Shown piece by piece: positions 1 to 64,000 of a stretch of DNA of 64,000 bases. Origin of the DNA: Mitsuokella multacida DSM 20544. Its GTDB lineage: Bacteria; Bacillota; Negativicutes; Selenomonadales; Selenomonadaceae. The notes under the pieces are model-generated. The model searched no databases. It was not told the origin of the DNA and saw only the letters and a program-made list of their open reading frames with translations. The position numbers and the translations under genes were made by a program. The stretch is from the NCBI RefSeq assembly GCF_000155955.1, contig NZ_GG697142.2:547325-611324 (forward strand), read 5' to 3'. The first letter of the stretch is position 1. Every line of letters begins with the position of its first letter.

Positions 1-404
1 ACAATGTCGAGCTCAAGATCGGCAAGGGCGCACAGCTCGTCCGCAGCGCTGGCACGTCCGCACAGCTCATGGCTAAGGAAGGCGATTATGCACTCCTCCG
101 CATGCCGTCTGGTGAGCTCCGCAAGGTGCACATCAATTGCCGCGCTACGATCGGTGAAGTCGGCAACCTCGAGCACGAGAACATCACGCTCGGTAAGGCT
201 GGCCGCAACCGTTGGCTCGGCGTTCGCCCGGAGAACCGCGGCGTCGCGATGAACCCGAACGACCATCCGCATGGCGGCGGCGAGGGCCGCTCCCCTGTTG
301 GCCGCAAGCACCCTGTTACGAAATGGGGCAAATGCGCTATGGGTGCCAAGACCCGTCGCAAGAAAGCATCCGACAAGCTCATCGTCAAAGGACGCACGAA
401 ATAA
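1..404 (+). CDS. rplB: 50S ribosomal protein L2 (3' part)
   Basis: The last 133 codons of L2 enter from the left edge, in frame from base 3; the start lies outside the window. L2 binds 23S rRNA near the peptidyl-transferase centre and supports subunit joining. The visible part contains the conserved [11 protein letters not shown] stretch, which carries the family's functional histidine, and the basic tail ending KLIVKGRTK. It is the first visible gene of the S10-type cluster, and rpsS follows 49 bases later on the same strand. Identity is certain from the motif and the neighbours. Confidence 0.97.
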
Positions 405-453
405 TAGAAATCGACAGGCAGCCTAGTGCCGCCTGACGAAAGGAGGAGACACT

Positions 454-735
454 TTGTCAAGATCTATTAAAAAAGGACCTTACGTTGCAGAGAGCCTGAT
501 GAAGAAGATCACGGCCCTGAACGAGGCTAACGATAAGAAGGTTGTCAAGACCTGGTCGAGAAGTTCCACGATTTTCCCGGATTTCGTCGGTCACACGATT
601 GCTGTCCACGATGGCCGCAAGCACGTACCGGTTTACATCACGGAAGACATGGTTGGCCACAAGCTCGGTGAGTTCGCACCGACGCGCACGTTCAAAGGCC
701 ATGCCGGCGAAGAGAGAAAGACCTCTCTGAAGTAA
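454..735 (+). CDS. rpsS: 30S ribosomal protein S19
   Basis: 93 residues, the normal S19 length, opening [12 protein letters not shown]19 forms a complex with S13 in the 30S head and contacts tRNA and the intersubunit bridge. The start is TTG, chosen because AAGGAGGAG lies at the right distance upstream and the protein begins exactly where family members begin. The central [11 protein letters not shown] stretch and the end [11 protein letters not shown] are typical. It sits between rplB and rplV, as in most bacteria. Confidence 0.97.
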
Positions 736-756
736 TTTTGCGAAAGGAGAATCCTT

Positions 757-1092
757 GTGGAATCGAAAGCAGTAGCTAAATATGTTCGCATCGCTCCGCG
801 CAAAGTTCGCGTCGTCATGGATCTGATCCGTGGCAAGAACGTCGCTGAAGCGTTCGCGATTCTGAAATTCACGCCGAAGGCTGGTGCCGAGGTAGTTGAG
901 AAAGTCCTGCGTTCCGCTGTTGCCAACGCAGAGAACAACTTTGATATGGACGTCGATAAGCTCTACGTCAAGACGGCGTTTGCTGATCAGGGCCCGACGC
1001 TCAAGCGTATCCATCCGCGTTCCCGTGGACAGGCGTTCAAGATCTTGAAGCGTACGTCCCATGTAACCATCGTCGTCGACGAGAAGAACTGA
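757..1092 (+). CDS. rplV: 50S ribosomal protein L22
   Basis: 111 residues, the usual L22 length. L22 binds several 23S rRNA domains, and its long beta hairpin lines the peptide exit tunnel. The GTG start follows GAAAGGAG. The C-terminal [16 protein letters not shown] segment corresponds to the tunnel-lining hairpin, the site of macrolide-resistance changes in this family. It is co-directional with rpsS (21-base gap) and rpsC. Confidence 0.97.
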
Positions 1093-1109
1093 GCAAGGAG
1101 GGAAACGGT

Positions 1110-1778
1110 TTGGGTCAGAAAGTAAATCCGCATGGTATTCGTCTTGGCATCGTCAAGACTTGGGATGCTAAGTGGTATGCAGACAAAGATTTTGCAGATA
1201 ACCTGCATGAAGATATCAAAATCCGTGACTATCTGAAGAACAGCCTTCAGGCAGCCGGTGTGTCCAGAATCGAGACGGAGCGCAGCAAGAACCGTCTGAA
1301 GCTCACGATCCATACGGCAAAGCCGGGCATGGTCATCGGCCGTGGCGGTTCGGGCATCGAGCAGATCAAAGAGGGTCTGAAGAACTACACGACGAAGCGC
1401 GTGGACATCAACATCGCAGAGATCAAGCAGCCGGATATGGATGCAACGCTGGTCGCTGAGAACATCGCTCAGCAGCTCGAGCGCCGCATCGCCTTCCGCC
1501 GCGCGATGAAGCAGGCCGTTGGCCGCACGATGCGTCTCGGCGCTAAGGGTATCAAGATCGCTTGCAGCGGTCGCCTTGGCGGTGCAGAGATCGCACGTAA
1601 GGAATCCTATCGTGAAGGAAGTATCCCACTTCATACGCTCCGTGCTGATATCGACTACGGTACGGCAGAAGCTCATACGACTTATGGCCGCATCGGCATC
1701 AAGGTCTGGATCTTCAAGGGCGAAGTTCTTCCGGAAAGAAAGCAGGCAAAGACTGCAGCTGAAGGGAGCGAAGCTTAA
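1110..1778 (+). CDS. rpsC: 30S ribosomal protein S3
   Basis: 222 residues, opening [13 protein letters not shown], the conserved S3 N-terminus. S3 lines the mRNA entry channel of the 30S subunit. A KH RNA-binding domain is visible in its [14 protein letters not shown] segment (about residues 71-85), followed by the C-terminal domain with the [11 protein letters not shown] motif. TTG start after AAGGAGGG. The stop TAA overlaps the ATG of rplP by one base (TAATG), pointing to translational coupling. Confidence 0.97.
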
Positions 1779-2221
1779 TGTTATTACCAAAGAGAGTCAA
1801 ATACCGCAAACAGTTCCGTGGCCGCATGAAGGGCAAGGCTCATCGCGGCAATACGCTGAGCCATGGCCAGTACGGTCTCGTCGCACTTGAGCCGGCATGG
1901 ATCACGAACCGCCAGATCGAGGCAGCTCGTATCGCCATGACGCGTTACATCAAGCGCGGTGGCCAGGTCTGGATCAAGATTTTCCCGGACAAGCCGGTAA
2001 CGGCTAAGCCGGCTGAGACGCGCATGGGTTCCGGTAAAGGTTCGCCGGAGTACTGGGTTGCCGTCGTGAAGCCGGGCCGTGTGCTCTTCGAGATGGATGG
2101 CGTTTCCAAGGAGATCGCCATGGAAGCAATGCGTCTCGCAGGCCACAAGCTCCCGATCAAGACGAAGTTCGTTATGAAGGAAGACAATAAAGCAGAGGGC
2201 GGTGAAGTAAATGAAGGTTAA
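1778..2221 (+). CDS. rplP: 50S ribosomal protein L16
   Basis: 147 residues, opening [19 protein letters not shown], typical of L16. The protein sits near the A site and helps tRNA accommodation. The conserved [14 protein letters not shown] stretch is present at about residues 60-73. It overlaps rpsC by one base and rpmC by eleven, so L16 and L29 are probably coupled in translation. Confidence 0.97.
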
Positions 2222-2405
2222 TGAGATTCGCGAGATGAACGCTGAGGAACTCAACCAGAAGCTTGCTTCGCTCAAAGAGGAACTTTTCAACCTCCGTTTC
2301 CAGCTCGCCACCGGCCAGCTCGAAAACCCGATGCGTATCAAGGAAGTAAAGAAGACGATCGCCCGCATCAAGACGATCCAGCGTGAGAACGAGCTCAAGG
2401 CTTGA
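2211..2405 (+). CDS. rpmC: 50S ribosomal protein L29
   Basis: 64 residues, a normal L29: two long helices with the conserved [17 protein letters not shown] segment. L29 lies at the exit of the peptide tunnel, where trigger factor and SRP dock. The ATG lies inside the 3' end of rplP, eleven bases before that gene's stop, so its ribosome-binding site is within rplP coding sequence. Confidence 0.96.
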
Positions 2406-2443
2406 TCACGGAAACTGATATGCAAGAGGAAGGAGGCTCCCTG

Positions 2444-2701
2444 ATGAGCGAAAGAAACGTACGTAAGACTAAGATTGGTAAAGTCATCTCCGATAAGATG
2501 GACAAGACCGTTGTTGTTGCAGTCGAGGAACTCGAGCAGCACAAGCTTTACAAGAAGCCGGTCAAGAGAACGGTCAAATTCCACGCACACGACGAGAAGA
2601 ACGACGCACATGTAGGCGACAAGGTTTCCATCATGGAAACGCGCCCGCTGTCCAAGACGAAGCGCTGGAGAGTCGTTGAAGTCGTAGAACGCGCGAAATA
2701 A
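2444..2701 (+). CDS. rpsQ: 30S ribosomal protein S17
   Basis: 85 residues from an ATG giving [14 protein letters not shown], which matches the family start. An upstream TTG in the same frame would add 14 unusual residues, but a strong AGGAAGGAGG lies just before the chosen ATG, which decides the start. S17 is a primary 16S rRNA binding protein (OB fold); the conserved VEVVERAK tail is visible. The gap to rplN is 30 bases. Confidence 0.95.
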
Positions 2702-2731
2702 TCCCAAATTATCGAAGAAGGAGGTCAAACA

Positions 2732-3100
2732 ATGATCCAACAGCAAACCATCCTGAATGTTGGTGACAACACTGGTGCGAAAGAAATCATGTGCATCCGT
2801 GTTCTCGGCGGTTCCTACCGTAAATACGCTAACATTGGTGATATCATCGTAGCTGCAGTCAAGTCTGCTGCTCCGGGCGGCACGGTCAAGAAGGGCGATG
2901 TCGTGAAGGCAGTCGTAGTCCGCAGCGTCAAGGGCCTGCGCCGTGCAGATGGCTCCTACATCCGTTTCGACGAGAATGCAGCCGTCATCATCAAGGACGA
3001 CAAGACGCCGAAAGGCACGCGTATTTTTGGACCGGTAGCCAGAGAGCTTCGCGATAAAGACTTCATGAAGATCGTTTCCCTGGCTCCTGAAGTACTTTAA
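2732..3100 (+). CDS. rplN: 50S ribosomal protein L14
   Basis: 122 residues, the invariant length of bacterial L14, opening [19 protein letters not shown]14 lies at the subunit interface, contacts L19 and bridges to 16S rRNA; it is also the docking site of the silencing factor RsfS. The FDENAAVII and [11 protein letters not shown] motifs are present. A strong AGGAGG precedes the ATG. Confidence 0.97.
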
Positions 3101-3118
3101 TTGTGAGGAGGTGCTATT

Positions 3119-3451
3119 TTGTCACTCGTAAAACTGAACGTTAAGAAGGGCGACACGGTCGTCGTGCTGTCCGGCAAAGATAAAGGCAAGCAGGGCAAAG
3201 TCATCGCAGCTATGCCGAAGAAGGGTAAGGTTGTCGTCGAGGGCGTCAACAAAGTGAAGCGTCACACGAAGCCGAACCAGAAGGCTCCGCAGGGCGGCAT
3301 CCTCGTCAAGGAAGCCCCGATGCATGCCTGCAAGGTCATGGTAGTCTGCCCGGCCTGCAAGAAGGCAACGCGTGTTGCCCACAAGGAAGTCAATGGCAAG
3401 ATGGTCCGCGCTTGCAAGAAGTGCGGCGAAGTCATCGACCAGACGAAATAA
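3119..3451 (+). CDS. rplX: 50S ribosomal protein L24
   Basis: 110 residues from a TTG start after GAGGAGG. L24 is an assembly-initiator protein that binds the 5' end of 23S rRNA. The KOW motif [18 protein letters not shown] is at about residues 9-26. The C-terminal part carries two CxxC pairs (CPAC and CKKC, about 20 residues apart), a zinc-ribbon-like element found in many but not all L24 proteins. Confidence 0.96.
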
Positions 3452-3471
3452 TCCGGAAAGGAGGAGCATAA

Positions 3472-4011
3472 GTGGATAGATTACAGGAAAAATACCAGAA
3501 CGAAGTCTGCAAGGCCATGACGGAGAAGTTTGGCTACAAGAACGTGATGCAGCTTCCGAAGATCGAGAAAGTCATCATCAACATGGGTGTCGGTGAAGCC
3601 GTTGGCAACCCGAAGGCCCTCGATGCAGCCGTGAATGATCTGACGATCATCTCGGGCCAGAAGCCGCTCCTGACGCGTGCGAAGAAGTCCCTCGCCGCTT
3701 GGAAACTGCGTGAAGGCATGCCAATCGGCTGCAAGGTCACGCTGCGCGGCACGCGCATGTACCAGTTCCTCGACAAGTTCATGAACGTCGCACTCCCGCG
3801 CGTCCGTGACTTCCGTGGTGTTTCGGACAAGGCGTTCGACGGTCGCGGCAACTACGCTGTCGGCCTCAAAGAGCAGCTCATCTTCCCGGAAATCGAATAC
3901 GATAAGATCGATAAGATCCGTGGCATGAACATTGTTATTGTTACGACGGCACAGACGGATGAAGAAGCCAGAGAGCTCCTGAAACTCATGGGTATGCCGT
4001 TCAAAGCATAA
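3472..4011 (+). CDS. rplE: 50S ribosomal protein L5
   Basis: 179 residues, standard for L5, which binds 5S rRNA with L18 and L25-type partners and contacts the P-site tRNA. GTG start after AAAGGAGGAG. The conserved [14 protein letters not shown] and [16 protein letters not shown] segments are visible. The gene ends 14 bases before the TTG of the zinc-type S14 gene, and the AAGGAGG of that gene follows the stop directly. Confidence 0.97.
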
Positions 4012-4025
4012 GGAGGTAAGGAAAC

Positions 4026-4211
4026 TTGGCTAAGAAGTCTATGATTGAGAAGTGGAGCAAAGAACCGAAGTTCTCCACGCGCGGCTACAACCGCTGCAAG
4101 ATCTGCGGCCGTCCGCATGGTTATATGCGCAAGTTCGACATGTGCCGTATCTGCTTCCGCGAGCAGAGCTACAAAGGCGCTATCCCTGGTGTAACGAAAG
4201 CCAGCTGGTAA
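4026..4211 (+). CDS. rpsZ: 30S ribosomal protein S14, zinc-binding (type Z)
   Basis: 61 residues, the short zinc-containing form of S14 that is usual in Firmicutes. Four cysteines in CKIC and CRIC pairs form the zinc site, with the signature [10 protein letters not shown] between them. TTG start preceded by AAGGAGG. S14 sits in the 30S head. Only the C+ form is seen in this window; a zinc-independent paralogue, if any, is elsewhere. The symbol rpsN is also used. Confidence 0.96.
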
Positions 4212-4244
4212 TTTTGACATTTTGAAAGGAGGATATCGGTTCAC

Positions 4245-4643
4245 ATGGTAATGACTGATCCTATTGCAGATATGCTGACCCGTTTGCGCAATGCAAACTC
4301 TGTATTCCACGAGAAGGTGGAAATCCCGGCTTCCAAGATCAAGACCGCTATTGCAGAGGTCCTGAAGGAAGAGGGCTTCATCAAAGACTACACGTTCACG
4401 GAGGACAACAAGCAGGGCGTTCTCACGATCGACCTCAAGTACGGTCCGCAGCGTGAGAAAGTCATCTCCGGTATCAAACGCATTTCGAAACCGGGCCTTC
4501 GCCAGTACGCAAAGCACGACGAGCTTCCGCGCGTCCTGGGCGGCCTTGGCATCGCCATCATCTCGACCTCGCAGGGCATCATGAGCGACAAGCAGGCCCG
4601 CAAGGCTGGTCTCGGCGGCGAAGTCATCGCTTACGTTTGGTAA
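4245..4643 (+). CDS. rpsH: 30S ribosomal protein S8
   Basis: 132 residues, a normal S8, opening [18 protein letters not shown]8 binds the central domain of 16S rRNA and in other bacteria also represses spc-operon translation. The C-terminal signature [26 protein letters not shown] is split here as [14 protein letters not shown] and GGEVIAYVW. Either of two nearby in-frame ATGs could start it; the upstream one is used because of the preceding AAAGGAGG. Confidence 0.97.
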
Positions 4644-4665
4644 TTAGTAGTCAGGAGGTGTACAG

Positions 4666-5217
4666 ATGTCAAGAATTGGTAGAGCACCGATTGAAATCCC
4701 GGCTGGCGTAACGGTTACGCTCGGCGAGGACAATCTGGTGAAAGTAAAGGGCCCGAAAGGTGAACTTTCCCGCCACATTCATCCGGATATGAAAGTAACC
4801 GTCGAAGGCAACGTTATCACGGTAACGCGTCCTTCCGACGATAAAACGCACAGATCTCTCCATGGTCTCAGCCGCACGCTGATCCACAACATGGTCGTCG
4901 GCGTAACGGAAGGCTTCTCCAAGAGCCTCGAAATCAACGGCGTTGGTTATCGTGCCCAGAAGCAGGGCAAGAACCTCAACCTCTCCCTTGGTTTCTCCCA
5001 TCCGGTCATCGTTGAGCCGCCGCAGGGTGTCGAGTTCGACGTCCCGTCGGCCAATGCCATCACGGTCAAGGGCATCGACAAGGAAGTTGTCGGCCAGATC
5101 GCTGCGGAGATCCGCGGCTTCCGTGAGCCGGAGCCGTACAAAGGCAAGGGTATCAAGTACGCTGGTGAGCACATCCGCCGCAAGGAAGGTAAAGCCGGCG
5201 CCAAGGGCAAGAAATAA
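4666..5217 (+). CDS. rplF: 50S ribosomal protein L6
   Basis: 183 residues, opening [16 protein letters not shown]6 lies near the sarcin-ricin loop and the factor-binding site. Two related alpha-beta domains are visible: an N-terminal half ending at VGVTEGF and a C-terminal half with [16 protein letters not shown] and [10 protein letters not shown], the diagnostic C-terminal signature. Strong AGGAGG before the ATG. Confidence 0.97.
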
Positions 5218-5247
5218 GGACCAAATTCTAGAAAGGAGTGAATCTCT

Positions 5248-5607
5248 GTGCTTCTTAAAGCAGATAAGAACAAGGCACGCCAGAAACGTCATCTGCGCGT
5301 CCGCAACCATATCGCAGGTACGGCGGCTCGTCCGCGCCTCAACGTATATCGCAGCCTCGCGAACATCTACGCGCAGGTCATCGATGATGAGAAGGGCGTA
5401 ACGCTCGTCTCTGCTAGCTCCCAGGACAAGGGTTTCGAGAACTACGGCGGCAACATCGAAGCTGCAAAGGCTATCGGTACGGAAATCGCTAAGCGCGCTC
5501 TCGAAAAGGGCATCACGGAAGTCGTATTCGACCGTGGCGGCTATGTTTACCATGGCCGTGTCGCCGCACTCGCTGAAGCAGCCCGTGAAGCTGGGCTGAA
5601 ATTCTAA
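5248..5607 (+). CDS. rplR: 50S ribosomal protein L18
   Basis: 119 residues; GTG start after GAAAGGAGTG. L18 delivers 5S rRNA to the large subunit together with L5. The basic N-terminus [18 protein letters not shown] and the end [14 protein letters not shown]...AAREAGLKF match the family. It lies between rplF and rpsE as in the usual spc order. Confidence 0.97.
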
Positions 5608-5632
5608 GAAAGCGTCCAAAGGAGGTAAATGA

Positions 5633-6139
5633 ATGGCTAGAAATATGGACAACGAGACTCCTGAGTTCGAGGAGAAAGTTGTATATATCAATCGAGTAGC
5701 AAAAGTCGTCAAGGGCGGCCGCCGTTTCTCGTTCAGTGCCCTTGTTGTCGTCGGCAACAAGAAAGGCAAGGTAGGCGTTGGCCTCGGCAAGGCTGCTGAG
5801 GTTCCGGAGGCAATCCGCAAGGGCGTCGAGGATGCAAAGAAGAACCTCGTCGAAGTTGCTCTCTACGACAACCGCACGATCCCGCATGAGATGATCGGCA
5901 TCTTCGGTGCTGGCAAAGTCATGATGAAGCCGGCTGCCAAAGGTACTGGTGTCATCGCCGGCGGCCCGGCTCGTGCCGTCCTCGAGCTCGCTGGTATCCG
6001 CGATATCCTGACGAAGTCCCTCGGTTCTGCAAACCCGAACAACATGGTTCGCGCAACGATGGAAGGCCTCAAGTCACTCAAGCGTGCTGAGGCTGTCGCT
6101 GAGCTCCGTGGCAAGACGGTCCAGGAAATCTTAGGTTAA
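5633..6139 (+). CDS. rpsE: 30S ribosomal protein S5
   Basis: 168 residues. S5 contributes to translational fidelity and mRNA unwinding at the entry channel. The double-stranded RNA-binding-like N-terminal domain has [17 protein letters not shown] (about residues 26-42), the site of spectinomycin-resistance changes in this family, followed by GHGTG-type loops (here [11 protein letters not shown]). AAAGGAGG precedes the ATG. Confidence 0.97.
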
Positions 6140-6154
6140 TAGGAGGCTCACAAA

Positions 6155-6340
6155 ATGGCAAAAGTTAAAGTCACGCTGAAGAGAAGCTTGATCGGTCGCC
6201 CGGAAACGCAGCGCAAGACCGTTCGTGCTCTTGGACTGCGCAAGATCAACTCCGTTGTTGAGCTCCCGGATAACCCGGCCATCCGTGGCCAGCTCCACAA
6301 AGTAGAGCATCTGATCCAGGTAGAAGAAATCGCAGACTGA
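6155..6340 (+). CDS. rpmD: 50S ribosomal protein L30
   Basis: 61 residues, the short bacterial L30, opening [20 protein letters not shown]. It begins 15 bases after rpsE and carries the conserved [23 protein letters not shown] region (seen in pieces). No known catalytic role; it is a structural part of the large subunit. Confidence 0.96.
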
Positions 6341-6362
6341 GACGAGACAGGAGGTGCACTAG

Positions 6363-6803
6363 ATGAAGTTACATGAATTACAGCCAGCAGCTGGTTCCCG
6401 CAAGGTCCGCAACCGCGTCGGCCGCGGCCTCGGCTCCGGCAATGGCAAGACGGCTGGTCGCGGCATGAAGGGCCAGAATTCCCGCAGCGGCGGCGGCGTT
6501 CGCACGGGTTTTGAAGGCGGCCAGATGCCGATTTACCGTCGTCTGCCGAAGCGCGGCTTCAAGAACGTCTGGGCTAAGACGTTCGCTGAAGTCAACGTTG
6601 AGACGCTCAACCGCTTCGAAGACGGCACGACGGTCGATCCGGTCGTGCTCGTAGAGTCCGGCATCCTGAAGAACGTTCAGGATGGTATCCGCATCCTCGG
6701 CAATGGCGAACTCACGAAGAAGCTGACGGTCCGCGCCAACGGCTTCACGAAGTCCGCAGAAGAGAAGATTACGGCAGCAGGTGGCAAAGTCGAGGTGATC
6801 TGA
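6363..6803 (+). CDS. rplO: 50S ribosomal protein L15
   Basis: 146 residues, opening [14 protein letters not shown]. The N-terminal half is the glycine- and arginine-rich extension ([18 protein letters not shown]) that threads into 23S rRNA; the C-terminal half is globular. A single base separates its TGA from the GTG of secY, so L15 and SecY are almost certainly co-translated, as in other spc operons. Confidence 0.97.
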
Positions 6804-6804
6804 G

Positions 6805-8720
<1,916 letters not shown>

Positions 8721-8759
8721 CCGAGGCGCTCGCCATCACCAGATCCGAATGATAGAAGT

Positions 8760-8814
8760 CATTGTAAGGGCGGCCATTGGCCGCCCATTGCAATGATATA
8801 TGTAATTTTTAGAA
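8760..8814 (+). terminator. strong hairpin between adk and infA, likely terminator or attenuator
   Basis: An 8-bp GC stem (GGGCGGCC / GGCCGCCC, loop ATT) is extended by an outer CATTG/CAATG pairing and followed by a run ending AATTTTT some 15 bases later. The T run is not immediate, so partial termination or a processing site is possible. It lies in the space where map is found in related clusters. Confidence 0.55.
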
Positions 8815-8913
8815 GAATAACCTGTTGTTGGGCATGGCATTGGAAAATCACACTCCTTAGATGAGATGACTTTGGCCCAACCAATTTCCATGAAGCATAA
8901 AGGGAGAAATGAC

Positions 8914-9132
8914 ATGTCGAAGCAAGATGTTATTGAAGTAGAAGGCAAAGTCCTGGAGGCACTGCCGAACGCAATGTTCCAGGTCGAGCTTGAGAATGGT
9001 CATGTTGTACTGGCGCATGTATCCGGTAAGATCCGCATGAATTTCATCCGCATCCTTCCCGGTGACAAAGTCACGATCGAACTCACGCCTTATGACTTAA
9101 CGCGTGGCCGTATAACCTACCGATTCAAATAA
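8914..9132 (+). CDS. infA: translation initiation factor IF-1
   Basis: 72 residues from the ATG giving [20 protein letters not shown], the usual IF-1 start; a longer in-frame version is possible but lacks family support. IF-1 occupies the 30S A site during initiation. The S1-like OB fold with [16 protein letters not shown] and the ending GRITYRFK is complete. AGGGAGAAATGAC precedes the ATG. Confidence 0.96.
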
Positions 9133-9211
9133 GCCAGGCTGTTCATCTTGCCCATTGCGAAAAAATATTTGACTTTTTTCGCCTCTGCCACTAGGCAGAA
9201 CCGTGGAAACA

Positions 9212-9220
9212 TGGTATACT
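9212..9220 (+). promoter_or_regulatory. extended -10 promoter before rpmJ
   Basis: TGGTATACT combines the TGn extension with a near-consensus -10. No good -35 lies 16-18 bases upstream; a TTGACT occurs about 40 bases upstream, too far to pair. It probably starts transcription of rpmJ-rpsM-rpsK-rpsD-rpoA-rplQ separately from the spc part. Confidence 0.6.
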
Positions 9221-9265
9221 AGCAAAATGACAAGGCTGACAATATCGAAAAGGGGGCATATAACG

Positions 9266-9379
9266 ATGAAGGTAAAACCGTCAGTAAAGCGGATTTGCGA
9301 GAAATGCAAGATCATCAAGCGCAAAGGCCGTGTAATGGTCATCTGCGAAAATCCGAAACACAAACAGAGACAAGGTTAA
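9266..9379 (+). CDS. rpmJ: 50S ribosomal protein L36, zinc-binding form
   Basis: 37 residues reading [20 protein letters not shown] and on to KHKQRQG. The smallest ribosomal protein, it stabilises the large subunit. The zinc ribbon C-x2-C-x12-C-x4-H is intact (C11, C14, C27, H32), so this is the C+ form. GAAAAGGGGGC precedes the ATG. It lies in the conserved infA-rpmJ-rpsM position. Confidence 0.96.
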
Positions 9380-9405
9380 TGAATGAATAAGGAGGTGCTT
9401 TATTA

Positions 9406-9777
9406 ATGGCACGTATTGCCGGTGTAGATTTACCCCGTGACAAGAGAATTGAAATTGCTTTGACGTACATTTTTGGTATTGGTCTCAAGACTTCTCAGGA
9501 ACTCCTGAAGATGACTGGCATCAATCCGGATACTCGTACGCGAGACCTCACGGAGGACGAAGTTGTAAAACTTCGTGATGTCATCGATAAGAACGTCGTG
9601 GTCGAAGGTGACCTTCGCCGCGAGCGCCAGATGAACATCAAGAGACTCGTTGATATCGGCTGCTACCGTGGTCGTCGCCACCGTCTTGGTCTTCCTGTCC
9701 GTGGACAGAACACAAAGAACAACGCCCGCACGCGTAAAGGCCCGAAAAAGGCTGTAGCAGGCAAGAAAAAGGACTAA
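9406..9777 (+). CDS. rpsM: 30S ribosomal protein S13
   Basis: 123 residues, opening [27 protein letters not shown]13 contacts the P-site tRNA and forms intersubunit bridges. The [26 protein letters not shown] tail, seen here in parts, is diagnostic. It follows AAGGAGGTG, 26 bases after rpmJ. Confidence 0.97.
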
Positions 9778-9794
9778 TAAAGGAGGGTTAACTG

Positions 9795-10187
9795 GTGGCA
9801 GTTAAGAAAGCAGTTCGCACGAAGAAAAAAGTTCGTAAGAACATTGAATATGGCGTAGCACATATCAGCTCTACGTTCAACAACACAATCGTTACGCTCA
9901 CCGATAAGAGCGGTAATGCACTTTCCTGGGCCAGCGCTGGTGGCCTCGGTTTCCGCGGCTCCCGCAAGAGCACGCCGTTCGCTGCACAGATGGCAGCTGA
10001 GACGGCTGCAAAGGCAGCAATGGAGCACGGCCTCAAGCAGGTCGAAGTTTACGTAAAGGGTCCGGGCGCCGGCCGTGAAGCCGCAATCCGTTCCCTGCAG
10101 GCAACGGGCCTTGAAGTCAACATGATCAAGGACGTTACGCCGATCCCGCACAACGGATGCCGTCCGCCGAAGCGTAGAAGAGTATAA
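9795..10187 (+). CDS. rpsK: 30S ribosomal protein S11
   Basis: 130 residues; GTG start after AAAGGAGGG. S11 forms part of the platform where mRNA and the Shine-Dalgarno helix sit. The family motifs [29 protein letters not shown] and the end [18 protein letters not shown] are complete. Confidence 0.97.
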
Positions 10188-10206
10188 TAGGAGGTGCATT
10201 TAACCG

Positions 10207-10800
10207 ATGGCAATTGATAGAGTACCAGCCCTGAAGAGATGCCGTGCCCTCGGCCTCGAGCCGGCTGTTATTGGTCGTTCCAAAGAATCGAAGCGTCAGC
10301 TCCGCCGCACGAACCGCAAGGTCTCCGAGTACGGCACGCAGCTGAAAGAGAAGCAGAAAGCAAAGTTCATCTACGGCGTGCTCGAGAAGCAGTTCCGTGG
10401 ATACTACGATAAAGCGAAGAAGATGCAGGGCGTCACGGGTGAGAACCTCCTCGGTCTCCTCGAGCGCCGCCTCGACAACGTCGTCTATCGCCTTGGCCTC
10501 GCCAACACGCGCCGCCAGGCTCGTCAGCTCGTCCGCCATGGCCACTTCACGGTCAACGGCAAGCGCGTCGACATCCCGTCCGCACTCGTCAACGCTGGCG
10601 ACGTCATCGCTGTGGCTGAGAAGAGCCAGAGCAATGCCTTCTTCAAGGAGCTCAAGGAGAGCAGCAACGCACTGTCCGCTCCGGCATGGCTCCAGGCCGA
10701 CCAGGCCAACCTCACGGGTACGGTAACGCGTTTCCCGAACCGTGATGAGATCGATGTTCCTGTCAATGAGCAGGCTATCGTCGAGTTGTACTCCAAATAA
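10207..10800 (+). CDS. rpsD: 30S ribosomal protein S4
   Basis: 197 residues. S4 starts 30S assembly by binding the 16S rRNA five-way junction and lies at the mRNA entry. The S4 RNA-binding domain ([20 protein letters not shown] onward) is central. The N-terminus lacks the cysteine zinc cluster found in some S4 proteins (it starts [19 protein letters not shown], with one Cys). It lies in the usual rpsK-rpsD-rpoA order. Confidence 0.97.
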
Positions 10801-10849
10801 TGAATATTTGTGCCTGTGCGCATAGTGTTATTGAGGAGGTTCATTCAAG

Positions 10850-11809
10850 ATGATAGACATCGAGAAACCGAAAATTGAAATTGCGGAAATCAGTGAAGAC
10901 AACCGCTACGGCAAGTTCATCTGCGAGCCGCTCGAGCGCGGCTACGGCACGACGTTCGGCAACAGCCTGCGCCGCATGCTGCTGTCTTCTCTCGAAGGTG
11001 CTGCGATTACCTCCATCCGGATCGATGGCGTGCTCCATGAGTTCTCCACGATCCCGGGCGTCCGGGACGATGTCACGAACATCGTCCTCAACCTCAAGGA
11101 GCTCTGCCTCAAGATGGCAGGCAACGAGCCGCGGATCATCCGCATCGACGTTGAGGGTGAGAAAGAGGTAACGGCTGCCGACATCATCTGTGATGCCGAC
11201 ATCGAGATCCTTAACCCGGACCTCCACATTGCAACGGTCAACGAGGACGGCAAGCTCAAGATTGAGATGACTGTCGAGCGTGGCCGTGGCTATGTCCCGG
11301 CGGACAAGAACAAGAAGCCGGATGATACGATCGGTGTCATCCCGATCGACTCCATCTTCTCCCCGGTAAAGCGCGTGAACTACACGGTACAGGATACGCG
11401 TGTAGGCAATGTCACGGACTATGACCGCCTGATCCTCGAAGTCTGGACCGATGGTTCGCTTCGCCCGGAGGAGGCTGTCAGCAAAGCCGCTGGCATCCTT
11501 GTCATGCACCTCAAGCTGTTCCAGAACATGGATGGCCTCCCGGAGGAAGAGGAGGAAGAGGAAGCAACCTTCCCAGAGGAGGAAGAAGACGATTCTTCTA
11601 AGGTCCTCGACATGACGATCGAAGACCTCGACCTCTCCGTACGTTCCTTCAACTGTCTCAAACGCGCCAACATCAACACGGTCGCAGACCTTGCTGAGAA
11701 GACGGAAGATGACATGATGAAGGTCCGCAACCTCGGACGCAAATCTCTTGAAGAAGTCAAGAAGAAGCTCGAGGAACTCGGTTTAACGCTCAAACAAAAC
11801 AACGACTGA
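10850..11809 (+). CDS. rpoA: RNA polymerase alpha subunit
   Basis: 319 residues. Alpha dimerises to nucleate the polymerase and its C-terminal domain contacts UP elements and activators. The N-terminal domain runs to about residue 228 ([19 protein letters not shown] near the start). The C-terminal domain begins near residue 250 ([20 protein letters not shown]). The linker is unusually acidic: of about 19 residues near positions 231-249, roughly 12 are Glu and several more are Asp. AGGAGG precedes the ATG; rplQ follows. Confidence 0.97.
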
Positions 11810-11828
11810 CAGGAAAGTAGGGAAATCA

Positions 11829-12167
11829 ATGAGCTACAGAAAATTAGGACGTAACTCCGCAGCCCGCAAGGCGCTGTTCACGAGCATTCTCACTTCCTTC
11901 TTCAGATATGGCCGCATTGAGACGACGGAAGCTAAGGCAAAAGAGCTCCGCAAGTTCGCTGAGAACCTCATCACGCTCGCAAAGCGCGGTGACCTCAGCG
12001 CTCGTCGCCAGGCAATCGCTGAGCTGGCTGATGAAGATGTAGTAAGAAAGCTTTTCGATGAGATCGCAGGCAAGTACGCTGACCGCCAGGGCGGTTACAC
12101 GCGTATCCTCAAGCTCGGCGTTCGCCGCGGCGATGCTGCTCCGATGGTCATCATCGAGCTCGTGTAA
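11829..12167 (+). CDS. rplQ: 50S ribosomal protein L17
   Basis: 112 residues, the short L17 typical of Firmicutes, opening [17 protein letters not shown]17 lies around the peptide exit. The [18 protein letters not shown]-type helix and the end [12 protein letters not shown] are conserved. It is the last gene of the ribosomal cluster; a clear terminator follows. Confidence 0.97.
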
Positions 12168-12195
12168 TCCATCTTAGGATTTACGGACATACAAA

Positions 12196-12227
12196 GGCTG
12201 TCTGCCACAAGCAGGCAGTCTTTTTTT
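12196..12227 (+). terminator. rho-independent terminator of the ribosomal cluster
   Basis: Stem GGCTGTCTGC / GCAGGCAGTC with loop CACAA (one or two G-U pairs) followed by seven T. It closes the rpmJ-rplQ transcription unit. Confidence 0.88.
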
Positions 12228-12245
12228 GCGTCTCTTGAGAAGTAT

Positions 12246-12318
12246 AGCGTACTAAAAGCGTACTATTTTCGGTCAACTCGTTTTGCCGTTTGTGTTGACC
12301 ATCAATCTGCGGTATAAT
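12246..12318 (+). promoter_or_regulatory. promoter and 11-bp direct repeat before ecfA1
   Basis: Two copies of AGCGTACT start eleven bases apart (12246 and 12257), one helical turn, which looks like a regulator site. Downstream, TTGTGT at 12290 and a perfect TATAAT at 12313 are 17 bases apart. No known riboswitch is visible in the short leader. The regulator is unknown. Confidence 0.5.
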
Positions 12319-12350
12319 GTTGCTATTGATTGGAAAGGGAAGGTGAAGGT

Positions 12351-13211
12351 ATGGCATGGATTGAGCTGGAGCATCTCTCGCACTGCTACCATGCGGGCAC
12401 GGAGCAGGAGCACCGTGCGCTCGATGAGGTGAACCTCGCGATCGAGGCGGGGGCGTTTGTCGCGATCCTCGGGGCGAATGGCTCGGGTAAGTCGACGCTC
12501 GCGAAGCACCTCAATGCACTCCTGCTGCCGACGTCAGGGGCCTGCCGCATCGGCGGCCTCGACACGGCAGCGGCGGCCGACACGGCGGAGCTCTGGAAGA
12601 TCCGCCAGCAGGTCGGCATGGTCTTCCAGAACCCCGACAACCAGCTCATCGCAGCGGTCGTCGAGGACGACGTCGCCTTTGGCCCCGAGAACCTCGGCAT
12701 GGCGCCCGATGAGATCCGCGAGAGCGTGCATCAGGCGCTCGAGGCCGTCAATATGACCCGCTTCCGCACCTTTGCGCCGCACCTGCTGTCGGGCGGCCAG
12801 AAACAGCGCGTGGCCATCGCCGGGGCGCTCGCCATGAAGACGCGCTGCCTCGTGCTCGACGAGCCGACGGCCATGCTCGACCCGCAGGGCCGCGCGGAGG
12901 TCATGGCGACCGTTCAGCGCCTGCACGAGGAGCAGGGCATCACCATCGTGCTGATCACGCACTTCATGGAAGAGGCGGCGCTCGCCGACCGCGTTATCGT
13001 CATGGCGGATGGCCATGTCACGATGGACGGCACGCCGCGCGAGGTCTTCTGCGAGGCCGCGAAGCTCAAGAAGCTCGGCCTCGACGTGCCGCTCGCGACG
13101 GAGCTCGGCTGTGAACTGCGCGCGAGCGGCCTCGCCTTGCCGAAGGACATCCTGACCGATGAAGAGCTTGTCGCGGCGCTCACATCTGCCGCAAGAGAGG
13201 AGGGTGCCTGA
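12351..13211 (+). CDS. ecfA1: ECF transporter ATPase EcfA1
   Basis: 286 residues from the ATG giving MAWIELEHLSHCY, the usual family start; seven extra upstream residues are possible but less likely. One of two ATPases of the energy-coupling factor transporter, which powers uptake of vitamins or metal ions through exchangeable S components in the inner membrane. Walker A GANGSGKST at residues 41-49, Q-loop in FQNPDNQLIA, signature LLSGGQKQR, Walker B CLVLDEPTAMLDP. Followed at one base by ecfA2. No S component is encoded nearby. Confidence 0.95.
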   Translation: MAWIELEHLSHCYHAGTEQEHRALDEVNLAIEAGAFVAILGANGSGKSTLAKHLNALLLPTSGACRIGGLDTAAAADTAELWKIRQQVGMVFQNPDNQLIAAVVEDDVAFGPENLGMAPDEIRESVHQALEAVNMTRFRTFAPHLLSGGQKQRVAIAGALAMKTRCLVLDEPTAMLDPQGRAEVMATVQRLHEEQGITIVLITHFMEEAALADRVIVMADGHVTMDGTPREVFCEAAKLKKLGLDVPLATELGCELRASGLALPKDILTDEELVAALTSAAREEGA

Positions 13212-13212
13212 T

Positions 13213-14100
13213 TTGTCCATTGTCCTAGAACACGTCGCCTACACCTATATGCCCGGCACGCCGTTCGAGCAGCAGGCGCTCAAGGATGTCTCAGCCACCA
13301 TTGAGCAGGGCTCCCTGACGGCCATCGCGGGCCATACGGGCTCGGGCAAGTCGACGCTCTTGCAGCAGTTCAACGGCCTCCTGCAGCCGACGGCGGGCCG
13401 CGTGCTCGTCGACGGTATCGACATCAACCCGAAGGCCAAGAAAGAGCGCGCGGCCGCGCGCGCTGTGCGCCTCAAGGTCGGCATGGTCTTCCAGTACGCT
13501 GAGCAGCAGCTCTTCGAGGAGACCATCGAGAAGGACATCGCCTTCGGCCCGAAGAACCTCGGCCTCTCCGACGAGGAGACGGCCGCGCGCGTCAAAGAGG
13601 CCATGCGGCTCGTCCACCTCGATTACGAGACGTATGCGAAGCGCTCGCCGTTTGCGCTGTCGGGCGGCCAGATGCGCCGCGTCGCCATCGCGGGCGTGCT
13701 CGCCCTGCAGCCAGAGTACCTTGTGCTCGACGAGCCCGTCGCTGGCCTCGACCCGCGCGGTCGCGAGGAACTCATCGCGACCATCCGCCACCTGCACGAG
13801 AAGGAGCACGTCACGATCGTGCTCGTCTCCCACAATATGGACGACATCGCGCGGCTGGCCGACCACGTGCTCATCATGAGCCACGGCCAGCTCGTCTGCG
13901 ATGCCGCGCCGCGCGAGGCTTTTAAGCAGCGTGACATGCTCAAAGAAGCTGGCCTCAAAGTGCCGCACACCATGGCCCTGATGCAGCAGCTGCGCGCCAA
14001 AGGCCTTGCCGTGCGCACGGATTGCCTGACCATCGCAGAGGCCAAGAAAGAGATACTCAGAGTCATGAAGGGGAGAGGAGGCAGGAATGATGCTCAGTGA
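13213..14100 (+). CDS. ecfA2: ECF transporter ATPase EcfA2
   Basis: 295 residues from a TTG just after the ecfA1 stop, with GAGAGGAGGG upstream; a longer reading into ecfA1 has no family support. Partner of EcfA1 in the ATPase heterodimer. Walker A GHTGSGKST, Q-loop region FQYAEQQLFEETI, signature FALSGGQMRR, Walker B YLVLDEPVAGLDP, switch histidine in VSHNMDD. The 3' end overlaps ecfT by 14 bases. Confidence 0.95.
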   Translation: MSIVLEHVAYTYMPGTPFEQQALKDVSATIEQGSLTAIAGHTGSGKSTLLQQFNGLLQPTAGRVLVDGIDINPKAKKERAAARAVRLKVGMVFQYAEQQLFEETIEKDIAFGPKNLGLSDEETAARVKEAMRLVHLDYETYAKRSPFALSGGQMRRVAIAGVLALQPEYLVLDEPVAGLDPRGREELIATIRHLHEKEHVTIVLVSHNMDDIARLADHVLIMSHGQLVCDAAPREAFKQRDMLKEAGLKVPHTMALMQQLRAKGLAVRTDCLTIAEAKKEILRVMKGRGGRNDAQ

Positions 14101-14881
14101 TATCACGATCGGGCAGTACTTCCCAGGCAGTTCCATCCTGCACCGGCTCGACCCGCGCACGAAGGTCGTGCTGCTCTTCTTCTACCTCGTCCTGATCTTC
14201 CTCTGCAAGAGTGCCATCTCGTACGCCATCGTGACGGTGCTGACCGTCACCCTGATGGTCCTTTCAAAGGTCCCCATGCGCATGATGCTGCGCTCCTTGA
14301 AGCCACTCTGGTGGATCATCCTCTTCACCTTCGTCATCCATGTCTTCAGCACACCGGGCGAAGAGCTCGCCAAAATCCTGTTCCTGAGCGTCACATGGGA
14401 GGGCATCGTCGAGGGCTTCTACATCTGCCTGCGGCTCGTACTGCTCATCCTCTTGTCATCGCTATTGACGTTCACGACGAGTCCTTTGAAGCTCACCGAC
14501 GCGATGGAGGCGCTGCTCGCACCCGGCAAGCGCATCGGCATCCCGGCGCATGAGCTCGCGATGATGATGACGATTGCCCTGCGCTTCGTGCCGACGCTGA
14601 TACAGGAGACGGACCGCATCATGAAGGCGCAGCAGTCGCGCGGCGCCGACTTCACGGACGGCAGCATCATGAAGCGCCTGCGCGCCTTCGTGCCCGTGCT
14701 CGTGCCGCTGTTCCTCTCCGCCTTCCGCCGCGCCGACGACCTCGCGATGGCCATGGAGGCGCGCTGCTACCGCGGCGGCGAGGGCCGGACGCAGATGAAA
14801 GCCCTGCGCGTCACGAGCATCGACTACGTCGCCTGGGGCTTCAGCGCCGTGCTCATTGCCGCGGTGCTGGCCTTGCGCTGA
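14087..14881 (+). CDS. ecfT: ECF transporter transmembrane subunit EcfT
   Basis: 264 residues with about five hydrophobic membrane segments. EcfT couples the two ATPases to the S component. The two short Arg motifs of the coupling helices are visible: QQSRGAD and MEARCYRGG. It starts inside ecfA2 (coupled) with GAGAGGAGG before the ATG; two adjacent ATGs are available. truA follows after 51 bases. Confidence 0.94.
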   Translation: MMLSDITIGQYFPGSSILHRLDPRTKVVLLFFYLVLIFLCKSAISYAIVTVLTVTLMVLSKVPMRMMLRSLKPLWWIILFTFVIHVFSTPGEELAKILFLSVTWEGIVEGFYICLRLVLLILLSSLLTFTTSPLKLTDAMEALLAPGKRIGIPAHELAMMMTIALRFVPTLIQETDRIMKAQQSRGADFTDGSIMKRLRAFVPVLVPLFLSAFRRADDLAMAMEARCYRGGEGRTQMKALRVTSIDYVAWGFSAVLIAAVLALR

Positions 14882-14932
14882 CTCTGGCAGATTTTGTTCA
14901 ATTTTGTTCATTAGAAAGGACTTCCTTCATAG

Positions 14933-15727
14933 ATGAAACGAGAACACAAAGCGGAGATGAAGGCGCGCGCGCGCAACATCGTCCTCAAGGTCGCCTACGA
15001 CGGCACGGCCTACCACGGCTTCCAGCGCCAGACGCCGCCGATCGTCGCCGTGCAGAATATATTAGAAGAGAAATTGCAGACGATCTTCGGCGACACCATC
15101 GAGCTCGCGGCGGCCGGCCGCACAGATGCCGGCGTCCACGCCTACGGCCAGGTCGTCAACTTCTTCACGGACGGCCGCATCCCCGTGGACCGCATCGCGC
15201 GCGCGGCCAACAGCCTCTTGCCCGATGACATCGTCGTGCGGGCGGCGGGGGAGGCTGACACAGACTTCAGCGCGCGCCACAGCGCGAAGAGCAAGACGTA
15301 TGTCTACCGCATCCAGCAGGGCGAGGTGCCCGACCCGATGACGGCGCGCTACGCCTGGTACATCCGGCGGCCGCTCGACGTCGCCGCCATGCGCGAAGCA
15401 CTCGGAGCCATCCTCGGCACGCACGACTTCTCCGCCTTCCGCGCGAGCGGCGGCGCGCCGATGAGCCCCGTGCGCACGATGTACGAGGCGACGATCGAGG
15501 AGGCAGCTGGCCAGCAGCTCATCTGCCGCATCCACGGCAGTGGCTTTCTCTACCACATGGTCCGCAACATCATCGGCACCCTCGCAAACGTCGGCCTCGG
15601 TGTCCTGACGCCGGCGCGCTTCGGCGAGATTCTCGAGGGCCGCGACCGCACAAAGGCCTCGGCGACCGCGCCGGCCTGCGGGCTTTATCTTGAACATGTC
15701 GACTACGGTGAAGCCTTTCCCTTTTGA
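14933..15727 (+). CDS. truA: tRNA pseudouridine(38-40) synthase
   Basis: 264 residues; isomerises uridines 38-40 in the anticodon arm of many tRNAs. The catalytic Asp is D65 in AAAGRTDAGVHA. The GSGFLYHMVRNIIGTL motif near residue 205 is also typical. In Firmicutes truA regularly follows ecfT at the end of the ribosomal cluster, as here. GAAAGGACT precedes the ATG. The first ten or so residues are a charged extension. Confidence 0.95.
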   Translation: MKREHKAEMKARARNIVLKVAYDGTAYHGFQRQTPPIVAVQNILEEKLQTIFGDTIELAAAGRTDAGVHAYGQVVNFFTDGRIPVDRIARAANSLLPDDIVVRAAGEADTDFSARHSAKSKTYVYRIQQGEVPDPMTARYAWYIRRPLDVAAMREALGAILGTHDFSAFRASGGAPMSPVRTMYEATIEEAAGQQLICRIHGSGFLYHMVRNIIGTLANVGLGVLTPARFGEILEGRDRTKASATAPACGLYLEHVDYGEAFPF

Positions 15728-15742
15728 TCCTATTGCTAGTTT

Positions 15743-15816
15743 GAGCGCCGCTCTGTTCGCCCCTGAATCGCTTCTTGAATGCTTCTTGAACGCTTCGGGG
15801 AACGGGAGCGGCGCTC
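15743..15816. repeat. long inverted repeat downstream of truA
   Basis: GAGCGCCGCTC and GAGCGGCGCTC are perfectly complementary 11-mers enclosing about 50 bases, with an inner GTTC-CCCC / GGGGAAC pairing. The loop holds a direct repeat, GCTTCTTGAA twice. There is no T run after it, so it may be a processing site or weak terminator. Confidence 0.5.
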
Positions 15817-15836
15817 TCTGTCTGTGACGTCTAGAC

Positions 15837-15865
15837 TTGCGAATGACTAGCAGATGGGTTAGAAT
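15837..15865 (+). promoter_or_regulatory. likely promoter of the large activase gene
   Basis: TTGCGA and TAGAAT are 17 bases apart, about 95 bases before the start codon. The rest of the gap from truA shows only the inverted repeat described separately. Confidence 0.5.
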
Positions 15866-15959
15866 AAAATGTGACCCTCTAAAAGGTCAATAGGTAACTG
15901 GATTTCATCCCGTTTCCAGAATCAGTCCAAATCAATCCATGACACTAGGTGGTGTGAAT

Positions 15960-18900
15960 ATGAAATCAATTTTGAACGTAGGGATTGATGTCGGTTCGAC
16001 GACGATCAAGCTCGTCGTTCTCGACCATGAGAAGCATATCCTCTACAAGAACTATGCACGTCATTTCTCCGAGATCGGCAACGCCCTGCAGGAGAATCTG
16101 ACGCATCTGAAATCCATCGTCGGTGAGAAGAAGTTCTCGTTTGCCCTGACGGGTTCGGCCGGCATGGGCATCGCCCAGCGCATCGGCCTGCCGTTCGTGC
16201 AGGAGGTCATCGCCTGTGCCGCAGCCGTCAAGGAGCTCATCCCGCAGACGGACACCGTCGTCGAGCTCGGCGGCGAGGACGCGAAGATTACGTATTTCGG
16301 CGACGCGCCGGAGCAGCGCATGAACGGCGTCTGCGCGGGCGGCACGGGCTCGTTCATCGACCACATGGCCTCGCTCCTCTCGACCGATGCCAAGGGCCTC
16401 GATGACCTCGCGGCCAAGGGCAAGCAGATCTACACGATCGCTTCGCGCTGCGGCGTCTTTGCCAAGACCGATATCCAGGCCCTGATGAACGATGGCGCCG
16501 AGAAGGCCGACATCGCTCTGTCGATTTTCCAGGCCGTCGTCAATCAGACCATCGGCAACCTCGCGCAGGGCCGCCCGATAAGCGGCCACGTCGCCTTCCT
16601 CGGCGGCCCGCTGCACTTCCTGCCGGAGCTGCGCAAGCGCTTCATCGAGACGCTGGAGCTCGACGAGGAGCACGTCGTCAAGGTCGACTACGGCAACTAC
16701 TTCGTCGCCATGGGCGCGGCGCTCTCCGACGAGGCGGAGGTCATCGACGTCGATCGCCTCGAGCAGAGCATCGCGAAGGCACGCGAAGCCGCGGCGAAAG
16801 AGACGCGCAAAGCCGACTTCACGCTGTTTGAAGACCGCGCCGACTACGAGGCCTTCAAGGCCCGCCACGACAAGGACAAGGTCAAGCGCGGCGACCTCAG
16901 CTCGTACCGCGGCCCCGTCTACATCGGCATCGACGCCGGCTCTACGACGACGAAGATCACGGCCATCGGCAAGGACAAGGAGATCCTCTACACCTCGTAC
17001 GGCAGCAACCAGGGCTCACCCCTCAAGACCGTCGTCAAGGAGATGAAGGGGCTCTACGCGGCCCTGCCAGAGGGCGCAACCATCGCGGGCTCGATGACGA
17101 CGGGCTACGGCGAGGCCATCGTCAAGGCCGCGCTGCATGCCGACGGCGGCGAGGTCGAGACGTTCGCGCACCTGCGGGCGGCACAGGAATTTTGCCCGGA
17201 GGTCACCTTCGTGCTCGACATCGGCGGCCAGGACATGAAGTGCTTCTTCGTCAAGGACGGCAGCATCGGCAACATCACGCTCAACGAGGCGTGCTCGGCC
17301 GGCTGCGGCTCCTTCATCCAGAACTTCGCCGAGGGCCTCCATATGACGCCGGCCGAGTTTGCGGCCAAGGCCATCGACTCGAAAGCGCCGGTCGACCTCG
17401 GCACGCGCTGCACGGTCTTCATGAACTCGAAGGTCAAGCAGGCGCAGAAAGAGGGCGCCGACGTCGCCGACATCTCGGCCGGCATCGCGTTCTCCGTCAT
17501 CAAGAATGCGCTCTTCAAGGTCATGCAGCTCAAGGACGTCCGCGAGCTCGGCGACCACATCGTCGTGCAGGGCGGCACCTTCTACAACGACGCCGTGCTG
17601 CGCTGCATGGAGAAGCTTTTAGACCGTGACGTCATCCGCCCCGATATCGCGGGCCTCATGGGCGCCTACGGTGCGGCCATCCTCGCACTCGAGGAGGCCG
17701 AGAAAGAGGGCAAGCAGCAGTCGAGCCTGCTGACGCCAGATGAGCTCGACCACTTCGCCGTCGCGACGAGCTCCTACCGCTGCCGCGGCTGCGGCAACAA
17801 GTGTCTGATCACGATGCAGAAGTTCCCGGATGGCGGCAAGTACTTCACGGGCAACCGCTGCGAGCGCGGCATCGGCGGGCAGAAGAAAGAGTCCGACACG
17901 CCGAACATCTACCAGTACAAGTACGAGCGCCTCTTCCAGTACTACGAGCCGCTCGAGGAGCCCTCGCGCGGCACGATCGGCCTGCCGCGCGTGCTCAACA
18001 TGTACGAGGACTACCCGTTCTGGTTCACCTTCTTCACGAAGCTCGGCTACCGCGTCGTGCTCTCGGGCAAGTCGAGTGCCAAGATGTACTTCAAGGGCAT
18101 GGCGACCGTGCCGTCCGACTCGCTCTGCTACCCGGCCAAGCTCGCGCACGGCCACATCATGGATCTCATCGAGAAGGGCGTCACGAAGATCTTCTACCCG
18201 TGCGAACCCTACAACATGGTCGACGACAAGCACCCGTCGGAGAATCACTACAACTGCCCGATCGTCGCCTCGTACGCCGAGAACATCCGCGGCAACATGG
18301 ACATCCTGCGCGAGAAGCACATCGACTTCCTGCAGCCGTTCCTGCCGATCAACGACGAGAAGCGCATGGCCCAGCGCCTCTACGAGGAGCTCGGTGCCCA
18401 TGAGGGCCTGACGAAGGAAGAGATTGCCGAGGCAGTCGACGAGTCCTACCGCGAGCTCGCGCAGTACCGCCAGGATGTGCGCGACTATGGCGCGAAGATC
18501 CTCGAGCGCGTGGAGAAGACGGGCGAGCAGGTCATCATGCTCGTCGGCCGCCCGTACCACATCGACCCGGAGATCAACCACGGCATCCCGGAGATGATCC
18601 AGAGCTATCATCTGCCAATCATCTCGGAGGACGCCGTCTACCACATGCCGGTCAAAGCCGCGAAGCTCAAGATCGTCAACCAGTGGAGCTACCACGCGCG
18701 CCTCTACCATGCGGCGCAGTTCGTCGCTGAGCATCCGAACTTCACGCTGATCCAGTTCAGCTCGTTCGGCTGCGGCCTCGACGCACTGACGACGGGCCAG
18801 GTCAAGGACATCCTCGAGTCGCACAACCGCATCTACACGATGATCAAGCTCGACGAGGTCTCGAACCTCGGCGCCGCGCGCATCCGCCTGCGCTCGCTGA

Positions 18901-20228
18901 TGGCCGCGCTTGCGCGCCGCAAGACCGTGCCGTATCAGGAGGTCAAGCCAATCGAGCGGCCGCACTTCACGGCCGAGTGCAAGAAGACGCACACGATCCT
19001 CGCGCCGCAGATGGCCCCAATCCACTTCGAGCTCATCAAGTCGGTCATGCGCGACTACGGCTACAACCTCGTCGTGCCGGAGATGCCGGACAAGGCGGCC
19101 ATCGACCTCGGCTTGCGCTACGTCAACAACGACATGTGCTACCCGTCGATCGTCGTCATCGGCCAGCTCATCGCCGCGCTCAAGTCGGGCGAGTACGACC
19201 CCGACCACACGAGCATCGCGATGTTCCAGACCTGCGGCGCCTGCCGCGCGACGAACTACATGAGCGTCCTGCGCCAGGCACTCAAGTACGCGGGCTTCCC
19301 GCAGGTGCCGGTCTTCGCCGTGCACGGCCTGCCCGAGGAGACGGACTCCTTCCGCCTCACGCGCCCGATGCTCGTCGCCGCCATCAAGGCCGCCATCTTC
19401 GGCGACCTCCTGCAGAATGTCAAGAACCGCATGATGCCGTACGAGCTCCAGAAGGGCGAGACTCAGCGCCTCTTCGACAAGTGGATGGCAAACTGTAAGG
19501 ACGTATTGAAAGACGGCGGCTACTTCAAGTTCCAGCGCACGGTCAAGCAGATCGTCAAGGAATTCGACAACATCCCGATTGACGAAACCCTCTGGAAGCC
19601 GAAAGTCGGCATCGTCGGCGAGATCCTCGCGAAATACCATCCAGTCGCCAATAACCACATCGAGAAAGTCCTGATGGAGGAGGGCGCGGAGGTCGTCATG
19701 CCGGACTTCGTCGACTTCTTCCTCTACTCGGCCTACGACCCGATCGTCAAGCACCGCCTGCTCGACGGCAAGAAGAAGAACAGCTTCTTCGGACGCATGT
19801 TCATCAACATCATCAACTTCTACCGCGCGCCGATGCGCAAGGCACTCAAGAACAGCCGCCACTTCCTCGCGCCGCACAAGATCGACGAGACGGCCAAGCT
19901 CGCCTCGCGCCACGTCAGCCTTGGCAACATGGCCGGCGAGGGCTGGTTCCTGACCGGCGAGATGGTCAAGCTCATCGACGAAGGCGTGCCCAACGTCATC
20001 TGCCTCCAGCCGTTCGGCTGCCTGCCGAATCACATCACCGGCAAAGGCGTCATGCACGAACTGCGTGAGAGCTACGCAGGCGCCAACCTCACCGCCATCG
20101 ACTGCGACGCCGGCTCCTCCGAAGTCAACCAGCTCAACCGCATCAAGCTCATGCTCGCCGTAGCAAAAGAGCGCGGGCCCAAGCAGGAAAACGAGGCCGA
20201 AAAGAGCAGCGAGGGAATGCGAGGGTGA
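15960..20228 (+). CDS. large acyl-CoA dehydratase activase-type protein (ASKHA x2 + DUF2229/HgdB-like)
   Basis: 1422 residues from the ATG giving MKSILNVGIDVGSTTIK, chosen for its AGGTGGTGTGA site. Two activase-type ATPase domains of the ASKHA fold come in tandem: GIDVGSTTIK near residue 8 and GIDAGSTTTK near residue 322. Each is followed by the cysteine segments expected for the 4Fe-4S site (NGVCAGGTGSF with SRCGVFAKTD; NEACSAGCGSF with TRCTVFMNSK). A CRGCGNKC cluster lies near residue 608. The C-terminal half resembles DUF2229 and the dehydratase HgdB-like family (GRPYHIDPEINHGIPEM). Activases of this family use ATP to drive one electron into 2-hydroxyacyl-CoA dehydratases; the substrate of this long fused form is not known. 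No dehydratase alpha/beta genes are adjacent. Stand-alone gene with its own promoter. Confidence 0.85.
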   Translation: MKSILNVGIDVGSTTIKLVVLDHEKHILYKNYARHFSEIGNALQENLTHLKSIVGEKKFSFALTGSAGMGIAQRIGLPFVQEVIACAAAVKELIPQTDTVVELGGEDAKITYFGDAPEQRMNGVCAGGTGSFIDHMASLLSTDAKGLDDLAAKGKQIYTIASRCGVFAKTDIQALMNDGAEKADIALSIFQAVVNQTIGNLAQGRPISGHVAFLGGPLHFLPELRKRFIETLELDEEHVVKVDYGNYFVAMGAALSDEAEVIDVDRLEQSIAKAREAAAKETRKADFTLFEDRADYEAFKARHDKDKVKRGDLSSYRGPVYIGIDAGSTTTKITAIGKDKEILYTSYGSNQGSPLKTVVKEMKGLYAALPEGATIAGSMTTGYGEAIVKAALHADGGEVETFAHLRAAQEFCPEVTFVLDIGGQDMKCFFVKDGSIGNITLNEACSAGCGSFIQNFAEGLHMTPAEFAAKAIDSKAPVDLGTRCTVFMNSKVKQAQKEGADVADISAGIAFSVIKNALFKVMQLKDVRELGDHIVVQGGTFYNDAVLRCMEKLLDRDVIRPDIAGLMGAYGAAILALEEAEKEGKQQSSLLTPDELDHFAVATSSYRCRGCGNKCLITMQKFPDGGKYFTGNRCERGIGGQKKESDTPNIYQYKYERLFQYYEPLEEPSRGTIGLPRVLNMYEDYPFWFTFFTKLGYRVVLSGKSSAKMYFKGMATVPSDSLCYPAKLAHGHIMDLIEKGVTKIFYPCEPYNMVDDKHPSENHYNCPIVASYAENIRGNMDILREKHIDFLQPFLPINDEKRMAQRLYEELGAHEGLTKEEIAEAVDESYRELAQYRQDVRDYGAKILERVEKTGEQVIMLVGRPYHIDPEINHGIPEMIQSYHLPIISEDAVYHMPVKAAKLKIVNQWSYHARLYHAAQFVAEHPNFTLIQFSSFGCGLDALTTGQVKDILESHNRIYTMIKLDEVSNLGAARIRLRSLMAALARRKTVPYQEVKPIERPHFTAECKKTHTILAPQMAPIHFELIKSVMRDYGYNLVVPEMPDKAAIDLGLRYVNNDMCYPSIVVIGQLIAALKSGEYDPDHTSIAMFQTCGACRATNYMSVLRQALKYAGFPQVPVFAVHGLPEETDSFRLTRPMLVAAIKAAIFGDLLQNVKNRMMPYELQKGETQRLFDKWMANCKDVLKDGGYFKFQRTVKQIVKEFDNIPIDETLWKPKVGIVGEILAKYHPVANNHIEKVLMEEGAEVVMPDFVDFFLYSAYDPIVKHRLLDGKKKNSFFGRMFINIINFYRAPMRKALKNSRHFLAPHKIDETAKLASRHVSLGNMAGEGWFLTGEMVKLIDEGVPNVICLQPFGCLPNHITGKGVMHELRESYAGANLTAIDCDAGSSEVNQLNRIKLMLAVAKERGPKQENEAEKSSEGMRG

Positions 20229-20275
20229 TTACCGGTGCTGGATTCACTGAGATGAGTGACGCTCGGCAAGGGGCC

Positions 20276-20452
20276 GGGGGGACATGTTTCGGCTTCGTCG
20301 CTCTGCTAAAATGGCCCCTATGATGCGGCTCGCAGCAAAGGCATTTCGCCGCCTGCCGCGGCGTTCTCACATTGCGATTTGAGGCTCATGAAGTATCAGG
20401 GGCCATCCCTGCGGGCAGCCGCGCCGCTCCTGCAGGCGAAACATGTCCCCCC
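20276..20452 (-). repeat. structured repeat, copy 1 (inverted orientation)
   Basis: First of six related elements of about 185 bp. Shared parts, read on the minus strand here: an arm ending TTTCGCCTGCAG, a CCCGCAGGG block, a central hairpin CGCCGC-GGCAG-GCGGCG, a GGCCAT block and CGAAGCCGAAA with the second arm. In this copy the arms are 16 bp and perfectly complementary. An inner helix ATGGCCCCT (20311) / AGGGGCCAT (20398) is also perfect. Confidence 0.85.
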
Positions 20453-20487
20453 GACCTTAGTTCAGTCCGTTTTTAGCAGACACTGCG

Positions 20488-20534
20488 CTCCTGCAGGCGG
20501 TACACACCACCCCGGCCTCAGTTCAGCCCGTTTT
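20488..20534 (-). repeat. truncated end of a structured repeat
   Basis: CTCCTGCAGGCG followed by an altered arm and GTTCAGCCCGTTTT repeats the end of copy 1 together with its flank (CTCCTGCAGGCG...GTTCAGTCCGTTTTT). The opposite arm is missing, so this is a broken copy. Confidence 0.6.
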
Positions 20535-20538
20535 CTCA

Positions 20539-20589
20539 GAGTCCGTCCTAGCTCCATTTTGCAGATGGAGTAGGGCGGGCTCTTTTTTT
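20539..20589 (+). terminator. long terminator hairpin after the activase gene
   Basis: AGTCCGTCCTAGCTCCAT pairs with ATGGAGTAGGGCGGGCT (one bulge, some G-U pairs) followed by seven T. It lies 310 bases after the activase stop, beyond repeat copy 1, so the activase transcript would carry that repeat in its 3' tail. Confidence 0.75.
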
Positions 20590-20659
20590 CTCCCCATCAG
20601 GTTCCTTGCCTCGTTTGTCGACTGAGCGGCATTCGCACTCGCTTGCAGAACGTAACTGA

Positions 20660-20845
20660 GGGAGGGGGCATGTATTTCGCCTGCAGGAGCGAGAGCGATA
20701 GCCCGCAGGGCTGAGCCCTACCGCTATGTTGCCTTAGAAGGCGATGTCAGAACGCCGCGGCAGGCGGCGAACTCACATCAATGGCAATCCGTGGCATATG
20801 GCTCATTTAGCGACAGCGACGAAGCCGAAATACATGCCACCTCCC
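20660..20845 (+). repeat. structured repeat, copy 2
   Basis: Arms of 20 bp (19 pairs): GGGAGGGGGCATG... against ...CATGCCACCTCCC. The inner helix here is TGAGCC (20712) / GGCTCA (20800) where other copies have TGGCC / GGCCA, a paired change. The central hairpin is intact. It lies just before the purC promoter. Confidence 0.85.
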
Positions 20846-20915
20846 TACGATACGAATTCAAACTCAATGCCACGAACTATTGCTCGTCTATCCGCAAGGA
20901 CACCTGACCCATTTC

Positions 20916-20944
20916 TTGACATTTTTTCCATCTGCCGCTATGAT
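20916..20944 (+). promoter_or_regulatory. purC promoter
   Basis: A perfect TTGACA and TATGAT, 17 bases apart, about 50 bases before the purC ATG. No purine riboswitch fold or PurR-like box is obvious between it and the gene. Confidence 0.8.
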
Positions 20945-20993
20945 GGAAGTGTAAAAATCCTATCTATCTGTTTGTGACGGGAGACGATAACAA

Positions 20994-21866
20994 ATGAAAG
21001 AGTACAAGCCGTTCAAATCCGGAAAAGTTCGTGAGGTCTACGATGCAGGCGACAGCATCATCATGGTTGCGACGGACCGCATTTCCGCTTTCGACCACAT
21101 CCTCAAGAACCAGATCACGAAGAAGGGCAAGGTCCTGACGCAGATGTCGAAGTTCTGGTTCGACTTCACGAAGGACATCATTCCGAACCACATGATCTCG
21201 GTGGACAACAACGACATGCCGGAATTCTTCCGTCAGCCGCAGTTCCTCGGCAACAGCATGAAGTGCAAGAAGCTCACGATGCTGCCGATGGAGTGCATTG
21301 TCCGCGGCTATATCACGGGCAGCGGCTGGGCAAGCTATCAGGAGAACGGCACGGTCTGCGGCATCAAACTGCCGGAGGGCCTCAAGGAATCCCAGAAACT
21401 GCCGGAGCCGATCTTCACGCCGAGCACGAAGGCAGAGCTCGGTGATCACGATGAGAACGTCTCGCTCGAGCAGGGCGCTGCCGTCTTCGAGAAGGAGTTC
21501 CCCGGCCACGGCATGGAATACGCAGAGAAACTGCGCGACTACACGATTGCCATCTACAAGAAGTGCGCCGCATACGCACTCTCGCGCGGCATCATCATCG
21601 CCGACACGAAGTTCGAGTTCGGCCTCGATGAGGACGGCAACATCGTCCTAGGCGATGAGGTCCTGACGCCGGACAGCTCCCGCTTCTGGCCGCTCGAGGG
21701 CTACGAGGCCGGCAAGCCGCAGCCGTCTTACGACAAGCAGTTCGTCCGCGACTGGCTCAAGGCCAACCCGGACAGCGACTACAAGCTGCCGCAGGACGTC
21801 ATCGACAAGACGATTGCCAAGTACGTCGAAGCTTACAAGATGATCACGGGCAAGGACCTCGACTGA
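20994..21866 (+). CDS. purC: phosphoribosylaminoimidazole-succinocarboxamide synthase (SAICAR synthase)
   Basis: 290 residues, the longer PurC type. It joins CAIR and aspartate with ATP to give SAICAR in purine synthesis. The N-terminal KSGKVREVYDAGD and TDRISAFDHI segments, MECIVRGYITGSGW and IADTKFEFGLDEDGN are typical ATP- and substrate-binding motifs; LTPDSSRFWP is near the end. It has its own promoter and terminator and so is a separate unit ahead of purE-purF-purM-purN. Confidence 0.96.
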   Translation: MKEYKPFKSGKVREVYDAGDSIIMVATDRISAFDHILKNQITKKGKVLTQMSKFWFDFTKDIIPNHMISVDNNDMPEFFRQPQFLGNSMKCKKLTMLPMECIVRGYITGSGWASYQENGTVCGIKLPEGLKESQKLPEPIFTPSTKAELGDHDENVSLEQGAAVFEKEFPGHGMEYAEKLRDYTIAIYKKCAAYALSRGIIIADTKFEFGLDEDGNIVLGDEVLTPDSSRFWPLEGYEAGKPQPSYDKQFVRDWLKANPDSDYKLPQDVIDKTIAKYVEAYKMITGKDLD

Positions 21867-21887
21867 TCCCTGCTCACTCATTTGCAT

Positions 21888-21917
21888 GCTCCCGGTTCAT
21901 CCGGGGGCTTTTGCTTT
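21888..21917 (+). terminator. terminator after purC
   Basis: GCTCCCGG / CCGGGGGC stem, loop TTCAT, followed by TTTTGCTTTT. Confidence 0.75.
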
Positions 21918-21945
21918 TGCGCAAGGACATCTGTCCCGTTTTCAG

Positions 21946-21974
21946 TTGACAGCCTAGTTTTTTACCGTTATCAT
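21946..21974 (+). promoter_or_regulatory. purE promoter
   Basis: TTGACA and TATCAT, 17 bases apart, about 50 bases before purE. It closely resembles the purC promoter in both boxes and spacing, so the two units may share control. Confidence 0.78.
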
Positions 21975-22023
21975 TGATGTAGAGAATGAATGATTGCTTG
22001 AGTGTATATAGGAGATGATATCC

Positions 22024-22518
22024 ATGAATGCCAAGAAAGTAGCTGTGATCATGGGAAGCGACTCCGACTGGCCAATCCTGAAGCCAGCCGTCGAGCTCTT
22101 GAAGCAGTTTGGCATCGAGTCGGAAGTGACGGTCGCATCGGCGCACCGCACGCCGGCGAAAGTCCGTACGTTTGTTGAGTCGGCCCCCGAGAAGGCCGTC
22201 GCTGCCTTCATCATCGGCGCGGGCGCTGCGGCACACCTCGCCGGTGTCGTCGCGAGCTACACGACGCTGCCGGTCATCGGCGTGCCGATCAATGCGACCT
22301 CGCTGAACGGCATGGACGCACTGCTCTCGACGGTCCAGATGCCGTCGGGCATCCCGGTCGCGACGATGGCCATCAATGGCGCAAAGAACGCCGCCATCTT
22401 CGCCGTCGAGATGTTCTCGATCGCCGATGACGATCTCAAGAAGCAGCTCGCCGACTACCGCGCGGAGATGGTCGCGGGCGTCGAGAAGAAGGCCGCGCGC
22501 GTCGCTGCTCAGCTCTGA
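22024..22518 (+). CDS. purE: N5-carboxyaminoimidazole ribonucleotide mutase
   Basis: 164 residues from ATG giving [17 protein letters not shown]; an ATG nine bases upstream is possible but lies too close to the AGGAG site. PurE class I converts N5-CAIR to CAIR. The substrate loop GSDSDW, the histidine in SAHRTP and [14 protein letters not shown] are complete. No purK is adjacent. Confidence 0.96.
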
Positions 22519-22579
22519 GCCGCGCACCGCGAAGAGAAACCAATGATAGAGAAAGAGAAAAGGAAGAAGCAGAACAACC

Positions 22580-24019
22580 ATGTATGATAATGGCTACAAC
22601 CCAGAACCAAAGTGGAAAGAGGAATGCGGCGTTTACGGCGTGTACTCCCATACGGAAGATGTCTCCGGCTTGACGTACCTCGGCCTCTATGCCCTGCAGC
22701 ACCGCGGGCAGGAGAGTGCCGGCATCGCCATCACGGACGGCGCCTGGATGGATGTGACGCGCGGCATGGGACTCGTCAACGAAGTATTCCGCCACCAGGT
22801 CCCGCACATGGAGAACCAGTGCATCGCCGTCGGCCATGTGCGCTATTCGACGACGGGCTCGAGCCTGCTCGCCAACACGCAGCCGCTGCTCGTCAACTAC
22901 GCGGGCGGCAAGATCGCGCTTGCCCACAACGGCAACCTGACGAATGCCGCCGAGATTCGCCATGAGCTCGAGCAGCAGGGCACGATCTTCCAGACCTCCA
23001 TCGATTCGGAAGTCATCGTGAACCTCATCGCGCGCTCCCACAAGGAGACGATCGAGGAACGCATCATCGAGAGCCTCAAGATGGTCAAGGGCTGCTACTG
23101 CCTGACGATCATGACCGAGGATAAGCTCATCGGTGCCCGCGATCCGCAGGGCTTCCGTCCGCTCTGCCTCGGCAAGACGGAGGAGGGCAGCTGGATTCTC
23201 TCGTCGGAGACCTGCGGCCTCGACGTCGTCGGCGCAGAGTTTGTGCGCGACGTCCTGCCTGGTGAGATGGTCGTCATCGACAAGGACGGCCTCAAGTCGT
23301 ATCCGTTCGCGACGGACGAGAAGAAGGCCGGCTGCATCTTCGAGTACATCTACTTCGCGCGCCCGGATTCCGTCATCGACGGCCAGAGCGTCCACGAAGC
23401 GCGCTTCCAGATGGGCCGCGAGCTCGCGCGCGAGTCGGGCTTCAAGGGCGACATCGTCATCTCCGTGCCGGACTCCGGCACGACGGCCGCGACGGGCTTT
23501 GCCTATGAGTCGGGCATCCCGTTCGTCGAGGGCCTCATCAAGAACCGCTACATCGGCCGCACTTTCATCCAGCCGACGCAGAAGAAGCGCGACACGGCTG
23601 TCAAGCTCAAGCTCAACGCCATCCGCTCCGTCGTCGAGGGCAAGTCGGTCATCATGGTCGACGACTCCATCGTCCGCGGCACGACAAGCGGCAAGATCGT
23701 CCGCATGCTGAGGAATGCCGGCGCGACGGCCGTACACGTCTGCATCAGCAGCCCGCCGATCGGCTATCCCTGCTTCTATGGCATCGATACCAGCGTGCGC
23801 AAGGAGCTCATCGCCGCGACGAAATCCGTCGAGGAGATTCGCGAGTTCATCGGCGCCGACTCCCTGCACTTCCTGAGCATCGAAGGCCTCAAGAAATGCG
23901 TGCCGAACCTCAAGGCCGATGACATGTGCTACGCCTGCTTCAACAGCGCCTACCCGATCGAAGACGGCGCCAAGCCGGCCGGCAACAGCAAGTACGTCTT
24001 CGAGCAGCGCAAGTGCTGA
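22580..24019 (+). CDS. purF: amidophosphoribosyltransferase
   Basis: 479 residues; first committed step of purine synthesis, moving glutamine nitrogen onto PRPP. A short propeptide precedes the catalytic Cys16 in EECGVYGV, so the protein is probably self-processed. The PRPP loop VIMVDDSIVRGT is present. Four cysteines (KAGC, YPC, CYAC) in the order of the Bacillus enzyme indicate the 4Fe-4S, oxygen-sensitive type. It follows purE by about 60 bases. Confidence 0.96.
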   Translation: MYDNGYNPEPKWKEECGVYGVYSHTEDVSGLTYLGLYALQHRGQESAGIAITDGAWMDVTRGMGLVNEVFRHQVPHMENQCIAVGHVRYSTTGSSLLANTQPLLVNYAGGKIALAHNGNLTNAAEIRHELEQQGTIFQTSIDSEVIVNLIARSHKETIEERIIESLKMVKGCYCLTIMTEDKLIGARDPQGFRPLCLGKTEEGSWILSSETCGLDVVGAEFVRDVLPGEMVVIDKDGLKSYPFATDEKKAGCIFEYIYFARPDSVIDGQSVHEARFQMGRELARESGFKGDIVISVPDSGTTAATGFAYESGIPFVEGLIKNRYIGRTFIQPTQKKRDTAVKLKLNAIRSVVEGKSVIMVDDSIVRGTTSGKIVRMLRNAGATAVHVCISSPPIGYPCFYGIDTSVRKELIAATKSVEEIREFIGADSLHFLSIEGLKKCVPNLKADDMCYACFNSAYPIEDGAKPAGNSKYVFEQRKC

Positions 24020-24082
24020 GACGCGTGCAAATCACGAGAATATCGGAATATCGTCAGATAGGAAAGGAACCAGAATAGCAAA

Positions 24083-25135
24083 ATGGCAGAACAACTTACC
24101 TATAAGGATTCCGGCGTCGACATCGATGCTGGCAACTACTCCGTCAAACTCATCAAGGACAGCGTCAAGGCGACGTATCGTCCGGAGGTCCTCGGCGACC
24201 TCGGCGGCTTCGGCGGTCTCTTTGCGCTGAATTCCGGCAAGTACAAGGAGCCGGTGCTCGTCTCCGGCACCGACGGCGTCGGCACGAAGCTGCGCCTGGC
24301 CTTCATGCTCGACAAGCACGACACGATCGGCCAGGACGCCGTTGCCATGTGCGTCAACGACATCCTCGTCCAGGGTGCTGAGCCGCTCTTCTTCCTCGAC
24401 TACCTCGCCGTCGGCAAGCTCGACCCCGAGCAGGTCGCCGCTGTCGTCAAGGGCGTCGCGAACGCCTGCAAAGAGTCCGGCTGCGCCCTCATTGGCGGCG
24501 AGACCGCTGAGATGAGCGGCTTCTATCCGGTCGGCGAGTACGACATCGCCGGCTTCGCCGTCGGCGTCGTCGAGAAGTCGAAAGTCATCACGAGCGAGCG
24601 CGTCAAAGAAGGCGACGTGCTCCTCGGCCTGCCGTCCTCCGGCGTCCATTCGAACGGCTATTCCCTCGTGCGCAAGATCTGCTTCGAGCACAAGGGCTTC
24701 AAGGGCGACGAGTACATCGACGAGCTCGGCAAGACCATCGGCGAAGAACTCCTGACCCCGACGCGCCTCTACCCGAAGACCTGCCTGCCGCTGATTGAGA
24801 AATTCGACATCCACGGCATGGTCCACATCACGGGCGGCGGCTTCTACGACAACATCCCGCGCGCCCTGCCAGACGACATGGCCGTTGAGATCGACAGCTC
24901 CGTCTGGCAGATGCCGACGATTTTCCGCCTCCTGCAGCAGTGGGGCAACGTCGACTGGCATGAGATGTACCGCACCTTCAACATGGGCATCGGCATGGTC
25001 ATCATGGCGAGCCGCGAAGAAGCCGACAAGATCAAGGCCCACCTCGAAGCCGAGAACGAGACGGTCTACGAGATCGGCCGCGTCGTCCGCGGCAACCACG
25101 ATGTGACGATCAAAGGCGGCGTGTTCGATGAGTAA
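24083..25135 (+). CDS. purM: phosphoribosylformylglycinamidine cyclo-ligase (AIR synthase)
   Basis: 350 residues; closes the imidazole ring of AIR using ATP. The motifs [43 protein letters not shown] and [13 protein letters not shown] are all present. It overlaps purN by eight bases, indicating translational coupling. Confidence 0.96.
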
Positions 25136-25748
25136 GCAAGTATTAGGCGTGCTGTGCTCCGGACGCGGCACCGACCTCCAGTCCATCATCGACGCCATCG
25201 GCCGCGGTGAAGTAGATGCGACAATCGCCCTTGTCCTGACCGACAAGCCCGACGCCTACGCCCTCACGCGCGCCGAAAAAGCCGGCATCAAAGCCCTCTG
25301 CATCGACCGCAAGCAGTTCGACGGCCGTCAGCCCTTCGAAGAGGCCCTCATTAAAGCCCTCGACGAAGCAGGCGTCACCCTCGTCGTCCTCGCCGGCTTC
25401 ATGCGCATCCTGACCCCGTATTTCGTGCGCCACTACGCTGGCCGCATCATGAACATCCACCCGGCCCTCCTGCCGAGCTTCACTGGCGCCCACGCCCACC
25501 GCGACGTCCTCGCCTACGGTGTCAAAGTCAGCGGCTGCACCGTCCACTTCGTCGACGAAGGCACCGACAGCGGCCCCATCATCCTGCAAGCCGCCGTCCC
25601 CGTCCTCGACGACGACACCGAAGAAACCCTCGGCGCCCGCGTCCTAGAGCAGGAACACATCATCTACCCCAAAGCCATCCAGCTCTACTGCGAAGGCCGC
25701 TTGAAGGTCGATGGTCGCCACGTCCGCATCTTACCAGCCCAGAAGTGA
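25128..25748 (+). CDS. purN: phosphoribosylglycinamide formyltransferase
   Basis: 206 residues; transfers the formyl group of 10-formyl-THF to GAR. The catalytic Asn and His are visible in [11 protein letters not shown] and the Asp in [22 protein letters not shown] is also typical. Its start lies inside purM. The stretch after it carries three tandem structured repeats before the cyclohydrolase gene. Confidence 0.95.
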
Positions 25749-25794
25749 CCAGAAGTAACTAGGGCAGAGGCGAGATATGTAGGAAGTAACTAGG

Positions 25795-25976
25795 GATGAG
25801 GTGAAATTTTTCGCCTGCAGAAGCGAAGCGACCGCCCAAAGGGCTGGCCGACAACGGAACCTAGCAAAGCACTCCGATGTCAGAACGCCGCGGCAGGCGG
25901 CGAAACAGCTAAGAATGCACCGACGTCCTAGTCGGCCATTTAGCTGAGCGCCGAAGCCGAAAAACTTCACCTCATC
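25795..25976 (+). repeat. structured repeat, copy 3 (first of a tandem trio)
   Basis: Arms of 19 bp with 18 pairs: GATGAGGTGAAATT... against ...CTTCACCTCATC. Inner helix TGGCCGAC (25845) / GTCGGCCA (25931). A remnant of another left end (AACTAGGGCAGAGGCGAGAT) sits just upstream. Shortly after the right arm comes GATGTAAACAAA, as after copies 4 and 6. Confidence 0.85.
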
Positions 25977-26016
25977 CTCTCGCACGATGTAAACAAACTC
26001 CGGCAGGAACTGACTA

Positions 26017-26202
26017 GGGCAGGGGCGAGATCTTTCGCCTGCAGAAGCGAAGCGACCGTCCGCAGGACTGGCCGCCAAGCAAACGGAGCAAGGCAATCCG
26101 ATGTCAGAACGCCGCGGTAAGCGGCGAAGACGCTTTGCCGTGCAAAAGAGGCGTGAAGGCCATTCAGCTGAGCGCCGAAGCCGAAAAAACTCGCCCCTGC
26201 CC
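26017..26202 (+). repeat. structured repeat, copy 4 (tandem)
   Basis: It begins exactly 222 bases after copy 3. Arms of 21 bp with 19 pairs (GGGCAGGGGCGAG... / ...CTCGCCCCTGCCC). The central hairpin is changed in its loop (CGCCGC-GGTAA-GCGGCG). GATGTAAACAAA follows the right arm. Confidence 0.85.
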
Positions 26203-26238
26203 ATCCGCGATGTAAACAAACCCCGGCAGGAACAGACT

Positions 26239-26426
26239 AGGGTAGGGACGAGATTTTTCGCCTGCAGAAGCGAAGCGCCTGCCCGCAGGGCTGGCCGACA
26301 GCCAAATCCAGTTAGGTCCAGCGCTGTCAGAACGCCGCGGCAGGCGGCGAAGCAGCTAAAGAGGCATCGATATCCTTGTCGGCCATTTAGCTGAGCGCCG
26401 AAGCCGAAAAAACTCGCCCCTGCCCT
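26239..26426 (+). repeat. structured repeat, copy 5 (tandem)
   Basis: It begins 222 bases after copy 4. Arms of 22 bp with about 19 Watson-Crick pairs plus a G-U pair. Inner helix TGGCCGAC (26292) / GTCGGCCA (26378). A changed form, GATGTAAACAGA, follows the right arm and runs into the ribosome-binding site of the next gene. Confidence 0.85.
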
Positions 26427-26458
26427 TACACGATGTAAACAGAAAGAGGTACAACACC

Positions 26459-27052
26459 ATGCAGATCAAACGCGCGCTCATCAGCGTATCGAACAAACAG
26501 GGCGTCGTCGACTTCGCCCGCAAACTCCACGAAGCCGGCGTCGAGATCGTCTCCACGGGCGGCACGATGAAAGCCATCAAAGAGGCCGGCATCCCCGTCA
26601 CCTACGTCAGCGACGTCACCGGTTTCCCCGAGATCATGGACGGCCGCGTCAAGACCCTCAACCCGTACATCCACGGTGGCATCCTCGCCGTCCGCGACAA
26701 CCCCGAGCACGTCCGCGAGATGGAAGAGCACCACATCACCGGCATCGACCTCGTCGCTGTCAACCTCTATCCGTTCAAAGAGACCATCGCCAAGCCGAAC
26801 GTCACCCTCGCCGAAGCCATCGAGAACATCGACATCGGCGGCCCCGCCATGGTCCGCGCCGCTGCCAAGAACTTCAAGTTCGTCACCATCGTCACGAACC
26901 CGGCCCGCTACGACGCCATCGCCGAGCAGGTCACGAAGAACGGCTGCGTCGACGACCGCACGCGCATGGAGCTCGCACAGGAAGCCTTCGCGCACACGGC
27001 CGCTTACGACACGATGATCAAGGATTATCTCGCCGAGCAGCTCAAGAAATAA
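26459..27052 (+). CDS. purH: IMP cyclohydrolase domain protein (PurH N-terminal part only)
   Basis: 197 residues covering only the MGS-like IMP cyclohydrolase domain of Pur[52 protein letters not shown] and [16 protein letters not shown]. The AICAR transformylase domain (about 300 residues more in bifunctional PurH) is missing, and the stop is followed directly by an intergenic stretch and purD. The protein ends cleanly, so this looks like a natural single-domain enzyme that closes FAICAR to IMP, with the transformylase encoded elsewhere. AGAAAGAGG lies before the ATG. Confidence 0.9.
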
Positions 27053-27130
27053 GAATACGAGCCTTCCCCCGCAGGCACTTTTCACGCGCCGGTGGGAGAG
27101 GGCCATTTGCGTTTTACTGGAGGAAGTAGC

Positions 27131-28414
27131 ATGAACATCTTAGTCATCGGTTCCGGCGGCCGCGAGCACACCCTGGCCTGGAAACTCGCCCAGTCGCCAA
27201 AAGCCACCAAGCTCTACGCCGTCCCCGGCAATCCCGGCATGGCCGACATCGCCGAGTGCATCGGAGGCGTCGACATCTGCGATAACGAAGCCCTCGTCAA
27301 GCTCGCCGAGGACAAAGCCATCGACCTCGTCGTCGTCGGCCCCGAAGTCCCGCTGACGAACGGCGTCGTCGACGCCATGAACGCCGCCGGCATCAAAGCC
27401 TTCGGCCCGCGCAAGCTCGCCGCCGAGATCGAAGGCTCCAAGTCCTTCTCCAAGAATCTCATGAAGAAGTACGGCATCCCGACCGCCAAGTACGAAGTCT
27501 TCACCGACGCCGACGAAGCCCGCGCCTACATCAAGAAAGAGGGCGCCCCAATCGTCATCAAAGCCGACGGCCTCGCCGCTGGCAAAGGCGTCATCGTCGC
27601 CATGACCCTCGAAGAAGCCCTCGATGCCGTCCACGAGATCATGGACGATGCCGCCTTCGGCAAAGCCGGCAGCCGCGTCGTCATCGAAGAATTCATGGAA
27701 GGCGAGGAGGCATCCCTCTTGGCCTTCACCGACGGCAAGACCATCTACCCGATGGTCAGCTCCCAGGACCACAAGCGTGCCTACGACGGCGACAAAGGCC
27801 CGAATACCGGCGGCATGGGCACCTACGCACCAGCCCCCGTCATGACCGACGAGATGGTCAAGATCGCCACCGAGCGCATCCTGAAGCCAACCATCGCCGC
27901 CATGGCCAAAGAAGGCCGCCCCTATAAAGGCTGCCTCTACGCCGGCCTCATGATCACCAAAGAAGGCCCCAAAGTCGTCGAATTCAACGCCCGCTTCGGT
28001 GACCCCGAGACCCAGGTCGTCCTGCCGCTCCTCGAGAGCGACCTCGTCGACATCATGCTCGCCTGCACCGACGGCCACCTCGACGAAGAACACATCGAGT
28101 GGAGCAAAGGCGCAGCCGTCTGCGTCGTCATCGCCTCCGGCGGCTACCCCAAAGCCTATAAAAAAGGCTACCCGATCGAAGGCCTCGCCAAAGCAAAAGC
28201 CCTCGACACCCTCGTCTTCCACGCCGGCACCGCCGAAAAAGACGGCAAGATCGTCACCAACGGCGGCCGCGTCCTCGGCGTCGTCGCCAAAGCCGACGAC
28301 ATCCGCACCGCCGTCGACAAAGCCTACAAAGGCGTCAACGCCATCACCTTTAAAGACGCCTTCCACCGTAACGACATCGCCCACCGCGCCCTCGAACGCC
28401 TGGCCGATAAATAA
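27131..28414 (+). CDS. purD: phosphoribosylamine-glycine ligase
   Basis: 427 residues from ATG giving MNILVIGSGGREHTLAW, the family start; ACTGGAGGAAG lies upstream. ATP-grasp enzyme making GAR. LVVVGPEVPLTNG, PIVIKADGLAAGKGV, GGMGTYAPAP and EFNARFGDPETQ are all complete. Last gene of the purine run; a terminator follows. Confidence 0.96.
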   Translation: MNILVIGSGGREHTLAWKLAQSPKATKLYAVPGNPGMADIAECIGGVDICDNEALVKLAEDKAIDLVVVGPEVPLTNGVVDAMNAAGIKAFGPRKLAAEIEGSKSFSKNLMKKYGIPTAKYEVFTDADEARAYIKKEGAPIVIKADGLAAGKGVIVAMTLEEALDAVHEIMDDAAFGKAGSRVVIEEFMEGEEASLLAFTDGKTIYPMVSSQDHKRAYDGDKGPNTGGMGTYAPAPVMTDEMVKIATERILKPTIAAMAKEGRPYKGCLYAGLMITKEGPKVVEFNARFGDPETQVVLPLLESDLVDIMLACTDGHLDEEHIEWSKGAAVCVVIASGGYPKAYKKGYPIEGLAKAKALDTLVFHAGTAEKDGKIVTNGGRVLGVVAKADDIRTAVDKAYKGVNAITFKDAFHRNDIAHRALERLADK

Positions 28415-28426
28415 ACTCCAGATAGC

Positions 28427-28458
28427 AAAAAAGACACGGCCTACAACCGTGTCTTTTT
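28427..28458. terminator. terminator after purD
   Basis: AAAAAAGACACGG / CCGTGTCTTTTTT with loop CCTACAA. A and T runs on both sides allow function in both directions. Confidence 0.85.
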
Positions 28459-28480
28459 TATTGGTTTTTACGACGTAAAC

Positions 28481-28510
28481 AAAAAAGCCGCCAGCCAAAG
28501 CTGACGACTT
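28481..28510 (-). terminator. terminator of the first tRNA-Pro gene
   Basis: On the minus strand AGTCGTCAGC / GCTGGCGGCT with loop TTTG is followed by six T; it lies ten bases beyond the tRNA 3' end. Confidence 0.75.
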
Positions 28511-28520
28511 GTAATTTCAA

Positions 28521-28597
28521 TGGTCGGGATGACAGGATTCGAACCTGCGGCCTCATCGTCCCGAACGATGCGCGCTACCAAACTGTGCCACATCCCG
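28521..28597 (-). tRNA. tRNA-Pro (anticodon CGG), copy 1
   Basis: 77 bases including an encoded CCA. The acceptor stem CGGGATG / CATCCCG, anticodon stem CATCG / CGATG around loop TTCGGGA, and T-arm GGTTCGAATCC are visible. The anticodon reads CGG, decoding CCG. The product is identical to copy 2 and has the same upstream promoter. Confidence 0.95.
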
Positions 28598-28611
28598 TAG
28601 TCACAAGAAAT

Positions 28612-28640
28612 ATTATACGAAGAATCCATCCCGTTGTCAA
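28612..28640 (-). promoter_or_regulatory. consensus promoter of tRNA-Pro copy 1
   Basis: On the minus strand, perfect TTGACA and TATAAT boxes with a 17-base spacer lie just upstream of the tRNA. Confidence 0.88.
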
Positions 28641-28731
28641 CATCTTTTTGAAAAAGTCCCCAAATTTCTTCCAGCGAAGCAAACCGAAGGGAGCGAAGCT
28701 GAGCTCGATGTGCGCCAAAACGGCAGTACCT

Positions 28732-28916
28732 AGGGAAGGGGGATGATTTTCGCCTGCAGAAGCGGAGTGACTGCCCGCAGGGCTGGCCGACACCGGAATT
28801 TAGCAAGGCGACCCGATGTCAGAACGCCGCGTCAGGCGGCGAATCACCTTGGTCTTAAGAAAGAGGCGAGGAGGCCATTTTAACGGAGCGCCGAAGCCGA
28901 AAATCATCCCCCTTCC
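28732..28916 (+). repeat. structured repeat, copy 6
   Basis: Arms of 20 bp, all paired: GGGAAGGGGGATGATT... / ...AATCATCCCCCTTCCC. The central hairpin loop differs (CGCCGC-GTCAG-GCGGCG). GATGTAAACAAA follows the right arm. It lies between the two tRNA-Pro genes. Confidence 0.87.
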
Positions 28917-28973
28917 CCTTATGAGATGTAAACAAACACCCATCCTGCAAATTCCTCTTTGCGCGATGTAAAC

Positions 28974-29003
28974 AAAAAAGCCACCCGCAAAAGCAGATGG
29001 CTT
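28974..29003 (-). terminator. terminator of the second tRNA-Pro gene
   Basis: On the minus strand AGCCATCTGC / GCGGGTGGCT with loop TTTT, then TTTTTT. Confidence 0.75.
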
Positions 29004-29013
29004 GAGTTCTCAA

Positions 29014-29090
29014 TGGTCGGGATGACAGGATTCGAACCTGCGGCCTCATCGTCCCGAACGATGCGCGCTACCAAACTGTGCCACATCCCG
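29014..29090 (-). tRNA. tRNA-Pro (anticodon CGG), copy 2
   Basis: Sequence identical to copy 1 over all 77 bases, with CCA encoded. The promoter and about 20 further upstream bases are also nearly identical, so the whole unit was duplicated and the stretch between the copies now contains repeat copy 6. Confidence 0.95.
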
Positions 29091-29104
29091 TAGTCACAAG
29101 AAAT

Positions 29105-29133
29105 ATTATACGAAGAATCCACCCCGTTGTCAA
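29105..29133 (-). promoter_or_regulatory. consensus promoter of tRNA-Pro copy 2
   Basis: TTGACA and TATAAT on the minus strand, spacer 17, the same layout as for copy 1. Confidence 0.88.
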
Positions 29134-29279
29134 CACCTTCCTCAAAAATATTTCGCCCAAGAGAAAAAATATGTTCGCAGCCCAAGAAAACAGCGCCAAA
29201 AAAGAAGGAATTTCCCCACCCGAGAACGAAATACTCCATATAATCAGAAAATCATCATCTTCGCATAGGAGGGGTTAAT

Positions 29280-29660
29280 ATGGGCAGAATCCAGAAAATC
29301 TTAGTACCAGTCGACGGTTCCGTCAACGGCTGCAAAGCCGTCGATGAAGCAATCTTCTTCGCCGAGAAATGCAAAGCCGACCTCGACTTCGTCTACGTCG
29401 CCAGCAACATCAACAAAGACATCCCAAGCCACATCGTCTTCGACCGCATCTGGGAGAAACTGCCAGACGACATCAAAGCATCCAAGCATGTCGAGACCGG
29501 CAACATCCCGAAAGCCATCATGCGCGTCGCCGCCGAAGAGCATAGCGACCTCATCATCATGGGCAGCCGCGGCCTCGGCCTCTTCAAAGGCGCCCTGATC
29601 GGCAGCGTCAGCCAGAAAGTCGTCGAAGAATCCCCAATCCCGGTCATGGTCATCAAATAA
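29280..29660 (+). CDS. universal stress protein family
   Basis: 126 residues, a single UspA domain. The ATP-binding signature G-x2-G-x9-G-S is present as GSRG-LGLFKGALI-GS near the C-terminus, and KILVPVDGSVNG opens the fold, so this is the nucleotide-binding class. Its cellular role cannot be read from the sequence. A TATAAT at 29239 and AGGAGGGG before the ATG suggest its own unit; a strong terminator follows. Confidence 0.88.
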   Translation: MGRIQKILVPVDGSVNGCKAVDEAIFFAEKCKADLDFVYVASNINKDIPSHIVFDRIWEKLPDDIKASKHVETGNIPKAIMRVAAEEHSDLIIMGSRGLGLFKGALIGSVSQKVVEESPIPVMVIK

Positions 29661-29699
29661 CCAAAGACCGCGATCACAAGTCCACACAAGTCATCAACC

Positions 29700-29745
29700 G
29701 CCGCCTCCGTGATGCCAACCACCACGGAGGCGGCCTTTTCTTTTC
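29700..29745 (+). terminator. terminator after the universal stress protein gene
   Basis: CCGCCTCCGTG / CACGGAGGCGG stem followed by CCTTTTCTTTT. Confidence 0.85.
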
Positions 29746-29760
29746 CTTCAGCGGCCCCTG

Positions 29761-29769
29761 TGGTATAAT
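29761..29769 (+). promoter_or_regulatory. extended -10 promoter before the AI-2E family gene
   Basis: TGGTATAAT, 39 bases before the start codon; no convincing -35. Confidence 0.55.
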
Positions 29770-29807
29770 CGAGGTAGTCATCATTTTTGATAGTTTAGGA
29801 GACTCTT

Positions 29808-30863
29808 ATGCATCTAAAGACTTACCGGACGTCCATCCTCTTGGGCGTCACGTTCACGGTTCTGTTGTCGACGTTCTGGTTCTTGCCGCAGCTGGCGTTC
29901 ATCATCTTCATCTCGCTCTTGCTGCAGCTGCTCCTGACGCCGCTCGTCGACCGGCTCGAGTGCCATCTGAACCGCGGCCTTGCAGCGGCCATCGTGCTCG
30001 GCACCTTCCTCCTGATCTGCCTCGGGCTCGTGCTGCTCGTCTCGAGCACATTCATCCCGACGTTCACGCGCTTCGTGACGGACTTCCCGCAGATCACGGA
30101 GAAATTGCAGCAGATGCCGCTGATCCACGACAATGCCTACCTGACGGATGAGTTCGAGCAGTTCTGGCTTGAGCTCAAGGCGGCGAGCGTCGATGCGCTC
30201 AAATCGTCGCTGACGGTCTTGCTCTCGATCTTCAGCAAGTTCATCGACATGGTCATCATCCTCTTTGTCACGTTTTACCTGCTCAAGGACGGCGATGACA
30301 TCAAGGTCTACCTCGCGAGCCTCTTCCCGACGCGCGACTACAGCCGCGTGCTCGCGCTCTTCAACCGCATCCTCTCGGCGTTGCGCACCTATATCTGCAG
30401 CCAGCTCGTCATCTGCTGCCTGACGGCGACGGTCGTCTTCCTCTACTACACGGCGCGCAGCCTGCCCTACGCCTCGGTCTTCGCGATGGTATCGGGCATC
30501 AGCGAGTTCGTGCCGGTGCTCGGCCCGACGGTCGCCTCGATCTTCGGTATCCTGCTGACGGCGACGGTGGACCCGTGGATTGCCATCCAGACGGCGGGCT
30601 TCTACCTGATCCTGACACAGGTCAACCACAATGCCGTCTATCCGACGCTCATCGGCAAGTCGCTCAATCTGCATCCGGTCGCCATCATTCTCGGCATCAT
30701 CCTCGGCGGCGAGGTGCTCGGCGCAGCAGGCATGTTCCTCGCGGTGCCGTTCATCGTCATCTGCAAGCTTGTCATCGAGGATATCTACAAAGACCGCATG
30801 GAGACCATAAAAAAGCTCCGCGCCTCCCGCTGGCTCAGCAAGGAAAAGCACGAAGACAAGTGA
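29808..30863 (+). CDS. AI-2E family transporter (PerM-like membrane protein)
   Basis: 351 residues with about seven to eight membrane segments: two hydrophobic stretches near the start, a soluble part around residues 85-130, then the C-terminal helices. VSGISEFVPVLGPTVASI and the QVNHNAVYPTLIGKSLNLHP stretch are typical of this family. Members have been linked to autoinducer-2 export or to Na+/H+ antiport; neither role can be chosen here. It is convergent with the DUF2292 gene. Confidence 0.85.
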   Translation: MHLKTYRTSILLGVTFTVLLSTFWFLPQLAFIIFISLLLQLLLTPLVDRLECHLNRGLAAAIVLGTFLLICLGLVLLVSSTFIPTFTRFVTDFPQITEKLQQMPLIHDNAYLTDEFEQFWLELKAASVDALKSSLTVLLSIFSKFIDMVIILFVTFYLLKDGDDIKVYLASLFPTRDYSRVLALFNRILSALRTYICSQLVICCLTATVVFLYYTARSLPYASVFAMVSGISEFVPVLGPTVASIFGILLTATVDPWIAIQTAGFYLILTQVNHNAVYPTLIGKSLNLHPVAIILGIILGGEVLGAAGMFLAVPFIVICKLVIEDIYKDRMETIKKLRASRWLSKEKHEDK

Positions 30864-30883
30864 TTCGTAAAATATGGAATGAC

Positions 30884-30963
30884 AAAAGCAGCGCTTCCCA
30901 GCCACGGTGGGGCATCCGATGATCAGATGCCTTCGCCGTCGAGGCCGGTGAAGCGCTGTTTTT
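30884..30963. terminator. shared terminator structure between convergent genes
   Basis: AAAACAGCGCTTC-type arms (AGCGCTTC / GAAGCGCT) followed by TTTTT, with an inner GGCATC / GATGCC stem. It overlaps the 3' end of the minus-strand gene. Confidence 0.5.
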
Positions 30964-31273
30964 CGGTGCGCTCGAGCTGCAGCAGGCGGCCCTTGCGGAT
31001 GATGAGGACGAGCTTGCCGTACTGGAGCAGGCCAAAGTCCTTGCGGATGCGCGCGGCGAGGTCGGCAAGGGCGCGCTCGGTGTAGCTGTTCTCGCCGTCT
31101 TCACTCTCCTGCCAGCAGTCGAGGCGGCGCTTCTCGCTCCACTCGACCTGCATGAGGACGCCGTCCTGGGCGACGAGGACAATCTCGCCGTAGCGAATCG
31201 TGCGCAGGCCTTGGAGGATGTAGGTCATGGCTTTCTGAGGGATGTCGCCTGGGGCGAGACGAGGTGCAGGCAT
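30923..31273 (-). CDS. protein with two DUF2292 (YezD-like) repeats
   Basis: 116 residues. Two versions of a short motif lie in tandem: ILQGLRTIRYGEIVLVAQDG near residue 19 and IRKDFGLLQYGKLVLIIRKG near residue 75. Each ends in a basic (V/L)E-x(3)EK-x-R segment. This matches the small YezD family (DUF2292), usually a single domain. The function is unknown; family members are often near sulfur or redox genes, and here the gene diverges from trxB. A palindrome lies in its promoter region. Confidence 0.7.
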   Translation of the reverse strand: MPAPRLAPGDIPQKAMTYILQGLRTIRYGEIVLVAQDGVLMQVEWSEKRRLDCWQESEDGENSYTERALADLAARIRKDFGLLQYGKLVLIIRKGRLLQLERTEKQRFTGLDGEGI

Positions 31274-31295
31274 GAGAAAGACTCCTTTAAAGTAT

Positions 31296-31317
31296 AGTAA
31301 ACAGATATGTTTTTACT
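31296..31317. promoter_or_regulatory. 22-bp palindrome overlapping the DUF2292 gene promoter
   Basis: AGTAAACAGATATG and its mirror ...TTTTTACT form a near-perfect 22-bp inverted repeat. On the minus strand a TATACT -10 lies just downstream of it. The layout fits an operator; the repressor is not identified. Confidence 0.5.
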
Positions 31318-31420
31318 TGTTACTTTTATCATAGTATATGTGCGGGAAAAAGTCAAGAGTGGGGGAACTCTACGATTTTTGCATCTGTGTAACTCAGTAA
31401 CAGAACGCCGGGCGATTCTC

Positions 31421-31429
31421 TGCTATACT
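31421..31429 (+). promoter_or_regulatory. extended -10 promoter of trxB
   Basis: TGCTATACT, about 60 bases before the start codon, with no clear -35. Confidence 0.5.
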
Positions 31430-31487
31430 GAAGTCAGAAAGCAAGAGAGCCGCAAGCGGGCGGCCATCGAATAAATGGAGGGATATT

Positions 31488-32414
31488 ATGACGAAGGAAC
31501 GCAGGACAAAGGATGTCATCATCATCGGCGCGGGCATGGCCGGGCTTACGGCGGCGCTCTACGCGGGGCGCTCGAACCTCTCGACGCTCGTGCTCGAGAA
31601 TGCCATCGTCGGCGGGCAGATTGCCAATGCCGTCGGCATCGAGAACTATCCGGGCTTCACGAGCGTCAGCGGCAGCGACCTCATGGCGACCGTCCAGCAG
31701 CAGGCCGAGAATGCCGGCGCCGAAGTCGACGAGTTCGACATGATCGAGCGCGTAGACCTCAAGGGCACGCCGAAGATCGTCGAGACACAGAGCTACATCT
31801 ACGAGGCAAAAGCCGTCATCATCACCTCCGGCATGGAGCGTCGCAAGCTGCCGCTCAAGGAAGAGCCGAAGTACAGCGGCCGCGGCGTCCACTACTGCGA
31901 GCTCTGCGACGGCCACATGTATCAGGGCAAGACCATCGCCGTCATGGGCGGCGGCAACGCTGCCGTCGACGCCGCGAACTTCCTGACGAAGTACGCGAGC
32001 GAGCTCTATCTGATTCATCGCTCCGCGCTGCGAGCTGACAAGATCTCGCAGGACAAGCTCTACGCCAATCCGAAGGTCAAAGTCCTGCTCGAGACTGAGG
32101 TCCGGGCGCTCCACGGCGAAGGCAAACTGACGAGCATCACCATCTACGACAAGGCGAAAGGGGAGGAGCGCGAGCTGCCCGTCGACGCCATCTTTGTCAA
32201 TATCGGCGTCGTGCCGAACACCCACCTCTTCGAGGGCCAGGTCAAGATGACAGAGAGCGGCCGCATCCTCGCCGGCGAGGACTGCCGCACGAATCTCCCC
32301 GGCGTCTTCGCCGCCGGCGACGTCCGCGAGAAAGAGATCCGCCAGCTGACAACAGCAGCCGCCGACGGCACCACAGCCGCCCTTCTCGCCGAAAAGTATA
32401 TCGAATCCCTATAA
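31488..32414 (+). CDS. trxB: thioredoxin reductase-type FAD/NAD(P) disulfide oxidoreductase
   Basis: 308 residues, the normal length. FAD-binding IIIGAGMAGLTAALYAGR near residue 11, redox-active pair in YCELCDG (C-x2-C near residue 138), NAD(P)-binding VMGGGNAAVDAANFL near residue 155, and GVFAAGDVREKEIRQLTTAAADG near the end. The active-site core is CELC where CATC or CAVC is more usual. It is followed at 14 bases by a glutaredoxin-like gene, probably its partner. Confidence 0.93.
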   Translation: MTKERRTKDVIIIGAGMAGLTAALYAGRSNLSTLVLENAIVGGQIANAVGIENYPGFTSVSGSDLMATVQQQAENAGAEVDEFDMIERVDLKGTPKIVETQSYIYEAKAVIITSGMERRKLPLKEEPKYSGRGVHYCELCDGHMYQGKTIAVMGGGNAAVDAANFLTKYASELYLIHRSALRADKISQDKLYANPKVKVLLETEVRALHGEGKLTSITIYDKAKGEERELPVDAIFVNIGVVPNTHLFEGQVKMTESGRILAGEDCRTNLPGVFAAGDVREKEIRQLTTAAADGTTAALLAEKYIESL

Positions 32415-32428
32415 TAGGAGGAATCATC

Positions 32429-32659
32429 ATGGTAAAAGTCTATTCCATCACCCAGTGCCCCTGGTGCGACAAAGTCAAGAAATACCTCAAATCCAGAGGC
32501 GTAGCCTACGAAGAGCACAACATCGAGCTCAGCGACGCCGACCGCGACGAGTGCTACAAGATCTCCGGCGACCTCATCGTCCCCGTCACCACCGTCAACG
32601 GCAAAGACTTCGTCGTCAGCTTCGACAAAGCCAAGCTCGACGCCCTGCTCGGCCTCTGA
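32429..32659 (+). CDS. glutaredoxin family protein (NrdH-like)
   Basis: 76 residues, one thioredoxin fold. The redox motif CPWC is at residues 9-12 and the cis-proline region is LIVPVTTVNGKDFV. It lacks the usual glutathione-site residues clearly enough that a thioredoxin-reductase-linked role is plausible, which the gene pair with trxB supports. AGGAGG precedes the ATG; a terminator follows. Confidence 0.88.
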   Translation: MVKVYSITQCPWCDKVKKYLKSRGVAYEEHNIELSDADRDECYKISGDLIVPVTTVNGKDFVVSFDKAKLDALLGL

Positions 32660-32690
32660 TCCCACAATCACACATTCTCTCTCTCCTAAT

Positions 32691-32722
32691 CAAAAGCCAG
32701 CCATTTTCAGCTGGCTTTTTTC
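32691..32722. terminator. terminator after trxB-glutaredoxin
   Basis: AAAAGCCAGC / GCTGGCTTTTTT with loop CATTTTCA. Confidence 0.87.
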
Positions 32723-32787
32723 ATCTGCACCGCATATAATGGAAAACAAGAACATAGAGCATTTTGCTTTTCAAGCAGGTGAGATCG

Positions 32788-33429
32788 ATGAAAGAAATAC
32801 AATTAAGCAATCCTCATAAAATCCATAAATGGCACCAGAAAGCCCAGGGCATCGTCGAGTACGCCCTGATCCTAGCCTTCATCGTCGGCATCGGCGCCGC
32901 CATCTTCGCCAAGGGCGGCCTGGCCGAAGCTGTCAGCGACGCATACTTCCAGATTTCCAAGACCATTGCCTACGCATTGGACAACACGACCGCCGGCCAT
33001 CAGCGATTCGCCCAGAACCAACTGGAGCAGGGCCTCAAGAATGCAATAACATCCGGCAAGGTTGTGTTGGGCAATAATGCATGGGTGGAGATTGACCTTC
33101 AATCTGAGCTGAACAGCGATATCCATGCGAATGCAGATGGTGGCAGAGACGGGTATGTAACAGTCTATGGTAAAGACTATACCAAGTTTACAGGCCTCTG
33201 GGATGCTACAGGACTAGACCCCAGCCGCATCGCGCTGGACGATGCCGACAAGGGTTCTTGGGCAGGCGTGCGGATTGCACGAGTAGGCGATTCGAATCAG
33301 TACACGGTCTACTACTTCAATGGCACGGCATCCAAGGTGCAGGATGAGACCAAAGGTTATTATACGGATACGAACTACATGCAGCAACATTTCGGCAGCG
33401 GCCAGACTCCAACGACATGGAACCCCTAA
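32788..33429 (+). CDS. Flp-like type IVb prepilin with long C-terminal extension
   Basis: 213 residues from the ATG following CAGGTGAG. Residues 18-45 (KAQGIVEYALILAFIVG...) are a Flp-type prepilin core: a basic leader, a cleavage region with Glu24 at position +5 if cut after Ala19, then a 20-residue hydrophobic helix. Flp pilins are normally about 50-70 residues; here about 150 polar residues follow, with no family recognised. No tad, prepilin peptidase or pilus ATPase genes are nearby. A TATAAT at 32735 lies upstream. It could be a minor pilin or a surface protein. Confidence 0.65.
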   Translation: MKEIQLSNPHKIHKWHQKAQGIVEYALILAFIVGIGAAIFAKGGLAEAVSDAYFQISKTIAYALDNTTAGHQRFAQNQLEQGLKNAITSGKVVLGNNAWVEIDLQSELNSDIHANADGGRDGYVTVYGKDYTKFTGLWDATGLDPSRIALDDADKGSWAGVRIARVGDSNQYTVYYFNGTASKVQDETKGYYTDTNYMQQHFGSGQTPTTWNP

Positions 33430-33487
33430 AGCCTTCCCCGCGCACGGGGAAGGTGGCAGCCGCAGGCTGACGGAAGAGGTCTTCATC

Positions 33488-33516
33488 TTGCATCTCCCTT
33501 CCTCACATGATATAAT
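33488..33516 (+). promoter_or_regulatory. promoter of the candidate antitoxin RNA
   Basis: TTGCAT and a perfect TATAAT, 17 bases apart. Confidence 0.8.
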
Positions 33517-33522
33517 AAATAT

Positions 33523-33607
33523 AGAAAAAAGGCCACCGTAGACGGTTGCCTCTCTACTGAATCAAAATGACCGCGTAGTTTGTGAGGCTAGGGCGGTCAT
33601 TTTTTTG
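33523..33607 (+). ncRNA. candidate antitoxin small RNA, copy 1
   Basis: About 85 nt from the expected start after TATAAT to the T run. A 5' hairpin GGCCACCGT / ACGGTTGCC is followed by the terminator ATGACCGC / GCGGTCAT plus seven T. Its 3' end is antisense to the last codons and terminator of the hydrophobic peptide gene on the minus strand. Transcription is inferred, not shown. Confidence 0.6.
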
Positions 33608-33704
33608 TGCCAATATCTTTGCCAAGGGCATAGCCCAGGGAAAAGCAAGCAATTGCGAAGCTGATGACTTCAATGACAGTACTGTACATATTCGTATCAA
33701 GCAT
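33597..33704 (-). CDS. candidate type I toxin peptide (holin-like)
   Basis: 35 residues, MLDTNMYSTVIEV onward to KDIGTKK, with one hydrophobic helix (about residues 8-26) and a charged tail, the form of Fst/TxpA/holin-like toxins. AAGGAGGGG lies seven bases before the ATG; a second ATG five codons in is possible. The stop codon lies inside the terminator stem shared with the convergent RNA. On the minus strand there is an extended -10 (TGCTATAAT, 33860-33868) and a leader of about 150 nt with a perfect 8-bp hairpin (TCGGGAGC / GCTCCCGA). The leader also has a GGCCACC...GGTTGCC element like that of the antitoxin RNA. The family is assigned by shape and layout only. Confidence 0.6.
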   Translation of the reverse strand: MLDTNMYSTVIEVISFAIACFSLGYALGKDIGTKK

Positions 33705-33830
33705 GCAAATCCCCTCCTTCCAGTTGAGATCTGCCGCAGAGCAACAGTCACTGTGGAGGGCGTACAAAAATCCCTCCATACATCAAAACTCAATTTGACG
33801 CAGAGGGCAACCGCCTACCGTTGGTGGCCA

Positions 33831-33868
33831 TCGGGAGCAGGAATGCTCCCGACAGTTTTATTATAGCA
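33831..33868 (-). promoter_or_regulatory. toxin promoter and 5' hairpin
   Basis: Extended -10 TGCTATAAT on the minus strand, followed within a dozen bases by a perfect 8-bp stem at the very start of the transcript, as seen in stable type I toxin mRNAs. Confidence 0.55.
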
Positions 33869-33940
33869 TATTCCTGCTGGAGAGGGGAAGGCAGCGTTTC
33901 TCGGTAGGACCTCACATTTGACAAGGCTTCACGAGCCCCA

Positions 33941-34122
33941 AGCCTTCCCCGCGCACGGGGAAGGGGGACCGCGAAGCGGTGGAAGAGGTCTTCATCTTGC
34001 ATCTCCCTTGCTCACATGATATAATAGACATAGGAAAAGAGGCCACCGTAGACGGTTGCCCTCTGGTCAGTCAAGAAATGACCGCACAGTTTGTGAGGCT
34101 TGGGCGGTCATTTTTTTGTGCG
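33941..34122 (+). repeat. toxin-antitoxin RNA repeat, copy 2 (toxin lost)
   Basis: Second copy of the 182-base unit, starting 510 bases after copy 1, with the same promoter (TTGCAT at 33997, TATAAT at 34020, spacer 17), RNA part and terminator. On the minus strand only the last codons of a toxin-like frame remain (ACA AAA AAA TGA); upstream of them the sequence does not encode a hydrophobic peptide. Confidence 0.75.
34032..34117 (+). ncRNA. candidate orphan antitoxin small RNA, copy 2
   Basis: About 85 nt, with the 5' hairpin element GGCCACCGTAGACGGTTGCC identical to copy 1 and the same terminator stem with seven T. The middle differs by several bases. No intact toxin lies opposite, so it may act on the toxin of copy 1 or be inactive. 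Confidence 0.5.
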
Positions 34123-34167
34123 TTTATCCCTGCTTGGGGGATACGGCGGAAGAAAATGCGGGCAAAT

Positions 34168-34196
34168 TTGACAGTTTCGCGAAAATCATGTAAAAT
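34168..34196 (+). promoter_or_regulatory. promoter of the small outer-membrane protein gene
   Basis: Perfect TTGACA and TAAAAT, 17 bases apart. Confidence 0.75.
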
Positions 34197-34252
34197 TTTC
34201 TTGTATAACTATGACATTGACTATGACAGGATTTTATTTTGGAGGGACCTTC

Positions 34253-34753
34253 ATGAAAAAATCAGCACTGCTGACGGCGGCACTGCTCCTCGTCAGTTCT
34301 TCCTATGCGATGGCAGCTCCGATCAACCAGATGGCCAATCATGAGACGGCTATCGGCGTTGGCACGAAGGAGAGCTACATCGAGCACAAAGTGACGAACA
34401 AGGCAACGGCTGGCTTCCAGTATGCCGACCGCGATGAGAAGGGCGACCACAAGGACGCCTATCTGCAGTATGATATTATCGGCTCCGAGCTCAAGGTCAT
34501 CGGCGGCTACCGCTGGAACCTGCCGAACGACAAGAACAACGCCTTTGCGGGCGTCGCTGTGAGCACGCCGAAGGTCCTGGGCTTCGACGCCTATGCCTCC
34601 TATGTTGCAGGCAAGGACTTCAATGAGACGCAGGTCGGCGTCAACAAGAACCTGTTGCTCAATGTGGACCTCAATGTCAACTACCACAACTTCAAGCCGG
34701 ATGAAGGCAGCCGCGAGAACGGCGTCGGCGTCGGCGTATCCGTCAAGTTCTGA
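34253..34753 (+). CDS. small outer-membrane beta-barrel-like protein
   Basis: 166 residues from ATG after TGGAGGGA. A signal peptide (MKKSALLTAALLLVSSSYAMA) with cleavage expected before APINQ is seen. The rest alternates polar and hydrophobic residues as in beta strands and ends GVGVSVKF, the C-terminal aromatic expected by the Bam machinery. It probably forms an eight-strand barrel in the outer membrane of this diderm organism. The precise family was not recognised. Confidence 0.7.
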   Translation: MKKSALLTAALLLVSSSYAMAAPINQMANHETAIGVGTKESYIEHKVTNKATAGFQYADRDEKGDHKDAYLQYDIIGSELKVIGGYRWNLPNDKNNAFAGVAVSTPKVLGFDAYASYVAGKDFNETQVGVNKNLLLNVDLNVNYHNFKPDEGSRENGVGVGVSVKF

Positions 34754-34782
34754 CAATTGAAATGCGAAATTGCATAAAAAAG

Positions 34783-34807
34783 AAAGCCCGCAGTACTGCG
34801 GGTTTTC
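34783..34807. terminator. terminator after the outer-membrane protein gene
   Basis: AAAGCCCGCAG / CTGCGGGTTTTC with loop TA; A run upstream, T run downstream. Confidence 0.8.
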
Positions 34808-34895
34808 TCATATATGCGATTCGCGCGCTTGCCATGCTGTTCATACGAGATTGCATAGGGCCGAGCACGGCTTGCTGCTTCACTCTGCTGCGTGC

Positions 34896-35447
34896 TTATT
34901 CTACATCAAAGAGTGGCAGCGGCTCGAGGAAGATGATGTCGTCGCGTTTGGCGGCATCGCCCTCGGCGAGCACGCAGGCCTGGCCGATGACCTTGCCGCC
35001 GGCCTTCTCGGTGAGCTCCACGAGCGCCTTCATCGAGCCGCCCGTGCTGATGACATCGTCGAGCAGCAGGACGTTCTTGCCCTTGATGCGCTCGATGTCC
35101 GTGCCGTCGAGGCAGAGCTTCTGCGTGCCCTTCGTCGTGATCGAGACATCGTCGACCCAGAGCGCGTTCTCCATGTACGCCTTGACCGACTTGCGCGCAA
35201 CGATGTAGCGGTCCATGCCGAGCGCACGGGCGAGCTCCTCTGCGAGCGGGATTCCCTTCGTCTCCGCCGTCAGCACGTAATCCGTCTCGGGCGGCACCTT
35301 CTTCGCGAGCTCCCGCGCACAGGCGTCTGTGAGCTCCACATCGCCGAGCATGACAAAGCCCGCGATGGCCAGCTTGTCCGTGACATTGAGGATGGGCAGG
35401 TTGCGCGTGCAGCCTGCAATGTGTAACGTATAATATCGATCTGCCAT
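34896..35447 (-). CDS. adenine/xanthine phosphoribosyltransferase-like protein
   Basis: 183 residues, type I phosphoribosyltransferase fold. The PRPP loop is VLLLDDVISTGGSMKAL near residue 126, and the hood region includes AETKGIPLAEELAR. It is close to Apt and Xpt in length but the base specificity cannot be fixed from motifs; it salvages a purine base with PRPP. GAGGTGCTCAA precedes the ATG. It is convergent with the outer-membrane protein gene. Confidence 0.85.
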   Translation of the reverse strand: MADRYYTLHIAGCTRNLPILNVTDKLAIAGFVMLGDVELTDACARELAKKVPPETDYVLTAETKGIPLAEELARALGMDRYIVARKSVKAYMENALWVDDVSITTKGTQKLCLDGTDIERIKGKNVLLLDDVISTGGSMKALVELTEKAGGKVIGQACVLAEGDAAKRDDIIFLEPLPLFDVE

Positions 35448-35603
35448 TTGAGCACCTCTTCATCTTGTGTATACTACCACCTCACATTATACTATGATGA
35501 AGCAGGCGGCGCAAATGCGTTCAAGCGAAAGAGTCCGCGAAAATAGCAGATTCAGCGGATTCATGAGAATTCATCACGATTATGAGAAAAGGAGATACCA
35601 TAA

Positions 35604-35870
35604 ATGAGCGAAATGCACGATATCCATGATATCCACGAGATCGACGAGGCCGAAGTCAGCGAAGAGCAGCGTGCCATCGACCAGATCACCCACATCCTGC
35701 TCCACGCCCTGACAGAAGACGGCATCGGCGAGCAGCTCGAGCACGCCAAGTCCCAACAGGAAGTCTACAAACTCCTGCAGACCCTGCCGTACTTCAAGCT
35801 GACCTTCGAAGAATTCCAGCTCGGCATCCAGGCCCTGCGCCAGCAACAGGAAGAGATCCATCAGGGGTAA
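35604..35870 (+). CDS. small acidic protein of unknown function
   Basis: 88 residues, rich in Glu, His and Asp near the start (MSEMHDIHDIHEIDEAEVSE) and mostly helical by composition, with QQEVYKLLQTLPYFKLTFEEF in the middle. AAAAGGAGATACC before the ATG and a good terminator support it as a real gene. No family recognised and no signal peptide or membrane segment. Confidence 0.75.
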   Translation: MSEMHDIHDIHEIDEAEVSEEQRAIDQITHILLHALTEDGIGEQLEHAKSQQEVYKLLQTLPYFKLTFEEFQLGIQALRQQQEEIHQG

Positions 35871-35871
35871 C

Positions 35872-35903
35872 AAAAAAGGAGATGCAATCGCATCTCCTTT
35901 TTC
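35872..35903. terminator. bidirectional terminator between convergent genes
   Basis: AAAAAAGGAGATG / CATCTCCTTTTT with a short loop; serves both the small acidic protein gene and the aminotransferase gene. Confidence 0.85.
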
Positions 35904-35936
35904 ATTTCTATCGATTCTGTCGACGTGGCACGCCCC

Positions 35937-37244
35937 TCAGAGCTTCTTCTCCGTCAGCACCATCTCGAGCGCGTTGAGCACGTTGTCGATGTCTTCTGCC
36001 GTGATGACGAGCGGCGGCTGGAAGGCCATGACGTTGCGGGCGATGCCGTTCTTGCCGATGATGAAGCCGCGGTCCTTGAGGGTCTCGAGGACGTCGTCGA
36101 GCTCGGCGGCGGCGGGGCTCTTGTCGGCGTGGACGAATTCGGCGCCGGTCATGAGGCCGAGGCCGCGGATGTCGCCGATGATCGGGTGCTTCTTCTGGAT
36201 CTCACGCAGGCCGGCGCGCAGCTGCTCGCCGCGCTCCTCGGCATTCTTGCAGAGATCATGCTTCTCGATGTAGTCGAGCACGGCGAGGCCGGCTGCCGTC
36301 GAGACGGGGTTGCCGCCGAGCGTCGAGGCGCCCGGACGCGTGTAGGTGTCGGCAATCTCCGCCGTCGAGATGAAGGCCGAGATCGGCGCGCCGTTGCCGA
36401 GCGCCTTGGCCATCGCCATGATGTCCGGCGTCACGCCGAAGTGCTCGATGGCAAACAGCTTGCCCGTGCGCGCAAAGCCCGTCTGCACCTCGTCGATGAC
36501 GAGCAGCGTGCCGTGCGCCGCAAGGATCTCCTTGACGCGCTGGAAGTAGCCCTTCGGCGGCACGACGATGCCCGCATTGCCCTGGATCGTCTCCGCGATG
36601 AACGCGCCCGGATGGCCCGCCGTCGATGTCTGGATGACGTCCTCGACCATGTTCGCGCAGGCGAGGTCACACGTCTCGCGATTCTTGCCGAGTGGGCAGC
36701 GGTAGCAGTACGGGTTCGGCGCGAAGTGGATGCCGCCGACCGGCTCCGGGTCCGTGCGCCACATCTGGATGCCCGTCACGCTCATGCCAAGCTTCGTGCG
36801 GCCGTGCAGGCCGTTGCGCAGCGCGATGATCTCGCTGCTGCCCGTGTAGATGGAGGCGAGCAGCAGCGCGCCCTCCGTGGCCTCCGAGCCCGTCGAGCAG
36901 AAGAACGATTTCTGCAGCTTGCCCGGCGTGACCGTAGCGAGCTTTTCTGCGAGGTTCACGAAGTTCTCCGTCAGGTAGATGTTGCAGACATGCTGCAGCG
37001 TGCCGACCTGCTCCTGGACCTTCTTCGTGATCTCCGGGTTGCAGTGGCCGCAGTTCATGACCGACACCCCCGCGAAGCAGTCGAGGTACTTGCGCCCCTC
37101 ACTGTCGTAGAGGTACTGCATCGAGCCACGGACGAACTCGCGCGGCTCCTTGTAGAAATGGCCGAGGCACGGCATGATGTACTTCTTCTTCTTCTCGATG
37201 ATGGCCTCAGGGCCAATGTATGTTCGTTTTGTTTCTTCAGCCAA
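35937..37244 (-). CDS. class III pyridoxal-phosphate aminotransferase
   Basis: 435 residues. The fold-type I class III motifs are present: STGSEATEGALLLA (phosphate-binding), LLVIDEVQTGFARTG (Asp contacting the ring nitrogen) and the PLP lysine in MAMAKALGNGAPISAF. A cysteine-rich insert PYCYRCPLGKNRETC lies near residue 190, as in the alanine-glyoxylate aminotransferase 2-like branch. The substrate (4-aminobutyrate, beta-alanine, ornithine or other) is not readable. Downstream of the U32 gene by 76 bases on the same strand, perhaps one operon. Confidence 0.88.
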   Translation of the reverse strand: MAEETKRTYIGPEAIIEKKKKYIMPCLGHFYKEPREFVRGSMQYLYDSEGRKYLDCFAGVSVMNCGHCNPEITKKVQEQVGTLQHVCNIYLTENFVNLAEKLATVTPGKLQKSFFCSTGSEATEGALLLASIYTGSSEIIALRNGLHGRTKLGMSVTGIQMWRTDPEPVGGIHFAPNPYCYRCPLGKNRETCDLACANMVEDVIQTSTAGHPGAFIAETIQGNAGIVVPPKGYFQRVKEILAAHGTLLVIDEVQTGFARTGKLFAIEHFGVTPDIMAMAKALGNGAPISAFISTAEIADTYTRPGASTLGGNPVSTAAGLAVLDYIEKHDLCKNAEERGEQLRAGLREIQKKHPIIGDIRGLGLMTGAEFVHADKSPAAAELDDVLETLKDRGFIIGKNGIARNVMAFQPPLVITAEDIDNVLNALEMVLTEKKL

Positions 37245-37320
37245 AGTAAATCCCTCCTAAGATATATGCGATAAAGCAACAGTGCGAAACATCACAGCTG
37301 CATATTTATTAAGGAAGTGC

Positions 37321-39276
37321 TCAGATCGAATTGCGACTCTGGCGGAACCGGTACGTCCCGATGCCCCATTCGCGCGGGCTCATCTTCTGCACCTGCTCGA
37401 ACGCCTCATGGTCGAACGCATCTTCCTGCGATTTGCCAGCGGCGAGCGCATCGAGTGCCTCGCGGTAGAGCTTCGTCACGCGGCCCGTGAGCTCCGGCGT
37501 GTAGTCCTGCGCCTCGATGCGGTACGAGGCCAGCCCGTTGAACTTCGCGAGGTAGGGGTAGAGGCAGAGGTCCTTGGCGAAGTAGAGGTGGTTGCGGCCG
37601 TACTGGTCGATGCGGATCGCGTGCTTCTCGCCAGCCGTGTCGAGCAGTGCATAGTGGCGGTCGAGCACCTCCGGATTGTCGAGCTCGTTGAACTCCGGCA
37701 GGCTCATCGCCGGGAAGTCGTGGTCGCAGATCATCGACTCATACGAGCCGTGCACGACCGTCTCGAGCGGCAGCGCCGCGCTCTCCACGATCTCGCGCAG
37801 CTGCTCGAACGACAGCTCGTACGACGTCGTCGCCATCGTAAGGCCGTTCTCCTGCAGAAACTTCGCCGCGAGCTGATTGAAGAGGTTGAACGACACATCT
37901 GCCTGCACCGGCAGGTCCGTGATGCTCTTCGCGAGCTTCAAGGAGCCGAGGTTGCTGACCATCAGGCCATCCGGTTTGATCTCGCGCAGTGCCGTAAAGA
38001 ACTGCTCGAGCTCCCCGCACTCGCGGCGCATCGTCGTGCGCGGCGTATTGACGACGACGTGCGCCTTGCCCTTCGCATAGGCGAGGACTTCCGCATAGTC
38101 GCCGAGCTTCCACGGGCGCAGCGGGCGGAACGCCTCGCCGCCGACATAGATGGTATCCGCACCATTGTCGATGGCCGCCTTGGCCGACGCAATCGTGTTG
38201 CAACGGACGCTGAGCTGACGATGTGCCATATTCTCCTTCTCGATATCGCGCTCCTGGCGCAGTACCTCATCCTGGAAGCCCGCTTCCTTGACCGCATGGC
38301 TGAAGAAGCGAGGCTCGCGCTCGCCCGTGAAGCCGATGTCCTTCTTGCCCGGCTGGCCGAACGCAAACGTCGTCGTGAAGTCGCGCGCGCGGTTGTCGTA
38401 GAGATTCTTCCAGCCCTCTTCGTCCGTCGTGTAGCCGTTCGGGTCCGCGATGTAGGCGTCGATTGCCTTGCGGTACGTCGAGACGATGCGGCGGATGAAG
38501 CCCGCCGGGCGCATGCGTCCTTCAATCTTGAAGGAGAAGACGCCCGCCTGGATGAGCTGCGGGATGGCGCGGTACATGCACATATCCTTGAGCGCGAGTT
38601 TGTAGGCGCCCGGCCCGTCCTCGTCGAGCACTTCGCCCGTCTTCTCGTCGATGAGCTGATAAGCCCAGCGGCACGGCTTGAGGCAGCGGCCGCGGTTGCC
38701 GCTCTGGCCGAACAGTACGCCCGAGTGGATGCACTGGCCCGACTCGCTGATGCACATGTCGCCGTGCATGAAGTACTCGACCTCGATGCCCGTGCGCTCG
38801 CGGAACAGGCTGAGCTCCGACAGCGTCATCTCGCGGCCCACGACGATGCGCGTGATGCCGTACTCCTTGAGCTTCTCGATGGCGTGCTCATTGTGCGTGT
38901 TCATCATGACCGACGTGTGCAGCGGAATCGTGATGCCCATCTCGTGCACGAGCTCGAGCACCGCAAAATCCTGCACGAGCAGCGCGTCCGGGCGGATCTC
39001 ATTGAGGTAGGCGAGGTACTCGCGCAGCGCCGGGATTTCCTCGTTGCTGATGAGGTTGTTGAGCGTCACATAGAGGCGCACCCCGTGCGCGTGTGCGTAG
39101 TCGATCGCCTTCTTGAGCGTGGCATCGTCGAAGTTGAACCCGCCCTCATGCATGCGCATGTTGAAGTGCTTGCCGCCGAGATAGACAGCATCCGCACCCG
39201 ACTCCACGCCCGCCACCAGCGCATCCCATGTGCCAGCCGGAGCCAGGAGTTCTACCGATTTGCGATTGAGTAACAT
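37321..39276 (-). CDS. U32 family protein (RlhA/TrhP-type)
   Basis: 651 residues. The N-terminal U32 domain starts KSVELLAPAGTWDALVAGVESGADAVY (in pieces). It carries the family cysteines around residues 180-210 (MCISESGQC, GRCLKPC), which in studied members hold an Fe-S cluster. A second half with further repeats (ADTIYVGGEAFRPLR) makes it close in length to E. coli RlhA (653), which hydroxylates 23S rRNA; TrhP proteins hydroxylate tRNA wobble uridine. Which RNA is modified here is not certain. Confidence 0.85.
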   Translation of the reverse strand: MLLNRKSVELLAPAGTWDALVAGVESGADAVYLGGKHFNMRMHEGGFNFDDATLKKAIDYAHAHGVRLYVTLNNLISNEEIPALREYLAYLNEIRPDALLVQDFAVLELVHEMGITIPLHTSVMMNTHNEHAIEKLKEYGITRIVVGREMTLSELSLFRERTGIEVEYFMHGDMCISESGQCIHSGVLFGQSGNRGRCLKPCRWAYQLIDEKTGEVLDEDGPGAYKLALKDMCMYRAIPQLIQAGVFSFKIEGRMRPAGFIRRIVSTYRKAIDAYIADPNGYTTDEEGWKNLYDNRARDFTTTFAFGQPGKKDIGFTGEREPRFFSHAVKEAGFQDEVLRQERDIEKENMAHRQLSVRCNTIASAKAAIDNGADTIYVGGEAFRPLRPWKLGDYAEVLAYAKGKAHVVVNTPRTTMRRECGELEQFFTALREIKPDGLMVSNLGSLKLAKSITDLPVQADVSFNLFNQLAAKFLQENGLTMATTSYELSFEQLREIVESAALPLETVVHGSYESMICDHDFPAMSLPEFNELDNPEVLDRHYALLDTAGEKHAIRIDQYGRNHLYFAKDLCLYPYLAKFNGLASYRIEAQDYTPELTGRVTKLYREALDALAAGKSQEDAFDHEAFEQVQKMSPREWGIGTYRFRQSRNSI

Positions 39277-39426
39277 AAGTGAAAATCTCCCTTTTCAAAA
39301 AGAATGTGAAAATAAAATCAAGAATAACAACAGCATAGCAAACAATGACTTCCATAATTATATCAGGTATTTATCATTCTATCAAATCATACCGCACGCC
39401 GCAGCCCGCTAATCCGCCTCTAAACC

Positions 39427-39455
39427 TTGTCTTTTCCTAGAAAAGGTGGTATCCT
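39427..39455 (+). promoter_or_regulatory. possible promoter of the exopolysaccharide locus
   Basis: TTGTCT and TATCCT, 17 bases apart, within the 236-base divergent gap between the U32 gene and the export gene. No operator-like palindrome seen. Confidence 0.4.
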
Positions 39456-39512
39456 AATAGCGTATATTCGACCATTCCATACGCAAATACAGAAAACGAG
39501 GGGTTTTATCTT

Positions 39513-40373
39513 ATGAAGTACAGCCTTCCGGCTCTCACCATCACGGCCTTCCTACTCTCAGGCAGCGCCGTTTTTGCCGCGCCTACGGCCACCGACATCG
39601 CGGCCCAGACTGCCACGGGCACGCTCGCCGCACCGACCGCTTCCGTCTCCCGCACGCAAGCGGCAGTCGGCTCCGCCACGCATACCGACACCGTAGCGGC
39701 GCTCAGCACCCCGTCCGCCGCGGATGACGATGACACCGCAGCCCGCTACGTCGAGTCCAAGGAGATGTTCAAGACCGCCTCCCTGCGCCACACGACCGTC
39801 TCGCCGAGCTACCGCCTGTTCCGCGGTGACACGCTGAGCATCCTCGCCGTCGGCTTCCCCGATGGCATCGGCATCGACAAGATCACCGTCGGCCTCGACG
39901 GCTACGTTCAGCTGCCGTACGTCGGCAGCGTCAAGATGGAGGGCCTGACGCTCGACGAGGCCAAGGCTGTCCTCATGGACTCCCTGACCCAGTACCTGCG
40001 CATCCCGGACCTCTCGCTCGTCATCACGAGCTACGGCCCGCGCAAAGTCTACGTCATGGGCGAGGTCAACAAGCCCGGCGTCCAGGACATGGCCATCGAC
40101 AACATGAACGCCTACGCCGCACTCGCCACCGCGGGCGGCTGGGCGCGCAAAGGCCGCAGCACCCGCATCCAGATCATGCGCGTCGTCGACGGCACCATGT
40201 ACTACCGCACCCTCAACATGAAAGCCTACACCGTCAAGCACGACCTCACGCAGAACGTCGAGATCGAAGACGGCGACATCCTCTACGTCCCACGCTCCAA
40301 CGGCATCAAGTTCGACACCGACGTCCTGCCATACGTCAACGCTTGGGCGCTCTACAAGAACCTGACCGACTGA
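39513..40373 (+). CDS. polysaccharide export protein (Wza-like, SLBB)
   Basis: 286 residues. Signal peptide MKYSLPALTITAFLLSGSAVFA, then an Ala/Thr-rich stretch of low complexity to about residue 80. A Poly_export domain (YRLFRGDTLSILAVGFPD; PYVGSVKMEGLTLDEAK) and an SLBB-like part (VYVMGEVNKPGVQDM) follow. No lipobox Cys, unlike classic Wza. It should form or open the outer-membrane exit for the polymer. First gene of the locus. Confidence 0.88.
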   Translation: MKYSLPALTITAFLLSGSAVFAAPTATDIAAQTATGTLAAPTASVSRTQAAVGSATHTDTVAALSTPSAADDDDTAARYVESKEMFKTASLRHTTVSPSYRLFRGDTLSILAVGFPDGIGIDKITVGLDGYVQLPYVGSVKMEGLTLDEAKAVLMDSLTQYLRIPDLSLVITSYGPRKVYVMGEVNKPGVQDMAIDNMNAYAALATAGGWARKGRSTRIQIMRVVDGTMYYRTLNMKAYTVKHDLTQNVEIEDGDILYVPRSNGIKFDTDVLPYVNAWALYKNLTD

Positions 40374-40420
40374 TGGTTGGGAAATGACCTTATGATTATG
40401 ATATTGGGGGAATATCACAA

Positions 40421-41875
40421 TTGGAAAAAATGATTCGCCTGGCCAACAGGACGAGGGTACGCAGCGCGCGCTACGCCCGCTATCTCTACCCAATCCTGTT
40501 CATCCTGCTCGACTACGTCGCCATCCTGTTGGCCGAGCAGGAGGCCCTTGGTCTCCATCACCTGATCGACCGGCACACCGCGCCCTATGCCATCGCGCCA
40601 CAGTACATCTACCTCTGGATCCCGCTGATCTTCATCCTGTTCCTCGGACAGGCCCATGCCTACCGGCAGATGCACTCCATCCTCGACTCGTCGCGCGACG
40701 TCTTCTTCGCCGTGCTCTACGGCTTTATGGCCTGTCTCATTGTCATTTATTTCTCCGCCTCGAGCCTGCTGACCTCGCGCCTCTTCGTCGGACTCTTCAT
40801 CGTCCTCTTGGTGCCGAATCTCTACCTGATCCGCTACCTCGCCAAGACGTTCATCAAGAAGTGCCATCTGTTCTACGAGCCTGTCATCCTCGTCGGCGCG
40901 GGCAAGACGGCCGAGCGCGTCCTGCGCTATTACCGGAATGACCTCGGCTACCGCTACGACATCGTCGGCCTCATCGACGATAACCCGCTTTCCGAGAAAG
41001 TCGCCTCGCGCTTCCTGCTCTACGGCAAGGTCGCCGATGCCGAGTCCATCATCCGCGACTCCGGCGTCCAGACCGTCATCATCACCGCGCCAGGCATGCA
41101 CCGCGACCAGCTCCAGGAGCTCATCTCCAAGATACAGCCCTACGTGCGCGACATCTCCTTTGCGCCCGACCTCATCGGCACCCCGATGATCGGCGCTGAG
41201 GCAGAAGTGCTCTTCAGCGAAGAAGTCCTCATGCTCCACATGCGGAACAATCTTGCGCGCCGTCGCAACCGCATCATCAAGCGCGTCTTCGACCTCATCT
41301 GCACGACCATCGGCAGCATCCTCATTTCGCCGATACTCATCGTGCTGACCATCATGGTCGCCATCAGCAACAAGGGCCATATCATCTTCGCGCATCAGCG
41401 CGTCGGCAGGAATGGCGTGCTCTTCCCGTGCTACAAGTTCCAGACCATGATCCCGAACGCACAGGAAGCCCTCGAGAAATACCTCAAGGAGAACCCCGAG
41501 GCCCGCAAAGAGTGGGAGGAGAACTTCAAGCTCGAGCACGACCCGCGCGTCACCAAGCTCGGCGCCTTCCTCAGGAAGACCAGCCTCGACGAGCTGCCGC
41601 AGCTCTGGAACGTCATCCGCGGCGACATGAGCCTCGTCGGCCCGCGCCCGATTGTCACCAAAGAAATCAAGCGCTACGGCGACTACTTCCGCGAGTACAG
41701 CATGGTCCTGCCCGGCATCACCGGCATGTGGCAGGCCAGCGGCCGCAGCGACACCACCTACGAAGAGCGCGTCGCCATGGACACCTGGTACGTCCGCAAC
41801 TGGTCCGTCTGGATCGACCTCATGTACCTGTTCAAGACCGTCAAAGCCGTCGCCTTCGGCAAAGGCGCTTATTAA
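40421..41875 (+). CDS. wbaP: undecaprenyl-phosphate sugar-1-phosphate transferase (WbaP-type)
   Basis: 484 residues from a TTG after GGGGGAAT; an ATG three codons on is possible. Starts repeat-unit assembly by putting a hexose-1-phosphate, probably galactose, onto undecaprenyl phosphate. Four N-terminal membrane helices, a CoA-binding-like middle (VILVGAGKTAERVLRYY) and the C-terminal catalytic domain (KRVFDLICTT; FQTMIPNA; RKTSLDELPQLWNV; LVGPRPIV) are in the usual order. The Septu-like ATPase gene starts 24 bases later. Confidence 0.92.
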   Translation: MEKMIRLANRTRVRSARYARYLYPILFILLDYVAILLAEQEALGLHHLIDRHTAPYAIAPQYIYLWIPLIFILFLGQAHAYRQMHSILDSSRDVFFAVLYGFMACLIVIYFSASSLLTSRLFVGLFIVLLVPNLYLIRYLAKTFIKKCHLFYEPVILVGAGKTAERVLRYYRNDLGYRYDIVGLIDDNPLSEKVASRFLLYGKVADAESIIRDSGVQTVIITAPGMHRDQLQELISKIQPYVRDISFAPDLIGTPMIGAEAEVLFSEEVLMLHMRNNLARRRNRIIKRVFDLICTTIGSILISPILIVLTIMVAISNKGHIIFAHQRVGRNGVLFPCYKFQTMIPNAQEALEKYLKENPEARKEWEENFKLEHDPRVTKLGAFLRKTSLDELPQLWNVIRGDMSLVGPRPIVTKEIKRYGDYFREYSMVLPGITGMWQASGRSDTTYEERVAMDTWYVRNWSVWIDLMYLFKTVKAVAFGKGAY

Positions 41876-41899
41876 ATCGATCCGAAAGGGGGGATACCC

Positions 41900-43168
41900 A
41901 TGCACGTCAAGACCATCGCCATTCACGACTTCAAGGGAATTGAACACTGCCAGCTCACATTCAAGCCGGGCTTCAACCTGATCATCGGTGAAAATGGCAA
42001 GGGAAAGACCTCCCTGCTAGAGGCCCTGGCCATCGGCATCAGCGGTTTCCTCTCAGGCGTCCATGGGGGAGGCATCCACCCGCGCAACATTCAGTCGGAA
42101 GAAGCTCGGACCAGCTATGTCCTGCAGGGAGATGGCGCATATGAGCCACAGTATTCCTGGCCCCACATCGATATGAATGCAGAGGTGGCGGGGAGCCCGT
42201 ACGAGTGGGAGCGGGCGAAAGACAGCTACGGCGCGCAGACCAAGACGATGCCGCGCGATATCTGCCATCTGGCCGAACAGATGGTGGCCGACACGAGTGC
42301 TGTCCTGCCCGTCATCTGCTATCAGAGCGCAGGCCGCGTCTGGTCGCAGAAGCGCAAGAAACAGACGAGTACCTTCGCACGTAAGAAGAGCAGCCGCATC
42401 GCGGGTTACATCGACTGCGTGACCGATGAATCCAGCATGAAGCTGATGCTCGAGTGGTGCTCGCGCATGGAGCAGATCGCCTGGCAGACCGACAAGCCTG
42501 TTCGCGAGTATGAAGCCGTCAAGCAGGCCGTCGCCACAGCGATGACCAAGCTTGAAGGCGCATCTGTCGCTATCTTCTACGACAAGCGCTCCGAAGAGCT
42601 GCTTTACCAGAAAGGCAGTGCCGTCATGCCCATCTCAGCACTGAGTGCAGGCTACCAGTCCCTCATCTGGATGGTCTTCGACATCGCCTACCGCATGGCC
42701 GTCCTCAATCCGTTCCTGACCGAGCGCATCACCGAGACACCCGGCCTCATCCTGATCGACGAGCTGGACGTTCACCTGCATCCGCGCTGGCAATGGCACG
42801 TCATCGACGTCCTGCGCCACGTCTTCCCAAACGTCCAGTTCATCGCCACCACCCATTCACCCATCATCATCGCCTCCGCCAAAGACGTCTGGTGCATCGA
42901 TATCGAAAACCTCGCCTCGCCCAAAGCCGCCATGAGCGGCTACGGCCTCGAGGTTGACTACATCCTGCGGCGTATCCAGAATTCTGCCGACCTGCCAGCA
43001 TCTGTGGCAGCGCAGTTGGAGGCGTTCTACGGTGCTATCGACCGTGAAGATTTTACCACGGCGAAAGAAGCCTTGACGAAGCTCGAGCACGATATCGGGC
43101 CTGACAGCCCGCTGGCCGTCAAAGCCAGAGAGCGGCTGGAGCTAGAGCTGGCACTGTCGGAGGGATGA
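41900..43168 (+). CDS. AAA ATPase, Septu PtuA-like
   Basis: 422 residues. RecF/SMC-type AAA: Walker A GENGKGKTS near residue 30, signature-like ISALSAGYQSLIW, Walker B LILIDELDVHLHP, and the ATTHSP switch. The next gene, one base on, encodes a TIGR02646-type HNH protein. An OLD-like ATPase paired with such an HNH protein is the make-up of the Septu anti-phage system (PtuA/PtuB) and of some retron effectors. No reverse transcriptase is near. It lies in the exopolysaccharide operon; the ribosome-binding site AAAGGGGGG lies directly after wbaP. Base composition matches its neighbours. Confidence 0.72.
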   Translation: MHVKTIAIHDFKGIEHCQLTFKPGFNLIIGENGKGKTSLLEALAIGISGFLSGVHGGGIHPRNIQSEEARTSYVLQGDGAYEPQYSWPHIDMNAEVAGSPYEWERAKDSYGAQTKTMPRDICHLAEQMVADTSAVLPVICYQSAGRVWSQKRKKQTSTFARKKSSRIAGYIDCVTDESSMKLMLEWCSRMEQIAWQTDKPVREYEAVKQAVATAMTKLEGASVAIFYDKRSEELLYQKGSAVMPISALSAGYQSLIWMVFDIAYRMAVLNPFLTERITETPGLILIDELDVHLHPRWQWHVIDVLRHVFPNVQFIATTHSPIIIASAKDVWCIDIENLASPKAAMSGYGLEVDYILRRIQNSADLPASVAAQLEAFYGAIDREDFTTAKEALTKLEHDIGPDSPLAVKARERLELELALSEG

Positions 43169-43169
43169 T

Positions 43170-43874
43170 ATGCGTTACATTGAAAAACATGCAGAGCCAA
43201 GATCCCTGACTGCCTACAAGCAGCAGCCCCATGCCTATTACGATGGCTGCAACAAGGAAGATATCCGCAAGCGTCTGTTAGAAGACCAAGGGTATCTCTG
43301 TGCCTATTGCATGCGGCGCATTCCCGAGGAAATCACTGTTGAAGACGACATGAAAGCCGAAGATGGTATCGTCAAGAAGGCCCAGAAAATGAAGATAGAG
43401 CATTGGCTCCCCGAGAGTCAGTGTACCGAACAGCAGAAGCTGGACTTCCACAACATGCTCGGCGTCTGCATGGGCAATGCCGGCCATCCCTATAGAGAGA
43501 CGACCTGCGACGCGCATCGCAAGGATAAGATCCTGACTATCAATCCCTTGGATAGAGACATGGTCAAGAAAATCCGGTATAATACACATACAGGCGAAAT
43601 CCTCTCAGACGATACTCAGATCAACGATGACCTCAACAACACCTTGAACCTCAACTACGAAGGCAGCGACTTCAGCCTCCCGCTGAACCGCCGCAATGCG
43701 TTGGCTGTCTGCCTGACCAAAATACAGGTCCAGTCGCGGAATAAGCCAGGCAACTGGCGCAGGTCTTTATTGCAGAAGATGCTCAAAGCCTATGAGAATA
43801 AAGATACAAACGGGAAGTACATAGAGTACTCAGGCATCGTGATCTGGTACTTGAGAAAGAAACTTGGATCTTGA
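43170..43874 (+). CDS. HNH endonuclease, Septu PtuB-like (TIGR02646 type)
   Basis: 234 residues. The HNH site is visible: a CAYC pair near residue 44, KIEHW near residue 75, Asn in FHNML, then a CxxH (CDAHRKDK) that completes the zinc-ribbon beta-beta-alpha fold. In Septu the ATPase controls this nuclease, which is thought to cut nucleic acid upon phage infection. Start one base after the ATPase stop, with GGAGGGATG as its site. Confidence 0.72.
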   Translation: MRYIEKHAEPRSLTAYKQQPHAYYDGCNKEDIRKRLLEDQGYLCAYCMRRIPEEITVEDDMKAEDGIVKKAQKMKIEHWLPESQCTEQQKLDFHNMLGVCMGNAGHPYRETTCDAHRKDKILTINPLDRDMVKKIRYNTHTGEILSDDTQINDDLNNTLNLNYEGSDFSLPLNRRNALAVCLTKIQVQSRNKPGNWRRSLLQKMLKAYENKDTNGKYIEYSGIVIWYLRKKLGS

Positions 43875-43920
43875 ATTGCTTAGGATACATATGATAAATA
43901 ATTTTTGGGGGAGAGATTTT

Positions 43921-44691
43921 GTGGATATAAAGATCATGGTCGCGGCGCATAAACCGTATTGGATGCCGCAGGATGATGTCTACATGCCGATTCATGTCGG
44001 CTGTGAGGGCAAGGAGAGCATTGGCTTCACAGGTGACAATACCGGCGACAACATCAGTGCCAAGAATCCGCATTACTGCGAATTGACGGCCCTGTACTGG
44101 GCGTGGAAGAACTTGTCGGCGGATTGCGTCGGCCTTGTCCATTATCGCCGCTACTTCACCAATAAAGAAGCGCGCTCGATAGAGGGCAAGCGGGCGGCAA
44201 TCCTGTCCAAGGCAGACTGGGAGAATCTGCTGGCCGATACGCCGGTCGTCGTAGCCGATAAGCGCCGCTATTATATCGAATCGAACAAATCCCATTATCT
44301 GCACGCGCATCATGCAGAAGGCCTGCAGGCCCTTGACGAAATCATTCGGGCGGATTATCCTGAATATGTTGAGGCACATGGTACGGTCATGAAGCGCACC
44401 TGGGCGCATATGTTCAACATGTTCGTCATGCGCAAGGACCTCTATGACGACTATTGCCAGTGGATGTTCGACATCCTGTTCAAGATCGAAGATAGAGTGG
44501 ATATCAGCGCATATTCTGCCTACGAAGCACGCATCTTTGGCTTCGTCAGCGAGCTGATGCTCGACATCTGGCTCGAGAAGAATCAGATTCCGTATCATGA
44601 GCAGAATGTGTCCTTCCTCGAAAAGCAGAACTGGGTGCGTAAAGGCGGCCTTTTCGTCGCACGCAAACTCGGGTTGACAACCTCGCATTAA
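43921..44691 (+). CDS. DUF4422 family glycosyltransferase
   Basis: 256 residues from a GTG after GGGGGAGAG; a longer reading frame upstream overlaps the HNH gene without support. DUF4422 proteins of capsule loci are glycosyltransferases. KIMVAAHKPYWMP, GDNTGDNISAKNPHYCELTALYWAWKN (in pieces) and VGLVHYRRYF are the family hallmarks. The sugar transferred is unknown. Confidence 0.85.
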   Translation: MDIKIMVAAHKPYWMPQDDVYMPIHVGCEGKESIGFTGDNTGDNISAKNPHYCELTALYWAWKNLSADCVGLVHYRRYFTNKEARSIEGKRAAILSKADWENLLADTPVVVADKRRYYIESNKSHYLHAHHAEGLQALDEIIRADYPEYVEAHGTVMKRTWAHMFNMFVMRKDLYDDYCQWMFDILFKIEDRVDISAYSAYEARIFGFVSELMLDIWLEKNQIPYHEQNVSFLEKQNWVRKGGLFVARKLGLTTSH

Positions 44692-44740
44692 TCTCGCATC
44701 ATATCAGGAATCATTATAGGCATAGATAGGAGAGAATACC

Positions 44741-46087
44741 TTGGAAAAAGAAGAATCCATCGATTTTGGCCGCCTCAAAGACATCATGATACAGCGCAAA
44801 AAAGTCGTCGGTGGTATCGTTGTAGGCTGCACTGCCGTCGCCCTCGTAGCCGGTCTCGTCTGGCCGAAGACCTATGAATCCACCACCACCGTCCAGACTC
44901 GCATGACCGGCTCACAGCTTGCCAGCGGTGGAGCTGCCGCTGCAGCCGCGGCCTTAGGTATTGGCAATGCAAGCTCGCCAACGCTTACCTATGTAGAGTT
45001 GATGAAGAGTAATACTGTCTTGCAGCCAATCATTGATGATTTGAATTGGCCAGAAGAGGATAAAAAGTTCTTGACACCAGAGAAGTTCGCCAAGTCAAAT
45101 CTCAAGATAGAAAATACAAAGCAGACGAACCTTATCAAGGTGACGGCTAAAGGTAAGACGCCAGAAGAAGCGCAGGAAATCTCGCAAAAAGTTGTAGATA
45201 ACTTCCTCGATATGATGACGGGCATGAACAAAGAAACGCAGAGCTTGCTTGTCCAGTTTCTGAATGAGCGTATCGACCAGGCAAAACAGGAGTCAGATGA
45301 AGCAGCTAAGAAGTTTGCTGAGTATCAGAAAGAGCATAAGATCTATGACCCGGATACCCAGGCAAAGGCCCTGATTGCTCGCCTTGATGCCTATGACGAT
45401 GCCATCAGCAAGATGGAAGTCCAGGCGCAGTCTGGGCAGGCGCAGTTGGATACGGCCAATGCAAAGCTAAACGAAATGAAAGCGGGCAGCCAGAGCTACA
45501 ACATCAACGACAATGCAACAGTGCAGGGCATCCGCAATCAGATTGTCGCCAAGCAGGTCGAACTCGTCGGCCTCAGACAGCGTTATACCGAGAATAATCC
45601 GCAGGTCATCGCTGCTCGCGAACAGCTCGGCAAATTGCAGAGTAGCCTGACGAATGAAGTCAATGCCGTCGTATCCTCGAATGCAACGACACTCAATCCA
45701 GCTCAGGCAGAACTCCTGAAGACACAGGCCCAGGCTCAGGCAACCGTTGCGACAGCTCAGGCCAGTGAAGCTGCCATCAAGGAAAAGCGCGATAGTAAGC
45801 AGCAGGAACTCGGCGATCTGCCAGAAGGCGTCGTAGATTACCTCGAGTACAAACGCGATGCAGAGATTAAGAACCAAGTCTACATCAATCTCGTTCAGCA
45901 GTGCGAGAAGAGCCGTGTCCAGCAGGCCATGGATTCTATGGACGTTCAGGTTGTAGATCCCGCGACATTGCCATTTGAAGAGAAACCAGTATGGCCAAGA
46001 CCGAAGCTTATGACGGCTGTAGGGTTTGTGTTAGGCTGGCTGATATCGTTCGCGTATGGATTGTTGGTCTATAAAAAAACAATGTAA
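44741..46087 (+). CDS. Wzz/GumC-like polysaccharide chain-length protein
   Basis: 448 residues, TTG start after AGGAGAG. An N-terminal membrane helix (about residues 23-42), an Ala/Gly-rich stretch (GGAAAAAAALGIG), a Wzz domain, a long coiled coil (about residues 170-350, Gln/Ala rich) and a C-terminal helix after the Pro-rich PVWPRPK motif are seen. It has no fused tyrosine kinase. It spans the periplasm and should set polymer length together with the export protein. Confidence 0.88.
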   Translation: MEKEESIDFGRLKDIMIQRKKVVGGIVVGCTAVALVAGLVWPKTYESTTTVQTRMTGSQLASGGAAAAAAALGIGNASSPTLTYVELMKSNTVLQPIIDDLNWPEEDKKFLTPEKFAKSNLKIENTKQTNLIKVTAKGKTPEEAQEISQKVVDNFLDMMTGMNKETQSLLVQFLNERIDQAKQESDEAAKKFAEYQKEHKIYDPDTQAKALIARLDAYDDAISKMEVQAQSGQAQLDTANAKLNEMKAGSQSYNINDNATVQGIRNQIVAKQVELVGLRQRYTENNPQVIAAREQLGKLQSSLTNEVNAVVSSNATTLNPAQAELLKTQAQAQATVATAQASEAAIKEKRDSKQQELGDLPEGVVDYLEYKRDAEIKNQVYINLVQQCEKSRVQQAMDSMDVQVVDPATLPFEEKPVWPRPKLMTAVGFVLGWLISFAYGLLVYKKTM

Positions 46088-46100
46088 ACTAGGGAGATTG

Positions 46101-47228
46101 ATGAGTATGGTGGATATAAAAAAGCCCATTCGTATTTTACATGTTCTTCCTGGATTGACATATTGTGGCGGCATAGAGGCCTATTTATTGAATTATTATC
46201 GTCATATAGATCGGTCTAAAATACAATTCGATTTTATCACGCATAGTCGTGTAGAGCATGAGATAAAGAGTGAGATTGAATCACTTGGTGGACGTGTTTT
46301 TGATTGGGAAACATTTCGTATAAGTCGATTTTTTGCTATAAAAAAACAGATTTCAACGTTTTTTGAAGAACACAAAAACGAATATAGCATATTACATTGC
46401 CATATGGCAAATGCAGCATTTTTATATTTCCCATTGGCTAAAAAAGCTGGGATAAAGCATCGTATTCTTCACAGTCATAATAATCGTGCCGCTGCGACTT
46501 TCTCACATGCCATACGAAATTATCCGTTACTTTACATTGGTAATCGCGAAGCGACTGAGCGCATTGCTTGTACAGAAGATGCAGGAAAATTTCTTTTTGG
46601 CCGATATCCATTTACCGTTATAAAAAATTCGATAGATGTGAATAAATTTATTTATTCGCTATCTATGCGCACATCTATGAGAGAACAGCTTCATCTTGAA
46701 AAAAACTTTATTATCGGTCATGTAGGGAGATTGGACCCCCAAAAAAACCAATCTTTTCTAATAAAAATCTTCAATGCGTTCTATCAAAAACATCCTGAGG
46801 CACGTTTACTGATGATTGGCGAAGGAAAAGATGAAACTGCTTTAAAACAGCTCGTTCAGGATTTGCAATTGCAGCATGTTGTTAAATTTTTAGGTGCAAA
46901 AAAAAATATAGAAGATTATTATCAAGCCTTTGATGCATTTGTATTTCCCTCTTTTTATGAAGGATTAGGAATAGTTTTAGTGGAAGCACAATGCAGCGGA
47001 TTACCTGTTTTTGCTAGCGCTGATGTTATTCCTAGTGATGCGAGGGTGAGTAATCTATTGACATTCATTCCATTGAACAATAATGAAGATTGTTGGGAAG
47101 CTGCTATTGAAGAATGTGTGGAAAATAGATGTGTACGAAAAAGTCCTGTAGAAGAGATTCGTAAAGCGGGATATGATATTCGACAAGAAGCGAAAGTATT
47201 AGAACACTATTACCTATCATTAAGGTAA
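46101..47228 (+). CDS. glycosyltransferase family 4 (1)
   Basis: 375 residues from ATG after AGGGAG. GT-B fold: the N-terminal RILHVLPGLTYCGGIEAYLLNYY, HSHNNRA, then VGRLDPQKNQ and PSFYEGLGIVLVEAQCSGLP with the Glu-x7-Glu nucleotide-sugar site. Sequence is clearly AT-rich compared with the genes before it, marking the start of an imported block. Donor and acceptor unknown. Confidence 0.88.
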   Translation: MSMVDIKKPIRILHVLPGLTYCGGIEAYLLNYYRHIDRSKIQFDFITHSRVEHEIKSEIESLGGRVFDWETFRISRFFAIKKQISTFFEEHKNEYSILHCHMANAAFLYFPLAKKAGIKHRILHSHNNRAAATFSHAIRNYPLLYIGNREATERIACTEDAGKFLFGRYPFTVIKNSIDVNKFIYSLSMRTSMREQLHLEKNFIIGHVGRLDPQKNQSFLIKIFNAFYQKHPEARLLMIGEGKDETALKQLVQDLQLQHVVKFLGAKKNIEDYYQAFDAFVFPSFYEGLGIVLVEAQCSGLPVFASADVIPSDARVSNLLTFIPLNNNEDCWEAAIEECVENRCVRKSPVEEIRKAGYDIRQEAKVLEHYYLSLR

Positions 47229-47244
47229 ATTAGAGGAGAATATC

Positions 47245-48366
47245 ATGGAATTACCAGTTAGAGTGCTTCAAATTGGCATGACAAATAATATAGGCGGTAT
47301 GGAAACGTACCTTATGGCGCAATATCGTAAACTAAATCGTGAACTAGTACGTTATGACTTCTTGAATATCACAGGGGAGTCACCAATTGTATTTTCAGAT
47401 GAAATAGAGCGAAATGGTGACTTGATTTATGCTGTGCCATCTCGTCATAAGTCTCCGCTAGGGCATTATTGGGGTATTTTGAAATTGTTATATCAGAAAC
47501 GCCATGAGTATAAGTATATCGTTTTGAATACGTGTTCTTTGTACTATGTCTTCCCTTTATTTATCGCAGCTTTAGTCGGCATACCACATCGTGTGATCCA
47601 TTCACATAATTCTGGTGATGAAATATCAGAAAGTTTATCGAGAAGATGTTTAAAAAAATTAAATACATTCTTGTTAAAGGTTTCTGCAACAGATTATTGG
47701 GCTTGCTCAAAATTGGCAGGGAGATGGATGTTTGGCCAACGTAATTTTAGTATAGTTCATAATGCAATTGATGCAAAAAAATTTATTTATAATCCCAAAG
47801 TTCGTCAGGATGTTCGACAAGAATTGAATATTGCTAATAAATTTGTAATTGGAAATGTAGCGAGATTTTCGTATCAGAAAAACCACGAATTTCTTCTAGA
47901 TGTATTTTATGAAATTACAAAGTATGATGAAAATGCAATCTTACTTTTAGTAGGGTCTTCTAATGGTGATGAAGAACGTTTTTTGATGATAAAAAGTAAA
48001 ATTGAACAATATCATTTAGAAAAAAAAGTATTGTTCTTAGGATTGAGAAAGGATACTGAGCGTTTATACCAAGCGATGGATTGCTTATTAATGCCGTCTA
48101 GATTTGAGGGACTGAGTATAGTAGCAATAGAGGCACAAGTAGCAGGGCTTCCCTGTGTGGTTTCTGATCGAATGACATCCGAAACTCAGATAATTGAAAA
48201 CTTTTACCAATTAAGTTTGAATCTTTCTCCTTTTGATTGGGCAATAAAAGTCTTGGAGACAAAAGCTCTTACGCGGAAGAATGAATTACATTCTATTCAG
48301 CGTGCTGGGTACGATATAAATACGTCGTCTAAATCCATTACTGACTTTTTTTTATCGAATTCTTGA
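47245..48366 (+). CDS. glycosyltransferase family 4 (2)
   Basis: 373 residues, similar in plan to the gene before it: MTNNIGGMETYLMAQYR, HSHNSGDE, VARFSYQKNHEF and PSRFEGLSIVAIEAQVAGLP. The two probably arose by duplication or act on successive sugars. AT-rich. AGAGGAG precedes the ATG. Confidence 0.88.
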   Translation: MELPVRVLQIGMTNNIGGMETYLMAQYRKLNRELVRYDFLNITGESPIVFSDEIERNGDLIYAVPSRHKSPLGHYWGILKLLYQKRHEYKYIVLNTCSLYYVFPLFIAALVGIPHRVIHSHNSGDEISESLSRRCLKKLNTFLLKVSATDYWACSKLAGRWMFGQRNFSIVHNAIDAKKFIYNPKVRQDVRQELNIANKFVIGNVARFSYQKNHEFLLDVFYEITKYDENAILLLVGSSNGDEERFLMIKSKIEQYHLEKKVLFLGLRKDTERLYQAMDCLLMPSRFEGLSIVAIEAQVAGLPCVVSDRMTSETQIIENFYQLSLNLSPFDWAIKVLETKALTRKNELHSIQRAGYDINTSSKSITDFFLSNS

Positions 48367-48392
48367 TGCTTTAACGATTGTGAGGATGAGCT

Positions 48393-49532
48393 ATGTCATT
48401 TTGGATTCTATATGGACTGTTAACAAGCTTGTTGGTATTAATTAGTTATATGGTAAAAGCTAAGAACCAACAAATTATTTCATATATCATATTAGGATTA
48501 ATGATTGTAGTATCTGGTTTTCGATACCGAATTGGTTACGATTATGATCAATATATGAATATGTATTCTTGGATCAGCTATGATCCTAATATGGTATGGC
48601 CAGAACCATCTTTTCAAATTTTATGTCAGTTTTTGAGATACTTGGGTTTTGAGTTCCAGATGCTGTTTTTATTGTATGCGATTGTTTCGCTTGTTTTCTT
48701 TTATAAGGGATTATCTTATTTTTTAGATAATAATTATCGCCAAATTTCTTTATCATTAGGAATTTTTACATTAGGAACGATAGGCTTAGTCGGATTGTGG
48801 TTTTCGTTTACAATGATTCGACAGTTTGCAGCTATGGCAATTATATTTTGGGGCGTAAAATATATTTTTACTGAGAACCGTTCTTTTATAAAATTTTTCT
48901 TTGCCATTTGCTTAGCTACTTTTTTTCATGCTAGTTCTATCATGTTTATTGTTTTTTATTTTATACCAACCAATCTATCTAAGAAGAAGGTCTTTATACT
49001 CATATTAGGAATACCTTTTATTGTTAAATTGATACTCTCATTACCTTCTGTACAGTTAATGATGGCTTTATCCGATAGATTATCAGGATATTCACTAGAA
49101 AATACGAATATGGATGGAACCTCTATTTCTTCATATATAATGACTTTGACGATGCTTGTATTTGTGTTTTTTACATTGAAAAATATAAGTGAAAAAAGGA
49201 GTATATTATTATTATTAACATCTCTAGGACTGTCTTTAAAAGTTTCTTTGTCAGGTTTATATGGCTTAGATCGCATTGCTTCTGAATTTTTGATTTTTTT
49301 CTATCCTACGTTAGTCCTATGTCTGTCTGAGTTACGATATGGATACTTCACACGCTTGGGAATTGTTTCACTTATAGTCCTGATGTTTCTTGTGTTAAAT
49401 ATTCGCATGATAAGCGGATATTCTGATACATTAATTGCTAAAACGATAGGTGGATCGCATGCTAATATTGACTATGTTTTTAATACTGATATTAGGAATG
49501 ATTTTTGGTCGATTTATGATTTATTAAAATAG
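48393..49532 (+). CDS. EpsG-like polysaccharide polymerase
   Basis: 379 residues with about ten to eleven hydrophobic helices. SGFRYRIGYDYDQYMNMY near residue 32 is the EpsG-family signature. As the only multi-spanning protein of this type in the block, it is the likely Wzy polymerase linking repeat units on the periplasmic side. AT-rich, like its neighbours. Confidence 0.85.
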   Translation: MSFWILYGLLTSLLVLISYMVKAKNQQIISYIILGLMIVVSGFRYRIGYDYDQYMNMYSWISYDPNMVWPEPSFQILCQFLRYLGFEFQMLFLLYAIVSLVFFYKGLSYFLDNNYRQISLSLGIFTLGTIGLVGLWFSFTMIRQFAAMAIIFWGVKYIFTENRSFIKFFFAICLATFFHASSIMFIVFYFIPTNLSKKKVFILILGIPFIVKLILSLPSVQLMMALSDRLSGYSLENTNMDGTSISSYIMTLTMLVFVFFTLKNISEKRSILLLLTSLGLSLKVSLSGLYGLDRIASEFLIFFYPTLVLCLSELRYGYFTRLGIVSLIVLMFLVLNIRMISGYSDTLIAKTIGGSHANIDYVFNTDIRNDFWSIYDLLK

Positions 49533-49560
49533 AAATAAGTGATATTATTGGGGTGATAAT

Positions 49561-50592
49561 ATGAAATCGGAATTCACTTTTATACATGAAACTGTTGGGA
49601 CAGGTAAACATGCAGGAAGTAAGGCACGTAAGGATGTAGATGCTATATTTTATACTATTCTTTCCTCTCCAATATTTTCATATAAGGAACGTGTATTTCA
49701 TTCAATTATAGAAAAAATAAGATATGTTTTTAATATTAGGAATATAAAAAATATATTTTCTTTATTACGTATATATAATAAAAAAATATTTATTCAATAC
49801 CCATTTTACTGTAACCCTATTTTGAGGGAAGGATTGTTGAGATGTTTATCTCGAAATAATGTTATTCTGATTATCCATGATGTGAATTCTTTACGAGATT
49901 TTGGACAAGAAAAAATTTCTGATGAAATTAAAGTGTTCAATAAATGTAAAGGCCTTATTGTACATAATAAATATATGTTAGATTCATTGCAAAGGTTGGG
50001 GGTGATATCCCCTATGATAAAATTAGATTTATTTGATTATATTCGAGATAATAATTTTCACCCTAATCGGAACTTTGCACCAATTGTTTCATTTGCAGGA
50101 AATTTATCAAAGAGTACTTTCCTTTATAATGATTTAGAGAATATCGAAGTTACTTTCTTCCTTTATGGCATAAATTATAATAAGAAAAATATCAAATCTG
50201 CTAATACTAATTATAAAGGCGCCTTTTCTGCAGAAGAAATTCCGGCCAGATTAGAAGGAAGCTTTGGTCTAATCTGGGATGGAGACTCTATCGATACATG
50301 CTCGGGTGCATTTGGCGAATATACGCGCTATAATAATCCACATAAATTATCGTTATACGTATCTTCGTGCTTGCCGGTGATTGTTTGGTCGCAGGCTGCT
50401 ATTGCTGATTTTGTGAAGGAACAGGATATAGGTTTCTGCGTTGATAAACTGAGTGATATCAATACGGTCTTAGATTCTATGACTGAGGAAGATTATGCGC
50501 GCTATCTAAAGAATATTACAGCTTTACAGGAAAAAGTAATCAATGGCTATTTTACCAAGAAAGCCATCAGGAAAGCAATGGATTTGATGTAA
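49561..50592 (+). CDS. glycosyltransferase, beta-1,6-galactofuranosyltransferase-like
   Basis: 343 residues. GIIVHN-type motif (KGLIVHNKYM) in the middle and YNNPHKLSLYVSSCLPVIVW near residue 260 resemble galactofuranosyl and related transferases, and glf (making UDP-Galf) lies 950 bases downstream, in line with a Galf-containing polymer. The first two thirds are AT-rich; from about 50,220 the gene turns GC-richer, so it may be a recombinant. Confidence 0.7.
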   Translation: MKSEFTFIHETVGTGKHAGSKARKDVDAIFYTILSSPIFSYKERVFHSIIEKIRYVFNIRNIKNIFSLLRIYNKKIFIQYPFYCNPILREGLLRCLSRNNVILIIHDVNSLRDFGQEKISDEIKVFNKCKGLIVHNKYMLDSLQRLGVISPMIKLDLFDYIRDNNFHPNRNFAPIVSFAGNLSKSTFLYNDLENIEVTFFLYGINYNKKNIKSANTNYKGAFSAEEIPARLEGSFGLIWDGDSIDTCSGAFGEYTRYNNPHKLSLYVSSCLPVIVWSQAAIADFVKEQDIGFCVDKLSDINTVLDSMTEEDYARYLKNITALQEKVINGYFTKKAIRKAMDLM

Positions 50593-50616
50593 AAGTTTTT
50601 GTGCGGGGGAGAGAAA

Positions 50617-51495
50617 ATGCAGAAAATTCGTAAGGCAGTTATTCCGGCGGCTGGTTTTGGCACGCGTTTCTTACCGGCGACGAAGGCGACGCCGAAGGAG
50701 ATGTTGCCGATTGTTGACAAGCCGACAATCCAGTATATTGTGGAAGAGGCATTGGCGAGCGGGATTGAGGAGATCTTGATCATCAGCGGCCATGCGAAGC
50801 GGGCAATCGAGGACCACTTTGATTCGGCTCCGGCACTGGAGATGGAGCTCGAGAAGAAGGGGAAGACTGACCTTCTGAAGCTGGTTCGCGATACGGGGGC
50901 TATCGATATCCACTATATTCGTCAGCAGCATATGAACGGTCTTGGCGATGCCATTCTCTGTGCACGCGCTTTTGTGCAGGATGAGCCGTTTGCCGTACTG
51001 CTTGGAGATGATGTCGTTTACAATGGTGATGGCAAGCCGGCATTGAAGCAGCTCATCGATGCCTACAATGCGACAGGGGCATCCGTTCTTGGCTGCCAGA
51101 CGGTGCCGGAGGATAAGGTGTCGTCGTATGGTATCGTCAAGGGCGAGCTGACGGACGATGTGCGCACGATGCGGGTACTCGATATGGTGGAGAAGCCGGC
51201 TGTCGAGGATGCGCCGAGCCGCATGGCGGTCTTGGGCCGCTACGTGATCACGCCGGCCATCTTTGACATTCTCGCGCACACGCTGCCGGGCAAGGGCAAC
51301 GAAGTGCAGCTGACGGATGCGCTGGAAGTCCTGGCCAAGCGCCAGCCAGTCTATGCTTATGATTTTGAGGGCATCCGTTATGATCTTGGCGATAAGCTGG
51401 GCTTTCTCAAGGCGACGGTGGAGTTCGCCCTGCGCCGCCCAGATCTTGGTGGCAAGTTTGAGGCGTATCTGAAGGAGCTCGTGCCGCAGCTGTGA
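50617..51495 (+). CDS. galU: UTP-glucose-1-phosphate uridylyltransferase
   Basis: 292 residues from ATG giving MQKIRKAVIPAAGFGTRFLPATKA; six further upstream residues are possible but lie on the GGGGGAGAG site. It makes UDP-glucose for the polymer. VAMLGDD-type loop (AVLLGDDVV), VEKP and KGNEVQLTDAL are present. Composition is back to the genome norm. Confidence 0.94.
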   Translation: MQKIRKAVIPAAGFGTRFLPATKATPKEMLPIVDKPTIQYIVEEALASGIEEILIISGHAKRAIEDHFDSAPALEMELEKKGKTDLLKLVRDTGAIDIHYIRQQHMNGLGDAILCARAFVQDEPFAVLLGDDVVYNGDGKPALKQLIDAYNATGASVLGCQTVPEDKVSSYGIVKGELTDDVRTMRVLDMVEKPAVEDAPSRMAVLGRYVITPAIFDILAHTLPGKGNEVQLTDALEVLAKRQPVYAYDFEGIRYDLGDKLGFLKATVEFALRRPDLGGKFEAYLKELVPQL

Positions 51496-51545
51496 TTTGA
51501 AGCGGTGGTTGATTGAGCGTTAGGTGATAGAAGAGGGGTAGTATC

Positions 51546-52643
51546 ATGTATGATTATCTGATCGTTGGCAGTGGTCTTTTTGGTGCGGTCTTTGCACATG
51601 AGGCGAAGCAGGCGGGCAAGTCGGTGTTGGTCCTGGAGCGTCGGGAGCATGTCGGCGGCAATGTCTATTGTGAGGAGAAGGATGGCATCAACATCCACAA
51701 GTATGGCGCGCACATCTTCCACACGAGCTATGAGGATGTCTGGGCGTATGTCAACCGATTTGTCAACTTCAACAACTTTATCAACTCGCCGGTGGCGAAC
51801 TATCAGGGCCATCTCTACAATCTGCCGTTCAATATGAACACGTTCCGCGAGCTCTGGGACATCGTGATGCCGGCACAGGCCAAGGCAATCATCGCGGAGC
51901 AGCGCAAGGCCATCAAGGGCGAGCCGCAGAACCTCGAGGAGCAGGCCATCTCGCTCGTCGGCACGGATATCTACACGAAGCTCATCAAGGGGTATACGGA
52001 GAAGCAGTGGGGCCGCAGCTGCACGGAGCTGCCGGCATTCATCATCAAGCGTCTGCCGGTCCGCTATACGTTTGACAACAACTATTTCAACGACCGTTAT
52101 CAGGGCATCCCGGTCGGCGGTTACAACAAGCTGATCGAAGCACTGCTCGACGGCATCGAGGTGCGCACGGGCGTGGATTATCTCAAGGAGCGCGCGGCGT
52201 ATCAGAATGTGGCCAAGAAGATCGTCTACACGGGCTCGATTGACGAGTACTTCGACTACAAGCTCGGCCAGCTCGAGTACCGTGGCCTTCACTTCGAGAC
52301 GGAGCGCCTTGAGGAGGAGAACCATCAGGGCGTCGCTGTCGTCAACTACACGGAGCGCGAGATCCCGTATACGCGCATCATCGAGCACAAGCACTTCGAG
52401 TTCGGTACGCAGCCCGTCACCTATATCACACGCGAGTACCCAGCCGACTGGCATCGCGGCGAGGAGGCGTATTACCCGGTCAACAACGAGCGCAACCAGA
52501 AGCTCTACCAGCAGTACGCAGCCCTGGCCGAGCAGGAAGAGAACACCATCTTCGGCGGCCGTTTGGCAGAGTATAAGTACTACGATATGGATGACGTCAT
52601 TAAGAGCGCGTTGGAGCGAGTGAAGATAGAGCTGGCGAAATAA
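51546..52643 (+). CDS. glf: UDP-galactopyranose mutase
   Basis: 365 residues; an FAD enzyme that turns UDP-Galp into UDP-Galf. FAD-binding YLIVGSGLFGAVFAHEAKQ at the start, ERREHVGGNVY, GAHIFHTS and the conserved YPVNNERNQKLYQQY near the end. A deleted relative of this gene lies at 61.3 kb. Confidence 0.95.
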   Translation: MYDYLIVGSGLFGAVFAHEAKQAGKSVLVLERREHVGGNVYCEEKDGINIHKYGAHIFHTSYEDVWAYVNRFVNFNNFINSPVANYQGHLYNLPFNMNTFRELWDIVMPAQAKAIIAEQRKAIKGEPQNLEEQAISLVGTDIYTKLIKGYTEKQWGRSCTELPAFIIKRLPVRYTFDNNYFNDRYQGIPVGGYNKLIEALLDGIEVRTGVDYLKERAAYQNVAKKIVYTGSIDEYFDYKLGQLEYRGLHFETERLEEENHQGVAVVNYTEREIPYTRIIEHKHFEFGTQPVTYITREYPADWHRGEEAYYPVNNERNQKLYQQYAALAEQEENTIFGGRLAEYKYYDMDDVIKSALERVKIELAK

Positions 52644-52660
52644 TAGGAGTGTATGTATTG

Positions 52661-53672
52661 ATGCAGAACGAACAGGAAATTTTGTCTCCTAGGGGGGGGA
52701 CAAGTAAATCGTTTAACGTATATTGACATTGCCAAGGGCATTGGCATCTTTTTGGTGGTTGTGGGACATTGTATCCCCGATGCGGCAAGTGCAAACGGGA
52801 TATCGATACCGGCGTATCGCTGGCTGCATGACGTGATCTATTCCTTCCATATGCCGCTGTTCTTCTTTTTGGCAGGATTTATGGTATCACGCCAGAAGAT
52901 GCTGGACCGAGCGCAAAAGCCGCTGGACTTAGTGCGCAAGCGCGTCTCACGTTTGCTCGTGCCGTATGTCTTTGTCGGTCTTTGCTATGCGCCGTTCAAG
53001 ATGCTGCTGTCGAACTTCGCCAACAAGCCGTACGACATCAGCACGATTTGGCAGATTGTCATCGGCGTCAACCCAGACGGCGAGCTCTGGTTCCTCTATG
53101 CGCTATTTGTGATTACCGTCATAGCAGCTTTGTTTGCCTTCCGCATTTCGTTGCTGGGACTCGTGGCAGCTGTGGCTTTGCTGATCTGGAATCCCTGGGG
53201 CATTATCACGAATTTCCTGTTTTTCTTTCTCCTAGGCATCTACATGCGGCGGGAGCATAAGGACTTTGTTCTTCATCTGACTGCCCGGCACATCCTGGCG
53301 ACTGTGGCAGTATTCCTGATTGGCCTCTATGGCCTGTTGGGGCTGAAAGAGCATGCCTGCTTCCTCTTGACCGCTACAAGTGGCACGGTGTTGGTCCTGT
53401 GGCTCTCTCTCGTCCTGAGCCGCCAAGAGTCAGCCCTCTCGTTCCTCAGCAACCTATTGGAGCATTGGGGCATCTTGTCGATGGATATCTACATCCTCAG
53501 CGACATCATCAAGATCCCCTTCCGCGTCGTCTTGTGGAACAAGTTGCATCTCTATACGCTCAGCTTTGTTCTTTGCACAGTACTGGCAATTGTCCTTTCC
53601 GTTTGGCTCAGTGAGCATTTGATTCGTAAAAATAGCTGGCTGAGGTTCTTGATTTTAGGAGTGCGGAAGTAA
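52661..53672 (+). pseudogene. acyltransferase 3 family, out of frame at a G8 tract (likely phase-variable)
   Basis: From the ATG the frame reads MQNEQEILSPRGG and stops after 21 residues. Downstream, a second frame encodes a complete acyltransferase 3 protein from RLTYIDIAKGIGIFLVVVGHC to the end, with about ten membrane helices and the usual first-helix histidine. Between them lie eight G. With seven (or ten) G the ATG joins that frame and gives one 336-residue protein. In the second frame the first ATG/GTG/TTG is a TTG in the middle of helix 1, so no other useful start exists; the gene is off as sequenced. Such proteins O-acetylate polysaccharides. TAGGAG lies before the start. Confidence 0.85.
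52692..52699 (+). repeat. poly-G tract (G8)
   Basis: Eight G bounded by A on both sides, eleven codons into the acyltransferase gene; the place and kind of tract that gives slipped-strand phase variation. Confidence 0.9.
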
Positions 53673-53726
53673 GGGCCTCTTCCACCATGGAGGTTGATTG
53701 TCTAGGAGCCGTTGTGCTTAGATTCT

Positions 53727-53745
53727 AAATCCGTCGGATTTTTTT
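53727..53745 (+). terminator. possible terminator after the acyltransferase
   Basis: Short AAATCC / GGATTT stem with loop GTC, ending in seven T. Confidence 0.4.
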
Positions 53746-53765
53746 AGATTGGAATGGTGGGAACG

Positions 53766-55988
53766 ATGATGCAGCAGAAATATGTCTATCTCTTCGAATT
53801 GGATTCAGTACGCGATTCGGACGAAGAGATCATTGCTGGCCAGCATGCGATTTACGATGAGATTGTCCGCAAGGGCAATGTCGTGGTGCTCACCTATAAT
53901 CAGCTCGTGGATTCACGGGCGTTTTTCAGCTTGATGACGGATGAGGCGTATTATCGCAATATCCTGAAGCTGTTCGAGCAGGGCTGTATCTGCATCTCGC
54001 AGTTCGGCGATATCCGCACGGTGGCGCAGTATATCCTCAGTACGGTCGATGCGAATAAGAGATTCATCTATTCGGCACTGCCGCTCATGTTCACGCAGAA
54101 GCGGTTGATTGCACTGGTACAGCGCAGTCTCATGTACTCGGACTTGTCGGAGATCCTTGAGTATCTGGATGGTGGGCGCCGCTCGGATGCGGAAGTGGAG
54201 GATCTCTTCCTCGAGGTTGAGCAGGATGAGACGGGCCATGTGAAGCGGATCGTATCGGGAGGCTCAGGTGAGAATATCGCGGCACACCGCAAGATCTTGG
54301 AGAATCTCTACAGTTTCCTGTCCATTATCTTGCGCCTGAGCATGCTCCATCATGTCTACATCGCTCCGCGCAAGGCGAGTGAGCTCGCTCCGTTCCGTTT
54401 CCATCACCTCATGCAGTGCATCTTGCAGTTATCGCTGCCTATCCCGTATTGGGGAGAGGTGCGCTCTATCTTACAGGAGCTGCCTGCTTTTCAGACGGGG
54501 CAGAATGGCCGCTCGCGCTATTACCGTGATTTGTATCGGCAGTTTCATGCGGTGGCGGCGGATGATCTCACGGAGACGCTGCGTCAGGCGTATCCACTGG
54601 CAGAGGCAGTGGTCGACCTCTGTTACAATTACGTTTGCGAGATCAGCATCTGCAATACCTCGAAGCACTACAATGTCGAAGAGCTGCGTGCGCTGGATTC
54701 GCCCAAGCCGACTTTTGCCGCTGATTTCACGAGGCGCTTGCAGGACCTCTGGGCGGATGGGGACCAGGTTGAGAAGCGTTTCCTGCGCACGGAGACGAAC
54801 CGGTTCATCTCGTTTGACAAGAAAAAACAGCTTCCGGATTTCTCGGAAGCTGTTCGCGTGGCAGATTATACAAGCCGCCAGCCGCATGAGGAATCGGAGA
54901 CGGTGCCGCGCTATGAATATGCGGAGGCGGAGCAGCAGCGTGTGCACCGACAGGCCATCTTTTCCAGCATCGGGCAAAAGCTCTTATTCTCACTTATCTG
55001 CCTGCTGGTGGCTTGCGGTGTGAAGTTCGCCTTCCAGGACATGAAGCTGCTGCTGGATCACTTCATGAACGTGGGGGCGGCTGTCTTTTCTATTGTGGAG
55101 ACAATCTGTTTCCTGCTGTTTACGGAGTGGATTTCGCATGCCTTGTCGGCGCGTTGTTCGCTGTTTGTGCCATTATCCAAGGCGCTGGGCAGCATGTATA
55201 CGTTGCTGCGAGATGGCTGGCATGCACTTTGGATGCCGAGGGCTGTGTCTGTAGCAGCTCAAGAAACGGATGTTGTTGAGGCGCGCAGTCAGGGAGCGCC
55301 GATTGATTTTGTCAAGCCGAGGGAACTGCGCGATTATCAGGCGTATCGAAACAGACATGCAGATTTATTCGCTCCATCGGCTGAGGTCCCTGTAGCGGAT
55401 ACGGACGACAGGGTAGTCATGCGTGAGCTGGTTCGCTCGATGGAGATCTACCATCAAAAGTATGGTATGATTTATCAGAGCCGCTACAATACCTTCCTCG
55501 TCGATCCGATTGCCCGACCGGATGGCACGTATTACGCTTTTGAACGGGTCCTGCCGACGGCGGGGAATGGTGTCGTCATCGTCGCCTGGAAAGCGGGAAA
55601 GTTCATCCTGCTGAAACAGTACCGCCATGCATTGCGGGCTGAGCAGTACTGCTTCCCTAGGGGATATGCGGAGCCAGGCGCGACTCCAGTCGAGAATATC
55701 CGGCGAGAGCTGGCGGAGGAGCTACATGCGACCCTCGCGCAGAAAACGCAGTCCCTTGGCTTCCTGGAGCCGGATAGTGGACTGACTTCACGCCGGATTG
55801 AAGTCTTCCTCGCAGAGCTGGACGATTATCAAGCCAATATCGGCCATGAAGGCATATTGGAGGTCCGTGAGGTAAGTCCAGAGGAATTGGAAAGCATGAT
55901 TGAGGACGGCACAGTCTCCGACGGCTATACGATAGGGGCGCTGGAACTGTGGCGGCTCAAAACTACTGGTAATCTGGATGAAGTATAG
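53766..55988 (+). CDS. membrane-anchored Nudix fusion protein
   Basis: 740 residues; start chosen for the GGTGGGA site, with ATGs 12 bases upstream and 3 bases downstream also possible. About 400 N-terminal residues, mostly helical (YVYLFELDSVRDSDEEI), match no family I recognise. Two membrane helices follow at about 403-425 and 436-460. The C-terminal 150 residues are a Nudix fold: GVVIVAWKAGKFILLKQYRH, then the Nudix box at about 633. In the box the REL-AEE core is intact, but the first Glu is Ala and the late Gly is His. This places it near ADP-ribose or nucleotide-sugar hydrolases with an altered box. Same strand as the polysaccharide genes; ends in its own terminator. Confidence 0.7.
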   Translation: MMQQKYVYLFELDSVRDSDEEIIAGQHAIYDEIVRKGNVVVLTYNQLVDSRAFFSLMTDEAYYRNILKLFEQGCICISQFGDIRTVAQYILSTVDANKRFIYSALPLMFTQKRLIALVQRSLMYSDLSEILEYLDGGRRSDAEVEDLFLEVEQDETGHVKRIVSGGSGENIAAHRKILENLYSFLSIILRLSMLHHVYIAPRKASELAPFRFHHLMQCILQLSLPIPYWGEVRSILQELPAFQTGQNGRSRYYRDLYRQFHAVAADDLTETLRQAYPLAEAVVDLCYNYVCEISICNTSKHYNVEELRALDSPKPTFAADFTRRLQDLWADGDQVEKRFLRTETNRFISFDKKKQLPDFSEAVRVADYTSRQPHEESETVPRYEYAEAEQQRVHRQAIFSSIGQKLLFSLICLLVACGVKFAFQDMKLLLDHFMNVGAAVFSIVETICFLLFTEWISHALSARCSLFVPLSKALGSMYTLLRDGWHALWMPRAVSVAAQETDVVEARSQGAPIDFVKPRELRDYQAYRNRHADLFAPSAEVPVADTDDRVVMRELVRSMEIYHQKYGMIYQSRYNTFLVDPIARPDGTYYAFERVLPTAGNGVVIVAWKAGKFILLKQYRHALRAEQYCFPRGYAEPGATPVENIRRELAEELHATLAQKTQSLGFLEPDSGLTSRRIEVFLAELDDYQANIGHEGILEVREVSPEELESMIEDGTVSDGYTIGALELWRLKTTGNLDEV

Positions 55989-56010
55989 GGAGTGTCCATT
56001 TGGTATTGAG

Positions 56011-56045
56011 CCGCTCTGCAGCTGATGTGTTGCAGAGCGGTTTTT
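56011..56045 (+). terminator. terminator after the Nudix fusion gene
   Basis: CCGCTCTGCA / TGCAGAGCGG with ten-base loop GCTGATGTGT, then five T. It closely resembles the hairpin at 57.8 kb with one compensated base pair. Confidence 0.87.
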
Positions 56046-56074
56046 CTTGCAAAATGTCTTTACTGTTTTGTATT

Positions 56075-56247
56075 TACATTTTTGTTCGTATATGCGCATA
56101 AGAAGTCAGTGTAATCAACATGACGGGAATGTAAATACAAACAAATCGGGAGAAGAATGTAGATGTTTATATACGAACAAGATTGACAAATACGAACAAG
56201 ATTGATAAATAATTTGAGTTGACAATTTCGTGAGAGGATGGTATGCT
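56075..56247 (+). promoter_or_regulatory. repeat-rich promoter of the two-gene cassette
   Basis: TTGACA (56219) and TATGCT (56242) are 17 bases apart, with TGG before the -10. Upstream, TACGAACAAGATTGA occurs twice, 19 bases apart (56172, 56191), and its core is repeated inverted as TTGTTCGTATA (56082). TGTAAATACAAAC also faces an inverted near-copy (GTTTTGTATTTACA). This density suggests several binding sites for one regulator. Confidence 0.65.
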
Positions 56248-56277
56248 TATGTTAGAAACATAAAGGAGGGGAGCGAA

Positions 56278-56673
56278 ATGGACTTATCAGGGTTTAAAAA
56301 ACTCGAGATTATCGCAGGCGAACCGTTTATGTCAATCACGGACCATGCGACGGCCTTTAACCAAAATGCCGTCATCAAGCTGGGGTGCCCAGAGAAGGTA
56401 TGCCTGCTTTTTAATTATGAAACAAAGCAATTAGCCATACAACCGAGCGACAAGGATGATACGAAAGCAATCTCTTTTATGAAGCCTGGTCGTGATGCTG
56501 CTAAAGGCGCACGATTTAATTCTAAGGATTTGCAATACTCATTAGCGAGACAGATGGACTGGGATATCGATCATTATATCTACAGGATTAATGGCACTTA
56601 CTACGAGGAGAATAATGTCATGGTCTTTGATTTGACAACTGCGAAAAAGTCTTCTAAGCGTAGTAGAAAATAA
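56278..56673 (+). CDS. protein of unknown function, first gene of the cassette
   Basis: 131 residues from ATG after AAAGGAGGGG. No signal peptide or membrane helix. The middle reads VCLLFNYETKQLAIQPSDKDD and the end is basic (KKSSKRSRK), which could bind nucleic acid. No family recognised. Regulated promoter with repeats; the second cassette gene follows about 210 bases later. Confidence 0.75.
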   Translation: MDLSGFKKLEIIAGEPFMSITDHATAFNQNAVIKLGCPEKVCLLFNYETKQLAIQPSDKDDTKAISFMKPGRDAAKGARFNSKDLQYSLARQMDWDIDHYIYRINGTYYEENNVMVFDLTTAKKSSKRSRK

Positions 56674-56837
56674 AAAGAAACAGAGCAGATAGATAGTTGC
56701 CGCTATCGCTTCTGCCCTGTTCCTGAATACATGCTGAATACCATAGAGCTGGTACAACACATACCATATACACCTATATTGTACCATCTCTATAGCTATT
56801 TGGCAATCTTTTTACTGATTGAAAGGAGTAATGTCAA

Positions 56838-56903
56838 ATGGTTTTTTCTTTTGGTTCCAAAAGATTCTATAGGGAGGGACTTAAATATGATGCATTTATC
56901 TGA
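56838..56903 (+). CDS. possible 21-residue peptide coupled to the next gene
   Basis: ATG with AAAGGAG nine bases before it, reading MVFSFGSKRFYREGLKYDAF then I and stop. The stop lies just past the start of the 290-residue gene, so its translation could feed ribosomes to that gene. Only the good ribosome-binding site supports it. Confidence 0.3.
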   Translation: MVFSFGSKRFYREGLKYDAFI

Positions 56904-57759
56904 TTTATTCCATGCTTCTCCAGATATGTTTGATTTTTATGACATTAACTTAGAGGAGGATACCCCTCGGTTTATCGAACCGGGATGTATTTTTACTGCA
57001 AGCGATGAATTGAGTAGAGCTGCATGGGCTGATGTTCAGGATTGCTTTCAGTGCATATTCTTAGCATATCAGCAGAAGGCATCAAATCCTGAAAAAATCG
57101 AGTTACTGTCTCATTTGCATGAAATAAATGCGACTAAACTTGGATACGGAAATGGTCGGAATGGTAAGGCTAAGACACCAGAGGGGATGTTGGAGGTATT
57201 TTCACAGCTCGATGCTCTTTTTGATAATGGTATCGAGGTCTCTCACCCTTTGGATCTGCCGCTTTTCTTTTATGGTTACGGCGCTGATTGTTTATCCGAT
57301 GCTTTGACCAATATTTTGTTTGATCGGTTGAGCCGCTACACATATGAACAAGCTCAGATGTGGGGCGTCGATGAACAATACTTCGGTTATTCTCAAAAGC
57401 CAGAGTATTACTGGGATATCACAGCGCATCGTTGGCAGGTCTGCCAGCAGCCGCAACTAGTCTTTGACGGACAACAGGTGCTACTTGTACCGAAACGGTG
57501 GTTACGAACTCGTATTCTTTGCGATACAGTACACTTTCTTCGTCACATGATACTGCATACCTTGCAAGCACAGCAGACTACCTATCTGGATGGCAGAGCG
57601 ATTCGCCCGACGATAAAGGGATTGGATGCTGATTTGAGAGAAAAATATGGAGCACCGCGTGAAATCATCAAGAAGTTTGTTCGAGAAAATCCATCTCTTT
57701 TGACTAAGTATCATCGAAATTTAGCTGATTTTTATCATCAGAATTGTTCATCTGACTGA
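56887..57759 (+). CDS. protein of unknown function, second gene of the cassette
   Basis: 290 residues from ATG ATG after AGGGAGGG; a reading 52 residues longer has a hydrophobic lead that looks accidental. Segments worth noting are LSHLHEINATKLGYGNGRNGKAK, FYGYGADCLSDALTNILFDRL and QLVFDGQQVLLVPKRWLRTR near residue 190. The protein seems soluble and all alpha/beta. I do not recognise a family. Its place in an accessory region, a regulated promoter and flanking terminators suggest a self-contained module. Confidence 0.75.
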   Translation: MMHLSDLFHASPDMFDFYDINLEEDTPRFIEPGCIFTASDELSRAAWADVQDCFQCIFLAYQQKASNPEKIELLSHLHEINATKLGYGNGRNGKAKTPEGMLEVFSQLDALFDNGIEVSHPLDLPLFFYGYGADCLSDALTNILFDRLSRYTYEQAQMWGVDEQYFGYSQKPEYYWDITAHRWQVCQQPQLVFDGQQVLLVPKRWLRTRILCDTVHFLRHMILHTLQAQQTTYLDGRAIRPTIKGLDADLREKYGAPREIIKKFVRENPSLLTKYHRNLADFYHQNCSSD

Positions 57760-57799
57760 TTTCCTTTGTTGATGCCTTTGCTTTAATTAGTCTCAAAAA

Positions 57800-57835
57800 C
57801 CGCCCTGCAAGTGATGTGCTGCAGGGCGGTTTTTT
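57800..57835. terminator. bidirectional terminator closing the cassette
   Basis: CCGCCCTGCA / TGCAGGGCGG with ten-base loop AGTGATGTGC, six T after and five A before, so it also serves the minus-strand YvrJ gene. Confidence 0.87.
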
Positions 57836-57862
57836 GATTGGTGGGGCAATCTCGACGTTGTG

Positions 57863-58021
57863 TTAGTGGACCATATGGCGCTGATGTTGGAGCTCTTTGA
57901 CGAGCTCGCTGAGCTGGTCGGTGAAGCGGTCCATGGACCTTTGGAAGCTGGTCAGCAGGTAGAGCGTCACGACGATGGGGAAGCCGACGCTGGAGATTGC
58001 GGTGAGGAGATTCTGTTCCAT
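57863..58021 (-). CDS. YvrJ family small membrane protein
   Basis: 52 residues, MEQNLLTAISSVGFPIVVTL onward, with one membrane helix (about residues 8-25) and an amphipathic tail. This is the YvrJ family form. AAGGTGAT lies before the ATG. It ends a minus-strand set with DUF2922 and DUF1659 genes, a common trio in Firmicutes whose role is unknown. Confidence 0.8.
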   Translation of the reverse strand: MEQNLLTAISSVGFPIVVTLYLLTSFQRSMDRFTDQLSELVKELQHQRHMVH

Positions 58022-58136
58022 GGGGATCACCTTGTCACTTTACTTGTTGGGGGGAGTGAAGGCGGAAGGGATGGCTGGTAAGAGGCAGCCGATGCGCGGA
58101 GGGATGACGCATCGGCCGACTGGGCTTAGTCCGGGC

Positions 58137-58349
58137 TTAGGCGAGTTCCTCGACTTCGACGGTGCGGACGTTCGCGCCCTTGTAGGCGACGGGGAAGGCG
58201 CCGCCTACGAGGAAAGCTTTCTTGGCGACGACGTTATCGGCCCAGGCCTTGACGGCGGCATCCGAGATGTCATCCTTCGGGTCGAGCAGGGAGATGGTCT
58301 TCGTCTTGGCGTTATCGAGCAGGAATTCGATTTCAAGCGTGCGTTTCAT
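58137..58349 (-). CDS. DUF2922 family protein
   Basis: 70 residues. MKRTLEIEFLLDNAKTKTIS, LLDPKDDISDAAVKAWAD and a C-terminal VRTVEVEEL match the DUF2922 family. Soluble, function unknown. GAAAGGAG precedes the ATG. The YvrJ gene lies 115 bases downstream and DUF1659 110 bases upstream. Confidence 0.82.
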   Translation of the reverse strand: MKRTLEIEFLLDNAKTKTISLLDPKDDISDAAVKAWADNVVAKKAFLVGGAFPVAYKGANVRTVEVEELA

Positions 58350-58459
58350 GGTGAGACTCCTTTCGTTCTAGCAATGAGGGAGAGACAGCGCGGGCGGGGA
58401 GATGCCTGCGCCATCCCGGCAGTTCAGGTTCAGCAGCTTAGCGGAGCTGCTTGGGCGGC

Positions 58460-58684
58460 TTAGCCCGTGATCATCGTCGCGTTCTCAAGGCGCTGGATGT
58501 CGCCGACATCGTGCGACTGCAGGGCGCCGAGGCCCTGGCCGACGGCGAGCAGGTCCTCGTCGCTGATCTCCGGGTTGATGGAGCTGAACGTGCGCGTCGC
58601 GTACTTGACCGTACCCGTATTCGTCGTGCCGTTCTCCACCTTGATCTTGAGGGACGTTGTGATGTTCGTGCGCTGCGTAGCCAT
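58460..58684 (-). CDS. DUF1659 family protein
   Basis: 74 residues; TSLKIKVENG, VKYATRTFSSINPEISDEDLLAVGQGLGALQ (in pieces) are typical of DUF1659, which regularly precedes DUF2922 and YvrJ. Function unknown. AAAGGAG before the ATG; a promoter with a TTGACATGTCAA palindrome lies about 130 bases upstream. Confidence 0.82.
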   Translation of the reverse strand: MATQRTNITTSLKIKVENGTTNTGTVKYATRTFSSINPEISDEDLLAVGQGLGALQSHDVGDIQRLENATMITG

Positions 58685-58797
58685 GATGATTCTCCTTTCA
58701 ATGGCAGAAATGAGTGGGATAGAGGTGGCCTCAGAGACAGCCGCGAGGCCGGCGGGCTGTCTGTTGGCTTAGGTGTTATTCCCTTGCCTTGATTTTA

Positions 58798-58864
58798 TTG
58801 TACGGGATTGACATGTCAAAAGCAAGAGATTTTTTAGAGAAGATTTTGACACTTGAGTTGACAC
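58798..58864 (-). promoter_or_regulatory. promoter and TTGACA repeats before the DUF1659 trio
   Basis: On the minus strand a TTGACA inside the perfect palindrome TTGACATGTCAA (58808) is followed by TAAAAT at 16 bases. TTGACAC occurs twice on the plus strand 12 bases apart (58846, 58858). Similar TGTCAA repeats stand upstream of the Rep-like gene. Confidence 0.55.
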
Positions 58865-58885
58865 ATCCTGGACAAAAGCTTCCTA

Positions 58886-59524
58886 TTATATATGCGCCGG
58901 TACATATCGCCAGAGCATCGGAGCGGGCTCATCCTCTTCGTAGATCAGCTCCCCTTCGGGCGTGATATGTGCCCGGAGGAACTGGTCGACGCCACTCGCG
59001 ATGGCCTGGCCGAAGACGGCAGGATAGTCGAGCAGCAGCCGGATATCCTCATCGTTGTCGAGGAAGGCGGTCTCGACGAGGATGGCGGGCATGGCGGTGC
59101 GCCTCAGCACGGTGAAGTCGGGATTGACCTTGACGCCGCGGTCGGGGAAGCTCTTGTCGAGGCGGCTGACGGCCCGGTGCACCGACTTCTGCACGATGGT
59201 CGCGAGGCCATGGCCCCACGAGCACTCGCTGAACGCGTACGTCTCGCAGCCGCGGCCGCCGCCGGCATTGGCATGGATCGAGAGGAAGACATCGGCGGGC
59301 CAGTTGTTGGCGAGCGCCGTGACATTTGGGTAGGCGGGCGCCTCGCCGCGCAGGTTGTGGCTCTGCACCGTCTTCGTCGAGTGGCCGTAGCGCTCGAGCG
59401 CGATGCAGCAGTTCCGCGCGATGCGCGCATTGACCTCGGCTTCCGTGATATCGTGTTCGAGATTGACCGCACCGGGATCCGGCCGGCTACCGAGCGCATG
59501 GCCCGGATTGATAAAGATTCGCAT
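58886..59524 (-). CDS. N-acetylmuramoyl-L-alanine amidase (Amidase_3)
   Basis: 212 residues from ATG giving MRIFINPGHALGSRPDPGAV, chosen for the AAAGGAGCATCCC site. The zinc ligands of Amidase_3 are in place: His in NPGH, Glu in ITEAEVN and His in SIHANA; the catalytic Glu is in LVETAFLDN. No signal peptide or cell-wall binding domain, so it may leave the cell through a holin-like route or act from within, as phage endolysins do. About 85 bases after the winged-helix gene. Confidence 0.87.
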   Translation of the reverse strand: MRIFINPGHALGSRPDPGAVNLEHDITEAEVNARIARNCCIALERYGHSTKTVQSHNLRGEAPAYPNVTALANNWPADVFLSIHANAGGGRGCETYAFSECSWGHGLATIVQKSVHRAVSRLDKSFPDRGVKVNPDFTVLRRTAMPAILVETAFLDNDEDIRLLLDYPAVFGQAIASGVDQFLRAHITPEGELIYEEDEPAPMLWRYVPAHI

Positions 59525-59610
59525 GGGATGCTCCTTTCGTATAGAGGTGGTTTGAGGAATGAGGATGGACTTGCTCATTCCATCCACTTTCCTTCCTATT
59601 ATAATAGAAG

Positions 59611-59982
59611 CTATGAGGCAGATTCAGACGGATTGCCAGATTTGTCCGTGCTATTATCTGATTTTGCAGATTCCCTCGCCAGCCTTGACTTCTTCGCCGC
59701 CTGCTTGGCGCTCCAGACGGCTTCTGGCCCGGCCTCGTAGATGGCCTTCGACCTGGCGAGGATGACCTCGGCCAGTACCGGATTGATGAGCTCGTAATGC
59801 GGCTTGCGCGCGATGCGCTCGATGGCGATGAGCCCGAGTTCGCAGAGCTCCTGGCGCGCCGCGACGAACGTCCCGTGCGAGATCCCGCCGGCCTCGCGGC
59901 GCAGCGTCAGCTCGCGGATCGACCCGCCGCCGTACTTCTCAATTCCCCGATACAGCCCTTGTGCATGATTCGTTGCAAACAT
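59611..59982 (-). CDS. winged-helix-like protein of unknown function
   Basis: 123 residues with a strong GAGAGGAGG site. GGGSIRELTLRREAGGISHG and the ELGLIAIERIARKPHYELI segment resemble a winged helix; the tail from about residue 90 is Lys/Ser/Ala rich and looks disordered. It overlaps the Rep-like gene by 44 bases, so the two are coupled. Probably a DNA-binding partner. Confidence 0.6.
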   Translation of the reverse strand: MFATNHAQGLYRGIEKYGGGSIRELTLRREAGGISHGTFVAARQELCELGLIAIERIARKPHYELINPVLAEVILARSKAIYEAGPEAVWSAKQAAKKSRLARESAKSDNSTDKSGNPSESAS

Positions 59983-60379
59983 GAGTATCCTCCTCTCGGA
60001 CCTGCGTCTCTGCTACATTGAAAGCCTGATACGATTTCGAGCCAGCGAGCATTTCCTCTGGCGTCATGAGCATGTGCGGGCGCACATTGCTGATGAGATA
60101 GTACTTGACCGAGCGGCTGCCCGGCTCCTGCTCGTAGAGCAGATACCCCTGCTCTGCGAGCTCCGCGCGGGCGCGCTGCACCGACGAGCGCGAGAGCCGC
60201 AGGGCCCCGGCCAGCTCGTTGAGCTGCAAATGCAAGGGAAATTGCCAGTACGCTGCGTTCGCGCGGTAGAAGAGATACTGCCAGAGTGCCTGTGCGCTCG
60301 CCGACAGCGGCCGGACCGGCATCATCTGGTGGAAGTAGCGGAACTCCGTGATGAAGCCCGTCATCGCTTCCTTGGCCAT
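59939..60379 (-). CDS. Rep/DnaD-like winged-helix protein
   Basis: 146 residues from ATG after AAAGGGGTG. The N-terminal half (FITEFRYFHQMMPVRPLSASAQALWQYLFYRAN; LQLNELAGALRLSRSSVQRARAELAEQGYL, in pieces) is a winged helix like those at the start of DnaD-type and plasmid replication proteins. No primase or initiator catalytic motif. Promoter TTGACA/TATACT upstream and a DnaA-box cluster 540-670 bases upstream suggest a link to replication. Confidence 0.6.
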   Translation of the reverse strand: MAKEAMTGFITEFRYFHQMMPVRPLSASAQALWQYLFYRANAAYWQFPLHLQLNELAGALRLSRSSVQRARAELAEQGYLLYEQEPGSRSVKYYLISNVRPHMLMTPEEMLAGSKSYQAFNVAETQVREEDTHVCNESCTRAVSGN

Positions 60380-60575
60380 AGAAAACACCCCTTTCATCAA
60401 AACATCTTGCATAATACGGCCGTCAACAGCAAAACGGGCCTGCTCATCTCCAAGGCATCACAGACCGAGAGGATCGTCGGACTGCTGATCTGCCGTGCGA
60501 GACAAGCAAGCCCGAATTCCGTCTTGTTTGTTGGTCGTGCAAAAGAGTGTGCGTCGCATCGCTGCTGACAAGCTT

Positions 60576-60655
60576 AGTATACGGTACCGGGCTGCTCCGT
60601 GTCAAGCGTAAAAATGCCTGCGAACCGAGGACACGACGTGTCAAATGAGTGTCAA
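60576..60655 (-). promoter_or_regulatory. promoter and GTGTCAA repeats before the Rep-like gene
   Basis: On the minus strand TTGACA and TATACT with an 18-base spacer. GTGTCAA occurs three times on the plus strand (60599, 60638, 60649), the first over the -35 and the last two 11 bases apart. They could be operator sites or short iterons. Confidence 0.6.
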
Positions 60656-60919
60656 CCCTTGAAAGTACTAGCTTTTTGCGCTCAAAAGAAAATTTTTTGA
60701 TACTTCGAAAAAGTAGATGAAAACGAGTGTAAAATGAGTCTAAATGAGAATAAGTTCCAACAACAAGCCAGAATCTGCAACCTAGATGCACCGCCTCGTC
60801 AGACCTCAGACGCACAGCCGACACAGAGAAGGGGGCGCCTCTACGTTAATTTTTTCTTTCGCTTCGCTAGAGCTACGTCTTAGAGAGCCCGCGAAGCCAG
60901 CAGCGCCAACGGAAAGCGG

Positions 60920-61053
60920 CTATCCACAAGGTCACAGAACACACAAAACTGAGTACAGTGCGGGCGCAGACTGACACATAGAGCGGGGCAGTGATTAATT
61001 TTATCCACAAGTATTCCGAAGTTATACACATGTTATCAACAGAGTTATGCACA
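60920..61053 (+). other. cluster of DnaA boxes, possible replication origin
   Basis: Four boxes in one orientation within 53 bases: TTATCCACA (61001, perfect), TTATACACA (61022), TTATCAACA (61033) and TTATGCACA (61045), plus CTATCCACA at 60920. The gap from 60,380 to 61,280 holds no convincing gene; besides this cluster it has the promoter repeats and a downstream promoter. No dnaA gene is in the window. Confidence 0.65.
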
Positions 61054-61111
61054 GGCTATATATGAAGGAAGTTGCTCGACTTGAGAGAATCGCTGATTGC
61101 CACCCTTTTTG

Positions 61112-61168
61112 TTGCTGAATCTTGCCGTTTGCGCTATAATGAGGGCGTATTGGTTTGTTTTAACCAAT
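61112..61168 (+). promoter_or_regulatory. promoter with palindrome before the second polysaccharide block
   Basis: TTGCTG and TATAAT are 17 bases apart, followed at once by ATTGGTT-N6-AACCAAT, placed to act as an operator or 5' mRNA hairpin. The leader to the first gene is about 130 bases. Confidence 0.6.
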
Positions 61169-61280
61169 TCAAATCTTATTTGATTCGAAGTTATATAATC
61201 TAGCTCCTCATGCATGTAGTACATGGTGAGGAATTGGGGAGGGATGGGGGCTTAACAAAGAAGAGATAGAGAATCTTTTC

Positions 61281-61582
61281 ATGTATAAGTATCTGATTGT
61301 CGATAGCGTCTGGTTTGATGCTGTCTTTGCTCATGAGGCGAAGCGATTGAGAAAGTCGGTTTTTGTGATGGAGCGCCGCGAGCATGTGAGCGGCAATGTC
61401 TATCGGCGAAGAAGCTTATTACCACGTCAACAACGAGCGCAACTAGAGCCGCTCAAGCAGTGCGCAGCCTTGGTCAAGCAAGAGCACATATCATCTTCGA
61501 TGGCCGGCTTGCAGAGTATAAGTATTACGATATAGATGATGTGGTCAAGAATGCACTGGGCTGTGTGGAAGAAATTAATTAA
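61281..61582 (+). pseudogene. glf: deleted UDP-galactopyranose mutase gene
   Basis: The first 41 codons (MYKYLIVDSVWFDAVFAHEA...) match the N-terminus of the intact Glf at 51.5 kb. The sequence then jumps to the region matching EEAYYPVNNERN, and out of frame to the last 20 residues (LAEYKYYDMDD-like). About 250 internal codons are lost. The FAD loop is also damaged (VDSVWF for VGSGLF). It directly precedes the GT2 gene. Confidence 0.9.
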
Positions 61583-61597
61583 TATTAGGAGTAAAAA

Positions 61598-62563
61598 TTG
61601 AAAAACGAAATAAAAGTAACTGTTATTATTCCGGTATACAATAAGGAAAATCTTTTAAAGCGGTGCTTGGACTCTATAGAAGCACAATCTTATCCGTACT
61701 TTGAAGTTGTTGTGGTAGATGACGGCAGTAAAGATAACTCTGGGGAAATATGTGATTCATATAGGGAAAAAGACAGTCGCTTTCGTGTGTATCATAATGA
61801 GAATCAAGGGCCTGGTGCATCTAGAAATTTTGGAATTGAACAAGCAAAAGGTGAGTATATTACCTTTGTAGATGCAGATGATAGAATACATCCAGATTAC
61901 TTAAAATCATTACTTGATGCTAGTCTTAATGGAAAATATGATTTTGTGGTTGGTAATTATGAAATAATTACTTTGGAAAATGTTCACTACCCTTCTGGAT
62001 TTAATATCCCATCACGAACTGGAAATATCTATGATGATTATTATAACCTGAATTTTCTGCTTTTTACTCCGTGGGGAAAGCTGTATCGAACAAATGTTAT
62101 AAAAGAAAATCATATTTTATTTCCAATTAATATGCGTACTGCTGAGGATCAGGTTTTCAATTATCAATATTATGATTATATACATCAGTACAGCTATATT
62201 GACTTGCCAATTTATTTATATACGAGAGGGAATGAGAATTCACTCTCATCAATGAAGGAAAAGCAAACTTTTTCTGATGAACTTGTCAACTTGCGTTTAA
62301 AAAAAGATTTTTGCAAACGTCATGGTGTTCAAAATGCTGGCAAAATTTTGTTGATGCAAATATATTTTATAATAGTTCGTTATTATTTTATGGGCGCTAA
62401 AAATATGAATTTTTCGCAATATCTATGGGATGACTATGAAGGTGATACATATAAAGAAAAAATAAAAATATATTTCATAAAGAGAAAATGGTATAGATTT
62501 TTCATCTCGTGGGAAACGTTTAAAGAAGGGATGAGAAGTATCCTTCGTAAAATTAGAAGTTGA
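61598..62563 (+). CDS. glycosyltransferase family 2
   Basis: 321 residues, TTG start after AGGAG. GT-A fold: KVTVIIPVYNKENLLKRCLDS, VVVVDDGSKDNS and the metal-binding VDADDR near residue 94. The C-terminal part is rich in aromatic residues. Strongly AT-rich compared with the flanks. It transfers an unknown sugar to the growing unit. Confidence 0.9.
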   Translation: MKNEIKVTVIIPVYNKENLLKRCLDSIEAQSYPYFEVVVVDDGSKDNSGEICDSYREKDSRFRVYHNENQGPGASRNFGIEQAKGEYITFVDADDRIHPDYLKSLLDASLNGKYDFVVGNYEIITLENVHYPSGFNIPSRTGNIYDDYYNLNFLLFTPWGKLYRTNVIKENHILFPINMRTAEDQVFNYQYYDYIHQYSYIDLPIYLYTRGNENSLSSMKEKQTFSDELVNLRLKKDFCKRHGVQNAGKILLMQIYFIIVRYYFMGAKNMNFSQYLWDDYEGDTYKEKIKIYFIKRKWYRFFISWETFKEGMRSILRKIRS

Positions 62564-62616
62564 ATATTATATGTTTGTACTAAGAGTTTTCTTGTTAGTA
62601 AATATAGGGACGTTTT

Positions 62617-64000
62617 ATGCAAATAACTACTAAGAAAAAAGATATAATTTGGAATTATTTAGGTGTATTTTTCTCTTTGGGTTCACAGGTTATATGGTTA
62701 CCTGTTTTAGTGCATTACATGCCGCCAGATATCTTAGGTTTGTGGTATGTCTTTATTAGCATTGGCGGACTGGTGGAACTCATGGACAGCGGCTTTACGC
62801 CGACGCTGAGCCACTGTATGACGTATGCCTGGAGCGGTGCTGCTGACCTGAAGAAGCACGGTGTCTCGTTCTCGTCTGCGAAGAGCGAGCCAAATTATTC
62901 TCTAGTTTGCGGTATGTTGGCCACTTGTCGACGGCTGTATTTCGGCATCGCTCTGGCGGCTACGCTCGTTATGGCCACGCTGGGGACGGTCTACATCCAG
63001 CGGATTGCTACAGAGTACCTTTCCTGGCAGATCTATGCGACATGGGGGCTCTACATCGTCTCGACGTTCATCAATCTCTACATTGGCTATTATTCGATTG
63101 TCCTGACGGGCATCGGCGATGTATTCCGCAAGAATAAAGCCAATATCATCGCGAAAGGTGTATTCCTGACGACGGGAATCATCGGCCTTGTGTCTGGCTT
63201 CGGCATCCTGAGCCTTGGCGTCGCTTATTTTGCCAGTGGTTTTGTCATGCGTTCGCTCTGTAAGCACTATTTGTTGCGCGTACATCGTTTTGATGAATTG
63301 TTGCAGAAATATCGCCATCAGACCATGTACTCCAAGAAGCACATACTGGCGATGATGTGGCCCAATGCCTGGCGCGATGGTTTGGTGACGGTGACGTTCT
63401 ATTTGACGGGGCAGGCAACCGTCCTGCTCAGCAGTAACTTTCTCACGCTCTATGAGACGGGCATTTACTCCTTCTCGATGCAGGTCATCAATGCGATTAT
63501 CGGCATATCTTGTGGCATGTTCGGAGCGTATATCCCGGCCATCCAATCGGCCTACGTCTCGCGCAATCGCGACCTGATGCGGACGCTCTATGCGAAGTCA
63601 ATGGCTTGTGGCCTTTACCTGAGTATTGCAGGGATAACCATCTTTGCGACCATCGGCATTCCCATCGTGAAATGGCTGCGCCATGATTTCACGATTGATC
63701 GTCCCGTATTTCTCGTGATGGCGTGCTCCATCTACCTCATGACACGCCATCGCAACTCGGCTTGCTTCATCTCGACGATGAACCGGCTTCCGTACACCTT
63801 TAGCTTTATCTTCTTCGGCATCCTGACACTCATCTGCACCTATATCGGCCTGGCGTACTTCAGTCTCGGTCTTTGGGGCATTGTCCTGATCCCACTCATG
63901 GTCCAGTCTCTCTATAACAACTGGAAGTGGAACCAGGTCGTCAACCACTATCTGAGGACGACTGAACTGGGCCTGATGAAGGCCGGCTCAAAGATTTTGC
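62617..64000 (+). CDS. polysaccharide flippase (Wzx-like), cut by the window end
   Basis: At least 461 codons, open to the right edge, from ATG after ATAGGGAC. Reads MQITTKKKDIIWNYLGVFFS, with paired hydrophobic helices through the length, as in the Wzx/MATE-like oligosaccharide flippases. It would move lipid-linked repeat units across the inner membrane. The first 45 codons are AT-rich and the rest GC-rich, so a recombination point near 62,750 is likely. Confidence 0.82.
   Translation, partial: MQITTKKKDIIWNYLGVFFSLGSQVIWLPVLVHYMPPDILGLWYVFISIGGLVELMDSGFTPTLSHCMTYAWSGAADLKKHGVSFSSAKSEPNYSLVCGMLATCRRLYFGIALAATLVMATLGTVYIQRIATEYLSWQIYATWGLYIVSTFINLYIGYYSIVLTGIGDVFRKNKANIIAKGVFLTTGIIGLVSGFGILSLGVAYFASGFVMRSLCKHYLLRVHRFDELLQKYRHQTMYSKKHILAMMWPNAWRDGLVTVTFYLTGQATVLLSSNFLTLYETGIYSFSMQVINAIIGISCGMFGAYIPAIQSAYVSRNRDLMRTLYAKSMACGLYLSIAGITIFATIGIPIVKWLRHDFTIDRPVFLVMACSIYLMTRHRNSACFISTMNRLPYTFSFIFFGILTLICTYIGLAYFSLGLWGIVLIPLMVQSLYNNWKWNQVVNHYLRTTELGLMKAGSKIL

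Follow-up and report, generated by a model that had tools for sequence, protein, structure and literature searches.

A DnaA-box cluster beside a winged-helix gene in Mitsuokella, a probable remnant of a class-wide family of integrative elements

The phage-inducible chromosomal islands (PICIs) of Gram-positive bacteria carry pri and rep, with two sets of iterons flanking an AT-rich region, as described in part of a published account (PMC6092414). A second described system, the box-spacer-trio module with which DnaA unwinds DNA, has a spacer length that peaks at 10–13 bp in the portion of PMC8287927 that treats it. Here we compare with such systems a block of DnaA boxes and a gene for a small winged-helix protein (wHTH1) in Mitsuokella. 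The window, by which we mean the whole analysed stretch of 64,000 nucleotides (contig C5, 547325–611324), belongs to a genome of 2.58 Mb (G000). From sequence comparison we consider it likely that the block represents the replication and regulation end of a class-wide family of integrative mobile elements, of which the window holds a decayed or domesticated copy. Named hosts of this family are Selenomonas, Anaerovibrio and Mitsuokella, together with members of other families of the class.

The wHTH1 protein matched the Pfam family HTH_36 (E 1.3e-5; 25.3 bits, just above the cut-off of 25) as well as profiles of phage replication initiation and DnaD-like proteins (PHROG 270 and 186), in agreement with the Rep/DnaD-type winged-helix gene proposed in an earlier, sequence-only reading of this DNA. 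Structure prediction likewise gave a winged helix, with a mean pLDDT of 79 that rises to about 90 or more across residues 11–100. A structure search with this prediction returned generic winged-helix regulators only, none at E 0.001 or better, and the Pfam search gave no Rep_3 match. A start inside the reading frame, at about 60379 (MAKEAM), agrees with the relatives. The second ORF, wHTH2, had no match in the Pfam search. No match to an integrase, repressor or excisionase was obtained anywhere in the window, and an RNA family search gave one sub-threshold match only. The features of the block are listed in Table 1. Elsewhere in the window, a UDP-galactopyranose mutase gene is represented next to the boxes (61281–61550) by a broken, internally deleted fragment, about 78% identical to an intact copy 9 kb away (51546–52643), and a 744-aa protein encoded at 53754–55988 carries a NUDIX domain at its C-terminus, its long N-terminal part being without assignment.

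Table 1. Positions, in window coordinates, of the features of the block
Feature	Position	Strand	Remarks
YvrJ-like small protein	57863..58030	-	
DUF2922 protein	58137..58349	-	Pfam
DUF1659 protein	58460..58684	-	Pfam
N-acetylmuramoyl-L-alanine amidase	58886..59587	-	Amidase_3, endolysin-like
wHTH2, second ORF	59611..59982	-	matches element wHTH2 proteins; 123 aa vs 211 aa in M. jalaludinii (G001)
wHTH1, small winged-helix protein	59939..60412	-	resembles N-terminal domain of phage replication initiators / DnaD-like helicase loaders
wHTH1 promoter TTGACA-18-TATACT	60576..60605	-	11/12 consensus matches; similar promoter in G001
TTGACAC-N4-TTGACAC direct repeat, putative operator	60638..60655	-	conserved in M. 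jalaludinii
Conserved block with CTAAGACGTA (minus strand)	60842..60912	.	aligns with G001; by eye, similar block after boxes in relatives
Distal DnaA box CTATCCACA	60920..60928	+	one mismatch
Stretch where relatives carry 12-bp iterons	60929..61000	.	no significant period in window, p 0.69
Main DnaA-box cluster	61001..61053	+	TTATCCACA, TTATACACA, TTATCAACA, TTATGCACA; four boxes in 53 bp
DnaA box TTATCCACA	61001	+	perfect
DnaA box TTATACACA	61022	+	
DnaA box TTATCAACA	61033	+	one mismatch to TTWTNCACA
DnaA box TTATGCACA	61045	+	

The five boxes that had been described from the sequence, four of them within 53 bp and one perfect, are present as described. Boxes with at most one mismatch are not commoner in the window than by chance (62 observed against 60 expected), and the standout feature of the boxes here is their tight packing, not their number. 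The 796,533-bp contig contains 16 TTATNCACA/TTATCAACA boxes, the four of the window cluster counted in, and at this density a Poisson estimate gives about 3e-9 expected runs of four boxes in 53 bp. The distal box CTATCCACA has an equivalent place in M. jalaludinii (offset −510 versus −516), and CTATCCACA is found near the box cluster of several other elements as well.

Three GTGTCAA repeats had also been noted over the wHTH1 promoter, and they are there (60599, 60638 and 60649), among seven in the window against 5.6 expected. The copy at 60599 forms the −35 element of the promoter, and the other two form the TTGACAC-N4-TTGACAC direct repeat just upstream of it, a pattern that was picked post hoc and for which 0.01 matches at up to one mismatch are expected. 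The suggestion that these repeats act as iterons of an origin is ruled out by their location: they are promoter or operator features, whereas the iterons of the relatives are 12-bp repeats beside the boxes, with a period that is absent in the window. A second GTGTCAA pair (58846 and 58858) lies with a TTGACATGTCAA palindrome and a predicted promoter upstream of the DUF1659 gene (58792–58864), where the same regulator as at the wHTH1 promoter may act.

The closest named genome with the block is that of Mitsuokella jalaludinii (G001), from the same genus as the window. Like the window copy, it has kept the boxes and genes and lacks an integrase, a repressor and an excisionase as well as a trio and recognisable iterons. 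A third genome of the genus (G002) lacks wHTH1. The boxes and the TTGACAC pair align between the two copies, and conservation of the boxes in a related species, on which the sequence-only reading had made its proposal depend, is thereby observed; the copies also have some flanking sequence in common, in a rearranged order. The dN/dS values between the two genomes were 0.28 for wHTH1, 0.26 for the amidase, 0.34 for DUF1659 and 0.33 for DUF2922, which together with the aligned boxes and TTGACAC pair indicates that these genes are under constraint. The wHTH2 gene, shorter in the window, is less constrained (0.61). A further reduced copy, in another genus (G180), has boxes and gave no integrase, repressor or excisionase match.

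A search for wHTH1 in 189 genomes of the same family gave matches in 31, at 35 places. After fetching, G087, G125b, G135 and G055 were excluded as distant or phage-type and without box cluster and gene order; G113, G084 and G110, with no box near the match, and G072, with no locus, were also left out of the count. This left 27 loci, the window among them, several truncated by contig ends. The box TTATNCACA occurs at −1300 to −400 of wHTH1 in 26 of the 27 (50 boxes, where the remaining sequence of these loci leads one to expect 0.68), a count that describes conservation and is no independent test, because the range was chosen after the boxes had been seen and the loci are related, several being near-identical, so that counts are not independent. 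All 50 of these upstream boxes are on the strand opposite the wHTH1 gene.

The order of genes in these elements is integrase, boxes, 12-bp iterons, repressor facing excisionase, wHTH1 and amidase, often with DUF1659, DUF2922 and YvrJ. Wherever integrase and repressor both occur, the boxes sit between them. The integrase-bearing elements have the integrase and a Cro/CI-type repressor on one strand, and the excisionase, wHTH1 and later genes on the other. Across the 27 loci, matches were obtained for integrase (22), repressor (22), excisionase (21), wHTH2 (22) and amidase (25), and for DUF1659 (15), DUF2922 (15) and YvrJ (16), the last three varying in place and strand. Several genomes contain two or three copies.

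The iteron period was tested against mononucleotide shuffles in 19 of the 27 loci, namely 16 integrase-bearing ones, the window, M. jalaludinii and G180. It was significant (p<0.05) in all 16 integrase-bearing loci, with a best period of 12 in 14, of 11 in one and of 24 in one (12 being second). No significant period was detected in the window, which has no recognisable iterons (p 0.69), in M. jalaludinii (p 0.82) or in G180 (p 0.23). Inspection by eye of the sequence after the iterons showed a palindrome, a block of CTAAGA type and an AT-rich tract in many elements. Runs of at least three TA[AG] are found nearby in 14 of the 27 loci, none with an adjoining box; M. jalaludinii has no trio, and the window has no run of three TAR trios in the one orientation scanned.

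Candidate end repeats were found in 7 of the 18 same-family loci searched, and the implied element size is about 12.5–17.4 kb. Five of the seven lie in tRNA-Ser(CGA) or tRNA-Leu(CAA): a 63-bp repeat in tRNA-Ser(CGA) (G149, G150 and G142b), a 75-bp repeat in tRNA-Leu(CAA) (G160), and repeats of 17 and 22 bp in tRNA-Leu (G152). The others are a long repeat (G164) and an unsure one of 27 bp (G162). No convincing end repeat was seen in the remaining 11 loci, where there was nothing, or short matches of 14–22 bp, or the case of G007. On this 18.8-kb contig (G007:C17, L065), imperfect repeats of up to 112 bp lie near both ends, and these resemble copies of a small gene more than they do element ends. 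The cargo of the G152 element includes a C5 methylase together with endonucleases of the HNH and Vsr types. In the G160 element (L051), two methylases, one of them a D12 adenine methylase, accompany a DpnI-type methyl-directed enzyme; as enzymes of this type cut at methylated sites, the combination is odd.

A profile search extended to 380 genomes of the class, those of the same family among them, gave matches in 57. Outside the family, 18 places were fetched (the 20 best-scoring minus two of G375) and 16 of them were taken as elements; G190 and G192 are other proteins and were not counted. A repressor and a box cluster are present in all 16, and integrase and excisionase in 15. Here the boxes lie mostly at about +287 to +314, at the 3′ end of wHTH1, and then again further on. 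In 15 of the 16, a trio run such as TAATAGTAGTAG is followed after 12–13 bp by a box with 0–2 mismatches, accompanied by an AT-rich tract; same-family sequence, on which the background was measured, contains 0.028 trio runs per kb. An SSB gene match lies at +502 to +525 in 15 of the 16 (Pfam SSB, E 5.6e-33 for one). End repeats were searched for in these elements and none were found. As judged from sequence, this arrangement is the one published for unwinding by DnaA. The boxes shift in position between families but their link to wHTH1 stays, which argues for a joint function. In most of the loci L121–L137 the boxes are inside the wHTH1 frame, and the protein thus ends in box-encoded VDK/VDN repeats.

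From the gene order, the end repeats of some loci, the boxes, iterons and trio and their spacing, we infer that these elements replicate. Relief of the repressor would allow excisionase and integrase to release the element as a circle, and host DnaA would bind the ordered boxes. In the window's family, DnaA and an element DNA-binding protein on the iterons would open the AT-rich tract, and we would guess that wHTH1 is this iteron-binding protein; in the other families the tract would be opened by the box-spacer-trio module. wHTH1 would then recruit the helicase, and SSB, where encoded, would coat the strands. This suggests that the element may borrow DnaA, the replication starter of its host. 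The window copy has no integrase, repressor or excisionase and no recognisable iterons or trio, most likely through loss. What is left (boxes, wHTH1 with its own promoter, amidase, DUF1659, DUF2922 and YvrJ) is fixed in the chromosome and probably no longer an independent origin; it would be at most a DnaA-binding site beside retained genes, and the surviving boxes possibly titrate DnaA. A more detailed account, which we put forward tentatively and hold to be somewhat short of probable, is that a widespread family of integrative elements of the class replicates after excision from a chromosome-like box-spacer-trio origin opened by host DnaA, helped by a stripped-down winged-helix initiator and the elements' own SSB, that the lysis-type amidase with DUF1659, DUF2922 and YvrJ forms a conserved dispersal module, and that Mitsuokella domesticated one copy and kept its DnaA-binding cluster on the chromosome.

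Other clusters of two to five TTATNCACA boxes occur in the same genome (L044–L049) beside ordinary genes and without a Rep gene, one of them adjoining what by eye appears to be an anaerobic ribonucleotide reductase activase, and boxes alone therefore prove little. The boxes of the block and its relatives could instead form a regulatory or titration site controlled by DnaA and no origin, with DnaA timing the expression of integrase or repressor in the integrase-bearing elements and, in the window, being titrated or regulating wHTH1. Such a role would agree with a window copy that retains boxes and neither iterons nor trio. We nevertheless regard it as unlikely, because the other families have their boxes within wHTH1 or behind it, at a distance from integrase and repressor, and because regulation alone leaves unexplained the AT-rich tract, the trio with a box at 12–13 bp and the SSB gene.

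The integrase of the elements has an arm-DNA-binding domain, and in the same family the repeats adjoin its gene in direct orientation, often in steps of about 11, 12 or 21–22 bp. They might thus be arm-type sites of this tyrosine integrase that resemble DnaA boxes by chance. This is improbable to a much greater degree than a regulatory role: the repeats fit the DnaA consensus, boxes of which flank the host dnaA gene on both sides, the repeats of the other families are more than 1 kb from the integrase, and the window copy keeps its repeats without one.

That the dense boxes beside a replication-type gene mark a second active chromosomal origin is hardly credible, since GC skew keeps a positive sign to either side of the site and along most of contig C5, with no reversal at the site (the largest exception, a negative stretch at 560–590 kb, is 18–48 kb away), the genome's only match to the dnaA C-terminal domain lies on contig C4 with boxes of its own, and iterons and trio are not recognisable. 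The site is thus probably not the chromosome origin; the remark of the sequence-only reading that no dnaA lies nearby holds, and the effect on GC skew that it had envisaged does not appear.

That reading had also proposed an iteron-type plasmid origin that entered the chromosome. An origin of element type is consistent with our results, but the relatives are integrative elements, with an integrase in 22 of 27 loci and some located at tRNA genes. A tblastn search of 72,556 plasmid records gave no match, either to the window protein at E 1e-5 or to a Selenomonas homologue at E 0.01; a plasmid relative was thus not found among these records, and the proposed plasmid source is not supported. The integrase of one element matched entries in 300 plasmid records without ever reaching 60% identity (27–29% among the 8 matches listed), and we take these to be tyrosine integrases of a generic kind. 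A search of 50,697 phage records left the window protein unmatched and gave two weak partial matches to the Selenomonas homologue; among viral contigs there were 13 pattern matches, none confirmed. The genome contains a second origin-like locus (contig C6, about 1135538–1138627; L002) with a Rep_3 initiator gene (Rep3_N, E 1.7e-16), a match that is absent in wHTH1. This locus has seven 20-bp repeats (AAAGGTGTC..GTTYGGTTG) and DnaA boxes spaced like those of the window, and by eye an MFS-transporter-like gene lies alongside.

A description of the element family was not found among the open-access literature matches listed; papers naming only YvrJ or the DUFs might escape such a search, and the result is to be read as 'not found', not as 'never described'. 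If our interpretation as an integrative element family is correct, a mobile element with DnaA boxes and DnaA-trio would offer a small natural test bed for the opening of DNA by DnaA outside an essential origin, the replication of the element would be tied to the DnaA supply of its host, and the little-known DUF1659, DUF2922 and YvrJ genes would gain a setting in which to be studied. The window alone is of lesser value and would show such an origin after domestication.

Compared with PICIs, as far as the consulted part of PMC6092414 describes them, most of the relatives, though not the window copy, likewise have the integrase on the repressor strand and the excisionase and replication genes opposite. 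Further similarities with that description are specific attachment sites, with candidate end repeats in 7 of the 18 same-family loci searched, accessory genes, and an origin close to the replication gene. The relatives differ from it in having one repeat array and in that their DnaA boxes are accompanied by 12-bp iterons or by a DnaA-trio. They also carry a mini winged-helix protein, SSB (in the other families), amidase, DUF1659, DUF2922 and YvrJ, which sets them apart from PICIs. Inspection by eye of the ORFs of seven elements, the long ones in part, revealed neither a primase-rep gene nor relaxase or conjugation genes. With iteron plasmid origins such as RK2 oriV, in the excerpt of PMC4980987, the elements share DnaA boxes of fixed orientation that lie, along with iterons and an AT-rich region, close to the gene for a winged-helix protein. 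Unlike the plasmids of that excerpt, they are integrated, most with integrase and excisionase, and wHTH1 is a single short winged helix in place of the WH1-WH2 of Rep_3; the window copy further departs from such origins in having no recognisable iterons, which all 16 integrase-bearing same-family loci tested possess.

The other-family elements resemble the basal unwinding system of chromosome origins, as outlined in part of PMC8287927, in their box, 12–13 bp spacer, TAATAGTAGTAG-type trio and AT-rich tract. A DnaA box with at least three trios at a spacer of at most 16 bp, which we took to define this system, was found in 15 of the 16 other-family elements and not in the window. In contrast to the system outlined there, the arrangement belongs to a small mobile element, where it adjoins the wHTH1 and SSB genes, and it is absent in the window and incomplete in the same family. 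The winged helix of wHTH1 matches phage replication initiators and DnaD-like helicase loaders near their N-terminal part, and wHTH1 lacks their larger C-terminal part (the PHROG 270 and 186 profiles have 383 and 308 positions, respectively). While differing in its origin and in the absence of a recognised primase, the layout of the elements is closest to that of phage-inducible islands and iteron plasmids.
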